From an uncultured Actinomycetes bacterium (lineage in GTDB: Bacteria; Actinomycetota; Actinomycetes; Nanopelagicales; Nanopelagicaceae), in NCBI GenBank assembly GCA_903827945.1, contig CAIKKN010000029.1, positions 1-64,000 on the forward strand: a stretch of DNA of 64,000 nucleotides, given 5' to 3'. This document shows positions 1 to 64,000 of the stretch, piece by piece (positions within the stretch are counted from its first letter, which is position 1; each line of letters starts with the position of its first letter). The translations under genes were made by a program, and so were the position numbers. The notes beneath the pieces are model-generated. The model was not told the DNA's origin, searched no databases, and saw nothing but the letters and a program-made list of their open reading frames with translations.

Positions 1-661
1 GCAAGGGAGTTACGAATTCTGGCGCTGTGCAATTGATGCCTACTCCAATTGCTCCAATTTTTCCGCTTACCAGTGCGACAGCATCTTTAAATAATTCACC
101 TGACGAGATGTGTTCTCCGTCCTTACAAGAAAAACTCATCCAGTAAGGAATTTTTATATCTTGCTCGTCAAGCAATTCAAGTATCGCCTCGGCTTCCGTT
201 AATTCGGGAATAGTTTCAATCGCAAGCAAGTCTGGATTACTTTCAATAAGAACTTGCAGACGCATGCGGTGGAAATCCTTGAGTTGAGTCTTCGTTCGTC
301 CGTAATTGCCTCGATATTCAGATCCATCAGCAAGCGAAGCACCATATGGACCCACTGAGGCTGCCACCTTTACGTCGGTTCCTGCTGAGGCGTTACGTGC
401 TAATTCGGTAGATAAAAGCAGGGCGCTTCGAACATCCGACTCGGTCCAACCTCGCAGAGCGCATCCATCCATCGAGATTTGGTAGGAGCTGGAAATAATG
501 ATTTGTGCCCCCGCATCAACAAAAGCTTTATGTGCCGCTTCAATTTGATCCGGAGCGGTTCTTAGAAGTTCACCGCTCCACAAGGATGTATTGAGATTAT
601 TTCCCAATTGCTCGAGGGCTGTCGATAATCCGCCATCTAGGAGCATTGCGCGATTGAACAC
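1..661 (-). CDS. mmuM: Homocysteine S-methyltransferase, 3' end outside window
   Basis: Reading the minus strand gives about 220 codons with no stop, running off the left edge, so the C-terminus is missing. The start (GTG at 661, or ATG at 646) leads into LLDGGLSTALEQLG, typical of the TIM-barrel homocysteine methyltransferases of the MmuM/YagD group. Further on, VAASVGPYG and GVGINCTAPE are visible; the Cys of the latter is the first of three zinc ligands in this family, and the two C-terminal cysteines would lie beyond the edge. Such enzymes methylate homocysteine to methionine using S-methylmethionine or S-adenosylmethionine, in the cytosol. It is divergent from the M23 peptidase gene with only about 40 bp between. 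The family is firm; the exact methyl donor is not. Confidence 0.85.
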   Translation of the reverse strand, partial: MFNRAMLLDGGLSTALEQLGNNLNTSLWSGELLRTAPDQIEAAHKAFVDAGAQIIISSSYQISMDGCALRGWTESDVRSALLLSTELARNASAGTDVKVAASVGPYGASLADGSEYRGNYGRTKTQLKDFHRMRLQVLIESNPDLLAIETIPELTEAEAILELLDEQDIKIPYWMSFSCKDGEHISSGELFKDAVALVSGKIGAIGVGINCTAPEFVTPL

Positions 662-701
662 CTGCACAATCTAATCTATTAACTATGATTCAGAGGTGAA
701 G

Positions 702-1283
702 ATGCGATTGATTGTTGCCGGAGCCCTTCTTATTGCTTCGATAACACCCGCTCACGCATCTCCAAATTACGCATTTCCGATATCTGGCTGCGCAGTGACT
801 TATGCCCGAGCCCACCACAATTATCCAGCCACTGATATTTTGACGAAAAAAGGCTGCAAATTCGTAGCTCCAACATCTGGAGTCGTGGATGAGGTAAACC
901 ATGTCGATAAATTTTCATGGAAAACAAATAAAGGCGCTGATCGTGGGGGATTGTCGATCTCAATAGTCGGAGATGATGGAGTTCGCTATTACGGAAGTCA
1001 TCTTTCAAAGATCCCAACAGAAATGGTGCCAGGGTTTCGTGTAAACGTTGGAGACATCATTGGATATGTAGGAAATAGTGGCGATGCGAAAGGACTTGCG
1101 ACGCATCTGCATTTTGGTATTTCATGGCCGACCCCTGCCGGCATTTGGTGGGTCAGGCGAGGTGAGTTATATCCATGGAAATATTTGGATGCATGGAAAG
1201 CCGGTAAAGATGTTTCGCCTTCTAAGGCAGTTGCAACTCTAGAAAAGAAATTAGGAAACGTTCCAAAATTGGTTGGTTATTAA
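702..1283 (+). CDS. Secreted M23-family (LytM-like) metallopeptidase
   Basis: The first 19 residues form a signal peptide (MRLIVAG..., ending THAS-like after PAHA), so the protein is exported. The mature part is a single M23/LytM-type domain: candidate zinc ligands are His38 and Asp45 (HHNYPATD), with His100 (YGSHLS) and His137 (HLHFG). GDIIGYVGNSGDA matches the usual turn before the last motif. These enzymes cleave peptide cross-links of peptidoglycan and act in wall remodelling. A GTG at 696 is also in frame, but the GAGG at 693-696 is well placed for the ATG at 702. No binding domain (LysM, SH3) is present, so the protein is small, 193 residues. Substrate bond unknown. Confidence 0.8.
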   Translation: MRLIVAGALLIASITPAHASPNYAFPISGCAVTYARAHHNYPATDILTKKGCKFVAPTSGVVDEVNHVDKFSWKTNKGADRGGLSISIVGDDGVRYYGSHLSKIPTEMVPGFRVNVGDIIGYVGNSGDAKGLATHLHFGISWPTPAGIWWVRRGELYPWKYLDAWKAGKDVSPSKAVATLEKKLGNVPKLVGY

Positions 1284-1295
1284 TTTGTCCCATGA

Positions 1296-1325
1296 AAAAA
1301 GCCGCCTCTTTCGAGACGGCTTTTT
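1296..1325. terminator. Bidirectional intrinsic terminator
   Basis: A-rich/T-rich flanks surround a GC-rich stem (AAAAAGCCG-CTC, loop TTTC, GAG-CGGCTTTTT) with one mismatch. It lies between the convergent M23 peptidase and cspA genes and has a T tract on both strands, so it can end both transcripts. Confidence 0.85.
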
Positions 1326-1342
1326 CAAAGTAAGTGTTTTAC

Positions 1343-1546
1343 TTATGCAGGGTTTACTGCGTCAGCCTGTGGGCCCTTTGGACCTTGGACGACTTCAAAA
1401 GTAACTGCCTGACCCTCTTCGAGGCTCTTGTAACCGTTTCCTTGAATAGCTGAGTAGTGAACGAAAACATCTTGTCCGCCGCCATCAACCGCAATGAAAC
1501 CGAAACCCTTTTCAGAGTTGAACCACTTAACTGTACCTGTTGCCAT
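1343..1546 (-). CDS. cspA: Cold shock protein (CspA family)
   Basis: This 67-residue protein is a complete cold-shock domain, a five-stranded OB fold that binds single-stranded RNA and DNA and melts RNA secondary structure. The RNA-binding motifs are visible: KGFGFI (RNP1, residues 14-19) and VFVHY (RNP2, residues 27-31). The N-terminus [10 protein letters not shown] is the usual one for actinobacterial CspA. The start is preceded by GAAGGA about 9 bases upstream. A short inverted repeat lies in the leader at 1574-1596, and a long gene-free stretch lies farther upstream. Whether it is cold induced or constitutive cannot be told from sequence. Confidence 0.95.
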
Positions 1547-1865
1547 GTAACTGTATTCCTTCGATAAATGTTGGCACTTAACAAAACATTAAGCGCCGGT
1601 CTTCCTCTTCTGCATTTTTACCGAGAAACCAGACTTGCGTCGAGCTGAACTACGGGTACTGCCAAGCGTCGGACTAGTGGAGAGTCTAACTGCAAAGTCG
1701 ATGGTTTGGGAAAGTACTGAGGCGTATTAAAACGGGGACTAGCGCAACACGCCCGGAAAGCGCATAATCAGCTCCTTGAATCGCCCCAAAGGGCTTTTTA
1801 AACGCGTGATGGACTGGGGAAGGTCGCATCAAGTGCGTTCTTAGAAAGCATGGGTACGAACAGTC
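1547..1865. other. 319-bp gene-free gap, possible structured RNA
   Basis: No convincing reading frame is present on either strand between cspA and the DUF3145 gene. The segment 1626-1730 can fold into a long helix: AAACCA-GACTT-GC near 1626-1638 pairs with GC-A-AAGTC-GA-TGGTTT near 1711-1728. Inside it, GACT/AGTC forms a small hairpin (about 1671-1685). On the plus strand, TTGCCA (1540-1545), 17 bp, GATAAA (1563-1568) resembles a promoter, and a weak hairpin GCCC-CAAA-GGGC followed by TTTTT ends near 1799. A plus-strand RNA of about 225 nt is one reading; a long cspA leader on the minus strand is another. I do not recognise 6S, tmRNA, RNase P or SRP RNA hallmarks here. Confidence 0.35.
1574..1596 (-). 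promoter_or_regulatory. Inverted repeat in the cspA leader
   Basis: GCGCTTAA, loop TGTTTTG, TTAAGTGC (minus strand) forms an 8-bp stem with one G-U pair, about 30-50 bases upstream of the cspA start. It could be a leader hairpin or a repressor site. The function is inferred only from position. Confidence 0.35.
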
Positions 1866-2360
1866 ATGAGCCTGTCTGGAGATCTTCAGATTCACTCCGC
1901 CCCAAGGGCGTTACTTCGCCATATTCAATGGTCTCTCAATTCAATTTTCGAAGAGACGATTCCACTTGATTGGATCACTCAACCTCTTGCAGCTGGCACG
2001 TATTCATGTGAGGTGCAATGGCGAAGTTCTAGCAATAAGGAACGCGCATCAAAAATTGCATCAACCTTAAAAAGGTGGCACTTCATTCGCTTTGAAGTTC
2101 GTGAATTTCCTACAGAAGGCGGGGAAGGAGTTCTCTATCGCGCCACCCCCGACCTTGGAATGCATCAAGCGGTGACTTGCAGCACGGGGGACATCATGAT
2201 TCACGAAAATCGAATTCTTACGATTCTTGGTCAGTCTCACGGATATGAAACCTTACGAGAAAATCTTCAGTCTGCCCTGGGAATTCAATGGGATCGCGAG
2301 CTTGAGAGGTACCGGCAGGGAATTGAATTCGAAAATCCACCTCTGAGGATTAGTATTTGA
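1866..2360 (+). CDS. DUF3145 family protein
   Basis: This 164-residue protein matches the actinobacteria-specific DUF3145 family: an N-terminal IHSAPRALLRHIQW motif (residues 9-22), LDWITQPL, and a later TPDLGM segment with GDIMIHENRI. No catalytic residues or membrane segments are evident and no function is established that I know of. In streptomycetes the family member sits beside the fabD-fabH-acpP-fabF cluster; here it also lies next to that cluster, but on the opposite strand and with the SIMPL gene between. That synteny suggests a link to lipid synthesis or its control (inference). No clear ribosome binding site precedes the ATG, so the transcript may be leaderless. Confidence 0.8.
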   Translation: MSLSGDLQIHSAPRALLRHIQWSLNSIFEETIPLDWITQPLAAGTYSCEVQWRSSSNKERASKIASTLKRWHFIRFEVREFPTEGGEGVLYRATPDLGMHQAVTCSTGDIMIHENRILTILGQSHGYETLRENLQSALGIQWDRELERYRQGIEFENPPLRISI

Positions 2361-2362
2361 CC

Positions 2363-3097
2363 ATGGCTATTAAATCCCGGCAAGTTGTCCTAGTTTCATC
2401 CGCGCTCATCCTTTCATTGGGAATTGGCTTCGCCGGATCTTTAATGGGAAGTGGTTTTGCGGCGCGAACCGGTAACGCAATTACTGTTACGGGATCAGCG
2501 AAGGCATCGGCAACAGCCGACAATGTTGTCTGGAATTTGATGGCGCAAGAGAGTTCTCCAGCCGTTGCAACTGCAGTAAAGAAAGTTGAGCAGAGCGTTA
2601 CTGCTGCTTCTGATTATTTAATAAAAGGTGGCGTTGCTCCTGAATCAATTGAAACCGGCGCGATTAGCACTTATGCGATTCAGCAATACATAAATGGAAA
2701 CCAAACCGGAAAAGTCTTGGCATATCAGGCGACTCAAAACGTCATCGTCCGCTCAAAAGATGTCACCTTAATAAAGAAGCTCAGCGACGGAATTGGCGCC
2801 CTACTTTCAACTGGTGTGAATGTTTACAACAACGGTCCTCAATACTATGTCTCAAATCTTGCAACTCTTCGCCCACAACTTCTCGCTGATGCGATGAAGG
2901 ATGCAAAGTCTCGCGGTGAAGCGATCACAGGCGCGGTCAGTTCAAAACTCGGCGCAGTACTTTCTGTTACAAGTGGACCCGTGCAAGTAACGGCGCCAGA
3001 TTCAGTTGATACAAGTGCCGGTGGAATGTATGACACATCCTCAATTGCAAAGACTGTCACAGTAACTGTTTCAGTAAGCTTTAAGACCTCGAAGTAG
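2363..3097 (+). CDS. SIMPL (DUF541) domain protein, membrane-anchored or secreted
   Basis: Residues about 8-30 form a hydrophobic segment that would serve as signal peptide or membrane anchor, followed by an outer SIMPL/DUF541 domain (ITVTGSAKASATADNVVWN and a C-terminal VTVTVSVSF strand), the fold of the BP26/OMP28 proteins. Family roles are poorly defined; some members assemble into channels or are stress-related. The ATG at 2363 lies just behind the DUF3145 stop (2358-2360), so the two genes are probably cotranscribed. The gene ends 3 bp from the convergent fabF stop, leaving no room for a terminator. 244 residues, a normal length. Confidence 0.75.
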   Translation: MAIKSRQVVLVSSALILSLGIGFAGSLMGSGFAARTGNAITVTGSAKASATADNVVWNLMAQESSPAVATAVKKVEQSVTAASDYLIKGGVAPESIETGAISTYAIQQYINGNQTGKVLAYQATQNVIVRSKDVTLIKKLSDGIGALLSTGVNVYNNGPQYYVSNLATLRPQLLADAMKDAKSRGEAITGAVSSKLGAVLSVTSGPVQVTAPDSVDTSAGGMYDTSSIAKTVTVTVSVSFKTSK

Positions 3098-3100
3098 AAA

Positions 3101-4339
3101 TTATTCGTAAGACTTAAAGATCAGCACGACGTTATGGCCACCAAAGCCAAATGAGTCGTTTATCGCTGCAATCGGACCTGATGGAAGCGGGCGGGGAACG
3201 TCGCGTACAACGTCAACCTTGACTGCATCGTCCAGATTTTCAATGTTAATTGTTGGGGGAGCCAAGCGATGCTTAAGCGCCAAAACTACGAATACTGATT
3301 CGATTGCGCCAGCACCACCAAGAAGGTGACCTGTCATTGATTTTGTTGCAGAAACTGCAACGTGGCTCATATGTTCACCGAGCGCAGCAGTAAGCGCGTT
3401 TGCTTCAGCAACGTCACCAGCAGGAGTCGAGGTTGCATGCGCATTGAGGTGAACAACCTCAGAAAGATCAACACCAGAATCGCGGAGAGCAAATTTCACA
3501 GCGCGAGTAACGCCTGATCCAGATGGGTCTGGAGCGGCAATGTGATAACCGTCAGAAGTCAGACCTTGGCCTGCAAGTTCGCAATAAATTTTCGCGCCAC
3601 GAGCTTGTGCATGCTCAAGTGATTCGAGAATAACAATTCCGCCGCCTTCACCGAGAACAAATCCATCACGGTCTTTGTCGTAAGGACGAGATGCGCGGGT
3701 TGGGTCATCGTTTCGAGTGGAGAGCGCTTTCATTGCAGCAAATCCAGCCATGGGCAATTCGTGAACCGCAGCTTCAACGCCGCCAGCAATAACAATGTCA
3801 GCCCGACCTAGGCGAATCATTTCCATCGCATACCCAATTGCTTCGGCGCCAGATGCGCAGGCAGAAACTGGTGTGTGAACTCCGGCTTGTGCTTTAAATT
3901 CCAATCCAACGTTTGCTGCAGGGCCATTTGGCATCAACATCGGAACAGTGTGGGGTGAAACTAATCGGGCGCCCTTAGTGCGAAGGATGTCGTACTGCTC
4001 AAGCATCGTTGTGACGCCACCGATTCCAGAGGCCACCACAACGCCGAGGCGTTCATGATCAACTTCAGGTGAACCAGCATCAGCCCAAGCCTCACGCGCA
4101 GCAATGACGGCGAATTGTTCAGAGCGATCTAGGCGTCGAATCTCAACCGGCTTCATTACTTCCGAAGGCTCAACCGCTATCGTCGCAGCAAACTTCACAT
4201 TGACGGAAGTCAACATTCCTTCTGGAAGAAGGCGAACGCCACTCTTTCCAGCAAGAAGTGCTTCCCATGTGCTTGGTACATCTCCACCCAATGGGGTAGT
4301 TGCACCAAGTCCAGTTACTACGACGCGGGTCTTAGACAT
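3101..4339 (-). CDS. fabF: 3-oxoacyl-[acyl-carrier-protein] synthase II
   Basis: Condensing enzyme of type II fatty-acid elongation: it joins malonyl-ACP to the growing acyl-ACP with loss of CO2. The Cys-His-His triad of the KAS I/II class is visible: Cys161 (SACASG), His301 (NAHATST) and His338 (TGHLLG), with Lys333 nearby. The glycine-rich C-terminal FGFGGHN motif is present. At 412 residues it is full length. It is the last gene of the fabD-fabH-acpP-fabF operon, 22 bp downstream of acpP. It is the only elongation KAS in the window. Confidence 0.95.
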   Translation of the reverse strand: MSKTRVVVTGLGATTPLGGDVPSTWEALLAGKSGVRLLPEGMLTSVNVKFAATIAVEPSEVMKPVEIRRLDRSEQFAVIAAREAWADAGSPEVDHERLGVVVASGIGGVTTMLEQYDILRTKGARLVSPHTVPMLMPNGPAANVGLEFKAQAGVHTPVSACASGAEAIGYAMEMIRLGRADIVIAGGVEAAVHELPMAGFAAMKALSTRNDDPTRASRPYDKDRDGFVLGEGGGIVILESLEHAQARGAKIYCELAGQGLTSDGYHIAAPDPSGSGVTRAVKFALRDSGVDLSEVVHLNAHATSTPAGDVAEANALTAALGEHMSHVAVSATKSMTGHLLGGAGAIESVFVVLALKHRLAPPTINIENLDDAVKVDVVRDVPRPLPSGPIAAINDSFGFGGHNVVLIFKSYE

Positions 4340-4361
4340 TTTTTAGAGATTGCTCGCAGAA

Positions 4362-4607
4362 TTATGAATGAGCAACAATGAAGTTAACGGCATCAGCGAC
4401 TGTTGCCATCTTTGTAACTTCGTCATCTGGAATCTTTACGCTGAACTTTTCTTCGGCAGCAACAATCACTTCGACCATGCTGAGTGAATCAACATCGAGA
4501 TCGTCTGCGAACTTCTTTTCCAAAGAAACGAGTGCGCCATCAATTCCTGCAACTTCAACGACGATGTCGCGAATTCCTGCAAGTACTTCATCTTGTGTAA
4601 GTGCCAT
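4362..4607 (-). CDS. acpP: Acyl carrier protein
   Basis: 81-residue acidic carrier protein. Ser41 in the DLDVDSLSMVE motif is the site of the 4'-phosphopantetheine arm that carries acyl intermediates between the Fab enzymes. An upstream in-frame ATG (4703) would add 32 basic residues atypical of ACP; AAAGGAA about 9 bases before the ATG at 4607 decides the start. It lies between fabH and fabF in the FAS-II operon, with about 50 bp separating it from the fabH stop, enough for a separate ribosome loading site and higher expression. Confidence 0.95.
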   Translation of the reverse strand: MALTQDEVLAGIRDIVVEVAGIDGALVSLEKKFADDLDVDSLSMVEVIVAAEEKFSVKIPDDEVTKMATVADAVNFIVAHS

Positions 4608-4656
4608 TGCTTTATATTCCTTTTCTTTACGTTTTCTTTGCTTGCCTTGAGGTATA

Positions 4657-5664
4657 TTACGGTAGAACAACGACCTGGCTGGAGAAGACCAACCCTGCCC
4701 CAAATCCTATGAGAAGCGCCAATTTACCGCTAAGTTGCGGATTTTCTGCGAGTACACGGTCCATTGCGAGAGGAATTGATGCCGCGCTCGTATTTCCTGT
4801 GGTCTGAATATCTCGCGCAATCACAATACCGTCCGGTAACTCCATGGATTTCACGAGTGAATCAATAATGCGCTCATTTGCTTGGTGGGGGATAAACGCC
4901 GCCAAATCAGAAGGTTGAATACCTGCGGCAGAGATCGCTTTCTTACCAACTTGAGCAATTTCATAAACAGCCCAACGAAATACTCGCTGACCTTCTTGCG
5001 AAATATCTGGCCAACCAATCTTGTCGACTGTTCCACCTTTTTTATAATCTAACCAAGATGGAGTCATCAGGATGGCATCGCGGTTATCTGCATCTGCGCC
5101 CCACGTTGTTGCACTAATTCCAACTTCTTCAGAAGGCCCAATGACAACAGCTCCAGCACCATCGGCAAAAATAAAGGCAGTTGCGCGATCCGTTGGACTT
5201 GTAAAGTCAGAAAGTTTTTCCGCTCCGATTACCAACACATACTTGGATGTGTGATTACGAACTAAATCTGATGCAATTCCAACGCCATAACTAAATCCGG
5301 CGCAGGCGGCGCCGATATCAAATGCGGCAGCCTTTGTGTTGCCTAGGCGAGTGATCAGTTCTGTTGCAGCACTAGGTGCTTGAAAAGGATAGGTAATGGT
5401 GGAAAAAATCACCGTATCGATATCCGATGCATTTACACCCGCGCGTTCAATAGCAATCTTTGCAGCTTCATAAGCCATGTCAATGAGAGATTCATCGGCA
5501 TCAGCAAAATGGCGAGTCTTGATTCCTGTGCGCTGCTGGATCCACTCATCACTTGATTCGATTGCATCAACGATTTGCGAGTTAGGAACGACTCGACTTG
5601 GTCGATATGCACCCACCGAGAGAATTCGAGTGTTCTGCGACGGCTTTGTATTTTGAATTTTCAT
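4657..5664 (-). CDS. fabH: 3-oxoacyl-[acyl-carrier-protein] synthase III
   Basis: Initiates fatty-acid synthesis by condensing an acyl-CoA primer with malonyl-ACP. The KAS III triad is visible: Cys121 (GAACAGFSYG), His260 (IPHQANERI) and Asn291 (GNTSAASIP). At 335 residues it is full length. The ATG overlaps the fabD stop by one base (TAATG), indicating translational coupling. Actinobacterial FabH often accepts branched primers (family knowledge); specificity cannot be read here. Confidence 0.95.
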   Translation of the reverse strand: MKIQNTKPSQNTRILSVGAYRPSRVVPNSQIVDAIESSDEWIQQRTGIKTRHFADADESLIDMAYEAAKIAIERAGVNASDIDTVIFSTITYPFQAPSAATELITRLGNTKAAAFDIGAACAGFSYGVGIASDLVRNHTSKYVLVIGAEKLSDFTSPTDRATAFIFADGAGAVVIGPSEEVGISATTWGADADNRDAILMTPSWLDYKKGGTVDKIGWPDISQEGQRVFRWAVYEIAQVGKKAISAAGIQPSDLAAFIPHQANERIIDSLVKSMELPDGIVIARDIQTTGNTSAASIPLAMDRVLAENPQLSGKLALLIGFGAGLVFSSQVVVLP

Positions 5665-6605
5665 TATTCGGAGGCTCCATGCTTTGCTACAAATTCACGA
5701 ACTGCTTCTAAGTCTTCAGGCGACTTCAAAGCAAAAGTTTCAATTTCAGGATGCGCGCGCTTAATTAAACCAACAAGTGTCCCGGCAGGTGGCATTTCAA
5801 TAACTCCGGTAACGCCCATAGATGCGAGTGTATCCATGCAGAGGTCCCAACGAACGGGTCCAGCGATTTGCCCCACGATGCGATCGAGAAATTCTCTGCC
5901 GCTTGTGACTTCGCTACCTTCCTTGTTAGAAATGATGCGAATAGCAGGATCGTTCACTTCCGTAGAAGCTGCAAGTGCGCTCATAGCTTCCAGCGCCGGC
6001 GCCATTGCAGATGTATGAAATGCACCAGCAACTTGAAGCGGACGCACGCGTGCACCTTCAGGTGGATTTTCTGAGAGAGCTGCGAGAGCACTTAACGAAC
6101 CTGCTGCAACAATTTGCCCAGCTCCGTTTTCATTTGCAGGAGTAAGCCCAAGTGAAATTAAGTGATTGACGACTACGGCGCGATCTCCACCCAGAACAGC
6201 TGACATCCCAGTTTGAGAAATACTTGCGGCTTTAGCCATTTCGCGGCCACGAGTTGAAACAAGTTTGAATGCATCATCCGGGTTGAGAATTTTGGCAAAA
6301 GTTGCTGCAGCGATCTCTCCGACAGAGTGACCTGCAACTACTGAGATTGCCGAATCGTTTCCTGCAAAGAGCGCGCCGGCGCCAGTAAGAGCCCCAAGCA
6401 TCAGAAGTGGTTGGGCATTTGCAGTATCGCGAATTTCATCGGCATCAGCCGTTGTTCCAAGACGGTTCAGGTCTACTCCGCAAATTTCTGACCAGTGCGA
6501 AACCATCTCAGGAATTTGGGGACCAAACTGCACAAAATGTTCTATCCAAGGAGTTAAGAAGCCTGGAGTTTGTGAACCTTGACCAGGAGCGAGGATTGCG
6601 AGCAT
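5664..6605 (-). CDS. fabD: Malonyl CoA-acyl carrier protein transacylase
   Basis: Transfers malonyl groups from CoA to ACP, supplying the extender unit for FabH and FabF. The nucleophile Ser94 lies in AGHSVGEIAA and the partner His197 in AGAFHTSAM; an N-terminal LAPGQGSQTPG loop is typical of the family. It is the first gene of the operon. No purine-rich ribosome binding site is seen: the minus-strand leader right before the ATG is pyrimidine-rich, so a leaderless or near-leaderless transcript is possible. The FasR-type regulator found upstream in some actinobacteria is absent; glgX lies there instead. Confidence 0.95.
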   Translation of the reverse strand: MLAILAPGQGSQTPGFLTPWIEHFVQFGPQIPEMVSHWSEICGVDLNRLGTTADADEIRDTANAQPLLMLGALTGAGALFAGNDSAISVVAGHSVGEIAAATFAKILNPDDAFKLVSTRGREMAKAASISQTGMSAVLGGDRAVVVNHLISLGLTPANENGAGQIVAAGSLSALAALSENPPEGARVRPLQVAGAFHTSAMAPALEAMSALAASTEVNDPAIRIISNKEGSEVTSGREFLDRIVGQIAGPVRWDLCMDTLASMGVTGVIEMPPAGTLVGLIKRAHPEIETFALKSPEDLEAVREFVAKHGASE

Positions 6606-6650
6606 GAGGAGGAGTTTATTACGAGGATCTGATACTGATCGGTATAAGCG

Positions 6651-8762
6651 TTAATTTCTATTAACTAGCCATACCTGCGCAGCGTGAGCGGCAACTTTTG
6701 TCGTTTCGCCGGGCTTGGCAATTGTGGGCTCAAAATTTTGCAAATCGAAGGCAGAATCAAAGACGGTTCTAAAAGCCGAGCCCCATTTTTGCGCGGGCAG
6801 AGTAAATTCTTGTTCTTGAGTACTTCCATTAAAAAGCATGAGAAGGGCTCTATTTGCTGTTGCATCCACATACATTGCTAAGTAGTTTCGATTTACTTGT
6901 TGCCAGGAATCGCTCTCCATCTCTTCGCCATTCCTTCGAAACCAAGCAAGATCTTTTCGGCTTGTTCCAAGATCTAGTTCTCCAGTAAAGAACTCCTTAA
7001 TTACATCTGAAAGATAAGTACTTCGCAATGAATTGAGGATGGCCACGCTTTCCAACAAGTCCACTTGCTCGCTGCTTGGTTTCCAGTTAAGCGCCCATCC
7101 ACCAAGAAAAGCCTTTTCGGAAGTTACATCGCAATCGAGGGGAAGTGAATATGCATTATTTGAACCGTTTTGTGAACGCCCCACTTCATCGCCCATCGTG
7201 ATCATGGGAACGCCGGTTGAGAGAATTAGAGAAGCGAGCATAGATTTTTGAAGTTTGTGCCGCGTTGTCGCAATCGTTGGATCATCGCTCTCGCCCTCAA
7301 TACCCACATTCCACGAACGGTTGTTCTCATTTCCATCGCGGTTATCTTCAAGGTTCACTTCATTATGTTTGACGTTGTACCGAACCAAGTCCGCCAGAGT
7401 GAATCCATCGTGAGCAGTGATGAAATTAATGGAAGATGTAGGACCGCGGTAATAGAAAATATCGTGAGAGCCACTTAGGCGCGAAGCGAAATCGCCTACG
7501 CCTTCAGAGTGCCCACTTGCAGGATTGGCCAACCAGAATTGACGTTGAGTATCACGATAATGATCATTCCACTCGCGCCATGGGTGCGCGAAATCCCCGA
7601 GAGCGTAACCGGCAATATCCCACGGCTCCACAATTAATTTGCGTGATCTTAAAAGCGGCTCAGCAACAATGGCCGTCATGAGCGCGCTATGTGTTTCAAT
7701 GCCGTATTCATTTCGAGCCAGCGCTGTCGCCAAATCAAATCGGAATCCATCTACACCTATTACTTCGCTCCAAAACAGGAGTGAATCAATAATCATGCGC
7801 ACCACCCATGTGCGGCGAGAATCAACTGTATTTCCACATCCTGTGACATCAATATAGTTATCGCCGTGTGATCGACGGTAAAAGCCCTTGTTATCGATTC
7901 CACGAAAATGCAGCGTTGGACCACTTGGTCCACCCTCTGCAGTGTGGTTGTAAACGACATCCAGTAGAACTTCGATACCAGCATCGTGAAGGGCTGCCAC
8001 CGCTGTTTGTAGCTCCTTAATTGGATCATTCGTTGCAGCGTATGCGCGATGCGGCGCAGAAAATGCAATGGCGTTGTAGCCCCAAAGATTTTGGCGACCG
8101 CGAGCTTCAATGGATGGTTCTGTCATGAAGTGATGAATGGGCAGAAGTTCAATTGCGGTTATACCCAGCTTTTGAAGATATGCGATTGTGCTTGGATGGC
8201 CAAGGGCTTTGTAGGAACCTCGTTCATTTTCTGGAATTGCTTCATTAAAAGCCGTCAATCCACGTACGTGTGCCTCATAGATAACAGTCTTTGTCCAAGG
8301 CTTATTCATATGACTTACGTGGCGCTTATCTAAATCAACGACAACCGAGTAAGGAATGAAACCGGCAGAGTCGCGCGTATCCATCACGTTGATATCGCCG
8401 TTTCCTTCGCCATCAATTGCTGTGTGTCCATAAATTTCAGGAACATACTGAACTTCACCATCTAATAGATGGGCGTATGGATCGATTAATAACTTATTAG
8501 GATTAAAACGCCATCCATCTTCCGGGCGCCAAGGTCCGTAGACTCGAAATCCATATCTTTGACCTGCTCGTACTCCTGCAAGGTATCCGTGGAAAATTGG
8601 GCCATCACGGTGGGAGAGTGCAAAGCGAGTTTCAAGCATCTTGCCATTTACTTCATTGAATAAGCAGATTTCCACGGCGTCAGCTGCGGCCGCCCAGATA
8701 GCGAAGTTAGCTCCCTCTTCGGTAAGAGTTGCACCTAAATAACGCGGGTCTGCTGGTTTCAC
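6651..8762 (-). CDS. glgX: Glycogen debranching enzyme GlgX
   Basis: 703 residues. An N-terminal CBM48-like beta-sandwich (about 1-130) precedes a GH13 TIM barrel. The catalytic Asp343 (DGFRFDLA), acid/base Glu379 (VEPWD) and transition-state Asp452 (TAHDGFT) are visible. Members hydrolyse the alpha-1,6 branch points left when phosphorylase trims glycogen; the closely related isoamylase and TreX have the same motifs, so the precise specificity is inferred. It follows fabD's start by about 45 bp but in the same direction, and precedes by 9 bp nothing but the SGNH gene stop; whether the lipid and glycogen genes share a transcript is unclear. Confidence 0.9.
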   Translation of the reverse strand: MKPADPRYLGATLTEEGANFAIWAAAADAVEICLFNEVNGKMLETRFALSHRDGPIFHGYLAGVRAGQRYGFRVYGPWRPEDGWRFNPNKLLIDPYAHLLDGEVQYVPEIYGHTAIDGEGNGDINVMDTRDSAGFIPYSVVVDLDKRHVSHMNKPWTKTVIYEAHVRGLTAFNEAIPENERGSYKALGHPSTIAYLQKLGITAIELLPIHHFMTEPSIEARGRQNLWGYNAIAFSAPHRAYAATNDPIKELQTAVAALHDAGIEVLLDVVYNHTAEGGPSGPTLHFRGIDNKGFYRRSHGDNYIDVTGCGNTVDSRRTWVVRMIIDSLLFWSEVIGVDGFRFDLATALARNEYGIETHSALMTAIVAEPLLRSRKLIVEPWDIAGYALGDFAHPWREWNDHYRDTQRQFWLANPASGHSEGVGDFASRLSGSHDIFYYRGPTSSINFITAHDGFTLADLVRYNVKHNEVNLEDNRDGNENNRSWNVGIEGESDDPTIATTRHKLQKSMLASLILSTGVPMITMGDEVGRSQNGSNNAYSLPLDCDVTSEKAFLGGWALNWKPSSEQVDLLESVAILNSLRSTYLSDVIKEFFTGELDLGTSRKDLAWFRRNGEEMESDSWQQVNRNYLAMYVDATANRALLMLFNGSTQEQEFTLPAQKWGSAFRTVFDSAFDLQNFEPTIAKPGETTKVAAHAAQVWLVNRN

Positions 8763-8771
8763 GCCAGCACC

Positions 8772-9554
8772 TTAGCGGTTTTGTGTAACAAACTCTCTAC
8801 ATATGAGTAATAACTCTAGAAACATAAGGATTATTGCAACAGGTAGTAAGTCAACTGAACGCTTAAGAAACCATGGAAGACCATTTCGAATAAGCCACAT
8901 CACTCGAGCCGACTTTGCTGAGCAGGATTGCTCTTTTACTAACGGAAGTGAGAGATTCCATCCGCGAGTACGAAGTTGCGTGGCCATTTCACGGGCAAGC
9001 AGCTGATGTCCAAAAGGGCCAGGATGCATACGATCGATATGCCAATTTCGCAGATTATGAACGTCGGGGATTTCACGCGTGCGAATTAAGATGACATCAA
9101 GTTCGGCAGCCACCTTCTCGTAGACCAAGTTCACAGAATCAACGCGCCTTCGAAGCACGCGCTTCAATAGCCGTGGAATTCGAAGAAGCTCGCCAGGATC
9201 ATGGAGTTGCACCATAAGAATTTCGCTACCACGCGCAAGCAAGTCCGTGCATGTGCTTGTTAGATTTTTGTGGAGTACATCTGGGTCAAATCCATTTCGA
9301 AGCAGATCGTTTCCTCCCACAATAACCGCACAAATATCTGGCTCAACATCCAGCGCTTTAGGTAGCTGAACATCCTTAACCTCCGTCGATTTTGCTCCTG
9401 GCCGTGAAAAATTGAAATAGCTAACTTCCTCCCGGAAGTTTTCTTTTAAGTAGTGTGCCCAACCACGTGGAATTCCTGCGGCATCAAAGTCGCCTGTGCC
9501 GTAAGCGGCGCTATCTCCAATTACCGCAAAAGTTAACTTCGGCGGCATAAACAT
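8772..9554 (-). CDS. SGNH/GDSL-family hydrolase with C-terminal hydrophobic segment
   Basis: SGNH hydrolase fold: block I GDSAAYGTGD with nucleophile Ser15, block III GGNDLL with Asn82, and block V DRMHPGPFGH with Asp174 and His177. There is no signal peptide, but residues about 233-252 are strongly hydrophobic and could anchor the C-terminus in the membrane. Typical substrates are acyl esters on lipids or carbohydrates. Its ATG overlaps the stop of the upstream glycosyltransferase gene by one base (TAATG), so it belongs to an operon with two GT4 enzymes, which points to work on a glycolipid or a cell-surface glycan (inference). Substrate unknown. Confidence 0.8.
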   Translation of the reverse strand: MFMPPKLTFAVIGDSAAYGTGDFDAAGIPRGWAHYLKENFREEVSYFNFSRPGAKSTEVKDVQLPKALDVEPDICAVIVGGNDLLRNGFDPDVLHKNLTSTCTDLLARGSEILMVQLHDPGELLRIPRLLKRVLRRRVDSVNLVYEKVAAELDVILIRTREIPDVHNLRNWHIDRMHPGPFGHQLLAREMATQLRTRGWNLSLPLVKEQSCSAKSARVMWLIRNGLPWFLKRSVDLLPVAIILMFLELLLICREFVTQNR

Positions 9555-10729
9555 TATGCGACCCGTAACTTCTTCAACAGAGTAAGCGGTGGTAGATCCG
9601 GTTGTACTTCAAGGGCCCCGTGTAACATCAACATATTTCTCACCGTGGCGTCCCAGGGCATCGTTTCGGCAACTTCTCTGGCAACTTCGCGAAGTTTTGG
9701 TCGCTTGAGTAGATGTTGGATTGAGTGAGCAAAAGAAAATCTGTTATCAGATGATACGGCGCCTGCAGGATGCTGATGTTCAAAACGTAAGAATTCTCCG
9801 ACGGCGCTACTTTGCGAAGCGACCACTGGAGTTCCGCTGGCCAGGGATTCAAGAGCCGCAAGGCAAAAGGTTTCAAGTGGACCGGGTGCCATAGAAATAT
9901 CGGCACTCGCTAAAATGCTCGCTACTCGATGGCGATCGGCAACATATCCAAGAAAATCAACAGGCAATCCATCCGCTTTCTTTCTGAGTTTGTGCCACAG
10001 AGGTCCAGTTCCCACATAAACAAGTCGAGCTCTAATTCCTTTTTGTATCAAAATTTCAAGAGCATCGATACTTCTTTGAGGTTCCTTTTCGCGTGACATA
10101 CGTCCGCAGTGGACAAGGAGGACTTGATCGCCTTTCAGCATCTCCTCTCGAAGTTCTTCTGAGCGAAGTGACGGATGAAAAGTTGTTAAATCCACACCAA
10201 GGGAAATCTTGACCAAGTTTCCAATTCCAATCGCTTTAAATTCCTTTGCAGCGAATTCTGTCGTTGCAACGACGTGGTCAAAGCCGCCCGCAAGTTTTCT
10301 ATTGTGCATATTGACAATTGATTTTTTTAGGATTGATGGAAGAAATGGTAAGAAGCGGTCAACAAGACCTCGAAGTGTTTCGTGGCTAAATACGACCGAA
10401 GGAATGCCATTTTCTCGGGCCCATTGGCCAAGTGATGTGAGAGTGAAACGGTCTGAGACTTCAAGACGATCGGGGGCTAGCTTTGTCAGGATTCTCTTTA
10501 ATTCAACGTTATGTCTGATGATGCGATACCCGCCACTTTGAGGAAGGGTCAATCCAGGCAGGGTTATTTTGCGCCCGTATGGAGTGATTTCTTCGACTGC
10601 GTTAACGCCAGGGACGATGTAGATGAATTCGTGACCATAAGATTGGTAGCCCTTACCCAGTTCATGCAAGGTCGTCTTGATACCGCCTGAGTTAGGTCCG
10701 TAGAAATTTGCGACGTGAACGATTCTCAT
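9554..10729 (-). CDS. GT4-family glycosyltransferase
   Basis: 391 residues with the two Rossmann domains of GT-B glycosyltransferases. The N-terminal half starts MRIVHVANFYGPNSGGI, the acceptor domain with a glycine loop; the C-terminal GT4 domain has CGRMSREKEP and the E-x7-E motif in LETFCLAALESLASGTPVV. These are retaining transferases using nucleotide sugars. It overlaps the next GT4 gene upstream by 4 bp (ATGA) and the SGNH gene downstream by 1 bp. The acceptor and sugar are not recognisable; mannosyl transfer to a lipid is a guess from actinobacterial relatives. Confidence 0.85.
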   Translation of the reverse strand: MRIVHVANFYGPNSGGIKTTLHELGKGYQSYGHEFIYIVPGVNAVEEITPYGRKITLPGLTLPQSGGYRIIRHNVELKRILTKLAPDRLEVSDRFTLTSLGQWARENGIPSVVFSHETLRGLVDRFLPFLPSILKKSIVNMHNRKLAGGFDHVVATTEFAAKEFKAIGIGNLVKISLGVDLTTFHPSLRSEELREEMLKGDQVLLVHCGRMSREKEPQRSIDALEILIQKGIRARLVYVGTGPLWHKLRKKADGLPVDFLGYVADRHRVASILASADISMAPGPLETFCLAALESLASGTPVVASQSSAVGEFLRFEHQHPAGAVSSDNRFSFAHSIQHLLKRPKLREVAREVAETMPWDATVRNMLMLHGALEVQPDLPPLTLLKKLRVA

Positions 10730-11862
10730 GCGGCGCTTCCTTCCGAAGTGCGGGTGAAGGTTTTGATGACATCTGAATAGTGATTTAATAATTGTGAATT
10801 AACGTTGGCCCATGTTCGAGCTTCAACGGAAATTCTTGAAGCCTTCCTCATTTGTTCCTTATCCTCTCGCGCTATGAAATGACTTACAGCAGCATGCAAG
10901 GAATCTGATCTCTCAGTGTGCAGTACATATCCAGTTTGATTTGCAGATATAAGGTCGGCTGGACCGCCCGTGGTCGGAACGATGCACGGAACACCCGACG
11001 CTAGTGCTTCTTGAACAGCCTGACAGAATGTTTCATTTGGTCCTGGATGAATGAAGAGGTCAAAACTTGCATAGTGCTCAGCTAAAGACGCTCCACTTTG
11101 AAATCCTGTAAATATTGCGTTAGGAAGTTGATGTTGCAGTTTTGATCTTGCGGGACCTTCACCAACAATGACTAGCTGAATGCGAGAATCATCATCAAGA
11201 ATCTTTAAATCAGAAATTCTTTTCTCATTTGCAAGGCGGCCAACGAATCCAATAATGAGTTTTTCATCTGCTGACCATTTCTTACGTAAATCTTCCGACC
11301 TTGCAAATGGGTTAAATAAAACGGTGTTTACTCCTCGTCGCCACAAGTGAACATTCTCAACTCCAAGTTCAGTGAGTTCATTTACCGCCGAACTCGAAGG
11401 AGCAAGTGTTCTATTTGTCGAAGAATGAATTTTTCCAACTAATTTGCGGAGTGATCCATGTGCCACATTCATGCCGTAATGTCGTGCAAATCCAGCGATA
11501 TCCGTTTGATAGATGGAGACAGTAGGGATAGATAATTTCTTTGCAACTCTTGCGGTGTATCCACCCAGGACAAGAGGCGATGCAAGATGCAGCACATCGG
11601 GGGCGAAACCTTCGAGAAGATATTCGAGTCTCTTTGTTGGCAGCCCAAATGGCATGCCCACAGGAAGAAGTGATTGAACAGGAATTGCGGGGACTCTTTT
11701 AACTTTGAATCCACGATACTCGCGCACACCGCCTTCACTTTCTGGCGCGATCACGATTGCCTGATGTCCCTCAGATTCAAGATATTCCAGAACGCGCAGG
11801 ACCGAATTCGTTACCCCGTTTACCTGAGGCAAGAAGGACTCAGTGACGATTCCGATTCTCAT
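10726..11862 (-). CDS. GT4-family glycosyltransferase, MgtA-like
   Basis: 378 residues, a GT-B fold. The N-terminus MRIGIVTESFLPQVNGV is characteristic of the actinobacterial group that includes the corynebacterial mannosyltransferase MgtA. The C-terminal domain shows GFVGRLANEKRI and the E-x7-E motif in NETFCQAVQEALASG. It is the first gene of a three-gene operon with a second GT4 enzyme and an SGNH hydrolase. Two consecutive transferases suggest sequential addition of sugars to one acceptor, probably a membrane lipid (inference). It diverges from etfB with a 120-bp gap. Confidence 0.85.
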   Translation of the reverse strand: MRIGIVTESFLPQVNGVTNSVLRVLEYLESEGHQAIVIAPESEGGVREYRGFKVKRVPAIPVQSLLPVGMPFGLPTKRLEYLLEGFAPDVLHLASPLVLGGYTARVAKKLSIPTVSIYQTDIAGFARHYGMNVAHGSLRKLVGKIHSSTNRTLAPSSSAVNELTELGVENVHLWRRGVNTVLFNPFARSEDLRKKWSADEKLIIGFVGRLANEKRISDLKILDDDSRIQLVIVGEGPARSKLQHQLPNAIFTGFQSGASLAEHYASFDLFIHPGPNETFCQAVQEALASGVPCIVPTTGGPADLISANQTGYVLHTERSDSLHAAVSHFIAREDKEQMRKASRISVEARTWANVNSQLLNHYSDVIKTFTRTSEGSAA

Positions 11863-11947
11863 AACGTCAGGGTCGGTTAGTGATGCGACCTAAAGGTGGG
11901 GTTGAAGTTACGTGTTTCTTAAGGTCGGGTGAACAAGTGAATTGCGC

Positions 11948-11975
11948 TTGCAAATAGGTTACTGACCGGTAGCAT
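11948..11975 (+). promoter_or_regulatory. Possible leaderless promoter of etfB
   Basis: TTGCAA (11948-11953) and TAGCAT (11970-11975) are 16 bp apart. The second box ends 7 bp before the etfB ATG, which would put transcription start at or within a base of the start codon. No Shine-Dalgarno sequence is seen, consistent with a leaderless mRNA, a common actinobacterial arrangement. Confidence 0.35.
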
Positions 11976-11982
11976 TCCACTC

Positions 11983-12774
11983 ATGAAGATTGCAGTGTGC
12001 GTAAAACAGGTCCCTGACTCATGGGCAGAGAAGAAGATGGGCGCTGATGGCTTACTTGACCGTGCAAGCGTTGATTCTGTTCTAAATGATTTGGATGAAT
12101 ATGCCGTTGAAGAAGCTCTCAAATTAGTTGAAGCTCATTCGCCAACAAATGAAGCGGGTGAAGGCAGCGGACACACAATTACTCTAATTTGCATGGGTCC
12201 AGAAAAGGCGACAGAAGCGGTCCGTAAAGCACTTTCTATGGGCGCAGATGATGCGATTGTGATTACAGATCCTGCGCTCGCTGGGAGTGATGCGCTCGCT
12301 ACCTCACTTGTTTTAGCTAAGGCAATCAAGGATGGTGGATTTGATTTGGTTATTTGCGGAACAGAATCAACGGATGCTCGAATGAGCGTCATTCCTGCGA
12401 TGTTGGCGGAACGCCTTGGATTTGCACAACTCACTTTTGCTGGCAGTCTTAAACTTGAAGGTTCAAATATTTCTATCGCTCGCCAGACTGAATTTGGCAT
12501 AGAGCAGATGAGCGCTCCAATGCCTGCCGTCATCAGCGTTGTAGAAAAAATTAATGAGCCCCGTTACCCATCATTTAAAGGAATTATGGCGGCAAAGAAA
12601 AAGACCATAACAACAAAGTCACTTGCCGACCTTGGAATCGACTCACAAAGTGCGTGGAGCAAAGTTAATGATTCAGCGCTACGTCCACCGCGCGGTGCGG
12701 GAGTCAAAATTGTTGATGAGGGAGAAGCCGGAAAGAAATTAGTCGAATTCTTACGAGAAAGGAAACTCGTATGA
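11983..12774 (+). CDS. etfB: Electron transfer flavoprotein beta subunit
   Basis: 263-residue ETF beta subunit (FixA family). The N-terminal KIAVCVKQVPDS is the family signature, and the central VICGTESTDARMSVIPAMLAERLG region matches the AMP-binding part. With EtfA it carries electrons from flavoprotein dehydrogenases, such as acyl-CoA dehydrogenases, to the respiratory chain. It overlaps etfA by 4 bp (ATGA). Dehydrogenase partners are not in the window. It heads a run of plus-strand genes down to ligA. Confidence 0.95.
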   Translation: MKIAVCVKQVPDSWAEKKMGADGLLDRASVDSVLNDLDEYAVEEALKLVEAHSPTNEAGEGSGHTITLICMGPEKATEAVRKALSMGADDAIVITDPALAGSDALATSLVLAKAIKDGGFDLVICGTESTDARMSVIPAMLAERLGFAQLTFAGSLKLEGSNISIARQTEFGIEQMSAPMPAVISVVEKINEPRYPSFKGIMAAKKKTITTKSLADLGIDSQSAWSKVNDSALRPPRGAGVKIVDEGEAGKKLVEFLRERKLV

Positions 12775-13709
12775 GCAACGTACTTGTTCTTGTGGATCAC
12801 ATCGGGGGAGTTGTACCTCGCGCGGTAGGAGAGCTAGCGACTTTTGGAAAGCGAATCGGCAGTGTCACAGCTGTTGTTTGCTCATCTCAATCAGCTTCTT
12901 TAATCCCTCAACTCTCTTCTTTTTCAATCGATAAAGTTATTGTCTGCGAAGGTGTTGAATTCGAAAAATACTCTGTCGGAGCCACTGCGCAGGCACTTCA
13001 ACAAGTAGTGGCAAAAGAGAGTCCACGTGCGGTTCTCATTACATCATCAGCGCGCGGCAAAGAGATTGCTGGTCGCTTGGCCGTAAGGTGTGAATTCGGA
13101 TTAATCACTGACGCGATTGATGTAAGCGCTGAAGTGATAGCGACACAATCAGTCTTTGGTGGATCAACGACAGTGCACTCCTCTATTTCTCATGGTGTTC
13201 CAATTGTGACTCTTCGTTCCAATTCTGTTGACGTTCAAATAGGTAGCACTGCTCCAGTGATTGAAAATCTTTCTGTTTCATACGATGGTGTCGATAAGGC
13301 AGTTGTAACTTCCCTCGAGCCTGCAGTAAAGGGTGGCCGCCCTGAACTCACAGAAGCATCGATAGTTGTTTCTGGGGGAAGAGGAACGGATGGCAATTTT
13401 GCTCCTGTTGAGGAAATCGCAGATCTTCTTGGCGCAGCGGTAGGCGCATCTCGAGCCGCGACTGATGCGGGTTGGTATCCACATTCAAATCAAGTCGGCC
13501 AAACAGGCAAGACAGTGAGCCCACAACTTTATGTTGCATGCGGAATTTCCGGAGCTATCCAACATCGCGCTGGAATGCAGACGAGCAAAACAATCGTTGC
13601 AATAAACAAGGATCCAGATGCTCCTATCTTTGACGTGACCGATTTTGGGGTCGTTGGCGATCTATTCGCGGTCCTACCTCAAGCAATTGGGGCTCTCAAG
13701 GCAGACTAG
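12771..13709 (+). CDS. etfA: Electron transfer flavoprotein alpha subunit
   Basis: 312 residues. The FAD-binding C-terminal domain is clear, with CGISGAIQHRAGM and INKDPDAPIFDVTDFGVVGD (about residues 258-303); the N-terminal half is the ETF alpha/beta fold. Forms the heterodimer with EtfB, translationally coupled through the ATGA overlap. It binds the single FAD that shuttles electrons. Length is typical. It is followed at 9 bp by a cysteine desulfurase gene, an order seen in other actinobacteria. Confidence 0.95.
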   Translation: MSNVLVLVDHIGGVVPRAVGELATFGKRIGSVTAVVCSSQSASLIPQLSSFSIDKVIVCEGVEFEKYSVGATAQALQQVVAKESPRAVLITSSARGKEIAGRLAVRCEFGLITDAIDVSAEVIATQSVFGGSTTVHSSISHGVPIVTLRSNSVDVQIGSTAPVIENLSVSYDGVDKAVVTSLEPAVKGGRPELTEASIVVSGGRGTDGNFAPVEEIADLLGAAVGASRAATDAGWYPHSNQVGQTGKTVSPQLYVACGISGAIQHRAGMQTSKTIVAINKDPDAPIFDVTDFGVVGDLFAVLPQAIGALKAD

Positions 13710-13718
13710 AATTGCCTG

Positions 13719-14855
13719 ATGGCAATTTATCTCGATCATGCGGCGACAACGCCCATGCTTCCTGCTGCCATCGATGCATATTCAAGGCAGATGACCGAGG
13801 TCGGCAACGCGTCAAGTCTTCATGCGCAAGGCCGTGCGGTTCGCAAAGCCGTCGAGGAATCTCGCGAGCTCATTGCTAAGGCAGCAGGATGCGATGCAAC
13901 TGAGATTATCTTTGTAGCCTCTGGCACAGAAGCAAACAACTTAGCTATTAAAGGATTCTTCTGGGCAAATCTATCGAAGAAGACCATTGTTGTTTCGACA
14001 ATCGAACACCACGCAGTTTTAGATCCGGTGGAATGGCTTGAGAAGCATGACGGTGCGAAAATTATTTACGCGCCTGTAATGCCAGATGGAATTGTTGATC
14101 TTGACGCACTTCGGCTAATTGTTGATGAGAATCGCGAAGACATTGCACTTATCGCTGTAATGCATTCAAACAATGAAGTCGGCACTCTCCAACCAATCTC
14201 TGAAGTAGTGGCGATTGCTGGAGATATTCCAGTACATAGCGATGCGGTGCAAAGCTTTGGAAAAGTTGTTTTTGATTTCGCAGGTTTAGGTCTTACTTCC
14301 GCAACAATTAGCGCCCACAAACTTGGCGGACCTCTTGGCGTTGGCGCTCTGATTCTCAAGCGAGGCCTAGATATCACTCCACTTCTTCATGGAGGTGGGC
14401 AGGAAAGAGATATCCGATCTAGTACCGTAAATGCACCAGGCATCGTTTCATTCGCTACTGCTGTAGATCAATCACTCATGAATCTTCGGGAGAATTTTTT
14501 CCGTGTTGAAAACCTTGCTGATCAATTACGCCTTGGAATTCAAAAGGCCGTTCCGGAATCCATTATTAATGGAAGAACCGGCAATAACCTCCCTGGAATA
14601 GTCAACGTGACATTTCCTGGCACAAAGAATGAAACACTTCTTGTACTTCTGGACATGGCGGGCATATCGGCTTCGCAAGGTTCGGCATGTAGCGCTGGGG
14701 TTCAACGCCCAAGCCATGTGTTGCTCGCTATGGGAATCTCCGAGACAAGCGCTGATGCAACCATCAGATTTTCTTTAGGATCCACGACAACGGATGATGA
14801 AATTACAACTGTTTGCGATTTAATCGCAGCCATAGCTGAAAAGGCGCGAGTATGA
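13719..14855 (+). CDS. Cysteine desulfurase (IscS/NifS type)
   Basis: PLP enzyme of aminotransferase class V, 378 residues. Starts with YLDHAATTPM; His98 (IEHHAV) stacks on PLP and Lys201 (SAHKLGG) forms the Schiff base. The mobile-loop Cys324 lies in GSACSAG and takes sulfur from L-cysteine as a persulfide. Its stop overlaps the ATG of mnmA (ATGA), so this copy most likely feeds sulfur into tRNA 2-thiolation; a role in Fe-S cluster assembly cannot be excluded. iscS is the nearest E. coli name, but I leave the symbol blank because actinobacteria carry several paralogues. Confidence 0.93.
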   Translation: MAIYLDHAATTPMLPAAIDAYSRQMTEVGNASSLHAQGRAVRKAVEESRELIAKAAGCDATEIIFVASGTEANNLAIKGFFWANLSKKTIVVSTIEHHAVLDPVEWLEKHDGAKIIYAPVMPDGIVDLDALRLIVDENREDIALIAVMHSNNEVGTLQPISEVVAIAGDIPVHSDAVQSFGKVVFDFAGLGLTSATISAHKLGGPLGVGALILKRGLDITPLLHGGGQERDIRSSTVNAPGIVSFATAVDQSLMNLRENFFRVENLADQLRLGIQKAVPESIINGRTGNNLPGIVNVTFPGTKNETLLVLLDMAGISASQGSACSAGVQRPSHVLLAMGISETSADATIRFSLGSTTTDDEITTVCDLIAAIAEKARV

Positions 14856-15928
14856 AAATTGTTGCAGCTATGTCAGGTGGCGTTGATTCTGCGGTTGCTA
14901 CGGCGCGCATGGCCGAAGCTGGCCACGAAGTTATTGGCGTGCATTTAGCGCTTTCAAGTAATCCACAAAAGTATCGAAGTGGTGCCAGAGGGTGTTGCAC
15001 CATTGAAGATAGCCATGATGCTCGCCGAGCCGCAGACATGATCGGCATTCCGTTTTACATATGGGATATGGCCGAAGAATTTCATGATGGTGTTGTCGAA
15101 AACTTCATTGAGGAATATGCGAATGGCCGAACTCCAAACCCTTGCCTGCGCTGTAATGAAAAAATCAAATTTGCCGCAGTGTTGGAGCGCGCAAAGGGAC
15201 TTGGTTTTGATGCAGTTGCAACAGGACATTATGCGCAAATGCGCGAAACACAGGACGGTCGAACGATGCACCGCGCGGTTGATCCCGGTAAAGATCAATC
15301 CTATGTTTTGGCAGTATTAAACAAAGAACAATTAGATGGTGCGCTTTTTCCTTTAGGCGATACTGTCAAAGATGATGTTCGAATCGAAGCTAAAAAGCGT
15401 GGACTTTATGTTGCTAATAAACCAGATTCCCACGATATATGTTTCATTCCTTCAGGAAACAACGCTGGATGGTTACGTGAACGCTTAGGAAGTGAGAGCG
15501 GTCCAATCGTTGATGAAGATGGAACAAAAGTTGGGGAACACCAAGGTGCCTACACCTACACAATTGGACAGCGACGTGGACTAAATCTTTCAATTCCGAC
15601 CGAAGGTGGAACTCCTCGCTATGTTCTAAAGATCGAGCCAAAGAGCAACACTGTTGTAGTGGGGGCTAAAGAAGCGCTAGCGGTTTCACATATCGAAGGT
15701 GAGAAAGCGATTTGGTGCGGGCCACAGCCCGAGACGGGTAAGACCCATCGAGGTTTTGCTCAAATCCGCGCACACGGCGCACCGCTTCCATGTGATTATC
15801 GAAGCGATGGCGCGAGCATCGTCGCCGATTTGGATGAGCCACTTCTTGGACTAGCAACAGGTCAGGGACTTGTAATTTATGACGGTGATCGCGTGGTTGG
15901 GTCTGCCACTGTCAGCGCGACTGAATAA
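14852..15928 (+). CDS. mnmA: tRNA-specific 2-thiouridylase MnmA
   Basis: Makes the 2-thio group of s2U34 in tRNAs for Lys, Glu and Gln. The PP-loop ATP-binding motif AAMSGGVDSAVA lies at residues 5-16; catalytic Cys98 (NPCLRCNEKIKF) and persulfide Cys197 (SHDICFIP) are visible. 358 residues, full length, with the C-terminal beta-barrel. It is coupled to the upstream cysteine desulfurase, its likely sulfur donor, and ligA follows 12 bp downstream. This neighbourhood is conserved in actinobacteria. Confidence 0.95.
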   Translation: MKIVAAMSGGVDSAVATARMAEAGHEVIGVHLALSSNPQKYRSGARGCCTIEDSHDARRAADMIGIPFYIWDMAEEFHDGVVENFIEEYANGRTPNPCLRCNEKIKFAAVLERAKGLGFDAVATGHYAQMRETQDGRTMHRAVDPGKDQSYVLAVLNKEQLDGALFPLGDTVKDDVRIEAKKRGLYVANKPDSHDICFIPSGNNAGWLRERLGSESGPIVDEDGTKVGEHQGAYTYTIGQRRGLNLSIPTEGGTPRYVLKIEPKSNTVVVGAKEALAVSHIEGEKAIWCGPQPETGKTHRGFAQIRAHGAPLPCDYRSDGASIVADLDEPLLGLATGQGLVIYDGDRVVGSATVSATE

Positions 15929-17977
<2,049 letters not shown>

Positions 17978-17998
17978 TCCGTGCGATAAAGTTCAACC

Positions 17999-18127
17999 AT
18001 GAAACATTTGTTCTTTGCTGAAGGCGCTGTTCGACACCTACCGGCCCCACCGATTTTCTTTGGCATATTTACCTTTGGCGTATTGAGTCTCTTCTTGTAC
18101 CTCGTACTTCGCCTCGACAAAGATTAA
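17999..18127 (+). CDS. Small conserved-type single-pass membrane protein (42 aa)
   Basis: A 42-codon frame from ATG 17999 to TAA 18125-18127. The protein begins MKHLFFAEGAVRHLPAPP, then about 20 hydrophobic residues (IFFGIFTFGVLSLFLYLVL) and ends in RLDKD. Small proteins with the same plan (short polar head, paired prolines before FG, one helix, charged tail) occur upstream of nadD in other actinobacteria, which supports it as real. Function unknown. The stop TAA is in the same frame as the downstream nadD frame, with only 11 codons between it and the first possible nadD start; see findings. Confidence 0.7.
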   Translation: MKHLFFAEGAVRHLPAPPIFFGIFTFGVLSLFLYLVLRLDKD

Positions 18128-18160
18128 GAACAGGTTTACACCATCGCACATGTAGGCATT

Positions 18161-18721
18161 TTGGGCGGGACTTTTGACCCCATCCACCTCGGACATCTCC
18201 ATATTCTGAAATCACTCGCGCCAAAATTTGATCAATTGATGGTAATCCCATCGGGAGAACCTCGTCTTCGTCTGGATAAGCCATCGGCTAGTGGCGTGGA
18301 TCGTTTAGAAATGTGTATCAGCGCCCTCGATGATCTCCCTGGAGAATTGCAAGAAAAAGTCGTTGTAAATGATTTAGAAATCCGTCGCAAGGGTCCAACG
18401 TATGCAATCGAAACCGTCAATCAATTGCGCGCATTTAATCCTCGTGACACATTCACGCTGATCCTTGGAAGTGATGCTGCAGCAAAGTTTGATCAGTGGT
18501 ATCGATCAGAGGCGCTGCGCAAGATCGTCGAAATTTTGGTAGTTACTCGCCCAGGGGAGGCGGCGTTGAAATCAGGTTTTGAAGAAGTCTCAATAAAGGC
18601 GCTCGACATATCTGCGACGCAAATTCGCGAAGCTTTTGAAAACAAGAAATCAGTTGCAGAGATAATCTCTCCAACAGTTCTCACTTACATCAAGGAGCAC
18701 AAGCTTTATGGCAGCAAGTAA
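18161..18721 (+). CDS. nadD: Nicotinate-nucleotide adenylyltransferase
   Basis: Transfers AMP to nicotinate mononucleotide to make deamido-NAD in NAD synthesis. GGTFDPIHLGHL (residues 2-13) is the nucleotide-binding (T/H)xGH motif, and ISATQIREAF near 150 is the family's ISxTxxR motif. The only ATG/GTG/TTG in frame is the TTG at 18161, which would start directly at the glycine loop and lose the first beta strand (HVGI-L in the upstream codons). Upstream in-frame codons back to the TAA at 18125 include ATC 18143 and ATT 18158, so a rare start is possible; AGG at 18132-18134 is spaced 8 bp from the ATC. The start is uncertain, the function is not. Confidence 0.88.
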   Translation: MGGTFDPIHLGHLHILKSLAPKFDQLMVIPSGEPRLRLDKPSASGVDRLEMCISALDDLPGELQEKVVVNDLEIRRKGPTYAIETVNQLRAFNPRDTFTLILGSDAAAKFDQWYRSEALRKIVEILVVTRPGEAALKSGFEEVSIKALDISATQIREAFENKKSVAEIISPTVLTYIKEHKLYGSK

Positions 18722-19070
18722 GAAAGTGACTGAACTGGCGCAACTTGCGGCAGAGGCAATTAACGAGAAGCTGGGCGAAGATATTGTCGCGCTAGATATG
18801 ACCGAGCAAATGATTCTTTCTGAAGTTTTTCTGATCGCAACGGCTCAAAATGAACGACAAGTCGATGGTATTGCCGATGCTGTTTTCGAGAAGCTCGCTG
18901 CAATAGGTGAAAAGCCAATTCGCAAGGAAGGTAGTGGCCAATGGATTTTGCTGGATTATTCGGATTTAGTTGTGCATATTCAAAGTAAAGAATTACGCCA
19001 GTACTACATGCTTGACCACTTGTGGAATGACTGTGCTCGTCTTGACTTGCGACTGGACCTAACGCGGTAA
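18708..19070 (+). CDS. rsfS: Ribosomal silencing factor RsfS
   Basis: 120-residue RsfS/YbeB/Iojap protein. The motif EDIVALDMTEQMILSEVFLIAT and the core GSGQWILLDYSDLVVHI are characteristic. It binds ribosomal protein L14 on the 50S subunit and blocks subunit joining during starvation. The ATG lies inside the end of nadD (14-bp overlap), and its stop overlaps the following gene's ATG by one base, so nadD-rsfS-phosphatase form one operon, the usual actinobacterial order. Confidence 0.93.
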   Translation: MAASKKVTELAQLAAEAINEKLGEDIVALDMTEQMILSEVFLIATAQNERQVDGIADAVFEKLAAIGEKPIRKEGSGQWILLDYSDLVVHIQSKELRQYYMLDHLWNDCARLDLRLDLTR

Positions 19071-19720
19071 TGAATGAAACCAGCGTTCGCTTAGTTATTT
19101 GGCGTCATGGTCAGACTGACTGGAACATCGAGAATCGTTTTCAAGGCCACTCAGATATCCCGCTCAATTCTGTCGGTCATTACCAAGCAGAACATGCTGC
19201 AAAAATTCTTGAAGCGATGAAGCCAACTCAGATTGTTGTAAGTGACCTCATTCGCGCGCAGCAAACTGCAGAGAAACTTGCAACGCGAGTTGGTCTACCA
19301 ATCCAAACAGATCCTCGCCTTCGAGAGACAAATGGCGGAAATTGGGAAGGTAAGACAGGCACTGAAAATCGAGCAAATGATTCGGCCCGATTTATCGGTT
19401 GGATAAGTGGCGATGATGGCCCTGCGGGTGAAATTGGGGAACGCCGATCTGAAGTAGCCAATCGCGCACATGCGGCAGTACTTGAGATTTTAGAAAAGGC
19501 TCAAGGAACAGTCGTTCTTGTGACTCACGGCGGAACGGCCCGTTGTTTGCTTGGAAAATTACTTGACCTTGAATTTTCAGATTGGGGCGCTCTCGGTGGA
19601 CTTTCCAATGCTCAATGGTCAGTGCTCGATTTTTCTAAGTATTTGAATCGCTGGACTCTGGCTGAGCACAACGCAGGATCGATTCCTGAGCCTGTGTTTG
19701 GCAACGAAGCGGTGAATTGA
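19070..19720 (+). CDS. Histidine phosphatase family protein (phosphoglycerate mutase-like)
   Basis: 216 residues of the histidine phosphatase superfamily. The catalytic RHG motif is in WRHGQTDWN (His13 region), with a second catalytic His in VLVTHGGTARCLLG (about 155). Arg in SDLIRAQQTAE helps bind phosphate. Substrates in this branch range from phosphoglycerate to sugar phosphates and broad-range phosphomonoesters, so no specific activity is claimed. It is the third gene of the nadD-rsfS operon and ends 21 bp before tRNA-Ala. Confidence 0.88.
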   Translation: MNETSVRLVIWRHGQTDWNIENRFQGHSDIPLNSVGHYQAEHAAKILEAMKPTQIVVSDLIRAQQTAEKLATRVGLPIQTDPRLRETNGGNWEGKTGTENRANDSARFIGWISGDDGPAGEIGERRSEVANRAHAAVLEILEKAQGTVVLVTHGGTARCLLGKLLDLEFSDWGALGGLSNAQWSVLDFSKYLNRWTLAEHNAGSIPEPVFGNEAVN

Positions 19721-19741
19721 ATAAGATTTAGGAATCCAAAC

Positions 19742-19814
19742 GGGGATATGGCGCAGCTGGTAGCGCACTTGCATGGCATGCAAGGGGTCAGGGGTTCAAA
19801 TCCCCTTATCTCCA
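19742..19814 (+). tRNA. tRNA-Ala (anticodon GGC)
   Basis: A complete cloverleaf of 73 nt: acceptor GGGGATA with TATCTCC and discriminator A, D arm GCGC-AGCTGGTA-GCGC, anticodon stem CTTGC/GCAAG with loop ATGGCAT giving anticodon GGC, and T arm AGGGG-TTCAAAT-CCCCT. The 3' CCA is not encoded. It reads GCC/GCU alanine codons. Confidence 0.97.
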
Positions 19815-19868
19815 CTTATGAAATACATAGCCAACCCCGTGATTGAAGAAGGCTGGACGTCCTCATTT

Positions 19869-20765
19869 ATGCCAGATCTAACTGGCAAGAAATATCTCAT
19901 TACGGGTGGAACAAGTGGTCTTGGTTTAGAGGCGGCAAAGGCTTTGGTTGCAAAAGGCGCGCATGTCACAATCACGGCGCGAAAAGAAGCCAAGGGTCTT
20001 CAGGCGCAATCCCTGAGCGGTGCGCAAAGAGTTCTCTCTCTGGATTTGGCAAATTTGGAATCCGTTCGGACTGCAGCGGCAGAAATTACTGAAGATATTG
20101 ATGTTCTGATCTGTAATGCAGGAGTGATGGTAACTCCCTTCAGATTTACAAAAGATGGATTTGAATTGCAAATGGGTACAAATCACTTAGGACATTTTGC
20201 ATTTGCTGGCTTGATACACAACAAGATTAAAGAGCGGCTTATTTCAGTTGCGAGCGTTGCGCACCGAATTGGAAATTTCGGTCCGGGAACTGTTACATCA
20301 ATTCGCAAGAAATGTATGGGCGAAGGGGCATACTCTCCATGGAAAGCATACGGAGCAAGCAAACTTGCTAACTTACTTTTTATTAATGAACTCGAACGGC
20401 GCCGATTGCAACATGGATATTCATTCACTCCACTTGCAGTACATCCAGGATTTGCGAATACGCGATTGACTCGCGTTGGTCCTGCAATGGCAGGACAACC
20501 GATCAAAGAGCGCTGGATGGGGGCGATGACAGAACTCGTTGCGCAATCAGCACACGATGGAGCCCTGCCGATGCTTTACGCAGCTTCAATGCCTGGAATT
20601 AAAGGCGCGACCTACTACGGCCCTCGAAAATCCTTTGAAATGCGCGGAACTCCGATGGTTGTGCACGCAAAAGCTATGGCTTATGACCAAACTCTCGCCT
20701 CTAATCTGTGGCAAGTAAGTGAAGAACTAACTGGAGTCTCGTGGGAGAATTCCGCTCATGCATGA
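19869..20765 (+). CDS. Short-chain dehydrogenase/reductase (retinol dehydrogenase-like)
   Basis: Rossmann-fold SDR of 298 residues from this start. The cofactor loop [17 protein letters not shown] (about 10-26) and CNAGVM (82-87) are visible, with catalytic Tyr161 and Lys165 in YGASKLAN and Ser127/129 upstream. ARKE after the second strand suggests NADP(H) preference (inference). An in-frame ATG at 19818 would add 17 residues and start 3 bp after the tRNA; I prefer 19869, where [13 protein letters not shown] matches relatives. The substrate is not recognisable. The stop overlaps the leuS ATG. Confidence 0.85.
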
Positions 20766-23214
20766 GGCTTATGACATCCACGGAGTTCAGGAGAAGTGGC
20801 TCCCGGTTTGGGATGAACTAGCTCCTTTCCGTTCTGGACGCCCAGATGATCCTCGTCCAAAGAAGTATGTCTTGGACATGTTTCCTTATCCATCTGGTGA
20901 TCTTCACATGGGCCACGCAGAGGCTTACGCAATGGGCGATGTCATCGCGCGTTATTGGATACAAAAAGGGTTCAATGTTATGCACCCAATCGGGTGGGAT
21001 TCTTTTGGACTTCCTGCAGAGAACGCAGCAATCAAACGTGGGGGAGATCCTCGCGACTGGACATATGAAAATATTGCGGTTCAAAAGGCTTCGATGCGAC
21101 GCTATGCATGTTCTTTTGACTGGGATCGAGTACTTCACACAAGTGACCCTGAATATTACAAATGGAATCAATGGATTTTCTTGGAGATGTACAAGAAAGG
21201 CTTGGCGTACAAGAAGTTTTCACCAGTTAACTGGTGCCCAGGATGCCAAACCGTTCTTGCGAACGAACAAGTTGTAGCTGGACTCTGCGAGCGTTGCGAT
21301 TCAGCAGTTACGAAAAAGAAATTGTCACAGTGGTATTTCAAAATTACTGATTATGCTGACCGCCTCTTGGATGACATGGATCAACTTGAAGGTAAATGGC
21401 CAGAAAAAGTCTTGCAGATGCAACGAAATTGGATTGGACGTTCACATGGCGCAGAAGTCATCTTTGAAATCGAAGGTCGCGAAAAGCCAATTACAATTTA
21501 CACAACTCGTCCAGACACTTTATACGGTGCAACATTTATGGTCGTCGCCGTCGATTCTGAACTTGCAGCAGAACTAGCCGCCGGCGGAGCTGTTGAAGCG
21601 AAATTTAAGAGCTATCTTGAGGAAGTAAAGGCTTCATCAGATATTGACCGTTTAGCAACTGATCGCAAAAAGAGCGGAATCTTCTTAGAACGTTATGCGA
21701 TCAATCCAGTTAATGGCGAGAGACTTCCGATTTGGGCTTCAGATTATGTGCTTGCCGATTATGGAACTGGCGCAATTATGGCCGTCCCTGCTCACGATCA
21801 ACGAGACTTAGATTTTGCACGAGCAATGAAATTAGATATCCGAACTGTTGTCGATACCGGCGAAGAGGATCCAAACATCACGGGTGTTGCAACTGCCGGT
21901 GATGGCCTAATGGTGAATTCAGGTTCGCTCAACGGGCTAGGTAAAGATGAGGCCATATCGAAAGTAATTGCGGAACTTTCAGAGAAGAAACTTGGCAAGC
22001 TTGCTAAAAATTATCGCCTCCGCGATTGGTTGATTTCACGTCAACGATTCTGGGGAACGCCTATTCCAATTATTCATTGCCCGAAATGTGGGGAAGTCCC
22101 TGTCCCACAGGATCAATTGCCAGTTGAATTACCAAGCGCAAAGGGTCTGGATTTAAAGCCAAAGGGAACATCTCCTCTTGGTTCAGCGCACGACTGGGTG
22201 AATGTGAAATGTCCACAGTGCGGAGAAGACGCCCAACGTGATTCCGACACGATGGATACATTTGTGGATTCTTCGTGGTATTTCCTTCGCTACATCGATC
22301 CAAATGATGCAACGCAAGCCTTTGATCCAAAGAAGATTGAAGAGTGGATGCCAGTTGACCAATATGTTGGCGGAGTTACACACGCAATTTTGCACCTGTT
22401 GTATTCGCGCTTTTTCACAAAAGTATTGCATGACCTTGGCTATCTGAATTTCACCGAACCATTCACGCGTTTGCTCAATCAAGGAATGGTTTTGATGGAC
22501 GGGTCTGCGATGTCCAAGAGCCGCGGAAACCTCGTCAAACTTTCTGAAGAACTCGATCGCCATGGTGTAGACGCAGTTCGATTGTCGATGATTTTTGCTG
22601 GACCTCCGGAAGATGACATTGACTGGGGAGATGTTTCACCTTCTGCCTCTGTAAAGTTCTTAAACCGTGCTTGGCGCATTTCCTGTGACATCACAAGTGA
22701 TACCACTGCGGATTTCTCAAAGGGCGACATCTCACTACGCAAAATTACGCATAGGGCAGTTCAAGACATTAGCTACGCAGTGGAAACTTTCCGCTTCAAC
22801 GTAGCGGTTGCGCGCATTATGGAATTGGTCAACCACACCCGTAAAGCAATCGATTCAGGATGCGGACCTTCAGATCCAGCAGTTCGCGAAGCCGCCCAGG
22901 CAATTGCGATCTCCCTCTCACTTATGGCGCCTTTTACTTCAGAAGAGATGTGGGCAAACCTTGGTCACAAACCTGGAATTGCACTTGCCGGATGGCCAAC
23001 TGTTGACCCCGCTCTCCTTGAGGAAGATTCTGTCGTGGCAATCCTTCAAGTTAACGGAAAGATTGTTGATCGCATCGATATTTCACCGAACATTACAGAT
23101 GCAGAACTTGAAAATTTGGGACTAGCCAATGAGAAGATGCTCGCGGCAATAGCTGGTGCAGAAATCAAGAAGTCAATCGTGCGCGCTCCAAAACTTGTCA
23201 ACATCGTTATTTAA
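20758..23214 (+). CDS. leuS: Leucyl-tRNA synthetase
   Basis: Class I synthetase of 818 residues that charges tRNA-Leu. HMGH (50-53) and AMSKS (about 581-585) are the ATP-binding signatures. The CP1 editing domain includes [14 protein letters not shown] and [15 protein letters not shown], needed to clear Ile/Val/norvaline mischarging. Cysteine pairs in the zinc-binding insertion (CPGCQ, CERCD, CPKCG, CPQCG) are visible. The start ATG overlaps the SDR stop. Complete, with the usual C-terminal domain. Confidence 0.97.
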
Positions 23215-23220
23215 TTAACA

Positions 23221-23240
23221 GCGCCTATCTTTCTAGGCGC
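23221..23240 (+). terminator. Hairpin after leuS, probable weak terminator
   Basis: GCGCCTA, loop TCTTTC, TAGGCGC gives a perfect 7-bp stem 6 bp behind the leuS stop. The downstream stretch has only a short TTTC, so termination may be partial or factor-assisted. Confidence 0.5.
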
Positions 23241-23271
23241 GCACTTTCTAATCCCAACTTAATATGCGTTC

Positions 23272-23880
23272 ATGTTTCAACGTCCCGAATTTACTGATGT
23301 TCAAAAGCGAGCGATTTATATTGTTTTAGCTTCCTCGATTGCAATTGGATCGCTTTTTGTGACACTTTCACAAGGCAAGGCTTCGGCGCCAAAGCCAATG
23401 GTCTCCCTTCCCCCAATAGAAGCAAAGCCTTCTGTTTCACCTTCCCTTGTGGTGGATGTAGCAGGGAAGGTATTGCATCCAGGTGTTTACACCCTCCCGC
23501 AGGGATCTCGGGCAATCGATGCAATCAAGGCAGCCGGTGGTCAGTTAAAGGGAATCGCTTTGACTGATATCAATTTGGCAGAAATTGTGAGTGACGGTCA
23601 GCAAATAGTTGTTGGGGCCCCAAAAATGGCGGCAAGTTCGAGTAAAAGTAAGAGCGCTGGTCTCGCTAAGAATGTGAAAAATGGAAAGACGCTGGTCCAC
23701 ATTAATACAGCAACTGAATCGCAATTGCAGGTTCTTAAAGGGATTGGCCCCGTGAGCGCCCAAAAGATAATTGCCTACCGGAAGGTGAATGGAAAGTTTC
23801 TCACGGTATCTGACTTCAAAAAGGCAGCAGGGATGGGAGCTGCGAGATTTAACGCTATTCAGGCACAGCTGCGCTTGTGA
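23272..23880 (+). CDS. comEA: ComEA family DNA-binding competence protein
   Basis: 202 residues: a membrane segment near residues 11-33, an SLBB domain (VVDVAGKVLHPGVYTLPQGSR, about 62-120), and a C-terminal double helix-hairpin-helix (VHINTATESQLQVLKGIGPVSAQKIIAYR, about 142-200). ComEA is the surface receptor that binds double-stranded DNA and hands it to ComEC in natural transformation. The comEC frame begins with GTG overlapping its stop by 4 bp (GTGA). Normal for the family. Confidence 0.92.
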   Translation: MFQRPEFTDVQKRAIYIVLASSIAIGSLFVTLSQGKASAPKPMVSLPPIEAKPSVSPSLVVDVAGKVLHPGVYTLPQGSRAIDAIKAAGGQLKGIALTDINLAEIVSDGQQIVVGAPKMAASSSKSKSAGLAKNVKNGKTLVHINTATESQLQVLKGIGPVSAQKIIAYRKVNGKFLTVSDFKKAAGMGAARFNAIQAQLRL

Positions 23881-24650
23881 GCGAAGGCGTCGACCTCAAA
23901 CTTCTTTCGATAGGTGGCGCGTTGTGGATAGGAGCAGCAAGCAAGGGACTTCTGCATTCCTATTGGCTCATCTTTGCTCTTCCTATCTTCTTTCTTATTG
24001 GTAAGAAATTTGGTTCCTTTATCTTGATTGTTGCACTCGTCGGTTCATTTAATATTGGACTTCACCAGATTGCCTTATCACATAATGCTTTGCGTCCATT
24101 CATGGAGAACAAATCTGAAATTACACTTGTTGTTCAGGTTAAGACCGACCCAAAACTCGGAGCGTCAAAAGTCGTTGGTTCAACACTTAGACCTGCCTCA
24201 ACTTCCTTCCTTGCTGCATCAATAAGAATCAATGGAGGAAAAGTTCGATTACCCCTTCGCATCACCACTCCTAGCCGCGTCTCTTTTGTTCCAGGAACAG
24301 TCATCGAATTTAACGCAATCGTGTATGCGACTCAGGAGAAGGCGGTCGCGGCGCTCGTTGTAGCAAGGGGAAGTTTTAAGACAGTTCATGGTCCCAGTGC
24401 TATTGGAAGAGTGACTTCGCAGATCCGCAGATCATTTAAAGAACAAGTTTCTCGGCTTTCTGGAGATGGCGCCTGGCTTATCCCAGGCTTAGTTTTAGGG
24501 GATACATCCCTTGAAACTCCCTCATTTATTGTTGAAATGAGGCGATCTGGTCTGACGCATTTAACAGCCGTCAGTGGAGAGAATTTTGCAATTATTTCCG
24601 CCTTCATCTTATGGATGATGCAGTGGATTATTAAGAAACTCAGAACGTGA
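23877..24650 (+). pseudogene. comEC: comEC N-terminal part, ended by in-frame TGA
   Basis: 257 codons from GTG 23877 hold the N-terminal membrane and DUF4131 region (several hydrophobic helices, then an OB-like segment around LVVQVKTDPKLG) and the beginning of the competence domain, recognised by GLTHLTAVSGENFAII. The frame stops at TGA 24648-24650 right after helix residues WIIKKLRT. Reading through the TGA, the same frame goes on without loss as IIITSFALVGFIYLV and into the second part. ComEC forms the inner-membrane channel for single-stranded DNA. So this is either a recent nonsense mutation, an assembly error, or a gene expressed as two pieces. Confidence 0.85.
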
Positions 24651-24674
24651 ATCATCATCACCAGTTTCGCACTT

Positions 24675-26045
24675 GTGGGATTCATTTATCTTGTGAGGCC
24701 AACTCCCTCAGTGCTGCGAGCTTCAGTGATGACTGCCGCCCTCCTCTTCGCTCGGGCGAGAGGGGAGAGATCGGCCGCGCTCCCATCCTTGGGCCTTGCC
24801 GTTACTGTCCTCATTTTGATCGACCCATTTCAAGCCATTGATCCGGGCTTTGCGTTATCAGTCGGCGCCACCGCAGGGATTCTCCTCTTAGTCCCAATCT
24901 TGAAAAAACATATGCCTGAGCCAGTTGCAATACCGATTGCTGCAACGCTCTTTTGCACACCGATTATCATCGCCATTTCTGGACAACTATCACTCGTATC
25001 TATTCCGGCAAATCTCTTGGTTTCAATTGCTGTCGCTCCAATAACTGTTGCCGGCTTAATTGCCGCGCTGATTTCACCGCTTGCTCCACAACTTTCATTT
25101 CTCACAACTGTTGCTGTGCTGCCATTTTCACAGTGGATTGCTTTTGTCGCACACCAGGCTTCGAGTTTTCCGCTGATCTCTCTTCCAAAAAGTTTTCTGG
25201 GGGCCGCTATTGCCGTGCTCCTCTTGTTCATCCTCTTTCGAAAGTTGTGGAAAATTGGAATTGCAATAATCGCAATTACGGCCACTTTCTTCTTCCATCA
25301 ATCTTTCACCTGGCCGGGGCCTAACTGGAGAATTGTAAATTGTGATGTAGGGCAAGGCGATGGCGAAGTTATTAATTTAGGAAATCACGAGGGGATAGTA
25401 ATTGATACTGGTCCAGACCCGGTGCTTATGGATGCATGCTTGAAGGCACTTCGAATAAAGAGGATTCCACTATTGGTAATTACTCATAATCACGCCGATC
25501 ACAATGGAGGCTTTTCTGGCGCAATCAAAGGACGAGAGGTAGGGAAAATATGGCGCAGCGCATTACAAGGAGAGCACATTTCATTTGAAGCCCCCATCGG
25601 ACATATAGAAATTCACGTTCTTTGGCCTAAGGATCCACATGCGATCTACGATGCGGTTCCAGGTGATGGTTCTTCAATCAATAACACCAGCATCGCCCTT
25701 TTGATAGATATTGCGGGAGTTACATTCTTTAGCGCTGGTGATGTCGAACCACCTGCGCAGGAAGGAATTTTGGCGAGCGGATTGATTCACCCAGTAGACA
25801 TCATGAAAGTTTCACATCATGGATCTGCCTATCAATTTTTGCCACTTCTAGATGCGCTACATCCTAAAGTCGCTTTCATTAGCGTTGGGAGAGGAAATAC
25901 ATATGGCCACCCTGCTCCTTCCACGGTGAGAGCTTTGGAGGACAGGGGAGTGAAGGTATATCGCACAGATCTGGATGGAGCCCTTGAATTTGATGCAGAC
26001 CAGTCAGTTCATACTCGTAAAAAGGAGTTGATCACCTTTGGTTGA
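24675..26045 (+). pseudogene. comEC: comEC C-terminal part (rest of channel and MBL domain)
   Basis: Continues in the same frame as the first part; GTG 24675 is the first conventional start after the TGA. It holds the remaining transmembrane helices of the competence domain (SVLRASVMTAALL, ID-PGFALSVGATAG), then a C-terminal metallo-beta-lactamase domain (about residues 215-456) with THNHADHNGG and VSHHGS, the metal-binding motifs. That domain is thought to degrade the non-transported strand. 456 codons. All domains are intact apart from the single stop, which argues that the interruption is recent or tolerated. Confidence 0.85.
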
Positions 26046-26058
26046 GTAGTCTGTGGTT

Positions 26059-26553
26059 ATGCGCCGGACTCCACTTCTTCTAGCAGCAGCTCTTATCTTC
26101 TTAGCACCAAACGCTTTCGCAACTTCATTCACACTTCCGATACATGCAATAACGCCCGGCGCTATTGATCCGGCGGTAAATCAAGAGAACATTGCTTCGA
26201 CCATTTGCGTGATCGGCTACACGAAAACTGTCCGCCCGCCCGTTTCTTATACAAACGCTCTTAAGTTCAAGCAGCTATCAGGTTCATATAGCCGTTACGG
26301 CTCTACGAATATGAAACTCTTTGAAGAAGATCATCTCATTCCATTAGCGGTGGGAGGCTCCCCTCGCGATCCTAAGAATTTGTGGCCAGAGCCGTGGGGC
26401 GACACAGGTGCAACCGGTGCGCGAAAGAAGGATGTCTTAGAAAGCAAGATGCATGTGATGGTCTGTGCGCACAAAATCACGCTCCAGGCGGCGCAATCAA
26501 TCTTTGCGACTAATTGGTATCAAGGTTATTTGAAGTACGTAGTTGGCAAGTAA
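26059..26553 (+). CDS. Secreted HNH-nuclease-like protein
   Basis: 164 residues with an N-terminal signal peptide (RRTPLLLAAALIFLAPNAFA). The conserved core EEDHLIPLAVGGSPRDPKNLWPEPWG and the following ARKKDVLE (about 92-134) match HNH-like proteins with the DHxIPL...GG...NLWPE pattern; the His of EDH and the Asn of NLWPE would be the core of a beta-beta-alpha metal site. Two cysteines (Cys51 and Cys134 regions) may form a disulfide after export. It lies 13 bp behind comEC, so a role in DNA processing outside the cell is attractive but unproven. GTG 26053 is an alternative start. Confidence 0.7.
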   Translation: MRRTPLLLAAALIFLAPNAFATSFTLPIHAITPGAIDPAVNQENIASTICVIGYTKTVRPPVSYTNALKFKQLSGSYSRYGSTNMKLFEEDHLIPLAVGGSPRDPKNLWPEPWGDTGATGARKKDVLESKMHVMVCAHKITLQAAQSIFATNWYQGYLKYVVGK

Positions 26554-26562
26554 GATTCCGGT

Positions 26563-27510
26563 ATGGCTCTCACACTGATTCAAGGCGCAGAGTCCGTCTT
26601 GGCCGATCGTGCGATTTCGCAAATTCTTGCAAAGGCGCCTGGCGCTGTCATCACGCAATTGGATTGCAATGAAATTGAACTTGGCGTCATCACTGATTCG
26701 CTAGCACCATCTCTGTTTGGTGATGCCCGTGTAGTAGTTATACGTGAAATTCAAGAATTGACGCAAGATGAGTCCGAGGAAATATCTTCTTACTTGGAGA
26801 ATTCCGATGATGGCGTTCATCTTGTCCTCTGGCATAAGGGCGGAGTTAAAGGCAAGGCGCTCCTTGATAAGGTAAAAAAGTCATCACCTGAAATAATTAG
26901 CGCTGAGGCAATTAAAAAAGATGGCGACAAAGCAGAATTTGTAAAGAACGAATTTGCGCGCCATGGCCGTAAGGTTTCTGCTGGCGCGGTCCAGGCCCTC
27001 ATTGATTCACTTGGAAGTGATATGCGCGAATTAGCTGGTGCATGTTCACAACTTTCTGCTGATGTCGAAGCAAGTAAGACAATTAGTGAAAAAGATGTTG
27101 AAAAATTTCAACAGGGTCGAATTGAGACGACTGGTTATGATGTTGCTGATGCCGTGTTGGAAGGCAAAGTTGAAACTGCGCTGATTTCGCTGCGCCAAGC
27201 TCTTTCGACTGGAGTGGATCCCATTCTGATTGTCTCCGCCCTCGCCGCCTCAATACGAACGATGGCAAAAGTCTCATCTTTACCTCGTAACGCTAATTCA
27301 TATCAGGCAGCTTCCTCCCTGGGTCTTCCGCCATGGCAGATAGATAAAGCTCGCCGCCAACTTGCAGGCTGGACTCCCACCTCATTGAGCAGCGCGGTCA
27401 TAGCCTTGGCTGACTGCGATTCTGACATTAAGGGCGCTTCGGCCGACCCGATTTACGCTTTAGAGCGGACTGTCCTGGCTATTTCACGCTCACATTCCGG
27501 CTCAATTTGA
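26563..27510 (+). CDS. holA: DNA polymerase III delta subunit
   Basis: 315 residues of the HolA family, the clamp-loader subunit that opens the beta ring. It has the N-terminal divergent AAA+ domain (DARVVVIREIQELTQDE; KGKALLDKVKKS), the lid and the C-terminal collar region (SLGLPPWQIDKARRQLAGW). HolA sequences are weakly conserved, and the call rests partly on place: comEA-comEC-holA-rpsT is the standard bacterial order. Complete, standard length. Confidence 0.9.
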   Translation: MALTLIQGAESVLADRAISQILAKAPGAVITQLDCNEIELGVITDSLAPSLFGDARVVVIREIQELTQDESEEISSYLENSDDGVHLVLWHKGGVKGKALLDKVKKSSPEIISAEAIKKDGDKAEFVKNEFARHGRKVSAGAVQALIDSLGSDMRELAGACSQLSADVEASKTISEKDVEKFQQGRIETTGYDVADAVLEGKVETALISLRQALSTGVDPILIVSALAASIRTMAKVSSLPRNANSYQAASSLGLPPWQIDKARRQLAGWTPTSLSSAVIALADCDSDIKGASADPIYALERTVLAISRSHSGSI

Positions 27511-27533
27511 GCACGCTCCCGCTTGGCTGATAA
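27507..27533 (+). promoter_or_regulatory. Possible rpsT promoter
   Basis: TTGAGC and GATAAC lie 16 bp apart in the gap before rpsT and overlap the end of holA. The expected start site would leave a leader of about 45 nt containing the AAGGGG ribosome binding site. Weak match; position is the main support. Confidence 0.3.
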
Positions 27534-27579
27534 CCTACGGCGTTCAACTATCGCATTATTAAGTTTTTAAGGGGTTTCA

Positions 27580-27849
27580 GTGGCAAACATCAAGTCGCAG
27601 ATCAAGCGTATTCGCACCAACAACAAGGCGCAGGCGCGTAACAAGGGCGAGCGTTCTTCAATCAAGACTGCGATCCGCCATTTCCGTGACGCCATTGCAA
27701 CTGGTGATACTTCCAAGATTAACGTTGAACTCGTAGCAGCTTCAAAGAAGTTGGACGAAGCAGTGTCAAAGGGTGTTCTTCACTCAAACAATGCAGCGAA
27801 CAAAAAGTCAGCTATGGCTAAAGCAGCCAACGCAGCTGGCAAGCGCTAA
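27580..27849 (+). CDS. rpsT: 30S ribosomal protein S20
   Basis: 89 residues, highly basic, all alpha helical; binds 16S rRNA early in 30S assembly. The N-terminus [20 protein letters not shown] is the family signature. It starts with GTG behind AAGGGG. The usual neighbours holA and lepA flank it. Confidence 0.97.
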
Positions 27850-27891
27850 ATTCTTTTTCTCAATCACACAATCTTAAGAGGCGAGCGATAA

Positions 27892-29763
27892 ATGCCTGCG
27901 ATTGAACTCTCGAAAGCTCCGCAGCCTTCGTTCACCGACCCTGCGCAGATTCGAAACTTTTGTATCATCGCCCATATTGATCACGGCAAATCAACTCTTG
28001 CCGACCGCATGCTTCAAATTACCGAAGTGGTGGATTCACGCAATATGCGTGCGCAGTATTTAGATCGCATGGATATTGAGCGTGAGCGCGGCATAACAAT
28101 TAAATCCCAGGCGGTTCGCCTCCCATGGCGTTCGGCTTACGACAATCAGGAATACATCCTGAATATGATCGATACTCCAGGACACGTTGACTTCACATAT
28201 GAAGTTTCACGTTCCCTTGCAGCATGTGAAGGTGCCGTCCTGCTCGTCGATTGCGCGCAAGGTATCGAGGCACAGACACTCGCCAATCTTTATTTGGCAA
28301 TGGAGAACAATCTCACCATCATTCCAGTTTTAAATAAGATTGATTTACCCGCCGCTCAACCAGAAAAATTTGCTGAAGAACTCGCCAAGTTAATTGGCTG
28401 CCAACCAGAAGACTGCCTTCGTGTTTCGGGCAAAACTGGCATGGGAGTTGAAGTACTCTTAAACGAAATTGTTAAGCAGATTCCACACCCCGTCGGGGAC
28501 CCCGCGGCTCCTGCACGCGCGCTGATTTTTGATTCGGTGTACGACTCATACCGAGGCGTTGTTACCTACGTTCGAGTTGTTGACGGTCATCTATCGACCC
28601 GTGATCAAATTCAAATGATGTCGACTGGCGTGCGCCACGAGATGTTGGAAGTCGGAGTGATTTCTCCAGAGCCTGTTCCAAGCAAGGGCCTTGGGGTTGG
28701 CGAAGTGGGTTATCTCATTACTGGCGTGAAAGATGTTCGCCAATCTCGTGTCGGCGACACCGTTACAAATTATCATCGCCCAGCGACTCAACAACTTTCT
28801 GGATATAAAGATCCGCGACCAATGGTTTATTCAGGGTTATTTCCTCTTGAAGGTTCTGACTACCCACTTCTTCGTGAAGCGCTGGATAAATTGCAGCTCA
28901 ATGATGCAGCGCTCGTATACGAGCCAGAATCATCTGCAGCTCTTGGTTTTGGGTTCCGTTGCGGATTCCTTGGTCTTCTCCACATGGAAATTGTTCGAGA
29001 ACGTTTAGAACGCGAAGCAGGACTTTCACTTATTTCAACAGCTCCTTCAGTTGTGTATTCGGTAACCGATGGCGATGGAAAAGAGCTTGTCGTGACGAAC
29101 CCGAGCGAATTTCCTGAAGGAAAGATCATGGAAGTAAAAGAGCCGATTGTTCGAGCAACCATCTTGGCTCCAAGTGAATTCATTGGAACAATTATGGAAC
29201 TCTGCCAACAACGACGCGGAACATTGCTTGGAATGGATTATTTGTCGGAAGATCGCGTGGAAATTCGCTACACACTTCCACTTGCTGAAATTGTTTTCGA
29301 CTTCTTTGATCAACTGAAATCTCGTACACGAGGGTATGCCTCTCTTGATTATGAACCAATTGGTGAAGAAGCTGGCGATCTCGTCAAAGTTGATATTTTA
29401 CTTCAGAGCGAAAAAGTCGATGCATTTAGCGCCATCGTCCACCGTGACAAGGCCTATGCCTATGGAATGTCGATGACGGTGAAACTACGCGAGCTCATCC
29501 CAAGACAACAATTTGAAGTTCCTATTCAGGCGGCGATTGGCGGCAAGATTATTGCTCGCGAAACAATCCGCGCCATCCGTAAGGACGTACTTGCCAAGTG
29601 TTATGGCGGAGATATCTCTCGTAAGCGCAAACTTCTTGAAAAGCAAAAAGAGGGTAAGAAGCGCATGAAGATGGTGGGACGAGTAGAAGTTCCTCAAGAA
29701 GCATTTATTGCGGCACTCTCCACGGGCGAAGAAAGCTCGGACGAGAAGGATAAGAAGAAGTAA
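27892..29763 (+). CDS. lepA: Elongation factor 4 (LepA)
   Basis: 623-residue translational GTPase with EF-G-like domains. GTPase motifs: AHIDHGKS (G1, about 27-34), DTPGHVDF (G3) and NKID (G4). The C-terminal LepA-specific domain is present ([22 protein letters not shown]). It acts on stalled or assembling ribosomes at the membrane or in the cytosol. RBS AGAGGCGAG precedes the ATG. The C-terminus ends in a lysine-rich tail. Confidence 0.97.
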
Positions 29764-29765
29764 CT

Positions 29766-30935
29766 ATGGAGGCGCGCGCAGATCATCTCGCGTTCTACAT
29801 CCACATTCCTTACTGCGTAAAGCGTTGTGGGTACTGCGACTTTAATACTTACACCCCTGCCGAACTTCAGATTCAGTCTTCCCTTGAAGTTATTTCCAAT
29901 GACTATATTGATCTTCTCGTTCAGGAAATTACAAAATCTGCCGAGGTTTCTGAAGCAAAATTTGTGCCGAGTATATTTTTTGGGGGAGGAACCCCTACTT
30001 TGATGCAGCCATCAGACCTTGGTCGGGTAATTGCTGCAATCAAGAGCCACTACACGCTAACGGACGATTGTGAAATCACTATTGAAGCAAACCCTGACAC
30101 GGTTTCACTGGCAATGCTTTCCCAACTTCTTGAAGTTGGATTTAACCGTATTTCATTTGGAATGCAATCTGCCCTCCCACATGTTCTAGCTGTCTTAGAT
30201 AGAACGCATAATCCCGACAATGTTGAGAAAGCTGTACTCGCCGCTCGTTCTGCAGGATTTAAGGAAGTAAGTGTTGATCTTATTTATGGCACTCCTGGCG
30301 AATCGATGGAGGATTGGGAGCTAACTCTTGATACGGCGTTAGCCCTCCCTGTAACACATATCTCTGCGTACGCCTTAATTGTGGAGGATGGAACAAAACT
30401 TGCTGCACGTGTGAAGCGAGGGGAGATTGTTATTCCTGATGACGATGAAACTGCTGATAAATATATTCTCGCTGACAACAAATTTCGAAGTGCAGGTTTA
30501 GATTGGTATGAATTAAGTAATTGGAGCAAGCCTGGCTCTGAATGTAAACATAATCTTTTCTATTGGTATGGCGAAAATTGGTGGGGAGCTGGGCCAGGTG
30601 CGCATTCTCATATCAATGGTCGACGTTGGTGGAATGTAAAACATCCGGCAACCTATAAAGAGAAGATTCTTTCGACTGGCGATCCGACACAAGATAGTGA
30701 AATTCTCTCCGCGATAGAGAGGGAAGAAGAACGCTTGCTCCTTAATATTCGCCTTCCTCGCGGGATCCAACGCGCTTCTTTAAACGCAGAGCAATTGGCA
30801 AAACTCCTGCCATTCGTTGAAAGTGGACACTTGTCGAAGGAGCTTTGGGAGGCAGGACAGGTCACTCTTACGCAAAATGGCCGACTTTTAGCGGACAAGA
30901 TAGTCCGGGACGCTCTCACCGAGAGCCTGCTATAA
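29766..30935 (+). CDS. hemW: Radical SAM heme chaperone HemW
   Basis: 389 residues. The radical SAM cysteines are Cys17, Cys21 and Cys24 in YCVKRCGYCDF, with GGGTPT as the SAM-binding motif. The order next to lepA and hrcA, and the residues HIPYC in front of the cluster, favour HemW over coproporphyrinogen dehydrogenase HemN. HemW binds heme and delivers it to membrane cytochromes. It starts 3 bp after lepA, so they are coupled. Confidence 0.92.
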   Translation: MEARADHLAFYIHIPYCVKRCGYCDFNTYTPAELQIQSSLEVISNDYIDLLVQEITKSAEVSEAKFVPSIFFGGGTPTLMQPSDLGRVIAAIKSHYTLTDDCEITIEANPDTVSLAMLSQLLEVGFNRISFGMQSALPHVLAVLDRTHNPDNVEKAVLAARSAGFKEVSVDLIYGTPGESMEDWELTLDTALALPVTHISAYALIVEDGTKLAARVKRGEIVIPDDDETADKYILADNKFRSAGLDWYELSNWSKPGSECKHNLFYWYGENWWGAGPGAHSHINGRRWWNVKHPATYKEKILSTGDPTQDSEILSAIEREEERLLLNIRLPRGIQRASLNAEQLAKLLPFVESGHLSKELWEAGQVTLTQNGRLLADKIVRDALTESLL

Positions 30936-30941
30936 ACTTGT

Positions 30942-31649
30942 ATGACCATGCATGAGCGCCAACTTGAAGTCCTCCGGGCAATCGTTGAGGAGTACGTGTC
31001 GACTGAAGAACCGGTCGGTTCCAAGATCATTGCTGCGCGCCATCAATTAGGTGTCTCTCCAGCGACAATTAGAAATGATATGGCCGCTCTTGAAGAGCAA
31101 GGTTTAATTACGCAGCCGCACACGAGTGCTGGGCGCATCCCAACAAACACTGGGTACAGACTTTTCGTTGACAAGATTGAGGAAGTAAAGCCACTTTCCG
31201 TGCCAGAGCGACGAGCAATCGAAAACTTCCTTGTAAATTCTCATGATTTAGATGAGTTGCTCCAACGTACTGCTCGTTTATTAGCTCAACTCACAAATCA
31301 AGTGGCAATGATTCGCATGCCGCACGAAGACCGAGTTGTCGTCGCCGGAACAGCAAACTTGGCTTTATCTATTCATGACAATGCTTCGGCCTTGCATCCA
31401 ATTCTGGAATCACTTGAAGAACAAGTCGTACTGCTTAGACTTCTGTCGAGCGCAGAAGGTTTAATCAATGTGACGATTGGCGATGAGCAACGTGATCAAG
31501 GTTTACAGGCAACAAGCTCGGTAAGTATGGGATATGGACAAGGCGCAATCGGAGTTCTTGGGCCCACGCGAATGGATTACGCGAATTCAATGGCAGCAGT
31601 TCATGCCGTTGCACATTATGTAAGACGTTTTATTTCGGAAGGTAATTAA
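30942..31649 (+). CDS. hrcA: Heat-inducible repressor HrcA, internally shortened
   Basis: 235 residues, about 100 fewer than usual for actinobacterial HrcA. The N-terminal winged helix is intact ([38 protein letters not shown]), and the C-terminal part is clear ([49 protein letters not shown]). The sequence jumps from [14 protein letters not shown] straight to [10 protein letters not shown], so the inserted domain in the middle is missing. HrcA represses chaperone genes at CIRCE operators; none is seen in the window. Its stop overlaps the dnaJ ATG. Two start codons (30942, 30948) are possible. Confidence 0.88.
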
Positions 31650-32773
31650 TGGCTGATCATTACAACGTACTAGGTGTCGATCGCGACGCTTCTTTTGACG
31701 ACATAAAGAAGGCCTATCGAAAACTAGCCCGTGAATACCATCCTGATGTAAATCCGGATCCCGAACATTCTGAAAAGTTCAAGGAAATTACAACTGCATA
31801 CGAAGTATTGAGTGATCCAGATAAGCGTCAGCGCTTTGATTTAGGCGGCGACCCATTTTCCCAAGGCGGATTTAACGGACAAAACTTCGGTTTTGGAGAC
31901 ATCATGGATGCCTTCTTCGGGGGATCAGGTGGCGGCGGAAGAGGTCCAAGACCACGTCTTCGAGCCGGACAGGATGCTCTCCTTCGCGTAGAAGTTTCTT
32001 TAGAAGAAGCTTGTTTTGGAACTGAACGTGAAATAAGTGTCGAGACTGCAGTTCTTTGTGAAGTCTGTGGCGGAACTGGTTGTGCGCACGGGGCCAAGCC
32101 AGCGACCTGCCAAATTTGTAAAGGCCGCGGAGAAGTTCAACAAGTTACGCGCTCTTTCATTGGCCAAGTGATGACAAGTCGTCCATGCAATAACTGCCAA
32201 GGTTTCGGCTCTGTAATTTCCAACCCATGCGCTGAATGTGCAGGAGATGGCCGCGTGCGTGCCAAGAGAAATATTTCCGTAAAAATTCCTGCTGGCGTTG
32301 AAAACGGCAATCGCATTCAGATGAGTGGACAAGGCGAGGTCGGCCCTGGAGGTGGACCAGCTGGAGATTTGTATATCGAAATTCTAGAACGTCACCATGA
32401 TTTCCTAGTGCGCGATGGAAATACCCTTCATGCATCAATATCAGTTCCATTCACATCGGCGGCTCTTGGCGGAGAAGTGGCCATCTCAACTCTTGATGGA
32501 GAGCAAAAAGTCGTTATTAAGCCTGGAACTCAAAGTGGTGGAACGGTGATCCTTAAAAACCTTGGTGTTACCCACCTTCGTGGTGGTGGCAGAGGTGATC
32601 TTGTAGTTCACGTAGATGTCACAACGCCTACCAAGATCAAGAAGGACGAAGAAGAACTCCTGCGAAAGTTAGCCTCCCTCAGAGGTGAGACCGGTGAGAC
32701 GGTGAGCGTCCATAAGCGCGATGAAAAAGAACACGGTTTCTTTGCGGGCTTTAGAGATGCGTTTGGCCGTTAA
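31649..32773 (+). CDS. dnaJ: Molecular chaperone DnaJ
   Basis: 374 residues. J domain with HPD at 31-33, short G/F-rich linker ([22 protein letters not shown]), four CxxCxGxG zinc repeats ([32 protein letters not shown]) and the C-terminal substrate-binding domains. Stimulates DnaK ATPase and delivers substrates. It sits behind hrcA as in other actinobacteria, where this copy is often called DnaJ2. It is coupled to hrcA and rsmE by TAATG overlaps. Confidence 0.97.
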
Positions 32774-33471
32774 TGCTCTCGGTCTTTCTCGTACCTGAAA
32801 TAACTACCGCTGACACCTTGATGGTGGATGGTAGCGAGGCGCATCATGCAATAAAGGTAATGCGTTTAAATGTGGGTGAGGAAATAGTTGTCACCGACGG
32901 CGCTGGTCACTGGGCCCAAGGTTTAGTCAGTTCAGTGCATAAGAAGAGTTTTGAAATCTCCCTTTCACGTCGTGGTTTTGAAGAACCGCACGCTCCGGAG
33001 TTAATTGTGATTCAGGCTCTCACTAAATCCGATCGGATGCGCGAAACTATCGAGCTGCTTACTGTTGCAGGCGTTGATCGAATCATTCCTTGGAAAGCAG
33101 AACGTTCGATTGCTCAAGAAAAAGAAAATTTGATTGAGAAGTGGAAGGCAGTAGCAGAAGCGGCCTGTAAACAATCTAGGCGTCTTCGGTTTCCTATTAT
33201 TGAAAGCGCGCTCACAACAAATCAAATAGTGGAGCGATTTGGTGGAAAATTAATTGTCTTGCACGAGGCTGCCGCATCTAAGTTATCTGATCTTAAATTT
33301 GTTCAAACCGACCCGGTCGTAATTGTCGTAGGACCTGAAGGCGGCATTACCGAATCTGAACTTTCCCAACTTTCTGGCGAACAGGTGCGGTTGGGTCAAG
33401 AAGTATTGCGCTCAGCTCATGCCGGGTTTGCAGCGCTTTCGGCAGTTCAAGTCCTCATCAAGCGCTGGTAA
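32773..33471 (+). CDS. rsmE: 16S rRNA (uracil1498-N3)-methyltransferase
   Basis: 232 residues of the SPOUT methyltransferase RsmE. The N-terminal PUA-like part has VDGSEAHHAIKVMRL; the trefoil-knot SAM site is VIVVGPEGGITESEL and the C-terminal LRSAHAGFAAL. Methylates U1498 of 16S rRNA in the 30S subunit. It overlaps the dnaJ stop by one base. Standard place and size. Confidence 0.93.
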   Translation: MLSVFLVPEITTADTLMVDGSEAHHAIKVMRLNVGEEIVVTDGAGHWAQGLVSSVHKKSFEISLSRRGFEEPHAPELIVIQALTKSDRMRETIELLTVAGVDRIIPWKAERSIAQEKENLIEKWKAVAEAACKQSRRLRFPIIESALTTNQIVERFGGKLIVLHEAAASKLSDLKFVQTDPVVIVVGPEGGITESELSQLSGEQVRLGQEVLRSAHAGFAALSAVQVLIKRW

Positions 33472-33487
33472 TGGCTAGTATTTAAGT

Positions 33488-33820
33488 ATGTGCATCTTCT
33501 GCAAGATTGTGGCGAAGGAAATTCCTGCCGATATTGTTTTTGAAAGCATTGGCGTTCTTGCCTTCAATGACATCACTCCGCAGGCACCCACCCATGTTCT
33601 AGTGATTCCAAAATGGCATCATGAGACAGCTGCTGATTTAGCCGCCATGGCGCCAGCGACGCTTGCCGAACTCTTCACCGTCGCAGACCAGATTGCCAAA
33701 ACTCGTGATTTAGATGGCTATCGCCTCGCATTTAACACTGGTGAGAGCGCCGGGCAATCGGTTTTTCACGCTCATCTTCATCTACTTGGTGGGCGCCCAT
33801 TCGCTTGGCCACCCGGTTAA
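33488..33820 (+). CDS. HIT (histidine triad) family protein
   Basis: 110-residue HINT-like nucleotide-binding hydrolase. The catalytic His triad is in VFHAHLHLLGG (about 96-106) and the N-terminus MCIFCKIVAKEIPA bears the zinc-type cysteines. Members hydrolyse nucleoside phosphoramidates; the physiological substrate is open. It lies in the rsmE-HIT-phoH order common in actinobacteria. Confidence 0.92.
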   Translation: MCIFCKIVAKEIPADIVFESIGVLAFNDITPQAPTHVLVIPKWHHETAADLAAMAPATLAELFTVADQIAKTRDLDGYRLAFNTGESAGQSVFHAHLHLLGGRPFAWPPG

Positions 33821-33838
33821 AAGTAGTATTTAAGCCAT

Positions 33839-34834
33839 ATGGATCACCCTGCAGCGATTACCGTCCCAGTAGCCATTCCCATGGTTGCACTTGTTGGACC
33901 ACAAGATGCCTATTTGCGTGAGATTGAAAGTGCCTTTCCACTTATTTCTGTAACTGTTCGCGGAAATGAAATATTTGTTGGTGGCGATATCGAGCAATCT
34001 GAAAAATTTGTAAGTCTAGTTCGCGAGCTACTTGTGATTCTTCGCGCTGGGCAATCCCTTACTTCTGACTCAGTTCGTCAATCTTTAGCAATGATGACTC
34101 GAACTCCTGCCGATCATCCTGCTGAAGTTCTTTCTCTAAATATCTTGAGCAACCGTGGCAAGACAATTCGACCAAAGACTGCGAATCAGAAGAAGTATGT
34201 CGAAGCGATAACAGAGAACACAATTACTTTTGGCCTCGGACCAGCAGGAACAGGTAAGACATATCTTGCAATGGCAAAAGCAATTCAGGCTCTTCAAGCA
34301 AAAGAAGTGAATCGAATTATTTTGACTCGCCCAGCAGTTGAGGCAGGGGAGCGCCTTGGCTTTCTACCTGGAACCCTTCAAGAGAAGATTGATCCATATT
34401 TGCGTCCACTTTTTGACGCGCTCCACGACATGATTGATCAAGATTCAATTCCTCGCTTGATGGCATCTGGAATTATCGAGATCGCGCCACTTGCTTATAT
34501 GCGCGGTAGAACTTTAAACGACGCTTTTGTTATTTTAGATGAAGCACAGAACACATCGGCTGAACAGATGAAAATGTTTCTGACTCGCCTTGGCTTTGGC
34601 TCAAAAATGGTCATTACCGGCGATGTCACGCAGGTGGATTTGCCTCATGGGACTCAATCGGGCTTGAAGATTGTGCAGGAAATTCTCGAGGGTGTTGATG
34701 ATATTTGCTTTTTAACGTTGAGCGCGGAAGATGTTGTTCGCAATCGTCTTGTGGGTGACATTGTCACCGCATATGGCAATTGGGATGAAAAAGGGGCTGG
34801 AAACAATGGCCATAGAACTCTTAAACGAATCTAA
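33839..34834 (+). CDS. phoH: PhoH family ATPase
   Basis: 331 residues. Walker A GPAGTGKTYLAMA (about 138-150) and Walker B VILDEAQN (about 228-235) mark the PhoH ATPase/helicase core; an N-terminal KH-like region precedes it. The gene ends inside ybeY, which is characteristic of this pair, and a role in RNA metabolism or ribosome maturation with YbeY is inferred from that. Full length for the family. Confidence 0.92.
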   Translation: MDHPAAITVPVAIPMVALVGPQDAYLREIESAFPLISVTVRGNEIFVGGDIEQSEKFVSLVRELLVILRAGQSLTSDSVRQSLAMMTRTPADHPAEVLSLNILSNRGKTIRPKTANQKKYVEAITENTITFGLGPAGTGKTYLAMAKAIQALQAKEVNRIILTRPAVEAGERLGFLPGTLQEKIDPYLRPLFDALHDMIDQDSIPRLMASGIIEIAPLAYMRGRTLNDAFVILDEAQNTSAEQMKMFLTRLGFGSKMVITGDVTQVDLPHGTQSGLKIVQEILEGVDDICFLTLSAEDVVRNRLVGDIVTAYGNWDEKGAGNNGHRTLKRI

Positions 34835-35246
34835 GTCAGCATGTAATGAGGAGGCACTCGCCTCCGTCGCTGCATTTGCAATGGAAAAAATGGGTATTCA
34901 TCCAGAATCAGATTTATCAATAACTTTGGTTGATGAAAAACGTATTGAAGAGTTGCACATTCAATGGATGGATCTTCCAGGACCCACTGATGTTCTTTCA
35001 TTTCCGATGGATGAATTAAAACCCTTCTCCTCTGGGGATGGACCGGGCATTGTTGGAGATATCGTTTTATGTCCAGAGTTCGCTTTAAAGCAAGCAAAGG
35101 ATGGACTTGATGCAGAGTTAGCTCTGCTCACTGTTCATGGTGTCCTGCATTGTCTGGGATATGACCATGCCGAGAAAGAGGAAGAAACTGCAATGTTTGC
35201 GCTACAGGAAGAGTGCTTGAAGGAATGGCGGGCTTCACTCTCATGA
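34806..35246 (+). CDS. ybeY: Endoribonuclease YbeY, 16S rRNA maturation
   Basis: 146 residues. The zinc-binding HGVLHCLGYDH motif (about 112-122) is visible. YbeY acts in 16S 3' end maturation and 70S quality control. The ATG at 34806 lies in the last codons of phoH (29-bp overlap); an earlier in-frame start (34731) would give an unlikely N-terminal extension. The stop overlaps the next ATG (ATGA). Confidence 0.93.
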   Translation: MAIELLNESKSACNEEALASVAAFAMEKMGIHPESDLSITLVDEKRIEELHIQWMDLPGPTDVLSFPMDELKPFSSGDGPGIVGDIVLCPEFALKQAKDGLDAELALLTVHGVLHCLGYDHAEKEEETAMFALQEECLKEWRASLS

Positions 35247-36535
35247 CACCATTTGGCATATTTCTCATTGTTGTCCTCTTGCTCTTGGCCGGATTCCTTG
35301 CCGGAAGTGAGTCTGCGCTTAATTCAATTTCACGCGTTTGGGTCGATGACTTAGGGGAGCGCAAGCCAAAGCTTGCACAACGTCTGAGCAAGATTTTGGC
35401 TCAGCCATCAAAATATACGAATGTGATGCTCTTAGTTCGCAAGGCATGTGAATTAACTGCCACAGTTTTGGTAGCCGAATCGGTGATTACACCATCTGGA
35501 AATCATATTGCTCAGGTAACAATCACAATTGCGACGATGGTTGTGCTCTCTTATGTTGTTGTAGGTGTAGGTCCACGTACTTTGGGCAAGCAGAATGCTA
35601 TGAAATGGGCCCCTGCGGCGACGATTGCTGCAGATTTCTTGGCTCGAACTCTTGGGCCCCTCACGCGACTTTTGATTGCGATTGGAAATGCATTAACGCC
35701 TGGGCGTGGTTTTAAACAAGGCCCATTTACTTCAGAAGCTGAGCTGCGAGATCTTGTGGACCAAGCGCGTGAAAGCGGGCTAGTGGAAGAGTCTGAAAGA
35801 GAGATGATCCACTCTGTTTTTGATCTTGGAGAAACCTTAGTGAGAGAACTCATGGTTCCTCGAATTGATATGGTTTATATAGAAGGAAATAAGACTCTTC
35901 GTCAAGGACTTTCACTTGCACTTCGATCGGGTTTCACTCGCATTCCAGTGATTGATGAAAATCTTGACAACGTCATCGGTATTGCATATGTAAAAGATTT
36001 GGCTCGCCGAGTGCATGAAAATCGAGATGCAGAAAATACCGAAAACGTAGTGGAAATCATTAGGGCTGCAACTTTTGTACCCGAGACAAAGACTGCGGCG
36101 GAATTGCTCAAGGAGATGCAACGCGATCAGATTCACATGGCGGTTGTGATTGATGAGTATGGCGGTACTGCTGGTTTGATTACCATCGAAGATATTCTTG
36201 AAGAAATTGTCGGAGAAATTGCCGATGAATACGACAATGAGGATGCTGAAGCTGAATGGCTTGATGCGAACACAGTCCGAGTTTCTGCTCGTCTTCACGT
36301 GGAAGATTTCGAAGAATTGGCCGATATAAAGATTTCAGCGCAGGAGCGAGAAGATGTGGATTCAGTGGGCGGCTTGATTGCTAAGACACTTGGAAGGGTT
36401 CCAATCCCTGGAAGTTCAATTGTTGTGGCTGGCTGGAAATTTACTGCCGAACGTCCAGTTGGACGCCGACATCGCATCGGGACGGTATTGGCTGTGCGTG
36501 TAACTGAAGAAGTTACTCAAGAATCACACCTTTAA
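35243..36535 (+). CDS. CNNM/CorC-type (hemolysin-family) membrane protein
   Basis: 430 residues. An N-terminal CNNM/DUF21 domain with about three or four hydrophobic helices (TPFGIFLIVVLLLLAGFLAGSESA), then a pair of CBS domains (about 205-330, with RELMVPRIDMV and VVIDEYGGTAGLITIEDILEEIVGEI), and a C-terminal CorC_HlyC domain. Family members transport or regulate magnesium or other divalent ions; older annotations say hemolysin. The ATG at 35243 is coupled to ybeY. The GTPase gene era, which often follows this gene in actinobacteria, is not here. Confidence 0.88.
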   Translation: MTPFGIFLIVVLLLLAGFLAGSESALNSISRVWVDDLGERKPKLAQRLSKILAQPSKYTNVMLLVRKACELTATVLVAESVITPSGNHIAQVTITIATMVVLSYVVVGVGPRTLGKQNAMKWAPAATIAADFLARTLGPLTRLLIAIGNALTPGRGFKQGPFTSEAELRDLVDQARESGLVEESEREMIHSVFDLGETLVRELMVPRIDMVYIEGNKTLRQGLSLALRSGFTRIPVIDENLDNVIGIAYVKDLARRVHENRDAENTENVVEIIRAATFVPETKTAAELLKEMQRDQIHMAVVIDEYGGTAGLITIEDILEEIVGEIADEYDNEDAEAEWLDANTVRVSARLHVEDFEELADIKISAQEREDVDSVGGLIAKTLGRVPIPGSSIVVAGWKFTAERPVGRRHRIGTVLAVRVTEEVTQESHL

Positions 36536-36555
36536 AGAGAAGATAGACTCCGCTC

Positions 36556-37347
36556 ATGCGCATTGTTCGTTTTTCTGCCCTCACGGATGCCGGTTTTGGC
36601 ACCGACCCACACTATGGCGTTGTGAATGACAATGATCAAATTTTGGTTCTCAAGGGCGACCCGCTTTTCGCAGGAATAGTCCCAAGTGAAAGCAAAGTTG
36701 CACTCTCCGATGTACGTCTTCTTGCGCCAGTTCTCCCGCGCAGCAAAGTCGTTTGCGTTGGAAAGAATTATGCCGATCATGCTGCGGAGATGAATTCTGC
36801 AGTTCCGGAAGAACCCATCATATTTTTAAAGCCAAACACATCTGTTGTTGGTCCAGATGATGTGATTCAGTGGCCGCGAATGAGTGAGCGCGTCGACCAT
36901 GAGGTTGAGCTGGCCATTGTTATTTCTCGTATTTGTAAAGACGTCCCAGAAGCTCGCGCCAGCGATGTCATATTCGGATACACCATTGCAAACGATGTTA
37001 CTGCCCGAGATTTGCAGACAAAAGATGGGCAATGGACCAGAGCAAAAAGCTTTGACACATTCTGCCCACTTGGGCCATGGATTGAAACAGATTTCATTCC
37101 TGGGACTCAAAAAATTGAAGCAAGAGTCAATGGGGAAGTAAAGCAATCCTCCACACTTGATCAGATGATTTTTAACGTACCGCGCATTATTAATTTTGTC
37201 TCCTCAGTTATGACACTCCTGCCAGGAGATGTCATCATCACGGGAACTCCCTCCGGAATCGGTCCAATGCCAGAAGGTGCTGAAGTCTCTGTTTCTATTG
37301 AAGGACTCGGCACATTAACGAATAAGGTCAGCAATCGTGCCAAATAG
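36556..37347 (+). CDS. Fumarylacetoacetate hydrolase family protein
   Basis: 263 residues of the FAH superfamily. The core VVCVGKNYADHAAEM, ERVDHEVELAIVI (metal-binding acids) and TGTPSGIGPMPEG are characteristic. Members cleave or decarboxylate beta-keto acids such as acylpyruvates or oxaloacetate; the substrate is not predictable. Located between the CNNM gene and gltX, overlapping gltX by about 11 bp, so they are probably cotranscribed. Confidence 0.88.
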   Translation: MRIVRFSALTDAGFGTDPHYGVVNDNDQILVLKGDPLFAGIVPSESKVALSDVRLLAPVLPRSKVVCVGKNYADHAAEMNSAVPEEPIIFLKPNTSVVGPDDVIQWPRMSERVDHEVELAIVISRICKDVPEARASDVIFGYTIANDVTARDLQTKDGQWTRAKSFDTFCPLGPWIETDFIPGTQKIEARVNGEVKQSSTLDQMIFNVPRIINFVSSVMTLLPGDVIITGTPSGIGPMPEGAEVSVSIEGLGTLTNKVSNRAK

Positions 37348-38806
37348 CGCAGTAGATACCCGCCCAGTCCGCGTACGTTTTGCGCCATCTCCAACAGGTG
37401 ACTTACACGTAGGAAATATTAGAACGGCCCTATTTGATTGGGCATACGCGCGCCATACCGGCGGAACCTTCATATTCCGCATAGAAGATACCGATAAAGA
37501 TCGCGTGACTGACGAATATATTCAGGCAGCAATCGACACCCTTAAATGGTTGGGTCTTACTTGGGATGAGGGCCCTGAAGTTGGTGGCCCAAATGGCCCC
37601 TACCTGCAATCACAACGCATGGATATTTATGCCGATTGGGCAAAGAAGTTTCTCGATGATGGTTTTGCGTATCACTGCTATTGCAGCGCTGATGAACTTG
37701 AAGCGGTTCGCGAAGCGCAACGAAAAGCAAATGTTGCCCCCGGTTATAACGGCCACTGTCGATCTCTTTCAACGGAACAAATAGCAGCATTTGTGGCTGA
37801 CGGTCGCAAGCCGGTTGTTCGCATGAGGATGCCTGATGGATCTACGACATTCACTGATTTGATTCGTGGGGAAGTTACTTTTGATCACAACTTCGTTCCA
37901 GATTTTGTTCTTGTACGAGCTGATGGTTCACCGCTTTATACACTCGCCGTCGCGGTGGATGATGTCATGATGAAGGTGACACATGTACTTCGTGGCGAAG
38001 ACTTACTTTCTTCAACACCGCGCCAAATCCGCGTCTATCAAGCAATGGGTGTGGCTGAAGCAGATTACCCACTCTTTGCGCATCTTCCATTTGTTATGGG
38101 ACAAGACAATGCAAAGCTTTCCAAGCGAAATGGTGAAGTCTCTATTGCTTGGTATCGCGAGCGAGGATTCTTACCTGAAGCTATTTGTAATTACCTGGCA
38201 CTACTTGGTTGGTCGCCCGGGGAGGACCGAGAAGATGTTTCGATGAGCGAACTCACCGAGCTCTTCACCGTAGAGCGGGTGCATTCAAGTCCAGCGCGAT
38301 TTGATATGAAGAAATTGGAAGCTATCAATGGCGACAAAATTCGCGCGCTTTCACCGGATGAGTTCTTAAATCGCTCATTGCCATTCTTGAAGGAAGGCAA
38401 TGTAGTTACTGGAACTCCGGAAGAAATCGCACTTCTAAAGCGGGCCCTACCAATTATTCAAGAGCGCGTAGCAACGCTTGCAGAAGTTCCTGCCATGTTG
38501 AAATTCTTATTTGTGACCAACTTTGAAGTGGAAGCCGAGTCACTTTCCAAGATCAGCGATGCTGATTCTAAGAAGCTTCTTCAGGTTGCATATGAGCGGT
38601 TACAGTCCCTTTCGCAGTGGAACCACGAGGGAATTGAAGCCGTACTTCGCACGGCTCTCATTGAAGAAATGGGTCTTAAGCCTCGCATTGCATTTAGTGC
38701 GGTGCGAATTGCTGTAACTGGAAGCCATATTTCACCGCCACTATTTGAATCAATGGAGCTCCTTGGCCGAGAAAGCTCACTTTTACGCCTAAATAATTCG
38801 ATTTAG
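37337..38806 (+). CDS. gltX: Glutamyl-tRNA synthetase
   Basis: 489 residues. HVGN in PSPTGDLHVGNIRTAL (about 16-31) is the HIGH motif and KLSKRNG (about 259) the KMSKS motif. Charges tRNA-Glu with glutamate; in actinobacteria it also mischarges tRNA-Gln, later amidated by GatCAB. Both tRNA-Gln and tRNA-Glu lie directly downstream, within 50-170 bp. It starts with GTG inside the FAH gene end. Confidence 0.96.
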   Translation: MPNSAVDTRPVRVRFAPSPTGDLHVGNIRTALFDWAYARHTGGTFIFRIEDTDKDRVTDEYIQAAIDTLKWLGLTWDEGPEVGGPNGPYLQSQRMDIYADWAKKFLDDGFAYHCYCSADELEAVREAQRKANVAPGYNGHCRSLSTEQIAAFVADGRKPVVRMRMPDGSTTFTDLIRGEVTFDHNFVPDFVLVRADGSPLYTLAVAVDDVMMKVTHVLRGEDLLSSTPRQIRVYQAMGVAEADYPLFAHLPFVMGQDNAKLSKRNGEVSIAWYRERGFLPEAICNYLALLGWSPGEDREDVSMSELTELFTVERVHSSPARFDMKKLEAINGDKIRALSPDEFLNRSLPFLKEGNVVTGTPEEIALLKRALPIIQERVATLAEVPAMLKFLFVTNFEVEAESLSKISDADSKKLLQVAYERLQSLSQWNHEGIEAVLRTALIEEMGLKPRIAFSAVRIAVTGSHISPPLFESMELLGRESSLLRLNNSI

Positions 38807-38854
38807 TAGGGAAGGCCTTCACAAGGTATTCTTTGCCAGCCGAAATTGAAGTAA

Positions 38855-38926
38855 TGGGGTATGGGGTAATTGGCAGCCCTGCTGATTCTGGTTCAGCCTG
38901 TCTAGGTTCGAGTCCTGGTACCCCAG
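38855..38926 (+). tRNA. tRNA-Gln (anticodon CTG)
   Basis: Full cloverleaf of 72 nt: acceptor TGGGGTA with TACCCCA and discriminator G, anticodon stem GCTGA/TCAGC with loop TTCTGGT giving CTG, T arm CTAGG-TTCGAGT-CCTGG. CCA is not encoded. Reads CAG. Confidence 0.96.
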
Positions 38927-38973
38927 CGATAAATCCAGAAATGGATTGATCAAAAAGAAAGAAAACGTACTAG

Positions 38974-39049
38974 GGCCCCGTCGTCTAGCGGCCTAGGACT
39001 CTGGCTTCTCAAGTCAGCTACGAGGGTTCGAATCCCTTCGGGGCTACCA
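38974..39049 (+). tRNA. tRNA-Glu (anticodon CTC)
   Basis: Cloverleaf with acceptor GGCCCCG pairing CGGGGCT (a G-U first pair, as usual in actinobacterial tRNA-Glu), anticodon stem CTGGC/GTCAG with loop TTCTCAA giving CTC, T arm GAGGG-TTCGAAT-CCCTT. The 3' CCA is encoded (39047-39049). Reads GAG. Confidence 0.96.
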
Positions 39050-39069
39050 GTAATGGTAAAGAACAGCTG

Positions 39070-39098
39070 CGCACTATAAAAAGTGCGTAGCCTTTTTT
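39070..39098 (+). terminator. Terminator of the tRNA-Gln/tRNA-Glu unit
   Basis: CGCACT, loop ATAAAA, AGTGCG, followed 6 bp later by TTTTTT. It lies 20 bp behind tRNA-Glu; the T run overlaps the ndgR stop on the other strand. It has no T tract for the minus strand. Confidence 0.75.
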
Positions 39099-39816
39099 AT
39101 TTGGATTGAGCTAAATATTCTGTGAGTCTTGCAGCTGTCGCAACAACTTGCGCCGCATGCAGCCGACCTGGTTGGCGACCTAATCGCTCGATTGGTCCGC
39201 TAATTCCAACGGCCGCAATAATTTTATTATTTGGTCCACGAACGGGTGCTGAAACTGAAGCAACTCCTGCTTCGCGCTCACCAATTGATTGTGCCCACCC
39301 ACGTCTGCGAACTGCAGAAAGGGAAGCGGCGTTAAATTTCGCATTCACAAGTCCACGATGAAGTTTGTCTGGCTCTTCCCATGCGAGCAGAATCTGGGCG
39401 CCGGAACCAGCAAGCATCGATAGAACAGTTCCAACAGGTACAGAATCGCGCAATCCGCTCATACGTTCGGCCGTCGCTACGCAGATGCGTTGATCACCCT
39501 GTCGACGGTAGAGCTGAGCACTTTCACTTGTTGCATCCCTGAGGGCTGCTAGGGCGGGTGCTGCGACGGCAAGCAGTCTGTCTTCACCCGCAGCTGCTGC
39601 AAGTTCAGATGAGCGTGCCCCGAGGACAAAGCGACCCATAAGGTCACGCGAAACAAGGCGATGGAATTCCAGAGCTACTGCTAAGCGGTGGGCTGTTGGA
39701 CGGGCTATGCCCGTGGCAGCCACCAACTCAGAAAGGGAGTGAGGACCGCTTTCTAGCGTCGCAAGGATCTTTACGGCTTTATCTAAAACGCCGACTCCGC
39801 TATTCTTCTTGTCCAC
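39097..39816 (-). CDS. ndgR: IclR-family regulator, NdgR/LtbR-like
   Basis: 239 residues: N-terminal winged helix-turn-helix (LSELVAATGIARPTAHRLAVALE, about 27-49) and a C-terminal IclR effector domain. It is divergent from leuCD with a 76-bp spacer, the arrangement of NdgR/LtbR regulators in Streptomyces and corynebacteria that control leucine synthesis. An inverted repeat at 39838-39863 in the spacer is a candidate site. It starts with GTG. The effector is unknown. Confidence 0.9.
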   Translation of the reverse strand: MDKKNSGVGVLDKAVKILATLESGPHSLSELVAATGIARPTAHRLAVALEFHRLVSRDLMGRFVLGARSSELAAAAGEDRLLAVAAPALAALRDATSESAQLYRRQGDQRICVATAERMSGLRDSVPVGTVLSMLAGSGAQILLAWEEPDKLHRGLVNAKFNAASLSAVRRRGWAQSIGEREAGVASVSAPVRGPNNKIIAAVGISGPIERLGRQPGRLHAAQVVATAARLTEYLAQSK

Positions 39817-39837
39817 AATCTAATATTGCCATCTCAA

Positions 39838-39863
39838 TCAGTGAGAAGCAAGTTTTTCACTGA
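39838..39863. promoter_or_regulatory. Inverted repeat, candidate NdgR operator
   Basis: TCAGTGA, 12 bp, TCACTGA: perfect 7-bp arms in the ndgR-leuC intergenic region, 30 bp before the leuC ATG. Placement suggests control of leuC and possibly ndgR. Its match to a known NdgR consensus has not been tested. Confidence 0.45.
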
Positions 39864-39892
39864 ATTCGGCGGGTAGAACGAAAGGCTAGAAA

Positions 39893-41290
39893 ATGGGAAA
39901 GACGCTATCGGAGAAGATTTGGGCAGACCATGTCGTGCGCAGCGCAGCAGGAGAACCTGATCTTCTATACATCGACCTTCATCTCATTCATGAAGTAACG
40001 AGCCCACAGGCGTTCGATGGACTTCGTCTTGCTGGTCGCAAGGTCCGTCGTCCAGATCTCACCATTGCTACAGAAGATCACAACACCCCAACACTCAATA
40101 TTGATCAGCCAATTGCTGATCCTGTATCAAAACTTCAAATTGATACATTGCGAAATAACGCAAAAGAATTTGGAATTCGCATTCACTCCCTTGGTGATAT
40201 CGATCAAGGAATCGTGCACGTTGTTGGACCCCAGCTTGGAATCACACAACCTGGAATGACAATCGTTTGCGGGGATTCACATACCTCAACGCACGGAGCT
40301 TTTGGAGCCCTTGCTTTTGGAATTGGAACATCTCAAGTTGAACACGTTCTAGCAACACAAACACTTCCACAGTCCAAGCCAAAGACTATGGCGATAAATG
40401 TTGAGGGAACACTTAAGCACGGCGTTACTTCCAAAGACATCATTCTTGCGATCATTGCACAAATCGGCACAGGCGGCGGTCAGGGATACGTGATTGAATA
40501 TCGTGGAAGTGCGATTCGCGCACTCTCGATGGAAAGCCGCATGACTGTTTGCAACATGTCGATTGAAGCTGGAGCGCGAGCTGGATTAATCGCTCCCGAT
40601 GAAAAGACTTTTGAATACCTCAAGAACAAGCCACACGCACCTGCGGGAGCTGATTGGGAGGCCGCCGTTGAGTACTGGAAAACTTTGCAATCGGATGCGG
40701 ATGCACAATTTGACCATGAAATCACGCTAAAAGCTGAAGATATTTCCCCATTCATCACGTGGGGTACCAACCCTGGCCAAGGCGCTCCTCTCGATGGTTC
40801 AGTCCCAAACCCTGCAGACATTGCAGACCTGGAAGATCGTTCCGCTGCTGAACGAGCAATTGAATATATGGGGCTAAAAGCAGGCACTCCATTTAGAGAG
40901 ATCAAGATTGATACGGTCTTCCTAGGCTCATGCACAAATGGGCGCATTGAAGATTTGCGTTCTGCAGCTGAAATATTAAAGGGACAGAAGATTGCTCCAA
41001 AGACTCGCATGCTCGTAGTCCCTGGATCTGCTCGTGTTCGGTTGGCGGCTGAAGCAGAAGGACTCGATAAAGTCTTTCTTGATTTTGGAGCTGAATGGCG
41101 TCAAGCCGGTTGTTCAATGTGTCTTGGTATGAATCCGGATCAACTTGCAGTGGGAGAGCGTTCGGCGTCGACCAGCAATAGAAATTTTGAAGGACGTCAA
41201 GGAAAGGGTGGACGTACCCACCTTGTTAGTCCACTCGTTGCTGCTGCAACTGCTATTCGCGGAACACTCTCATCACCGGCAGATTTGTAA
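39893..41290 (+). CDS. leuC: 3-isopropylmalate dehydratase large subunit
   Basis: 465 residues. Fe-S ligands are the Cys in FLGSCTNGR (about 343-347) and the two in GCSMCLGMN (about 404-408); the aconitase-type [15 protein letters not shown] is present. With LeuD it converts 2-isopropylmalate to 3-isopropylmalate in leucine synthesis. Ribosome binding site AAAGG before the ATG. Likely regulated by the divergent NdgR-type regulator. Confidence 0.97.
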
Positions 41291-41305
41291 GGGAAGGACA
41301 TCACC

Positions 41306-41902
41306 ATGGATAAATTCGTTTCACATACAGGCACAGTTTTGCCATTACGTCGCACAAACGTGGACACCGATCAAATTATTCCTGCTGTTTACTTGAAGCG
41401 TGTTACGAAGAGCGGCTTTGAAGACGGGCTTTTCTCTGCTTGGCGCAATGACCCAGAATTTGTTATGAATAAAGCCGAACACAAAGGCGCAACAATTTTG
41501 GTGGCTGGTGCTGATTTTGGAACCGGTTCTTCTCGCGAGCATGCCGTTTGGGCACTTCAAAATTATGGCTTCAAAGCAGTTCTATCAAGTCGCTTTGCAG
41601 ATATCTTCCGCGGAAACTCACAAAAGGCTGGACTTCTTACCGTCCTTATTCCGCAAGAAAAGATCGAATCAATCTGGGCTGCAGTGGAAGAAAATCCATC
41701 TCTGCAAGTAACTGTGGATCTCGATGGCAGGAGCGTTCGCTACGGAGATGAAGTAATTCCCTTTGAAATTGATGACTACACGCGCTGGCGCCTGATGGAA
41801 GGTTTGGACGACATCGGTTTGACGCTCAATAACATCGCAGATGTTGATGCTTTTGAGGCTAAAAGGCCCTCTTTTAAACCTAAAACACTTCCTGCAAGAT
41901 AA
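41306..41902 (+). CDS. leuD: 3-isopropylmalate dehydratase small subunit
   Basis: 198 residues, the swivelling domain that completes the isopropylmalate isomerase with LeuC. The motif [19 protein letters not shown] (about 71-90) is the substrate-binding signature. It is 15 bp downstream of leuC with AAGGA before the ATG. leuB and leuA are not in the window. Confidence 0.96.
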
Positions 41903-41910
41903 TTGAGCGT

Positions 41911-41939
41911 AACTCTCAATCACTAATTGAGAGTTTTTT
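41911..41939 (+). terminator. Terminator of leuCD
   Basis: AACTCTCAAT, loop CACTA, ATTGAGAGTT: a perfect 10-bp stem followed by TTTTT. It lies 9 bp behind the leuD stop. Confidence 0.85.
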
Positions 41940-41946
41940 ACGCGTA

Positions 41947-41998
41947 AAAAGTGCGTTTTTCTCTGTACCTGGAGAGAGGCGCACTTTTATTTTTTTGC
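41947..41998 (+). terminator. Second hairpin with T run
   Basis: AAAAGTGCG ... CTCT-loop-AGAG ... CGCACTTTT followed by ATTTTTTT. The outer 9-bp stem is perfect and an inner CTCT/AGAG pair stacks above it. It is a second, tandem terminator behind leuD, or a barrier in front of hup. Its outer stem resembles the tRNA terminator at 39070. Confidence 0.65.
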
Positions 41999-42053
41999 GA
42001 CACACCGCACTGCATGCGCAAAAACCCTTTATTTATGCGTAGATTTTCATTCA

Positions 42054-42073
42054 TGTTAAGCAACTGCTTAACA
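42054..42073. promoter_or_regulatory. Perfect 20-bp palindrome upstream of hup
   Basis: TGTTAAGCA-AC-TGCTTAACA has 9-bp arms with no mismatch and ends 26 bp before the hup ATG. It could be a repressor operator or a leader hairpin; there is no T tract, so not a terminator. The cognate regulator is unknown. Confidence 0.5.
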
Positions 42074-42099
42074 AACACACGTATTTAAGGGGAAAATAA

Positions 42100-42579
42100 A
42101 TGAACAAAGCCCAGTTCATCGCCTATTTGGCGCCGCACTTTGGTGATTCAAAGAAGGAAGCAGCTCGCGCTATTGATATCGTTTTCGACAGCATCGTTCG
42201 CAACATTTCAAAGGGCGAAGATGTCATGATCAATGATTTCGGTAAGTTCAAGAAGGTTGATCGCGCTGCTCGTAAAGGTCGCAATCCTTTCACTGGTGAG
42301 ACCATTCAGATCAAGGCAAGCAAGAAAGTTCGCTTCCTTCCTGCAAAGGCTCTCAAGGAAGTTATCTCAGGAGCTCGTAAGCTTGAAGCTGCTCCAAAGC
42401 CACCTGTAAAGGTTGTTGCAAAGCCAGTAGTAAAGGCAGTGGCTAAGAAGCCAGCAGCGAAGAAGGCAGTGGCTAAGAAGCCAGCAGCGAAGAAGGCAGC
42501 GGCTAAGAAGCCAGCAGCGAAGAAGGCTGTCAAGAAGGTTGTCAAGAAGGCTGTTAAGAAAGTTGCAAAGAAGAAGTAG
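42100..42579 (+). CDS. hup: HU-family nucleoid protein with Lys/Ala-rich tail
   Basis: 159 residues. The first ~90 are a standard HU fold (MNKAQFIAYLAPHFG; DFGKFKKVDRAARKGRNPFTGETIQIKASKKVRF, the DNA-bending arm). The rest is a basic tail with PAKKA-type repeats, as in mycobacterial HupB and streptomycete HupS, which adds non-specific DNA binding. The tail is encoded partly by a 30-bp tandem repeat. RBS AAGGGG precedes the ATG, a palindrome sits in the leader, and a strong terminator follows. Confidence 0.95.
   Translation: MNKAQFIAYLAPHFGDSKKEAARAIDIVFDSIVRNISKGEDVMINDFGKFKKVDRAARKGRNPFTGETIQIKASKKVRFLPAKALKEVISGARKLEAAPKPPVKVVAKPVVKAVAKKPAAKKAVAKKPAAKKAAAKKPAAKKAVKKVVKKAVKKVAKKK
42439..42528 (+). 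repeat. Three 30-bp tandem repeats inside hup
   Basis: Three units of 30 bp (42439, 42469, 42499) that begin GTGGCTAAGAAGCCAGCAGC, nearly identical; each encodes ten residues, V/A-AKKPAAKKA. Near-identity at wobble positions points to recent duplication rather than selection on protein sequence alone. Confidence 0.9.
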
Positions 42580-42595
42580 TAATACTTTTTATAAG

Positions 42596-42630
42596 GAGGG
42601 GACCTTAAATGGTCCCCTCTTTTTCTTTTT
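42596..42630 (+). terminator. Terminator of hup
   Basis: GAGGGGACC, loop TTAAAT, GGTCCCCTC is a perfect 9-bp GC-rich stem followed by TTTTTCTTTTTT. It lies 16 bp behind the hup stop. Confidence 0.92.
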
Positions 42631-42646
42631 TCATTAGGCTAATTGC

Positions 42647-43435
42647 ATGAAGGCGGCAGATATCAATTACCAACCACCATCTGGCAAGCCGCTAGGTACA
42701 AATGGGTATTTCAAATTTGGAGCTGGAGTTCTGATTCCAATTCTCTCACTCATAACAAAGAGAGATTGGCGCGGAATGGAGAATATTCCAAAGTCTGGAC
42801 CAGTAATTGTCGTAGGCAATCATATTTCGTATGCCGATGCCCTTGTGTTTTCACATTTCCTCTACAAAAACGGAAGAGCGCCAAGATATCTTGGGAAAGC
42901 TGCTGTTTTTAGAATTCCAATTATTGGAAGAATTATTGCTGGCTCGGGACAGATTCCTGTAGAGCGAGAGAGTGATAGCGCGCGCCTAGCTTTGCAGAAC
43001 GCAATCGCAGTCGTACAAGCTGGCCACTGCCTAGGTGTTTATCCAGAAGGAACTCTGACTCGGGATGAAAACTTTTGGCCTATGCGTGCAAAGACTGGGA
43101 TTGCTCGCCTAGCAATTATCACGCAAGTGCCTGTAGTGCCATGTGCGCAATTTGGAGCGCAAAATGTCTGGCCGCGCTATGGAAAATTACCGAGGTTCTG
43201 GAGGCGGACAAAAGTTTCAATCTGGGCCGGCGAGCCCCTTGAGTTCAGCAAATGGAAGGGCAAGGAGGAAGATCCTGGCGCGCTTGCCGAAGCAACGGAG
43301 TATGTAATGAGCGCTTTGACTCGTCTCTTGGAGCAAATTAGGGGAGAATCAGCACCCGCAGAAATATTTGATCCACATAATTCAGATTTACCGAGAACTG
43401 GCAACTATAAGAAAGTGAAGCGAGCAAAGAAATGA
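42647..43435 (+). CDS. plsC: 1-acyl-sn-glycerol-3-phosphate acyltransferase
   Basis: 262 residues. The HX4D catalytic motif is in GNHISYADAL (about 67-76) and the PEGTL substrate-binding motif at about 139-143. Adds the second acyl chain in phosphatidic acid synthesis at the membrane face. It overlaps gpsA by 4 bp (ATGA), tying glycerol-3-phosphate supply to acylation. Other acyltransferases of this superfamily act on different lipids, so the exact acceptor is inferred. Confidence 0.88.
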   Translation: MKAADINYQPPSGKPLGTNGYFKFGAGVLIPILSLITKRDWRGMENIPKSGPVIVVGNHISYADALVFSHFLYKNGRAPRYLGKAAVFRIPIIGRIIAGSGQIPVERESDSARLALQNAIAVVQAGHCLGVYPEGTLTRDENFWPMRAKTGIARLAIITQVPVVPCAQFGAQNVWPRYGKLPRFWRRTKVSIWAGEPLEFSKWKGKEEDPGALAEATEYVMSALTRLLEQIRGESAPAEIFDPHNSDLPRTGNYKKVKRAKK

Positions 43436-44430
43436 GCAGAGTAAGTGTTTTAGGTTCCGGAGCATGGGGAACAACTCTCGCCCAAGTCCTGGCTGACGCC
43501 GGACAAGAAGTTTTAGTGTGGGGTAGAAACGAAAAGGTAATTAAGGAAATTAATGATGACCATACAAATCATTCATTCTTGCCAGGAGCTCAACTTCCAT
43601 CGTCAATAAAAGCCATCACAAATGTTGCAGAAGCATTCGAATTTGGCGACGCACTTGTTTTGGCAATCCCAGCTCAGAGTTTGAGAGAAAATCTCGTAGC
43701 GTGGAAGGGCCAATTTCCTCTTCGGAAGCCAATTATTAGTACGTTAAAAGGAATTGAAGCAGATACTCACTCTCGTATGACTGAAATTGTCGTTAACGAA
43801 TTAGGCGCTTCACTTGAGAATATTGGGCTGATTACTGGTCCTAATCTCGCCGCTGAAATGATACTTCGCCAACCAGCGGGGGCGGTAGCGGCATCTATAA
43901 GCCCTTCAATTTCCGAATTAATTATTCATCTTTTTACAACTCCGTATTTTCGCGTCTATCCATCGCATGACTTGGTGGGATGTGAATTGGCCGGCGCAAC
44001 AAAGAGCGTGATTGCTCTAGCAGTGGGAATGGCAGTAGGCCTTGACCTTGGCGAAAATACTCAATCAATGATCATCACTCGTGGACTCAGTGAAGTGGCT
44101 CGTTTTGGACAAGCATATGGAGCAGACCCGCTGACAAACCTTGGTCTTGCCGGCATGGGTGACCTAGTTGCTAGCTGTGGCTCTGGACTTTCCAGAAATA
44201 GAACTTTTGGTGAAGTGCTTGGTCGCACTGGATCAATTTCACAAACACGCGCAACCGTTGCAAAAACCGTTGAAGGAGTTGCATCTGCGCCAGCCATCTT
44301 GGAACTAGCTCATCGCGTTGGAGTCGAAGTCCCAATCATCGAAGCCGTGGCAGATGTTGTAAACGGCAACATAACTCCAAGGCAAGCACTCGATCGCTTG
44401 ATGACAGTTCCACTTGAAGGTGAAATTTAA
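43432..44430 (+). CDS. gpsA: Glycerol-3-phosphate dehydrogenase [NAD(P)+]
   Basis: 332 residues. The cofactor loop is VLGSGAWGTTLAQVLA (5-20) and the catalytic Lys lies in ELAGATKSVIALAVG (about 190). Reduces dihydroxyacetone phosphate to glycerol-3-phosphate for phospholipids. Coupled to plsC and to ddl by 4- and 1-bp overlaps. Full length. Confidence 0.96.
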   Translation: MSRVSVLGSGAWGTTLAQVLADAGQEVLVWGRNEKVIKEINDDHTNHSFLPGAQLPSSIKAITNVAEAFEFGDALVLAIPAQSLRENLVAWKGQFPLRKPIISTLKGIEADTHSRMTEIVVNELGASLENIGLITGPNLAAEMILRQPAGAVAASISPSISELIIHLFTTPYFRVYPSHDLVGCELAGATKSVIALAVGMAVGLDLGENTQSMIITRGLSEVARFGQAYGADPLTNLGLAGMGDLVASCGSGLSRNRTFGEVLGRTGSISQTRATVAKTVEGVASAPAILELAHRVGVEVPIIEAVADVVNGNITPRQALDRLMTVPLEGEI

Positions 44431-45431
44431 TGTCAGTGAGTAAAAAGATACGAGTAGGAATAGTTGCTGGAGGTCAAAGCAGCGAACATGAAATTTCGTG
44501 CATCTCGGCCGGAGGAGTCTTGGCAGCAATCGATCGTGAGCGCTACGAACCTGTACTAATTGGAATTACAAAATCTGGGCAATGGGTCATTCCACCAGAT
44601 AACCAAAAATTGGCGATTGAAAATGGCGTTCTGCCTGAAATCGTTGGTGGATTAGAGAAACATGCCGAAGAGGCAATTGAAGGTCTAGACGTGCTCTTTC
44701 CAATTTTGCACGGTCCATACGGTGAAGATGGCACCTTTCAAGGACTCTGCGAGATGCTTGGCATTTCTTATGTTGGATCGGGAGTCCTAGCAAGCGCGGT
44801 TGCTATGGATAAATCTTTTGCGAAATCTATTTTTTCATCCGTTGGATTAAGCGTGGCAGCCGGCATTGTTGTTAATTCAGCAAAAGGTGTCGATGCATCG
44901 CATCTTAAATATCCTCTCTTCGTAAAACCCGCTCGTGGTGGTTCAAGCCGCGGTACAACAAAAGTTAAAGATCCTTCTTCTCTTCAAAGTGCGATAGAAG
45001 AAGCACTGGAATACGACTCTAAGGTATTGATTGAAAGCGCCGTTTTAGGTCGCGAGATTGAATGCGCTGTATTAGACATCGACGGGGTTGCAACAGCGTC
45101 ACCGCTTGCTGAAATCGTGATTGTAGGAAACCACGAGTTCTATGACTTTGAGGCAAAGTACCTAGATGGATCGACCCAAGTGGTGCATCCAGATGACTTG
45201 CCTGCGCAAACATATAAAGCAATCCAGGATTCTGCCGTCGCAGCTTTTGAAGCATTGGGTTGCAAGAGTCTCGCGCGTGTAGATTTCTTTCTTTCTGATG
45301 GCGAAATTGTGATCAATGAACTCAACACAATGCCTGGCTTCACTTCTACTTCAGTATTTCCAAAACTATGGCAGCAAGCGGGAGTAAGTTATACCGAGTT
45401 AATCTCTCGATTAATTAGCTCTGCTTTGTAA
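44430..45431 (+). CDS. ddl: D-alanine--D-alanine ligase
   Basis: 333-residue ATP-grasp enzyme. GGQSSEHEIS (11-20) is the N-terminal signature, followed by PILHGPYGEDGTFQGL, FVKPARGGSSRG and the C-terminal INELNTMPGFTSTS metal site. Makes D-Ala-D-Ala for peptidoglycan. It follows gpsA as in other actinobacteria. Its stop is 2 bp from the convergent Lrp-like gene. Confidence 0.96.
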   Translation: MSVSKKIRVGIVAGGQSSEHEISCISAGGVLAAIDRERYEPVLIGITKSGQWVIPPDNQKLAIENGVLPEIVGGLEKHAEEAIEGLDVLFPILHGPYGEDGTFQGLCEMLGISYVGSGVLASAVAMDKSFAKSIFSSVGLSVAAGIVVNSAKGVDASHLKYPLFVKPARGGSSRGTTKVKDPSSLQSAIEEALEYDSKVLIESAVLGREIECAVLDIDGVATASPLAEIVIVGNHEFYDFEAKYLDGSTQVVHPDDLPAQTYKAIQDSAVAAFEALGCKSLARVDFFLSDGEIVINELNTMPGFTSTSVFPKLWQQAGVSYTELISRLISSAL

Positions 45432-45432
45432 T

Positions 45433-45675
45433 TTAGTAATCAGAACTTGTGACAGGGCATGTGAGAGTACGAGTAATTCCGCTCACGGCTTGAACCTTCG
45501 AGAGAATGACGCGACCAAACTCTTCCATGCTGGTCGCTTCTGCTCTCATAATTACGTCATAAGGACCGGTGACGCCTTCAGACAGGGTGACTCCGGGAAT
45601 TGATGAAATCACTTTCGCTACACCAGCGGCTTTGCCAACTTCAGTTTGAATTAAAATGTAGGCCTGCACTGACAT
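45433..45675 (-). CDS. Lrp/AsnC ligand-binding (RAM) domain protein without HTH
   Basis: 80 residues consisting only of the ligand-binding RAM domain (AYILIQTEVGKAAGVAKVISSIPGV, GPYDVIMRAEATSMEEF). There is no DNA-binding helix-turn-helix. In actinobacteria a stand-alone RAM protein sits between ddl and thiL. Possible amino-acid sensor; function unproven. Confidence 0.88.
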   Translation of the reverse strand: MSVQAYILIQTEVGKAAGVAKVISSIPGVTLSEGVTGPYDVIMRAEATSMEEFGRVILSKVQAVSGITRTLTCPVTSSDY

Positions 45676-45771
45676 GATTCCCCCTGAAGTCCGGTATTTC
45701 CTTAATTATGCAACTAGTGTCATAGGCTACCTCGTGAGCGGCAGCTTGAAAAAGAGGGAGATTGGAGACTG

Positions 45772-46629
45772 ATGACAACTGAAGCTCAATTTCTTTCTGC
45801 CCTTGAAAAAACCTTTAATTCCCGCTCGCCGGAGGTAGTTGTTGGAATCGGCGATGATGCAGCGGTTATTTCGCCCCAGAAAAGAGCGCTTGCACTCTCA
45901 ACTGACATGGCAGTGGAGGGAACGCACTTCAATCGCGCCTGGTCGAGCCTGTATGAAATTGGGGCCAAAATTTGTGCGGCGAATCTTGCCGATATTTTTG
46001 CGATGGGCGGTAGGCCAAAATTCTTACTCGTTGCAGCTGCAATTCCGCAAGAATTTTCGATTCAAGATTTAATCAACGTTGCCGAAGGCATTCGCGATGA
46101 AGCAGCAAAGGTTGGCGCTTTCGTCGTTGGGGGAGACTTAACAAGATCACCTCTCCTCACAATTGCCATTAGCGTTTACGGAGATGTTGAAAACCCAATA
46201 CTTCGTTCTGGCGCGCACATTGGCGATGTGGTGGCTCTTTCTTCACTTCCCGGAGATTCCGCTCGCGGCCTTGAATTGTTGCAAGCGGGGATAAACGATG
46301 AACGCAGCGCTGCCCACAAGTATCCTCAGGTTGAGTATGAAAAGGTCGCCAAGCTCAACCGAGCATTTGTTCACTCACTTACCGATGTCAGCGATGGACT
46401 AGTGGAAGAACTTTCGAGTATCGCCCGGCTTTCAGAAGTCGGCATTGAGCTCTCCTCTGAGCATCTTAAAAGGGATCTCCACGTCCTACACGGCGGGGAG
46501 GATCATGTTTTTGTCGGAACCTTTACGCAGGCACCCGATGGATGGATTGAAATTGGGAAAGTTGTTTTTGGAAACTCGGTGCGCTTAGACGGTGAAGTAA
46601 TTACCCATCAAGGATTTACACACTTCTAG
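45772..46629 (+). CDS. thiL: Thiamine-monophosphate kinase
   Basis: 285 residues. ThiL motifs GIGDDAAVI, STDMAVEGTHF, GGDLTRSP and TDVSDGL are visible; they bind Mg-ATP and substrate. Phosphorylates thiamine monophosphate to thiamine diphosphate. Somewhat shorter at the C-terminus than E. coli ThiL (about 325). The last 14 bp overlap the convergent GDPD gene. Confidence 0.92.
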   Translation: MTTEAQFLSALEKTFNSRSPEVVVGIGDDAAVISPQKRALALSTDMAVEGTHFNRAWSSLYEIGAKICAANLADIFAMGGRPKFLLVAAAIPQEFSIQDLINVAEGIRDEAAKVGAFVVGGDLTRSPLLTIAISVYGDVENPILRSGAHIGDVVALSSLPGDSARGLELLQAGINDERSAAHKYPQVEYEKVAKLNRAFVHSLTDVSDGLVEELSSIARLSEVGIELSSEHLKRDLHVLHGGEDHVFVGTFTQAPDGWIEIGKVVFGNSVRLDGEVITHQGFTHF

Positions 46630-47284
46630 CGAGTGGAACATCGTTAGTGATAATCACTCTAACTCCCAGTTCCTTGCACAATTTTATTTCATTTGCTTCG
46701 TTAACAGTCCACACTAGGGTATTAGATGGATTTCTTGGGACATACCCATTTCGAATAATTTCGATATTTAGCCCCGCTGTGGCAAACCTAGCAAATGGTA
46801 AATTGTGACGGGAGTGCACTAAATATGTACCTATGTAGGGAGCTTGTGAGTTATAGCTTGTTGCCCACCATGAAAATGACATTAAGAAGATTTCGATTCC
46901 AGATGCCAGTATCTCACTTCGCTTTGATTTGAGAAGTTTTGCTAATTCACGTTCTACTCTTCGCCCGTATCGCGCGGGATGTTTCGTTTCAATTGCCAGA
47001 TCCTTCTTGGCGCTTATTGATAAGTCCAACAACGCATCCAAAGTCATCACCGGCCAGATTGCTCGAAGTTCTTCGAGCGTTGATGATGAGATCCGAGCAG
47101 GGTTACCAGCAATCCGCTCCATGGTGGAGTCATGCCAAATAACGAGATGAAAATCGGAAGTTAAACGAATGTCGCATTCAAAGCCATCGGCGCCATCGGT
47201 GATGGCAGCGCGGTATGCAGCTTCTGATGATTCAGGATGTATTGCGTGGGAACCGCGATGTGCAAATATTCGCGAGATGCTCAC
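46616..47284 (-). CDS. Glycerophosphodiester phosphodiesterase
   Basis: 222 residues, no signal peptide. The GDPD TIM-barrel motif FAHRGSHAIHPESSEAAYRAA (His9) is followed by FECDIRLTSD and IWHDSTMERI (second His). Hydrolyses glycerophosphodiesters to glycerol-3-phosphate and an alcohol, so cytosolic lipid turnover is likely. Lies downstream of rpmB on the same strand by 29 bp, and overlaps thiL's end tail to tail. Confidence 0.9.
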   Translation of the reverse strand: MSISRIFAHRGSHAIHPESSEAAYRAAITDGADGFECDIRLTSDFHLVIWHDSTMERIAGNPARISSSTLEELRAIWPVMTLDALLDLSISAKKDLAIETKHPARYGRRVERELAKLLKSKRSEILASGIEIFLMSFSWWATSYNSQAPYIGTYLVHSRHNLPFARFATAGLNIEIIRNGYVPRNPSNTLVWTVNEANEIKLCKELGVRVIITNDVPLARSV

Positions 47285-47313
47285 AGTTGCCTCGGAGGAG
47301 CAGAACAGCCGTT

Positions 47314-47499
47314 TTAGCGGACTGCTTTACCAGCCTTCATGCACGAGGTGCAGACGTTCTGACGCTTGGAGACTCCGCCAATGAATGTACGGATGCTCTG
47401 GATATTTGGGTTCCAGCGACGACGTGTCTTACGCATTGAGTGCGAAACGTTATTGCCAAAGCTTGGGCCCTTGCCGCATAGATCGCATGTGGATGCCAC
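47314..47499 (-). CDS. rpmB: 50S ribosomal protein L28
   Basis: 61 residues starting GTG with GAAGGAG 7-8 bp before it. The sequence ASTCDLCGKGPSFGNNVSHS and RRWNPNIQ is typical of L28. Cys5, Cys8, Cys50 and Cys53 form the CxxC...CxxC set of the zinc-binding (C+) type. A longer reading from 47637 would run far upstream and is rejected. The place before recG is conserved. Confidence 0.95.
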   Translation of the reverse strand: MASTCDLCGKGPSFGNNVSHSMRKTRRRWNPNIQSIRTFIGGVSKRQNVCTSCMKAGKAVR

Positions 47500-47599
47500 G
47501 TGGAACTCCTTCATCAAATAAAACGAAAACCGATAAAAAACTAGACCCCGTAGGTTACCGAAAGGCGCTCGGATAGGCGAATTCGGGCAGACTGCTCCC

Positions 47600-49828
47600 A
47601 TGAATAGCCAGAGCTCTCCGCTTGATAAGCCCCTCAAAGGGGTAATCGGGGATAGGACCGCTGCCGTCTTTGAAAAGGCCTTTGGCTATACCAGCGCAGG
47701 TGACCTCTTGCGTCACTACCCCCGCCGCTATGTCATGCGCGGTGAGCTAACCGATATCACCGAGCTCAAAGAGGGTGATGAAGCTACGGTTATTGCTGAT
47801 ATCAAGAAGGTAAACCTGCGAAGAGCCACAGGGCGAGTTATTTTGGAAGTCATCATCACCGATGGCGTCGCCGAAATGTCACTCACCTTCTTTAATCAGG
47901 CTTGGCGCGAGAAACAACTCAAAGTTGGAATGCGCGGAATGTTCGCTGGAAAAGTAGGAGTCTTTAATAACAAGCGCCAGTTGTCTCACCCAGATTATGA
48001 AATATTGCCAGAGGGTGGAGATGAAGAGGAAGCCACAGCGGCATTTGCCGGCAAGGCCCTCCCGCTTTACCCAGCTACTTCTAAATTGCCATCGTGGAAA
48101 ATTGCTCAGTCAATAGAAGTGGCGCTTCATTCGATTGACGAGCTCGCTGATCCGATTCCGCCGGAGATATTGGAAAAGTTTCACTACCCAACTCTGGCTC
48201 AAGCCTTTCATTCCATTCATCAACCTTCTACGCGAGATGAGGCTGACGTTGCTCGGGTTCGTCTGACTTTCGATGAAGCACTTTTGTTACAACTGTTACT
48301 AGCGCAGCGAAAAGCTGAACTGCGCTCGCTTCCAACCGTTGCTCGCCCAGTAAGGCAAGGCGGACTTGTCAGCGAATTCGAAGCGCGCTTGCCCTTCACA
48401 TACACCGATGGGCAAAAGGAAGTCTCTGCCGAAATAGAAGCAGACATGAATCAAACCCACCCGATGCATCGCTTACTTCAAGGTGAAGTTGGTTCAGGAA
48501 AAACAGTCGTGGCTCTTCGCGCGATGCTGGCGACAGTAGATACCGGCGGACAAGCCGCGCTTCTTGCCCCAACTGAAGTTCTTGCAATTCAACATTTCTC
48601 TACTATCAATCGAATACTTGGTCCACTTGCATCTGCTGGAACACTCGGCGGAAGTGAAAATGGAACGCGCGTTGCTTTGCTCACTGGTTCCATGAGCGCG
48701 GCAACAAAAAGAGAAGTACTTGCGGAGATTGCCTCAGGAAGCGCCGGAATTGTTATCGGAACTCATGCTCTTTTGAGCCAAGGTGTCGAATTTAATGATC
48801 TGGGACTTGTTGTAGTAGATGAGCAACATCGATTCGGAGTTGAACAGCGCGATTCATTGCGGGCAAAAGCAAAAGCAAATCAGCCTCCTCATCTACTTGT
48901 AATGACAGCGACTCCAATTCCCAGAACGGTTGCAATGACAGTGTTCGGAGACCTTGATGTCTCAACTCTGCGACAGCTTCCCTCTGGAAGACCAGTTATC
49001 ACTTCACATTTAGTTCCCGCTCTAGATAAGCCACACTTTCTTGAGCGAGCTTGGGAACGTATTCGCGAAGAAGTGGCGAAAGGTCACCAGGCATATGTAG
49101 TGGCGCCCCGAATCTCTTCGACAGAGATTGAGGAAGGAGCTAATGTAATTACTGCCCGCGATAGAGAAGTTGCTGCTGCAATGGGGGTTTTGTTAGAAGA
49201 GCCGGCCGATCCAAAGACGATGGCAGCGGTTGAGGAGTTGACACCGCAATTAGCACTTGGAGCGCTTAAAGGGTTGAAAGTTGCGCCACTTCATGGACGA
49301 CAAAGCTCTGAATTAAAAGATGAAACGATGCGAGCTTTCTCGGATGGAAAAATTGATGTTCTTGTGAGCACAACCGTTATTGAAGTTGGCGTCGACGTTC
49401 CTAACGCCTCTGTGATGGTTATCATGAATGCTGATCGATTTGGCGTCTCACAACTTCATCAACTTCGCGGGCGAGTAGGACGTGGAAAAGTTCCTGGACT
49501 TTGTCTATTTGTTACTGAGGCCCCAGAGGAATCAAAGGCAATTGAGAGACTCACTGCCGTAACTAATACATTGGATGGCTTTGAACTGTCGCGCATTGAT
49601 TTAGAGCAGAGAAGTGAAGGTGACATCTTAGGAAAAGCTCAATCCGGTACAAAGTCCCAACTTCGGCTATTGAGAGTGCTCAGGGATGAGCCACTCATTA
49701 TCGAGGCAAGGGAAGTTGCAACTGCAATGATTGAAGTTGACCCCGAACTAAAGAATTCACCACACTTAGCGCTTGAAGTGAAAGCACTTCGCGAAGAAGA
49801 AGCTGCCGCTTTTCTTGATAAGGGATAG
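47600..49828 (+). CDS. recG: ATP-dependent DNA helicase RecG
   Basis: 742 residues. N-terminal wedge domain with OB fold (about 55-150), Walker A GEVGSGKTVVA (about 297), DEQH motif in VVDEQHRFGVEQRD, motif III MTATPIPRT, and the C-terminal helicase motifs including HQLRGRVGRG. Remodels stalled replication forks and Holliday junctions. Divergent from rpmB with a 100-bp spacer. Confidence 0.95.
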   Translation: MNSQSSPLDKPLKGVIGDRTAAVFEKAFGYTSAGDLLRHYPRRYVMRGELTDITELKEGDEATVIADIKKVNLRRATGRVILEVIITDGVAEMSLTFFNQAWREKQLKVGMRGMFAGKVGVFNNKRQLSHPDYEILPEGGDEEEATAAFAGKALPLYPATSKLPSWKIAQSIEVALHSIDELADPIPPEILEKFHYPTLAQAFHSIHQPSTRDEADVARVRLTFDEALLLQLLLAQRKAELRSLPTVARPVRQGGLVSEFEARLPFTYTDGQKEVSAEIEADMNQTHPMHRLLQGEVGSGKTVVALRAMLATVDTGGQAALLAPTEVLAIQHFSTINRILGPLASAGTLGGSENGTRVALLTGSMSAATKREVLAEIASGSAGIVIGTHALLSQGVEFNDLGLVVVDEQHRFGVEQRDSLRAKAKANQPPHLLVMTATPIPRTVAMTVFGDLDVSTLRQLPSGRPVITSHLVPALDKPHFLERAWERIREEVAKGHQAYVVAPRISSTEIEEGANVITARDREVAAAMGVLLEEPADPKTMAAVEELTPQLALGALKGLKVAPLHGRQSSELKDETMRAFSDGKIDVLVSTTVIEVGVDVPNASVMVIMNADRFGVSQLHQLRGRVGRGKVPGLCLFVTEAPEESKAIERLTAVTNTLDGFELSRIDLEQRSEGDILGKAQSGTKSQLRLLRVLRDEPLIIEAREVATAMIEVDPELKNSPHLALEVKALREEEAAAFLDKG

Positions 49829-49833
49829 GTTTA

Positions 49834-50406
49834 ATGAGAATAATTTCTGGAAGTGCTAAAGGGAAGAAGCTTTTTTCACCTGACGATGATCGAGTCCGAC
49901 CAACATCGGATCGAGCACGCGAAGGGCTTTTCTCCTCGCTGGAATCTGCATTTGGAGATTTTTCCAAACTATTTTTTCTCGATCTCTTTGCGGGAACAGG
50001 CGCAGTAGGGGTGGAAGCGCTCTCGCGCGGGGCTGAAGTAGTGCATTCTGTCGAGGCAGAGGTAGGCGATTTGGCTTCGCGCAATTTCGAGCTGGTTACA
50101 AACGCGGTTGGAAAATTTTCAGTGTACAAAAATCAAGCTAAAAGATTTCTTGAGTCAGATCATGCGCTTTGCTATGACATAATTTTCATGGATCCTCCAT
50201 ATGAAATTTCAAATGAAGATATAACTGAGTTGCTCATGATTATCAACGAGAGAAAATTGATTCAGCCACGAGGAATGATCACGATTGAACGCAGGTCAAA
50301 AAATAAGCCCTTTGACTGGCCGCAAGGCATGAGTTGTGAAAAAGTACGCTCATATGGGCAGGGAAGCATGTTCTATGGCGGTTACTCTGCTAGCGTTTTA
50401 CCGTGA
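49834..50406 (+). CDS. rsmD: 16S rRNA (guanine966-N2)-methyltransferase
   Basis: 190 residues. The SAM motif is FLDLFAGTGAVGVEALSRGA (about 49-68) and the catalytic NPPY-type motif appears as MDPPYE (about 120). Methylates G966 of 16S rRNA. Coupled to recG (5 bp) and coaD (GTGA overlap). Standard recG-rsmD-coaD order. Confidence 0.93.
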   Translation: MRIISGSAKGKKLFSPDDDRVRPTSDRAREGLFSSLESAFGDFSKLFFLDLFAGTGAVGVEALSRGAEVVHSVEAEVGDLASRNFELVTNAVGKFSVYKNQAKRFLESDHALCYDIIFMDPPYEISNEDITELLMIINERKLIQPRGMITIERRSKNKPFDWPQGMSCEKVRSYGQGSMFYGGYSASVLP

Positions 50407-50888
50407 AGAAAGTAGTTTCCCCCGGATCCTTTGATCCCATAACTTTCGGGCATCTCGATATCATCAAGCGCGCTAGTTCACTTTTTGATGAAGTTGTCGT
50501 GGCAGTACTTGTGAACAAAACAAAGAAGTCCTTATTCACAGTCGATGAGCGAATGGAAATGATTCGTGAAGTCACAAGTGAATATCAGAATGTCACAGTG
50601 GCTTCCTGGTCGGGGCTTTTGGTGGATTACTGCGAAGCAAATGATATTCAAGCAATCGTAAAAGGGTTAAGAGCCGTAACCGACTTTGATTATGAACTTC
50701 AAATGTCCCAAATGAATTTACAACTAAAGGGAGTAGAGACCCTCTTTATGTCCACGGCTCCTGCTTACTCTTTTCTTTCCTCTTCCTTGGTGAAAGAAAT
50801 TGCAGCCTACGACGGAGATATTTCAGGATATGTACCTGCCCAACTCGTCGAGCGCGTTAAAAATGCGCTTAACAACCTTAACAAATAA
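50403..50888 (+). CDS. coaD: Phosphopantetheine adenylyltransferase
   Basis: 161 residues. The nucleotide-binding (T/H)xGH motif is SPGSFDPITFGHLDII (5-20) and the C-terminal SSSLVKEI is visible. Transfers AMP to 4'-phosphopantetheine to form dephospho-CoA. It starts with GTG overlapping the rsmD stop. Length matches the family. Confidence 0.95.
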   Translation: MKKVVSPGSFDPITFGHLDIIKRASSLFDEVVVAVLVNKTKKSLFTVDERMEMIREVTSEYQNVTVASWSGLLVDYCEANDIQAIVKGLRAVTDFDYELQMSQMNLQLKGVETLFMSTAPAYSFLSSSLVKEIAAYDGDISGYVPAQLVERVKNALNNLNK

Positions 50889-50903
50889 AGCAAAGAGGAT
50901 CAG

Positions 50904-51398
50904 ATGAGCGAAGAGAATCAATTTATAGTTACAGAACGCGTACAAAGTGCAATCACTATGGTGGAGGAAGCCCGTGGCGTTCCGCTATCAGCAAGTTGTG
51001 TTGTTCACCGTGGGGAACTCTTGGAGATATTGGACCAAGCTCGCGTTGCACTCCCATCAGATTTACAGAGTGCACATCAAATTCTGCTGACACGAGATTC
51101 CATCATCGAAGAAGCGCAGGCAACTGCCGATCAATTAATCATTCTTGCGCGCGAAGAAGTGGCAGAACTTGTTGAGCAGACCCAAATAGTGGCAGCAGCC
51201 CACAAGGAAGCTGCGAAGATTATGGCCGAAGTTGAAGCTGAAGCAAAAAGCGAGCGCGAAGAGATAGAGGCTTACATAGATTCACGGCTTGCAACTCTTG
51301 AAGTCATCCTCAATAAGACACTTGATGTTGTGCAACGAGGGCGCGATAAGCTGCAGGGCGTTGAAGACAAGCACGTACTTTCTGAATTGAGTGAATGA
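50904..51398 (+). CDS. sepIVA: SepIVA/DivIVA-like coiled-coil protein
   Basis: 164 residues, mostly charged coiled coil (EEAQATADQLIILAREEVAELVEQ ... EREEIEAYIDSRLATLEV, about 60-150) after a DivIVA-like N-terminus. No membrane segment. The neighbours DUF177, rpmF and rnc match the position of mycobacterial SepIVA (Rv2927c), needed for septation and cell-wall synthesis, so this is probably its orthologue (inference from order and shape). ATG behind GAGG. Confidence 0.75.
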   Translation: MSEENQFIVTERVQSAITMVEEARGVPLSASCVVHRGELLEILDQARVALPSDLQSAHQILLTRDSIIEEAQATADQLIILAREEVAELVEQTQIVAAAHKEAAKIMAEVEAEAKSEREEIEAYIDSRLATLEVILNKTLDVVQRGRDKLQGVEDKHVLSELSE

Positions 51399-51970
51399 GT
51401 ATGAATTCCCATCACGGCCCGTTCTACTTTAATTGCATAGATTTACCTCGTCGCGCAGGTGAAATGAAAGAGTATGAATTAACTTTTGATACTCATGAAC
51501 GCGTCGGAACTCCCGTACTTGGAGTGGAGAGCGATGAGCCGATTGATGTTGATCTTCGTATCCAATCAGTGAGCGAAGGCGTTCTTGCCTCTGGAACCGT
51601 CATCGCAACCGTTACTGGGGATTGCACTCGATGCCTGACGGCAATCGAGCTTGATGTGGAGCAGACATTTACCGAGCTCTATCGCTATGAGTCGGAGAAG
51701 AAGAGCCATAAAAAGGCGAAAGAAATTGAAGTTCTTGATGAGGATGAAGACCTTCACATGGATGGGGATTTCATTGATTTGGAGTTCGCCGTGCGCGATG
51801 CCTTGTTGCTCGACCTTCCTATTAATCCTCTGTGCTCCCCAGATTGCGAGGGCCTCTGCCCGGATTGTGGAGTACGAATGGCTGACTTGCCGGAGGATCA
51901 TTTCCACGAAAACCACGATATTCGCTGGGCTGGCCTTGAGGGCTGGAGCGGGGAAGAAAGCCCGAAGTAA
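51395..51970 (+). CDS. DUF177 (YceD) family protein
   Basis: 191 residues. The family motif TGDCTRCLTAIE and the C-terminal zinc-type cysteines (CSPDCEGLCPDCG) are visible. Linked to ribosome or 23S rRNA assembly in other bacteria; it accompanies rpmF almost everywhere. Overlaps the upstream gene by 4 bp (ATGA); ATG 51401 is an alternative. Acidic middle part. Confidence 0.9.
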   Translation: MSMNSHHGPFYFNCIDLPRRAGEMKEYELTFDTHERVGTPVLGVESDEPIDVDLRIQSVSEGVLASGTVIATVTGDCTRCLTAIELDVEQTFTELYRYESEKKSHKKAKEIEVLDEDEDLHMDGDFIDLEFAVRDALLLDLPINPLCSPDCEGLCPDCGVRMADLPEDHFHENHDIRWAGLEGWSGEESPK

Positions 51971-52086
51971 GGCGATTTCCCTATTTCAGCCCTTTCGGCC
52001 ATAATTGCGCCATCCTTATTAAAGGTAATTCAGGGTAATTGAGGTTTAACAACGTCTCAGTGACGTTTTGATAAAAGGGGAAGACC

Positions 52087-52260
52087 ATGCCAGTACCAAA
52101 GCGGAAGATGTCTCGTTCGCGTACCCGCTCACGCCGTAGCGCATGGAAAACAACTCCTGCTGCCCTTGCAAATTGTGGTCAGTGCCAACAGCCTAAGTTG
52201 CAGCACACAGCTTGCCCAACCTGCGGTACTTATAACCGTCGTCAGGTTTTAGCTGTCTGA
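52087..52260 (+). CDS. rpmF: 50S ribosomal protein L32
   Basis: 57 residues: MPVPKRKMSRSRTRSRR-type start, and a CxxC...CxxC zinc ribbon (CGQCQ and CPTCG). Too short to pass many length filters. AGGGG precedes the ATG by about 7 bp. Sits between DUF177 and rnc as usual. Confidence 0.96.
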   Translation: MPVPKRKMSRSRTRSRRSAWKTTPAALANCGQCQQPKLQHTACPTCGTYNRRQVLAV

Positions 52261-52273
52261 TCGCAGATTTGAT

Positions 52274-52951
52274 ATGTACGAGACCCTCACCGGAGCGCTC
52301 GGTATATCCGTTCAACCAGATTTACTCCAACTCGCTTTTACGCATCGCTCGTATGCTTATGAGAGCGGGGGAATTCCAACAAACGAACGCCTTGAATTCT
52401 TGGGCGATAGTGTCCTTGGATTACTCATCACAGAAGAGCTTTACACGCAATTTCCAGATTTTGATGAGAGCAAACTTTCGCCCATTCGCTCAGGTGTTGT
52501 AAATACACGCGCGCTTGCAAATATTGCTCGCTCATTAGAGATTGCACCATTTTTAAGAATTGGAAAAGGCGAAGAGGCCACAGGTGGTCGAGATAAGAAT
52601 TCAATTCTTGCTGATGCCCTTGAAGCCCTCGTTGGAGTTATTTATGTCCAATACGGCTTTGAAAAAACTTCTGAAGTAGTTTTGAAATGGTTCGAAACGA
52701 TGATTGATGAAGCAAGCAAAGCTGGCGCAACACTTGATGGAAAAACAGCGCTTCAGGAAATCGCAGCTTCACGCGGCCTTACATCACCTGAGTATGAGAT
52801 TGAAGAGTCCGGTCCTGATCACGATAAAAGTTTTAGCGCAGCAGCAATAATCGGTGGCGAAAAATTCGCAGTTGGACACGGAAAGAGTAAGCGAGAAGCC
52901 GAACAAGTCGCCGCAAAGTTGGCATACGAAGAAATAAACTCTCGACCTTAA
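52274..52951 (+). CDS. rnc: Ribonuclease III
   Basis: 225 residues. The catalytic NERLEFLGDSVLGLL motif (about 36-50) and the second acidic cluster DALEALVG are visible, followed by a C-terminal double-stranded RNA binding domain (about 150-222). Cleaves double-stranded rRNA precursors. It starts 13 bp after rpmF. The mutM gene normally found between rnc and smc is absent. Confidence 0.96.
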   Translation: MYETLTGALGISVQPDLLQLAFTHRSYAYESGGIPTNERLEFLGDSVLGLLITEELYTQFPDFDESKLSPIRSGVVNTRALANIARSLEIAPFLRIGKGEEATGGRDKNSILADALEALVGVIYVQYGFEKTSEVVLKWFETMIDEASKAGATLDGKTALQEIAASRGLTSPEYEIEESGPDHDKSFSAAAIIGGEKFAVGHGKSKREAEQVAAKLAYEEINSRP

Positions 52952-53023
52952 CTGCAGGCTTCTCTCCTTCAAAGGTGACCTGAAATGGCGGGAATGTTAG
53001 GTCTAAGCCGATAGGTTTTCCCC

Positions 53024-56000
53024 GTGTATTTGAAGAGCGTAACCCTCAAAGGCTTCAAATCCTTCGCCTCGAGCACCCAGCTTAATTTCGAGCGAGGGAT
53101 TACTTGCGTTGTTGGGCCAAACGGATCTGGAAAATCAAACGTAGTGGATGCCCTCTCGTGGGTTATGGGAGAGCAAGGCGCTAAAACTTTGCGCGGCGGA
53201 AAAATGGAAGACGTTATCTTTGCCGGCACAAGTGGTCGAGCTCCGCTCGGTCGTGCTGAAGTTTCCGTAACGATTGATAATGCAGATGGAACTCTTCCCA
53301 TCGAATTTGCTGAAGTGACCATCACAAGAATACTTTTTAGAAACGGCACAAGTGAGTATCAAATAAATGGTTCAACATCCAGGTTGTTAGATATTCAAGA
53401 GCTTCTTAGCGACAGCGGTATTGGTCGAGAGATGCACGTCATCGTGGGGCAAGGTCAACTCGATGCCATCCTTCTTGCCAACCCTGAAGAGCGTAGAGCA
53501 TTTATCGAGGAAGCAGCAGGCGTACTCAAGCATAGAAAGCGTAAAGAGAAAGCGCTTCGCAAGCTTGATTCAATGCAGGCGAACCTGGCACGTATTCAAG
53601 ACCTTACCGTCGAACTTCGTCGCCAACTCAAACCACTCGGCAAGCAAGCAGAAGTTGCTCGCAGAGCTTCCACAATTCAATCTGATGTTCGCGATTCAAG
53701 GTTGCGCCTCTTGGCTGATGATTTGATTCAATTGAAATCACAATTTGACATGGAAGTTGCCGACGAGACAACGCTGCGCACAAGACGTGATGAAGTTGAA
53801 AGACTTCTTCGGGAGTCTCGTGAGCGAGAAGAAGAGTTGGACCGAATTAGCGCTTCTGAAAATCCACTACTTGTTCAGGCGCAAGAAAATTATTACAAAC
53901 TTACTGCCCAGCGGGAGAAATTCCGCGGCGTGCAATCACTTGCTTCCGAGCGCTCACGTTTCCTTTCCGAGGAAATTGATGAGGCAAGAGCTAGTGGGCG
54001 AGATCCAATAGCCATGGATCAAGAAGCCGAAACTCTCAGGGCGCAACAGGGTGAACTTCATTCCAAGCTTCAAGTACATCAATCATTCCTCGCCGCTGTG
54101 ACTGAAGAGCTTCGCCGTTATGAAGCCTCACTTGCTGATGAGGAAAATAAAGTTTCTGCAGCACTTCGAGCAATCGCAGATCAACGCGAAGGCACCGCTC
54201 GCCAAGAAGGTCACATAAACGCTCTTCGTTCACGAATCGATGCAACAAATGCAGAAATTACGCGTTTGACATCGGCGAGAGATGAAGCGCTATCTCGTCT
54301 ACAGCAATTCAAATCCGACTTTGCCCTTCTTGAAAGTGAAATTGCTGGGTTAGATGCATCCGAACCAGATTTGGATGCGCAACACGAACGCTCTAAGCAA
54401 GCGATGCAAGTTGCTATCTCTGAATTTGAAAGTGCCCAAGAAACTGAGCAAGCAGCACAACGCGAACGCTCTGGACTTACTGCGCGTCTTGCCGCCCTTG
54501 AGGAGTCCTTACTTCATCGCGATGGCGGAGAAGCAATCATGTCTGGACGAAGTGGCGCGCAGGTACGTGGCCGTCTCTCATCTTTGATTACAGTTGACTC
54601 AGGATGGGAAGCTGCTGTCGGAGCGGCCCTCGGACCGCTAGCTGATTCAATAGTTGTAGCTGATATGCGCTCTGCAGTGAGCGCCTTAACTCTTCTCAAG
54701 AGTGAATCTGCTGGCCAGTCGGAATTACTTGTTATCGATGGAAATTTAGTTGCATCCTCATTTACAACTCCAAACGGAGCAACGCCGCTGGCCTCACTGA
54801 TTCGCGGGGAGGGTTTAGAAGGCGCTCTTTCTCAACTCCTTTCGCGCTACGTAGCTGTAAGAGATTTAGATGCGGCTCAATCTGTCTTAGCATCTGATCC
54901 AACGCTTATTGCCGTTACCCAAGATGGCGATGTCGTCAGTAGAACTCGCGTTAAGGGTGGGTCAGCCGGCGGTAATAGCGCCATAGAAATTAACGTTCTC
55001 ATCGAACGTACGCGTGAATCACTTTCAGAGAAGAGCGCCCGCTGTGAGAAGCTTGCATTCGAACTCGCAAGGTTGAAAGCAGAAGTAGAGAACAAGACAA
55101 GCTCTTACGACTCAACACTTTCAAAACTCAATGACTCCGATGCTCGCATGTCAGGTCTTGCAGAACAAATGGCAGTAGCAGGACAGAATGTGAAAAGCGC
55201 ACAAGCAGAAGTAGAGCGCTTGAGTGTTTCACTTTCAGAAGCGACCGAGCAACGTACATCTGATGAATCAGATTTAGCCGCCGCTCAATCCCAATTCCAA
55301 TCTCATCAAGCACCAATGGAGCCAGATGTTACGGCTCTAGAAGATCTTCGTGAGAAGGTTTCGGTTGCTCGCACAGCTGAAGTTGAGGCTCGCTTAGAAC
55401 TTCGCACACAGGAGGAGCGCATCACCGCGCTATCGGCTCGTGCTTCGGCTCTTGAAGATGCTGCGCGCAGTGAACGAGAGGGCGCCGAGCGCGCTATCAC
55501 TCGCAGAGAGGCGAGAGCGGTTGCAGCAATGACTGCCCAAGCAACTGCCGATACGGCATACGAAGCTCTCATACAGATTGAAATCTCGATTCAAAAAGCT
55601 CTCTCAGAACGTCAACGACTTGAAGCAGGGCGAACCGACCGAGATGGTGAGATTCTTACTGTTCGCGGCAAGAGTCGAGAACTAACTTCAGAACTTGAAC
55701 AACTCACCTCTTCAGTTCACAGAGATGAAATTGTTCGCGCAGAGCAACGTATGCGCATTGAACAATTGGAAACTCGTGCGGTCGAAGAACTTGGCGTGGA
55801 TGTAACAACACTCGTGAGCGAGTATGGACCAATAAATGATGTTCCAACATTTGTAGAGGACGCGGAAGGAAACTTTGTTCCAGGCGACCTCATTCCATAT
55901 CGCCGAGATCAGCAAGAAAAGCGCCTGGCGCAAGCAGAGAAGTCATTGGTTACCCTCGGAAAAATAAATCCTCTTGCTCTTGAAGAATATTCTGCCCTCG

Positions 56001-56563
56001 AAGAGCGCCTACGTTATTTGGCTGAGCAACTCGAAGATTTGAAGAAGACAAAGCGCGATTTGCTTGACATCATTAAAGAAGTTGATGACAAAGTTGTAGA
56101 AATATTTACTCAGGCCTACCACGATACCGAGAGAGAATTCGTTGGCATTTTTGCGCGTCTATTCCCTGGTGGAGAAGGTCGATTAGTTCTGACAAATCCT
56201 CACGACATGATGTCGACCGGAGTGGATGTCGAAGCTCGCCCTCCAGGAAAGCGTGTCAAGCGTCTTTCACTTCTTTCAGGTGGAGAGCGTTCACTCGTTG
56301 CCGTCGCAATGCTTGTCGCAATCTTCAAAGCACGCCCAAGTCCGTTCTATGTGATGGATGAAGTTGAAGCTGCTCTTGATGATACAAACTTGGGCAGATT
56401 ACTTGGAATTTTCGAGGAACTTCGCGAGAAATCACAATTGATTGTTATTACTCACCAAAAGCGCACAATGGAAATTGCAGATGCACTTTATGGCGTAACT
56501 ATGCGCGGAGATGGTGTCTCAGAAGTCATTTCTCAGCGTTTGCGTGAATCCGAAAACGCCTAA
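53024..56563 (+). CDS. smc: Chromosome partition protein Smc
   Basis: 1179 residues. Walker A GPNGSGKSNVVDAL (about 32-45), two long coiled coils, a hinge domain (about 505-660, GRLSSLITVDSGWEAAVGAALG), the signature motif LLSGGERSLVAVAML and Walker B YVMDEVEAALDD near the C-terminus. Condenses and segregates chromosomes with ScpA/ScpB. The start is GTG. Complete. Confidence 0.97.
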   Translation: MYLKSVTLKGFKSFASSTQLNFERGITCVVGPNGSGKSNVVDALSWVMGEQGAKTLRGGKMEDVIFAGTSGRAPLGRAEVSVTIDNADGTLPIEFAEVTITRILFRNGTSEYQINGSTSRLLDIQELLSDSGIGREMHVIVGQGQLDAILLANPEERRAFIEEAAGVLKHRKRKEKALRKLDSMQANLARIQDLTVELRRQLKPLGKQAEVARRASTIQSDVRDSRLRLLADDLIQLKSQFDMEVADETTLRTRRDEVERLLRESREREEELDRISASENPLLVQAQENYYKLTAQREKFRGVQSLASERSRFLSEEIDEARASGRDPIAMDQEAETLRAQQGELHSKLQVHQSFLAAVTEELRRYEASLADEENKVSAALRAIADQREGTARQEGHINALRSRIDATNAEITRLTSARDEALSRLQQFKSDFALLESEIAGLDASEPDLDAQHERSKQAMQVAISEFESAQETEQAAQRERSGLTARLAALEESLLHRDGGEAIMSGRSGAQVRGRLSSLITVDSGWEAAVGAALGPLADSIVVADMRSAVSALTLLKSESAGQSELLVIDGNLVASSFTTPNGATPLASLIRGEGLEGALSQLLSRYVAVRDLDAAQSVLASDPTLIAVTQDGDVVSRTRVKGGSAGGNSAIEINVLIERTRESLSEKSARCEKLAFELARLKAEVENKTSSYDSTLSKLNDSDARMSGLAEQMAVAGQNVKSAQAEVERLSVSLSEATEQRTSDESDLAAAQSQFQSHQAPMEPDVTALEDLREKVSVARTAEVEARLELRTQEERITALSARASALEDAARSEREGAERAITRREARAVAAMTAQATADTAYEALIQIEISIQKALSERQRLEAGRTDRDGEILTVRGKSRELTSELEQLTSSVHRDEIVRAEQRMRIEQLETRAVEELGVDVTTLVSEYGPINDVPTFVEDAEGNFVPGDLIPYRRDQQEKRLAQAEKSLVTLGKINPLALEEYSALEERLRYLAEQLEDLKKTKRDLLDIIKEVDDKVVEIFTQAYHDTEREFVGIFARLFPGGEGRLVLTNPHDMMSTGVDVEARPPGKRVKRLSLLSGGERSLVAVAMLVAIFKARPSPFYVMDEVEAALDDTNLGRLLGIFEELREKSQLIVITHQKRTMEIADALYGVTMRGDGVSEVISQRLRESENA

Positions 56564-56574
56564 GAGTTCTATCG

Positions 56575-57420
56575 ATGGCGCTTTTTAGCAAACTTTTCAA
56601 CAAACTTCGCGGCGGCGCAAATTTATCCTCCGCCGATTGGAAAGAACTTGAAACATCACTTCTTGAATCGGATTTAGGCGCAGCATTGACGGCAAAAGTA
56701 TTAGAAGCGGCGCGCAAGGAGAGTGGATCGGCAGAGGAGTCAGTTCTGACCACTCTTCGTGGCGCTCTTTCAACATCCGAACGCACGATTTCAAAGAGGG
56801 ATGGACGCCCAACAACTATTTTGGTTGTGGGAGTAAACGGGACCGGCAAGACAACTTCTACAGCGAAGTTAGCGAACTCTTTTAAAAGCGATGGGTCTGA
56901 AGTCTTGATAGCTGCTGCAGATACCTTTCGAGCGGCGGCAACGGAGCAGATTCAAACCTGGGGAGAAAGGTTGGGAATTGACGTTGTGGTTGGCAAGCCG
57001 AATGGCGATCCCGCATCCGTCGCTTTTGACGGTGCAACTCGCGCGGTTTTGGAGAAAACGGATTTTTTTATCGTGGATACCGCAGGGCGCTTGCACACAA
57101 AGCAAGGACTCATGGATGAACTTGGGAAGATACGTCGCGTTATTGAGAAATTAACACCAGTTGATGAAGTGCTCCTAGTTATCGACGCGACCACAGGTCA
57201 AAATGGGATTTCGCAAGCAAATACTTTTCTAGAAGCGGTATCTGTTACAGGCCTCATCTTGACGAAAATGGATGGCTCGGCCAAAGGGGGAGTTGCGCTG
57301 GCTATTGAATCGGGCACCGGAGTCCCTATTAAATACATCGGGACGGGAGAGTCGATTGGCGATTTTGAGCCTTTTGACGCGGAAAGTTTCCTCAAAGGGC
57401 TCATTTCAGAGAATTTGTAG
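56575..57420 (+). CDS. ftsY: Signal recognition particle receptor FtsY
   Basis: 281 residues. NG domain only: VVGVNGTGKTTSTAKLA (G1), DTFRAAATEQI, DTAGR (G3) and TKMDGSAKGG (G4/G5). There is no long acidic A domain such as E. coli has; a short N-terminal amphipathic helix (LFSKLFNKLRGG) may contact the membrane. Receives SRP-ribosome complexes. Follows smc by 11 bp. Confidence 0.95.
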   Translation: MALFSKLFNKLRGGANLSSADWKELETSLLESDLGAALTAKVLEAARKESGSAEESVLTTLRGALSTSERTISKRDGRPTTILVVGVNGTGKTTSTAKLANSFKSDGSEVLIAAADTFRAAATEQIQTWGERLGIDVVVGKPNGDPASVAFDGATRAVLEKTDFFIVDTAGRLHTKQGLMDELGKIRRVIEKLTPVDEVLLVIDATTGQNGISQANTFLEAVSVTGLILTKMDGSAKGGVALAIESGTGVPIKYIGTGESIGDFEPFDAESFLKGLISENL

Positions 57421-57446
57421 CGTTTCCAGGGATTTTTAACAATTCT

Positions 57447-57485
57447 GTAACACACCAGCACCCTTTTCCGTAACGAAACTAACGC
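57447..57485 (+). promoter_or_regulatory. Possible GlnR box upstream of amt
   Basis: GTAAC-n6-GCACC-n7-GTAAC-n6-AACGC resembles the actinobacterial GlnR pattern of GTnAC-n6-GaAAC repeats. It lies about 56 bp before the amt ATG, the expected place for nitrogen control. The second half-sites are poor matches and one spacer is 7 instead of 6. Confidence 0.45.
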
Positions 57486-57540
57486 ATTCTTCGGGCAAGA
57501 ACTCAACGGCGAGCTCCTCTTTTACACATCGGGAGTGAAA

Positions 57541-59189
<1,649 letters not shown>

Positions 59190-59202
59190 GTAAAGTACCC
59201 AT

Positions 59203-61470
59203 ATGGGAACACGAGAGCGTCGTGAGCGATCTGACCAGATCGATGGAGAACTAATCACTCTCTTTCACGACGCTCTTTCTCGTCTTGATATTACAGAAAA
59301 TAATATTGCACTTACTGCTGTCGGGGGATACGGAAGAGGCGAGTTATCGCCAGGCTCAGATCTAGATATTCTCTTATTGCACGCGGGTTTATCACCTGAA
59401 AAACTTAAGGAATTTGTCAACGCGTTTTTGTACCCACTGTGGTCAACAAATCGGAAAGTTGATTATTCACTTCGCACAAAGTCTGAAACTCTCACTGCAG
59501 CGCAGGATGACATAAAAGTAGCGCTTGGTTTGTTGGACATCAGGCATATATGTGGAAACGCAAATTTGACCGACGATGTGGCTGCTTCTGCGCTAGAACA
59601 ATGGCAGAAGGAGTACAAGAAGAATTTGCCAAAACTTCGTACATCTTTAGAAGAGAGACATGAGCGGGCAGGAGAGCTTGCCTACCTGCTTGAGCCAGAT
59701 CTTAAAGAGGCTCGTGGAGGACTCCGGGATATCAATTCGCTGAGAGCACTTGCCAGACTCGATGTCATTGAGGTGGCTTTGGATCGGGTAGCGGCGGCAG
59801 AATCAATTCTCATGAATGTGCGCGATGCGCTTCACGAAACAAGTCAGCGAGAGCGAGATCAGTTGCTTTTTACCGAGCAAGATAAAGTGGCCGCTCTTCT
59901 TAATTATGCAGATGCAGATGTCTTAATGCTAGAAGTCGCAAAGTCGGCTCGCGCCGTCGATTACACAGCTTCGCGCACCTGGGATCGCATCGACAGGCTT
60001 GAAAGGCTTGAAAGGCGTTCAATCTTTAAAAGATCGCGACCCGTCGGTGTTGCAAAAGGGTTAGTGGCTTTCGATGGCGAGCTCGCAATTGATGAAGCAT
60101 ATGAAATTGAATCTGATCCAGCTTTAGGTTTGCGTGCTGCAGCAATTGCAGCACAGCGAGGATTGCACCTAACGGTGGATGCCTGTGTTGATATGGCCTC
60201 TCAGTTAAGTGATTTGCCAACTCCTTGGCCACGCCAAAGTCGCGAAGACTTAGTCACACTCATTGGCGCCGGCGAACATATGATTGAAACATTCGAAGCT
60301 CTAGACCAAGAAGGACTCATCGCACGGTGGATACCTGAATGGTCCCATGTTCGTTTCTTACCTCAACGAAATGTTCTTCATCGCCACACTGTCGACAGAC
60401 ATATGCTCGAGACTGCTTTTCGGGCAGTAGCCCTTACTCGAAAAGTACACCGCCCTGACTTATTGCTCATCGCAGCGCTATTTCATGACATTGGAAAAGG
60501 TTTTCCTAATAAGGATCATTCAGATTACGGTGAAGTGTTAATTCAACCATTAGCGCGCAGAATGGGTTTCGATGAGGAAGATGTAGAAACCTTGGCTCTG
60601 ATGGTGAAGCACCATTTACTTCTATCTGCTGTAGCCACACGCCGGGATCTAGATGATCCGCAGACGATTGCCTTTGTTCTTGCGTTTATCAAAGATGCAC
60701 AAACCCTTGAACTTCTTCATGCCTTGAGTATCGCCGATGGTGAGGCTACCGGCACCACAGCGTGGAGCAAATGGAAGGCAGGACTCGTCCAAGATTTAGT
60801 CAATCGATGCCTTGCCGCGATGTCAGGTATCGCTCCTGCGCCACAACTTGAGTTAACTCCAGAGCAAGTGGAGATGGCTGAAAGTGGAGAGCTGCGGGTT
60901 CTCTTAACAAAACGTGATGAAAATTTCGTCATTGAAATAATTTCGCCAGATCGCACAGGGTTGTTATCAATGGTCGCAGCCGTTCTTTCAATATCAAGGT
61001 TAGATGTCAGATCGGCGCGGACAAGAACGATCGGAAGTTCTGCTGTGATGACCTGGTTGGTCGCTCTCGATGCTTATGCGCCCGAGCCAACTCAGGAAGG
61101 CCTTCATTCACTCCTGTCAAAGGCCCTTGACCGTGAGATTGACATCAATAAACGAATTGAAGAGAGAATCAATAATTATCGTAAATACCCAGGTATTCCA
61201 ACAGCTCCTCCTGTTGTAATCGCGACAAATGATCTGGCAACGAATGCAACTGTTGTTGAAGTGAGAACTCACGATAAGCCAGGAGTACTCTTCAATGTAT
61301 CCCGAACGATTTCGAAATTTGGAGTAGATATTCGTGCGGCTATTGTTGCGACACTTGGTGCCGAGGCATTCGACACTCTCTACGTTACGGATTTGCAGGG
61401 GAACGCTCTGAGTGAAGAGAAGGCAAAAATCCTTGCAAATCAAGTCGAAAATTACTTGCTGACTTTATGA
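59203..61470 (+). CDS. glnD: [Protein-PII] nucleotidyltransferase GlnD
   Basis: 755 residues. Nucleotidyltransferase motif GGYGRGELSPGSDLDIL (41-57), HD hydrolase domain with ALFHDIGKG (about 424), and two C-terminal ACT domains (about 570-640 and 685-755) that bind glutamine. Modifies and demodifies GlnB Tyr51. The N-terminus is short. Last gene of the nitrogen operon, 13 bp after glnB. Confidence 0.93.
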   Translation: MGTRERRERSDQIDGELITLFHDALSRLDITENNIALTAVGGYGRGELSPGSDLDILLLHAGLSPEKLKEFVNAFLYPLWSTNRKVDYSLRTKSETLTAAQDDIKVALGLLDIRHICGNANLTDDVAASALEQWQKEYKKNLPKLRTSLEERHERAGELAYLLEPDLKEARGGLRDINSLRALARLDVIEVALDRVAAAESILMNVRDALHETSQRERDQLLFTEQDKVAALLNYADADVLMLEVAKSARAVDYTASRTWDRIDRLERLERRSIFKRSRPVGVAKGLVAFDGELAIDEAYEIESDPALGLRAAAIAAQRGLHLTVDACVDMASQLSDLPTPWPRQSREDLVTLIGAGEHMIETFEALDQEGLIARWIPEWSHVRFLPQRNVLHRHTVDRHMLETAFRAVALTRKVHRPDLLLIAALFHDIGKGFPNKDHSDYGEVLIQPLARRMGFDEEDVETLALMVKHHLLLSAVATRRDLDDPQTIAFVLAFIKDAQTLELLHALSIADGEATGTTAWSKWKAGLVQDLVNRCLAAMSGIAPAPQLELTPEQVEMAESGELRVLLTKRDENFVIEIISPDRTGLLSMVAAVLSISRLDVRSARTRTIGSSAVMTWLVALDAYAPEPTQEGLHSLLSKALDREIDINKRIEERINNYRKYPGIPTAPPVVIATNDLATNATVVEVRTHDKPGVLFNVSRTISKFGVDIRAAIVATLGAEAFDTLYVTDLQGNALSEEKAKILANQVENYLLTL

Positions 61471-61494
61471 TTTTGATGTGTGTACGCTAGCGCC

Positions 61495-62946
61495 GTGTTT
61501 GACTCACTCTCATCGAAATTCTCCAAGGCATTTTCGGGCCTTCGATCAAAAGGTCGTATCAAAAGTGGGGATATCGATGAAGTAACTGAGGAAATCAGGC
61601 TCGCTCTTCTGGATTCAGATGTGGCACTTGAAGTTGTTGAAAGTTTTATCGACAAGATTAAAGATCGCTCATTAGGGAAACTTGAAGAAGTTAATAAGGG
61701 AATCAACCCTTCACAAGCAATTTTCAACATCATCAATGAAGAGCTGACAACTATTCTCGGGGGAAGTGCCCGACGAATCCGACTCGCGAAGAAGCCCCCG
61801 ACGGTCATTATGCTTGCCGGACTTCAAGGAGCAGGTAAGACAACTCTTGCCGCAAAACTTGCTTTATATTTAAAGAAGCAAGGAAACACTCCACTTCTTG
61901 TAGCCTCAGATTTACAGCGCCCAAATGCAGTGACTCAACTTCAACAGGTTGGAGCAGGAGTAAATGTTCCAGTCTTTGCTCCGCAACCAGGTAATGGGGT
62001 TGGAGATCCTGTCGCTGTGGCAAAGGCTGGAATCAAGTTTGCAATCGAAAAGATGTACAACATAGTTATTGTCGATACCGCCGGACGACTTGGTGTTGAT
62101 CAAGATTTGATGCAAGAAGCAATGCGAATTCGTGATGCAGTAAACCCAGATGAAATTCTCTTTGTCGTAGATGCAATGATTGGCCAAGATGCCGTTCGAA
62201 CTGCGCAAGCATTTCTCGACGGAGTTGGCTTCGACGGAATAGTGCTAACAAAACTAGATGGCGATGCACGTGGTGGCGCAGCACTTTCTATCGTAGCTAA
62301 GACAGAACGACCAATTATGTTTGCTTCCACTGGTGAAAAGAGTGAAGATTTTGATCTTTTCTATCCAGACCGGATGGCCTCTCGAATTCTTGGACTCGGT
62401 GATATCCAGACGCTTGCTGAACAGGCAAAAAGCGCAATGGATTCACAAACGACAGACAAGCTAGAGAAAAAGTTTGCAAGCGGAGAAGATTTCACTCTCG
62501 ATGACTTCCTCTCTCAATTAGAGGCTATGAAAAAGATGGGATCGATGTCCAAGCTTCTTGGAATGTTGCCAGGTGCAAATTCTGGTGCGATGAAAAAGCA
62601 GCTTGAAAGCATCGACGATAACGAACTAGTACGGACGCAATCAATTGTGCAATCCATGACTCCTCTTGAGCGCCACGATCCAAAAGTTTTGAATGGTTCT
62701 CGTCGTGCGCGAATTGCAAAGGGAAGTGGCCGTCAGGTTTCAGAGGTCAATAACCTGGTCGATCGCTTCGCGCAGGCGCAAAAAATGATGAAACAGATGC
62801 GCAATGGAGGCGGAATACCTGGAGCGCCAAAAGGCATGGGACTGCCGGCTGGGATGGGTCTGCCTGCACAAAAGCCTGGCCAGACCCCGGCCAAGAAGAA
62901 GTCACGCTCCGGAAATCCAGCTAAACGAGCCGCCGAAGAAGGCTAG
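61495..62946 (+). CDS. ffh: Signal recognition particle protein Ffh
   Basis: 483 residues from GTG 61495, where VFDSLSSKFSKAFSGLRSKG matches Ffh N-termini; a GTG at 61480 is also in frame. N domain, then GTPase G domain (GLQGAGKTTLAAKLA, DTAGRLGVD, TKLDGDARGG) and the methionine-rich M domain that binds 4.5S RNA and signal peptides (MTPLERHDPKVLNGSRRARIAKGSG). Works with FtsY. A Gly/Pro/Lys tail ends the protein. Confidence 0.96.
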   Translation: MFDSLSSKFSKAFSGLRSKGRIKSGDIDEVTEEIRLALLDSDVALEVVESFIDKIKDRSLGKLEEVNKGINPSQAIFNIINEELTTILGGSARRIRLAKKPPTVIMLAGLQGAGKTTLAAKLALYLKKQGNTPLLVASDLQRPNAVTQLQQVGAGVNVPVFAPQPGNGVGDPVAVAKAGIKFAIEKMYNIVIVDTAGRLGVDQDLMQEAMRIRDAVNPDEILFVVDAMIGQDAVRTAQAFLDGVGFDGIVLTKLDGDARGGAALSIVAKTERPIMFASTGEKSEDFDLFYPDRMASRILGLGDIQTLAEQAKSAMDSQTTDKLEKKFASGEDFTLDDFLSQLEAMKKMGSMSKLLGMLPGANSGAMKKQLESIDDNELVRTQSIVQSMTPLERHDPKVLNGSRRARIAKGSGRQVSEVNNLVDRFAQAQKMMKQMRNGGGIPGAPKGMGLPAGMGLPAQKPGQTPAKKKSRSGNPAKRAAEEG

Positions 62947-63108
62947 AACGTGATTTGGGTATGAGTCGCCTTGCTGGCAGAATTACCACCCTGTACCGGG
63001 GCCCTCTACCCCCAGCACAAAATCCAAATTTCAACCAATATGGATATCGATTGAATCGACGCTCCCACTGTCGAAACATGAAATACCGAATTTTTTAATA
63101 GGAGTAAC

Positions 63109-63657
63109 GTGGCTGTAAAGATTAAGTTGATGCGTCTTGGAAAGATTCGCACACCTCATTACCGAATTGTTGTTGCTGATGCTCGCTCTGCTCGTAACTC
63201 AAAGCAGATTGAAGAGATCGGTCGTTATTCACCAGTTGCAGAACCATCATTCATCTCTGTGAAGTCTGATCGTGTTCAGTACTGGCTTGGTGTTGGTGCA
63301 CAACCAACCGAAGCTGTAGAGGCAATTTTGAAAATTACTGGCGATTGGCAGAAAGCAAAGGGTCTACCTGGCGCTGAAGGAACACTTCGCGTTGCCGCTG
63401 AAAAGCCACACAAGCGTGTTGCATACGAAGCTGCTGTTAAAGAAGCAATGGCTGAGCCTGCCGAAGGCGCTACAACTTTGAAGAAGAAGGCTGCTGAGAA
63501 GCTTGCTGCTAAAGCAGCGCCTGCCGTCGAAGAAGTAGTAGAAGTTGCAGAAGTTGCAGAAGTTGCAGAAGTTGCAGAAGTAGCAGAAGTTGCAGAAGTT
63601 GCAGAAGTGTCGGAGCCAGTAGCGCAAGAGGCAACTCCAGAAGCGGCAGCCGAATAA
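63109..63657 (+). CDS. rpsP: 30S ribosomal protein S16 with long repeat tail
   Basis: 182 residues, more than twice E. coli S16 (82). Residues 1-85 are the S16 fold ([29 protein letters not shown]). The extension is Ala/Glu/Lys-rich and contains an EVA repeat of seven 9-bp units. Actinobacterial S16 often has such an acidic tail. GTG start, AGGAG 5 bp before. It heads the rpsP-khpA-rimM group. Confidence 0.96.
63541..63603 (+). repeat. Seven 9-bp tandem repeats in rpsP
   Basis: Units GAAGTTGCA, repeated seven times with one variant (GAAGTAGCA), encode E-V-A. The exact copies at DNA level make slippage and length variation between strains likely. Confidence 0.92.
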
Positions 63658-63659
63658 CC

Positions 63660-63899
63660 ATGATTGATGAGGCTCTCGAGCATCTCGTTAAGGGAATCGT
63701 CGACAACCCAGAAGAAGTCGTCATTACCGAAAAGACTCACCGTCGTGGAACAACTTTAGAAGTGCGTGTTCACCCAGAAGATATTGGCAAAGTGATCGGA
63801 CGTAACGGTCGCACTGCTCGCGCACTTCGCACAGTCGTCAGCGCAATTGCTGGACGTTCTGTACGCGTTGATCTCATCGAGGCTGACGAGGCTCGTTAA
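63660..63899 (+). CDS. khpA: KH-domain RNA-binding protein KhpA
   Basis: 79 residues, one KH domain with the GxxG loop in [17 protein letters not shown] (about 48-64). Binds RNA; in other bacteria KhpA works with KhpB in cell division and RNA regulation. Always next to rpsP and rimM. ATG 3 bp after the rpsP stop. Confidence 0.93.
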
Positions 63900-63901
63900 T
63901 A

Positions 63902-64000
63902 GTGCTCCTAGTCGTTGGTCGCATAGGCCGCGCACATGGAGTTCTTGGCGAGGCTACAGTTGAAGTTCGCACAGATCTTCCGGAAGAACGCTTTTATTCC
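63902..64000 (+). CDS. rimM: Ribosome maturation factor RimM, 5' part
   Basis: GTG at 63902 opens a frame that runs to the window edge: [21 protein letters not shown], the usual RimM N-terminus. Binds S19 and aids 30S maturation. Only 33 residues are visible. Confidence 0.85.

Follow-up and report, generated by a model that had tools for sequence, protein, structure and literature searches.

Introduction

Inactivation of comEC in Bacillus subtilis abolishes transformation (PMC8579336) and, in Legionella and Acinetobacter, shifts to nontransformability have been found to be frequent and usually recent (PMC11472951); a recent loss of transformability is, as such, an already known kind of event. 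The losses in Legionella and Acinetobacter result from mobile-element insertions, mostly in comM, while in Piscirickettsia salmonis transposable elements have broken comEC in all genomes, with comEA and dprA left intact (PMC12955456). The ComEC/Rec2 protein (TIGR00361) combines a Competence domain (PF03772) with a metallo-beta-lactamase (MBL) domain (PF00753) and has solved homologues (30bt, 9vc6 and 9vc9). Gain and loss of the MBL domain of ComEC are already known (PMC6299819), with Helicobacter pylori as a further case (PMC5031224). Among freshwater actinobacteria, Rhodoluna lacicola and Aurantimicrobium photophilum are naturally transformable (PMC11577799).

The window, i.e., the whole stretch of 64,000 nucleotides analyzed here, carries a locus that resembles these systems in that an apparently young and inactivating lesion affects a transformation gene while the other machinery, comEA and dprA included, is intact. 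In contrast to the insertions described above, the lesion appears to be a nonsense point mutation, a change of one base in comEC, found in one genome of an uncultured freshwater actinobacterium. The domain order is that of ComEC/Rec2, and the motifs before and after the stop agree as well, but the frame is interrupted at residue 258 and falls under the TIGR00361 cutoff. Like R. lacicola and A. photophilum, the organism is a comEC-carrying freshwater actinobacterium, although of another lineage; transformation was shown in those species, whereas here only genes were read.

Results

The comEC frame extends on the forward strand from a GTG start at 23877 to 26045 (722 codons) and contains one internal TGA at 24648-24650. 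The two pieces, 23877-24650 (257 amino acids) and 24675-26045 (456 amino acids), share one frame at an offset of 798 bases (3 x 266), and the TGA is the sole interruption between them, exactly at the coordinates of the original prediction, which had read the two frames as one complete ComEC. Reading through the TGA gives a single 722-residue protein consisting of an OB/DUF4131-like part (PF13567, 26.1 bits, under the cutoff of 31.6), the Competence channel, and the MBL domain. On the genome, the PF03772 profile scores 141.7 bits against a cutoff of 23 and spans the stop, with "1 TGA" inside an open stretch of 730 residues, so that the stop does lie inside the channel domain, as had been proposed. 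Taken alone, the N-terminal piece contains the subthreshold DUF4131 match and covers Competence profile positions 1-47, including the HLTAVSGEN motif, and the C-terminal piece covers positions 67-263 together with the Lactamase_B match (PF00753, 34.4 bits versus 22.7). The HNHADH and HHGS motifs are present in the latter, in agreement with the earlier claim that all downstream motifs are intact, and there is no second stop or frameshift in the gene. The score for TIGR00361 (154.7) is below the equivalog cutoff of 190, while the cutoffs of PF03772 and TIGR00360 are exceeded. Both halves are collinear with the relatives and join without frameshift or indel; the arrangement is not due to chance, since the 30 residues on each side of the stop are 83-93% identical to those of locus L052 and all relatives that cover the stop column have arginine there.

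The gene order leuS-comEA-comEC-HNH-like-holA-rpsT-lepA-hemW recurs without rearrangement in the four nearest relatives, within the limits of their contigs, and holA (26563-27510, forward strand), encoding DNA polymerase III delta, is a conserved neighbor that marks synteny. Upstream, comEA (23272-23880, forward strand) is intact, with SLBB and HHH domains, and its stop overlaps the GTG start of comEC at 23877-23880 (CTTGTGA), a sequence arrangement that suggests translational coupling. The internal stop likewise reads C-GTG-A, but with its GTG out of frame with comEC. Downstream, the gene at 26053-26553 (forward strand) probably encodes a secreted HNH-like nuclease, with a weak Pfam match only, a signal-like N-terminal stretch, and an HNH-like motif (DHLIPLAVGG...NLWPEPW), and its product is possibly a surface nuclease. 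Homologues of this gene are found in 29 of 32 genus genomes, mostly elsewhere, and adjoin comEC only in the closest relatives of the window.

The original prediction had proposed alignment of the locus in related genomes as a check, and this alignment sets the window genome apart. In a sample of the genus comprising 32 genomes, one per species, ComEC is found in 26, and the stop only in the window genome; the frame is open through the stop column in all 25 congeners, which belong to other species (the nearest with 77% protein identity). The column is arginine in every covering relative, i.e., these 25 congeners and six more distant ComECs, and it is likewise invariant in alignment A1, where the window row read the TGA as arginine and is therefore not counted. 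Solved ComEC structures also align across the stop position. In a family-wide search of 296 genomes, 239 of them with a Competence match, no internal stop occurred among the roughly 150 matches listed, which are the stronger ones, the weaker matches, including that of the window genome itself, lying outside this set; a search of viral contigs for the comEC locus found none. The arginine codon is CGA in three of the four nearest relatives and CGC in the fourth, so that one transition suffices to produce the TGA. The CpG context from which the prediction derived such a C-to-T change is correct as sequence but adds little to the origin of the stop. In bacteria lacking 5-methylcytosine, CpG has no general mutability.

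Several measures bear on the age of the stop. At fourfold sites, the window comEC differs from its nearest relatives by about 70%, which is saturated (a divergence of about 2), and the species split is therefore old. Pairwise dN/dS against these relatives is uninformative, since synonymous sites are saturated, and counts at conserved columns were used: the window protein has no changes at 135 columns conserved to at least 95% in the relatives, which bounds the age of the stop to <0.0104 neutral substitutions per site (95%) on the assumption that selection ended when the stop arose and with a transition/transversion weight of 3. The changes unique to the window number 5 before the stop, compared with 4-8 in relatives, and 12 after it, where the four nearest relatives have 13-21; in the tree, the window sequence has an end branch of 0.11, shorter than any other of its group (0.14-0.26). 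Unaltered conserved columns, ordinary numbers of unique changes, and the short branch together indicate a stop that either arose very recently, is not real, or does no harm. Among the other competence genes, dprA encodes an intact DprA, the pilus locus is intact and contains the genes for a PilB-like T2SSE ATPase and a T2SSF platform protein, and the competence genes examined (comEA, dprA, and the pilus locus) give no hint of an old loss of competence.

In 13 of the 26 comEC-bearing species of the genus, ComEC is 483-532 residues long in stop-to-stop frames and terminates past the channel domain, with holA starting a few tens of bases further on (loci L002-L005, L007, L010, L012, L014, L015, L019, and L022-L024; L050, L058, L059, L061, and L063 also lack the MBL domain). 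An MBL domain was sought elsewhere in these 13 genomes and was not found. The MBL-less ComECs form one clade (support 100/100), four close pairs of which have dN/dS values of 0.05-0.09, and keep 60 of the 72 invariant columns of the shared region; by this criterion of selection, the short ComEC is functional.

Discussion

We consider it probable that the window carries a real and very recent nonsense allele of comEC that ends DNA uptake in its carriers. By this account, a single recent point mutation would have converted the conserved arginine codon 258 to TGA, and translation would stop once the first part of the channel domain was made, leaving the cell with neither a full channel nor a nuclease domain. 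Only a minor part of the channel and none of the nuclease domain is encoded before the stop, and cells bearing the allele would be expected not to take up transforming DNA. The stop itself, its isolation, and the conserved arginine that it replaces are plain observations, as are the lack of later decay in the gene and the lack of suppression machinery in the genome; we infer that the population really carries this base and that DNA uptake is lost.

A smaller but appreciable probability attaches to the TGA being a consensus error or the base of a minority strain in an organism with an ordinary full-length comEC, and the original prediction had itself named a recent stop or a sequencing error, an assessment that the single stop, the invariant arginine column, the absence of relaxed selection, and the open genes of near relatives bear out. 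One wrong base, or a mixture of strains, predicts an identical sequence: the whole damage is one substitution at a column where every covering relative has arginine, in a gene with no relaxed selection. The genome, at 1.5 Mb in 34 contigs and 95% complete, is fragmented and was apparently assembled from a metagenome or left as a draft, its relatives being freshwater actinobacterial metagenome-assembled genomes (MAGs). On the other hand, a clean transition at a codon one step from TGA fits a real mutation equally well, and a comparison of 270 orthologous genes (92,740 codons; 628 kb against the open reading frames [ORFs] of relatives) gave no other true internal stop, defined as one that lies in the real coding frame with good similarity before and after it, which makes a generally error-prone consensus unlikely. 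The remaining candidate stops were traced to shadow ORFs (antisense or out of frame), to start or N-terminal extensions, or to diverged ends. For rpsT, leuD, and hrcA, considered as second broken genes, the explanation lay in shadow ORFs, in start extensions, or in a deletion common to the clade. The HrcA protein encoded at 30942-31649 (forward strand) has 235 amino acids, about 97 residues being absent from the center of its C-terminal domain; this short form is common to most congeners checked and to L033 and L035, while L062 (G013) and L037 have the usual 340-343 amino acids.

It is improbable that comEC is functional despite the stop, either by readthrough of the UGA or by reinitiation at the GTG at 24675-24677, the first in-frame start-like codon past the stop, to give a ComEC in two pieces. 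This would account for a downstream part without decay, although the youth of the stop explains the same equally well. As comEC itself starts at an overlap with the comEA stop, reinitiation may also occur nearby. The full 722-residue protein was modeled with AlphaFold at moderate confidence (pLDDT 70.6, pTM 0.52, 10 sequences), and only the helix boundaries of the model were used; in it, the stop separates two membrane helices of the Competence domain and lies near the start of the helix spanning residues 255-273 and near a short interhelix loop, where a split would be least harmful. The same model, however, places GTG 24675 at residue 267, inside this helix, and a protein restarted there would lose more than half of it; a ComEC working in two such pieces is possible but unlikely. 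Furthermore, no Shine-Dalgarno sequence precedes GTG 24675 (best match, 3 of 6), and at later in-frame starts the match is never above 4 of 6, so that tolerance by reinitiation, as originally suggested, finds no ribosome-binding site to work from. The suggested readthrough fares no better: release factor 2 is intact and scores over its cutoff, the 39 tRNA genes found all have ordinary anticodons, none of them UCA, and every match to tRNA-Sec is under the gathering score, the two best candidates being ordinary tRNA-Ser and tRNA-Arg. The RNA downstream of the stop folds little better than shuffled sequences (z of -1.1), and no congener has a stop or a split at this position. With release factor 2 present, neither tRNA found, and the stop not conserved in relatives, no sign of programmed UGA recoding was seen, and it is very improbable that the stop is fixed and comEC a natural split DNA-uptake channel that works by stop-coupled reinitiation. 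Scarcely credible, finally, is an early stage of a lineage-wide loss of ComEC or competence in the genus: the 13 congeners without the MBL domain do reveal a protein that is evolutionarily flexible here, but their ComECs are conserved, as the dN/dS values indicate, and the Competence domain is kept in 16 of the 16 genus genomes with completeness of 90% or more and contamination of 5% or less.

If the comEC nonsense allele is real, a member of an abundant kind of freshwater bacterium has only lately lost DNA uptake, which fits the idea that losses like this one arise often and are quickly purged; the youth of the stop is what would be expected if alleles of this type do so. The bearing on natural transformation that the original prediction had raised thus extends to this lineage or genome only and is not genus-wide, and our view of competence in the genus is unchanged, as comEC is open in every other species where it is found.

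The MBL-less clade of the genus is more interesting than the comEC stop itself. It is a fresh but clear instance of a known loss of a ComEC domain, and a conserved channel without the nuclease domain bears on how the nontransforming strand gets removed (PMC8579336). A family member of another genus, G122, shows a similar arrangement (locus L112, G122:C8:500-7000; 947-3216), in which comEC runs straight into holA with no MBL domain, and this loss was probably independent.
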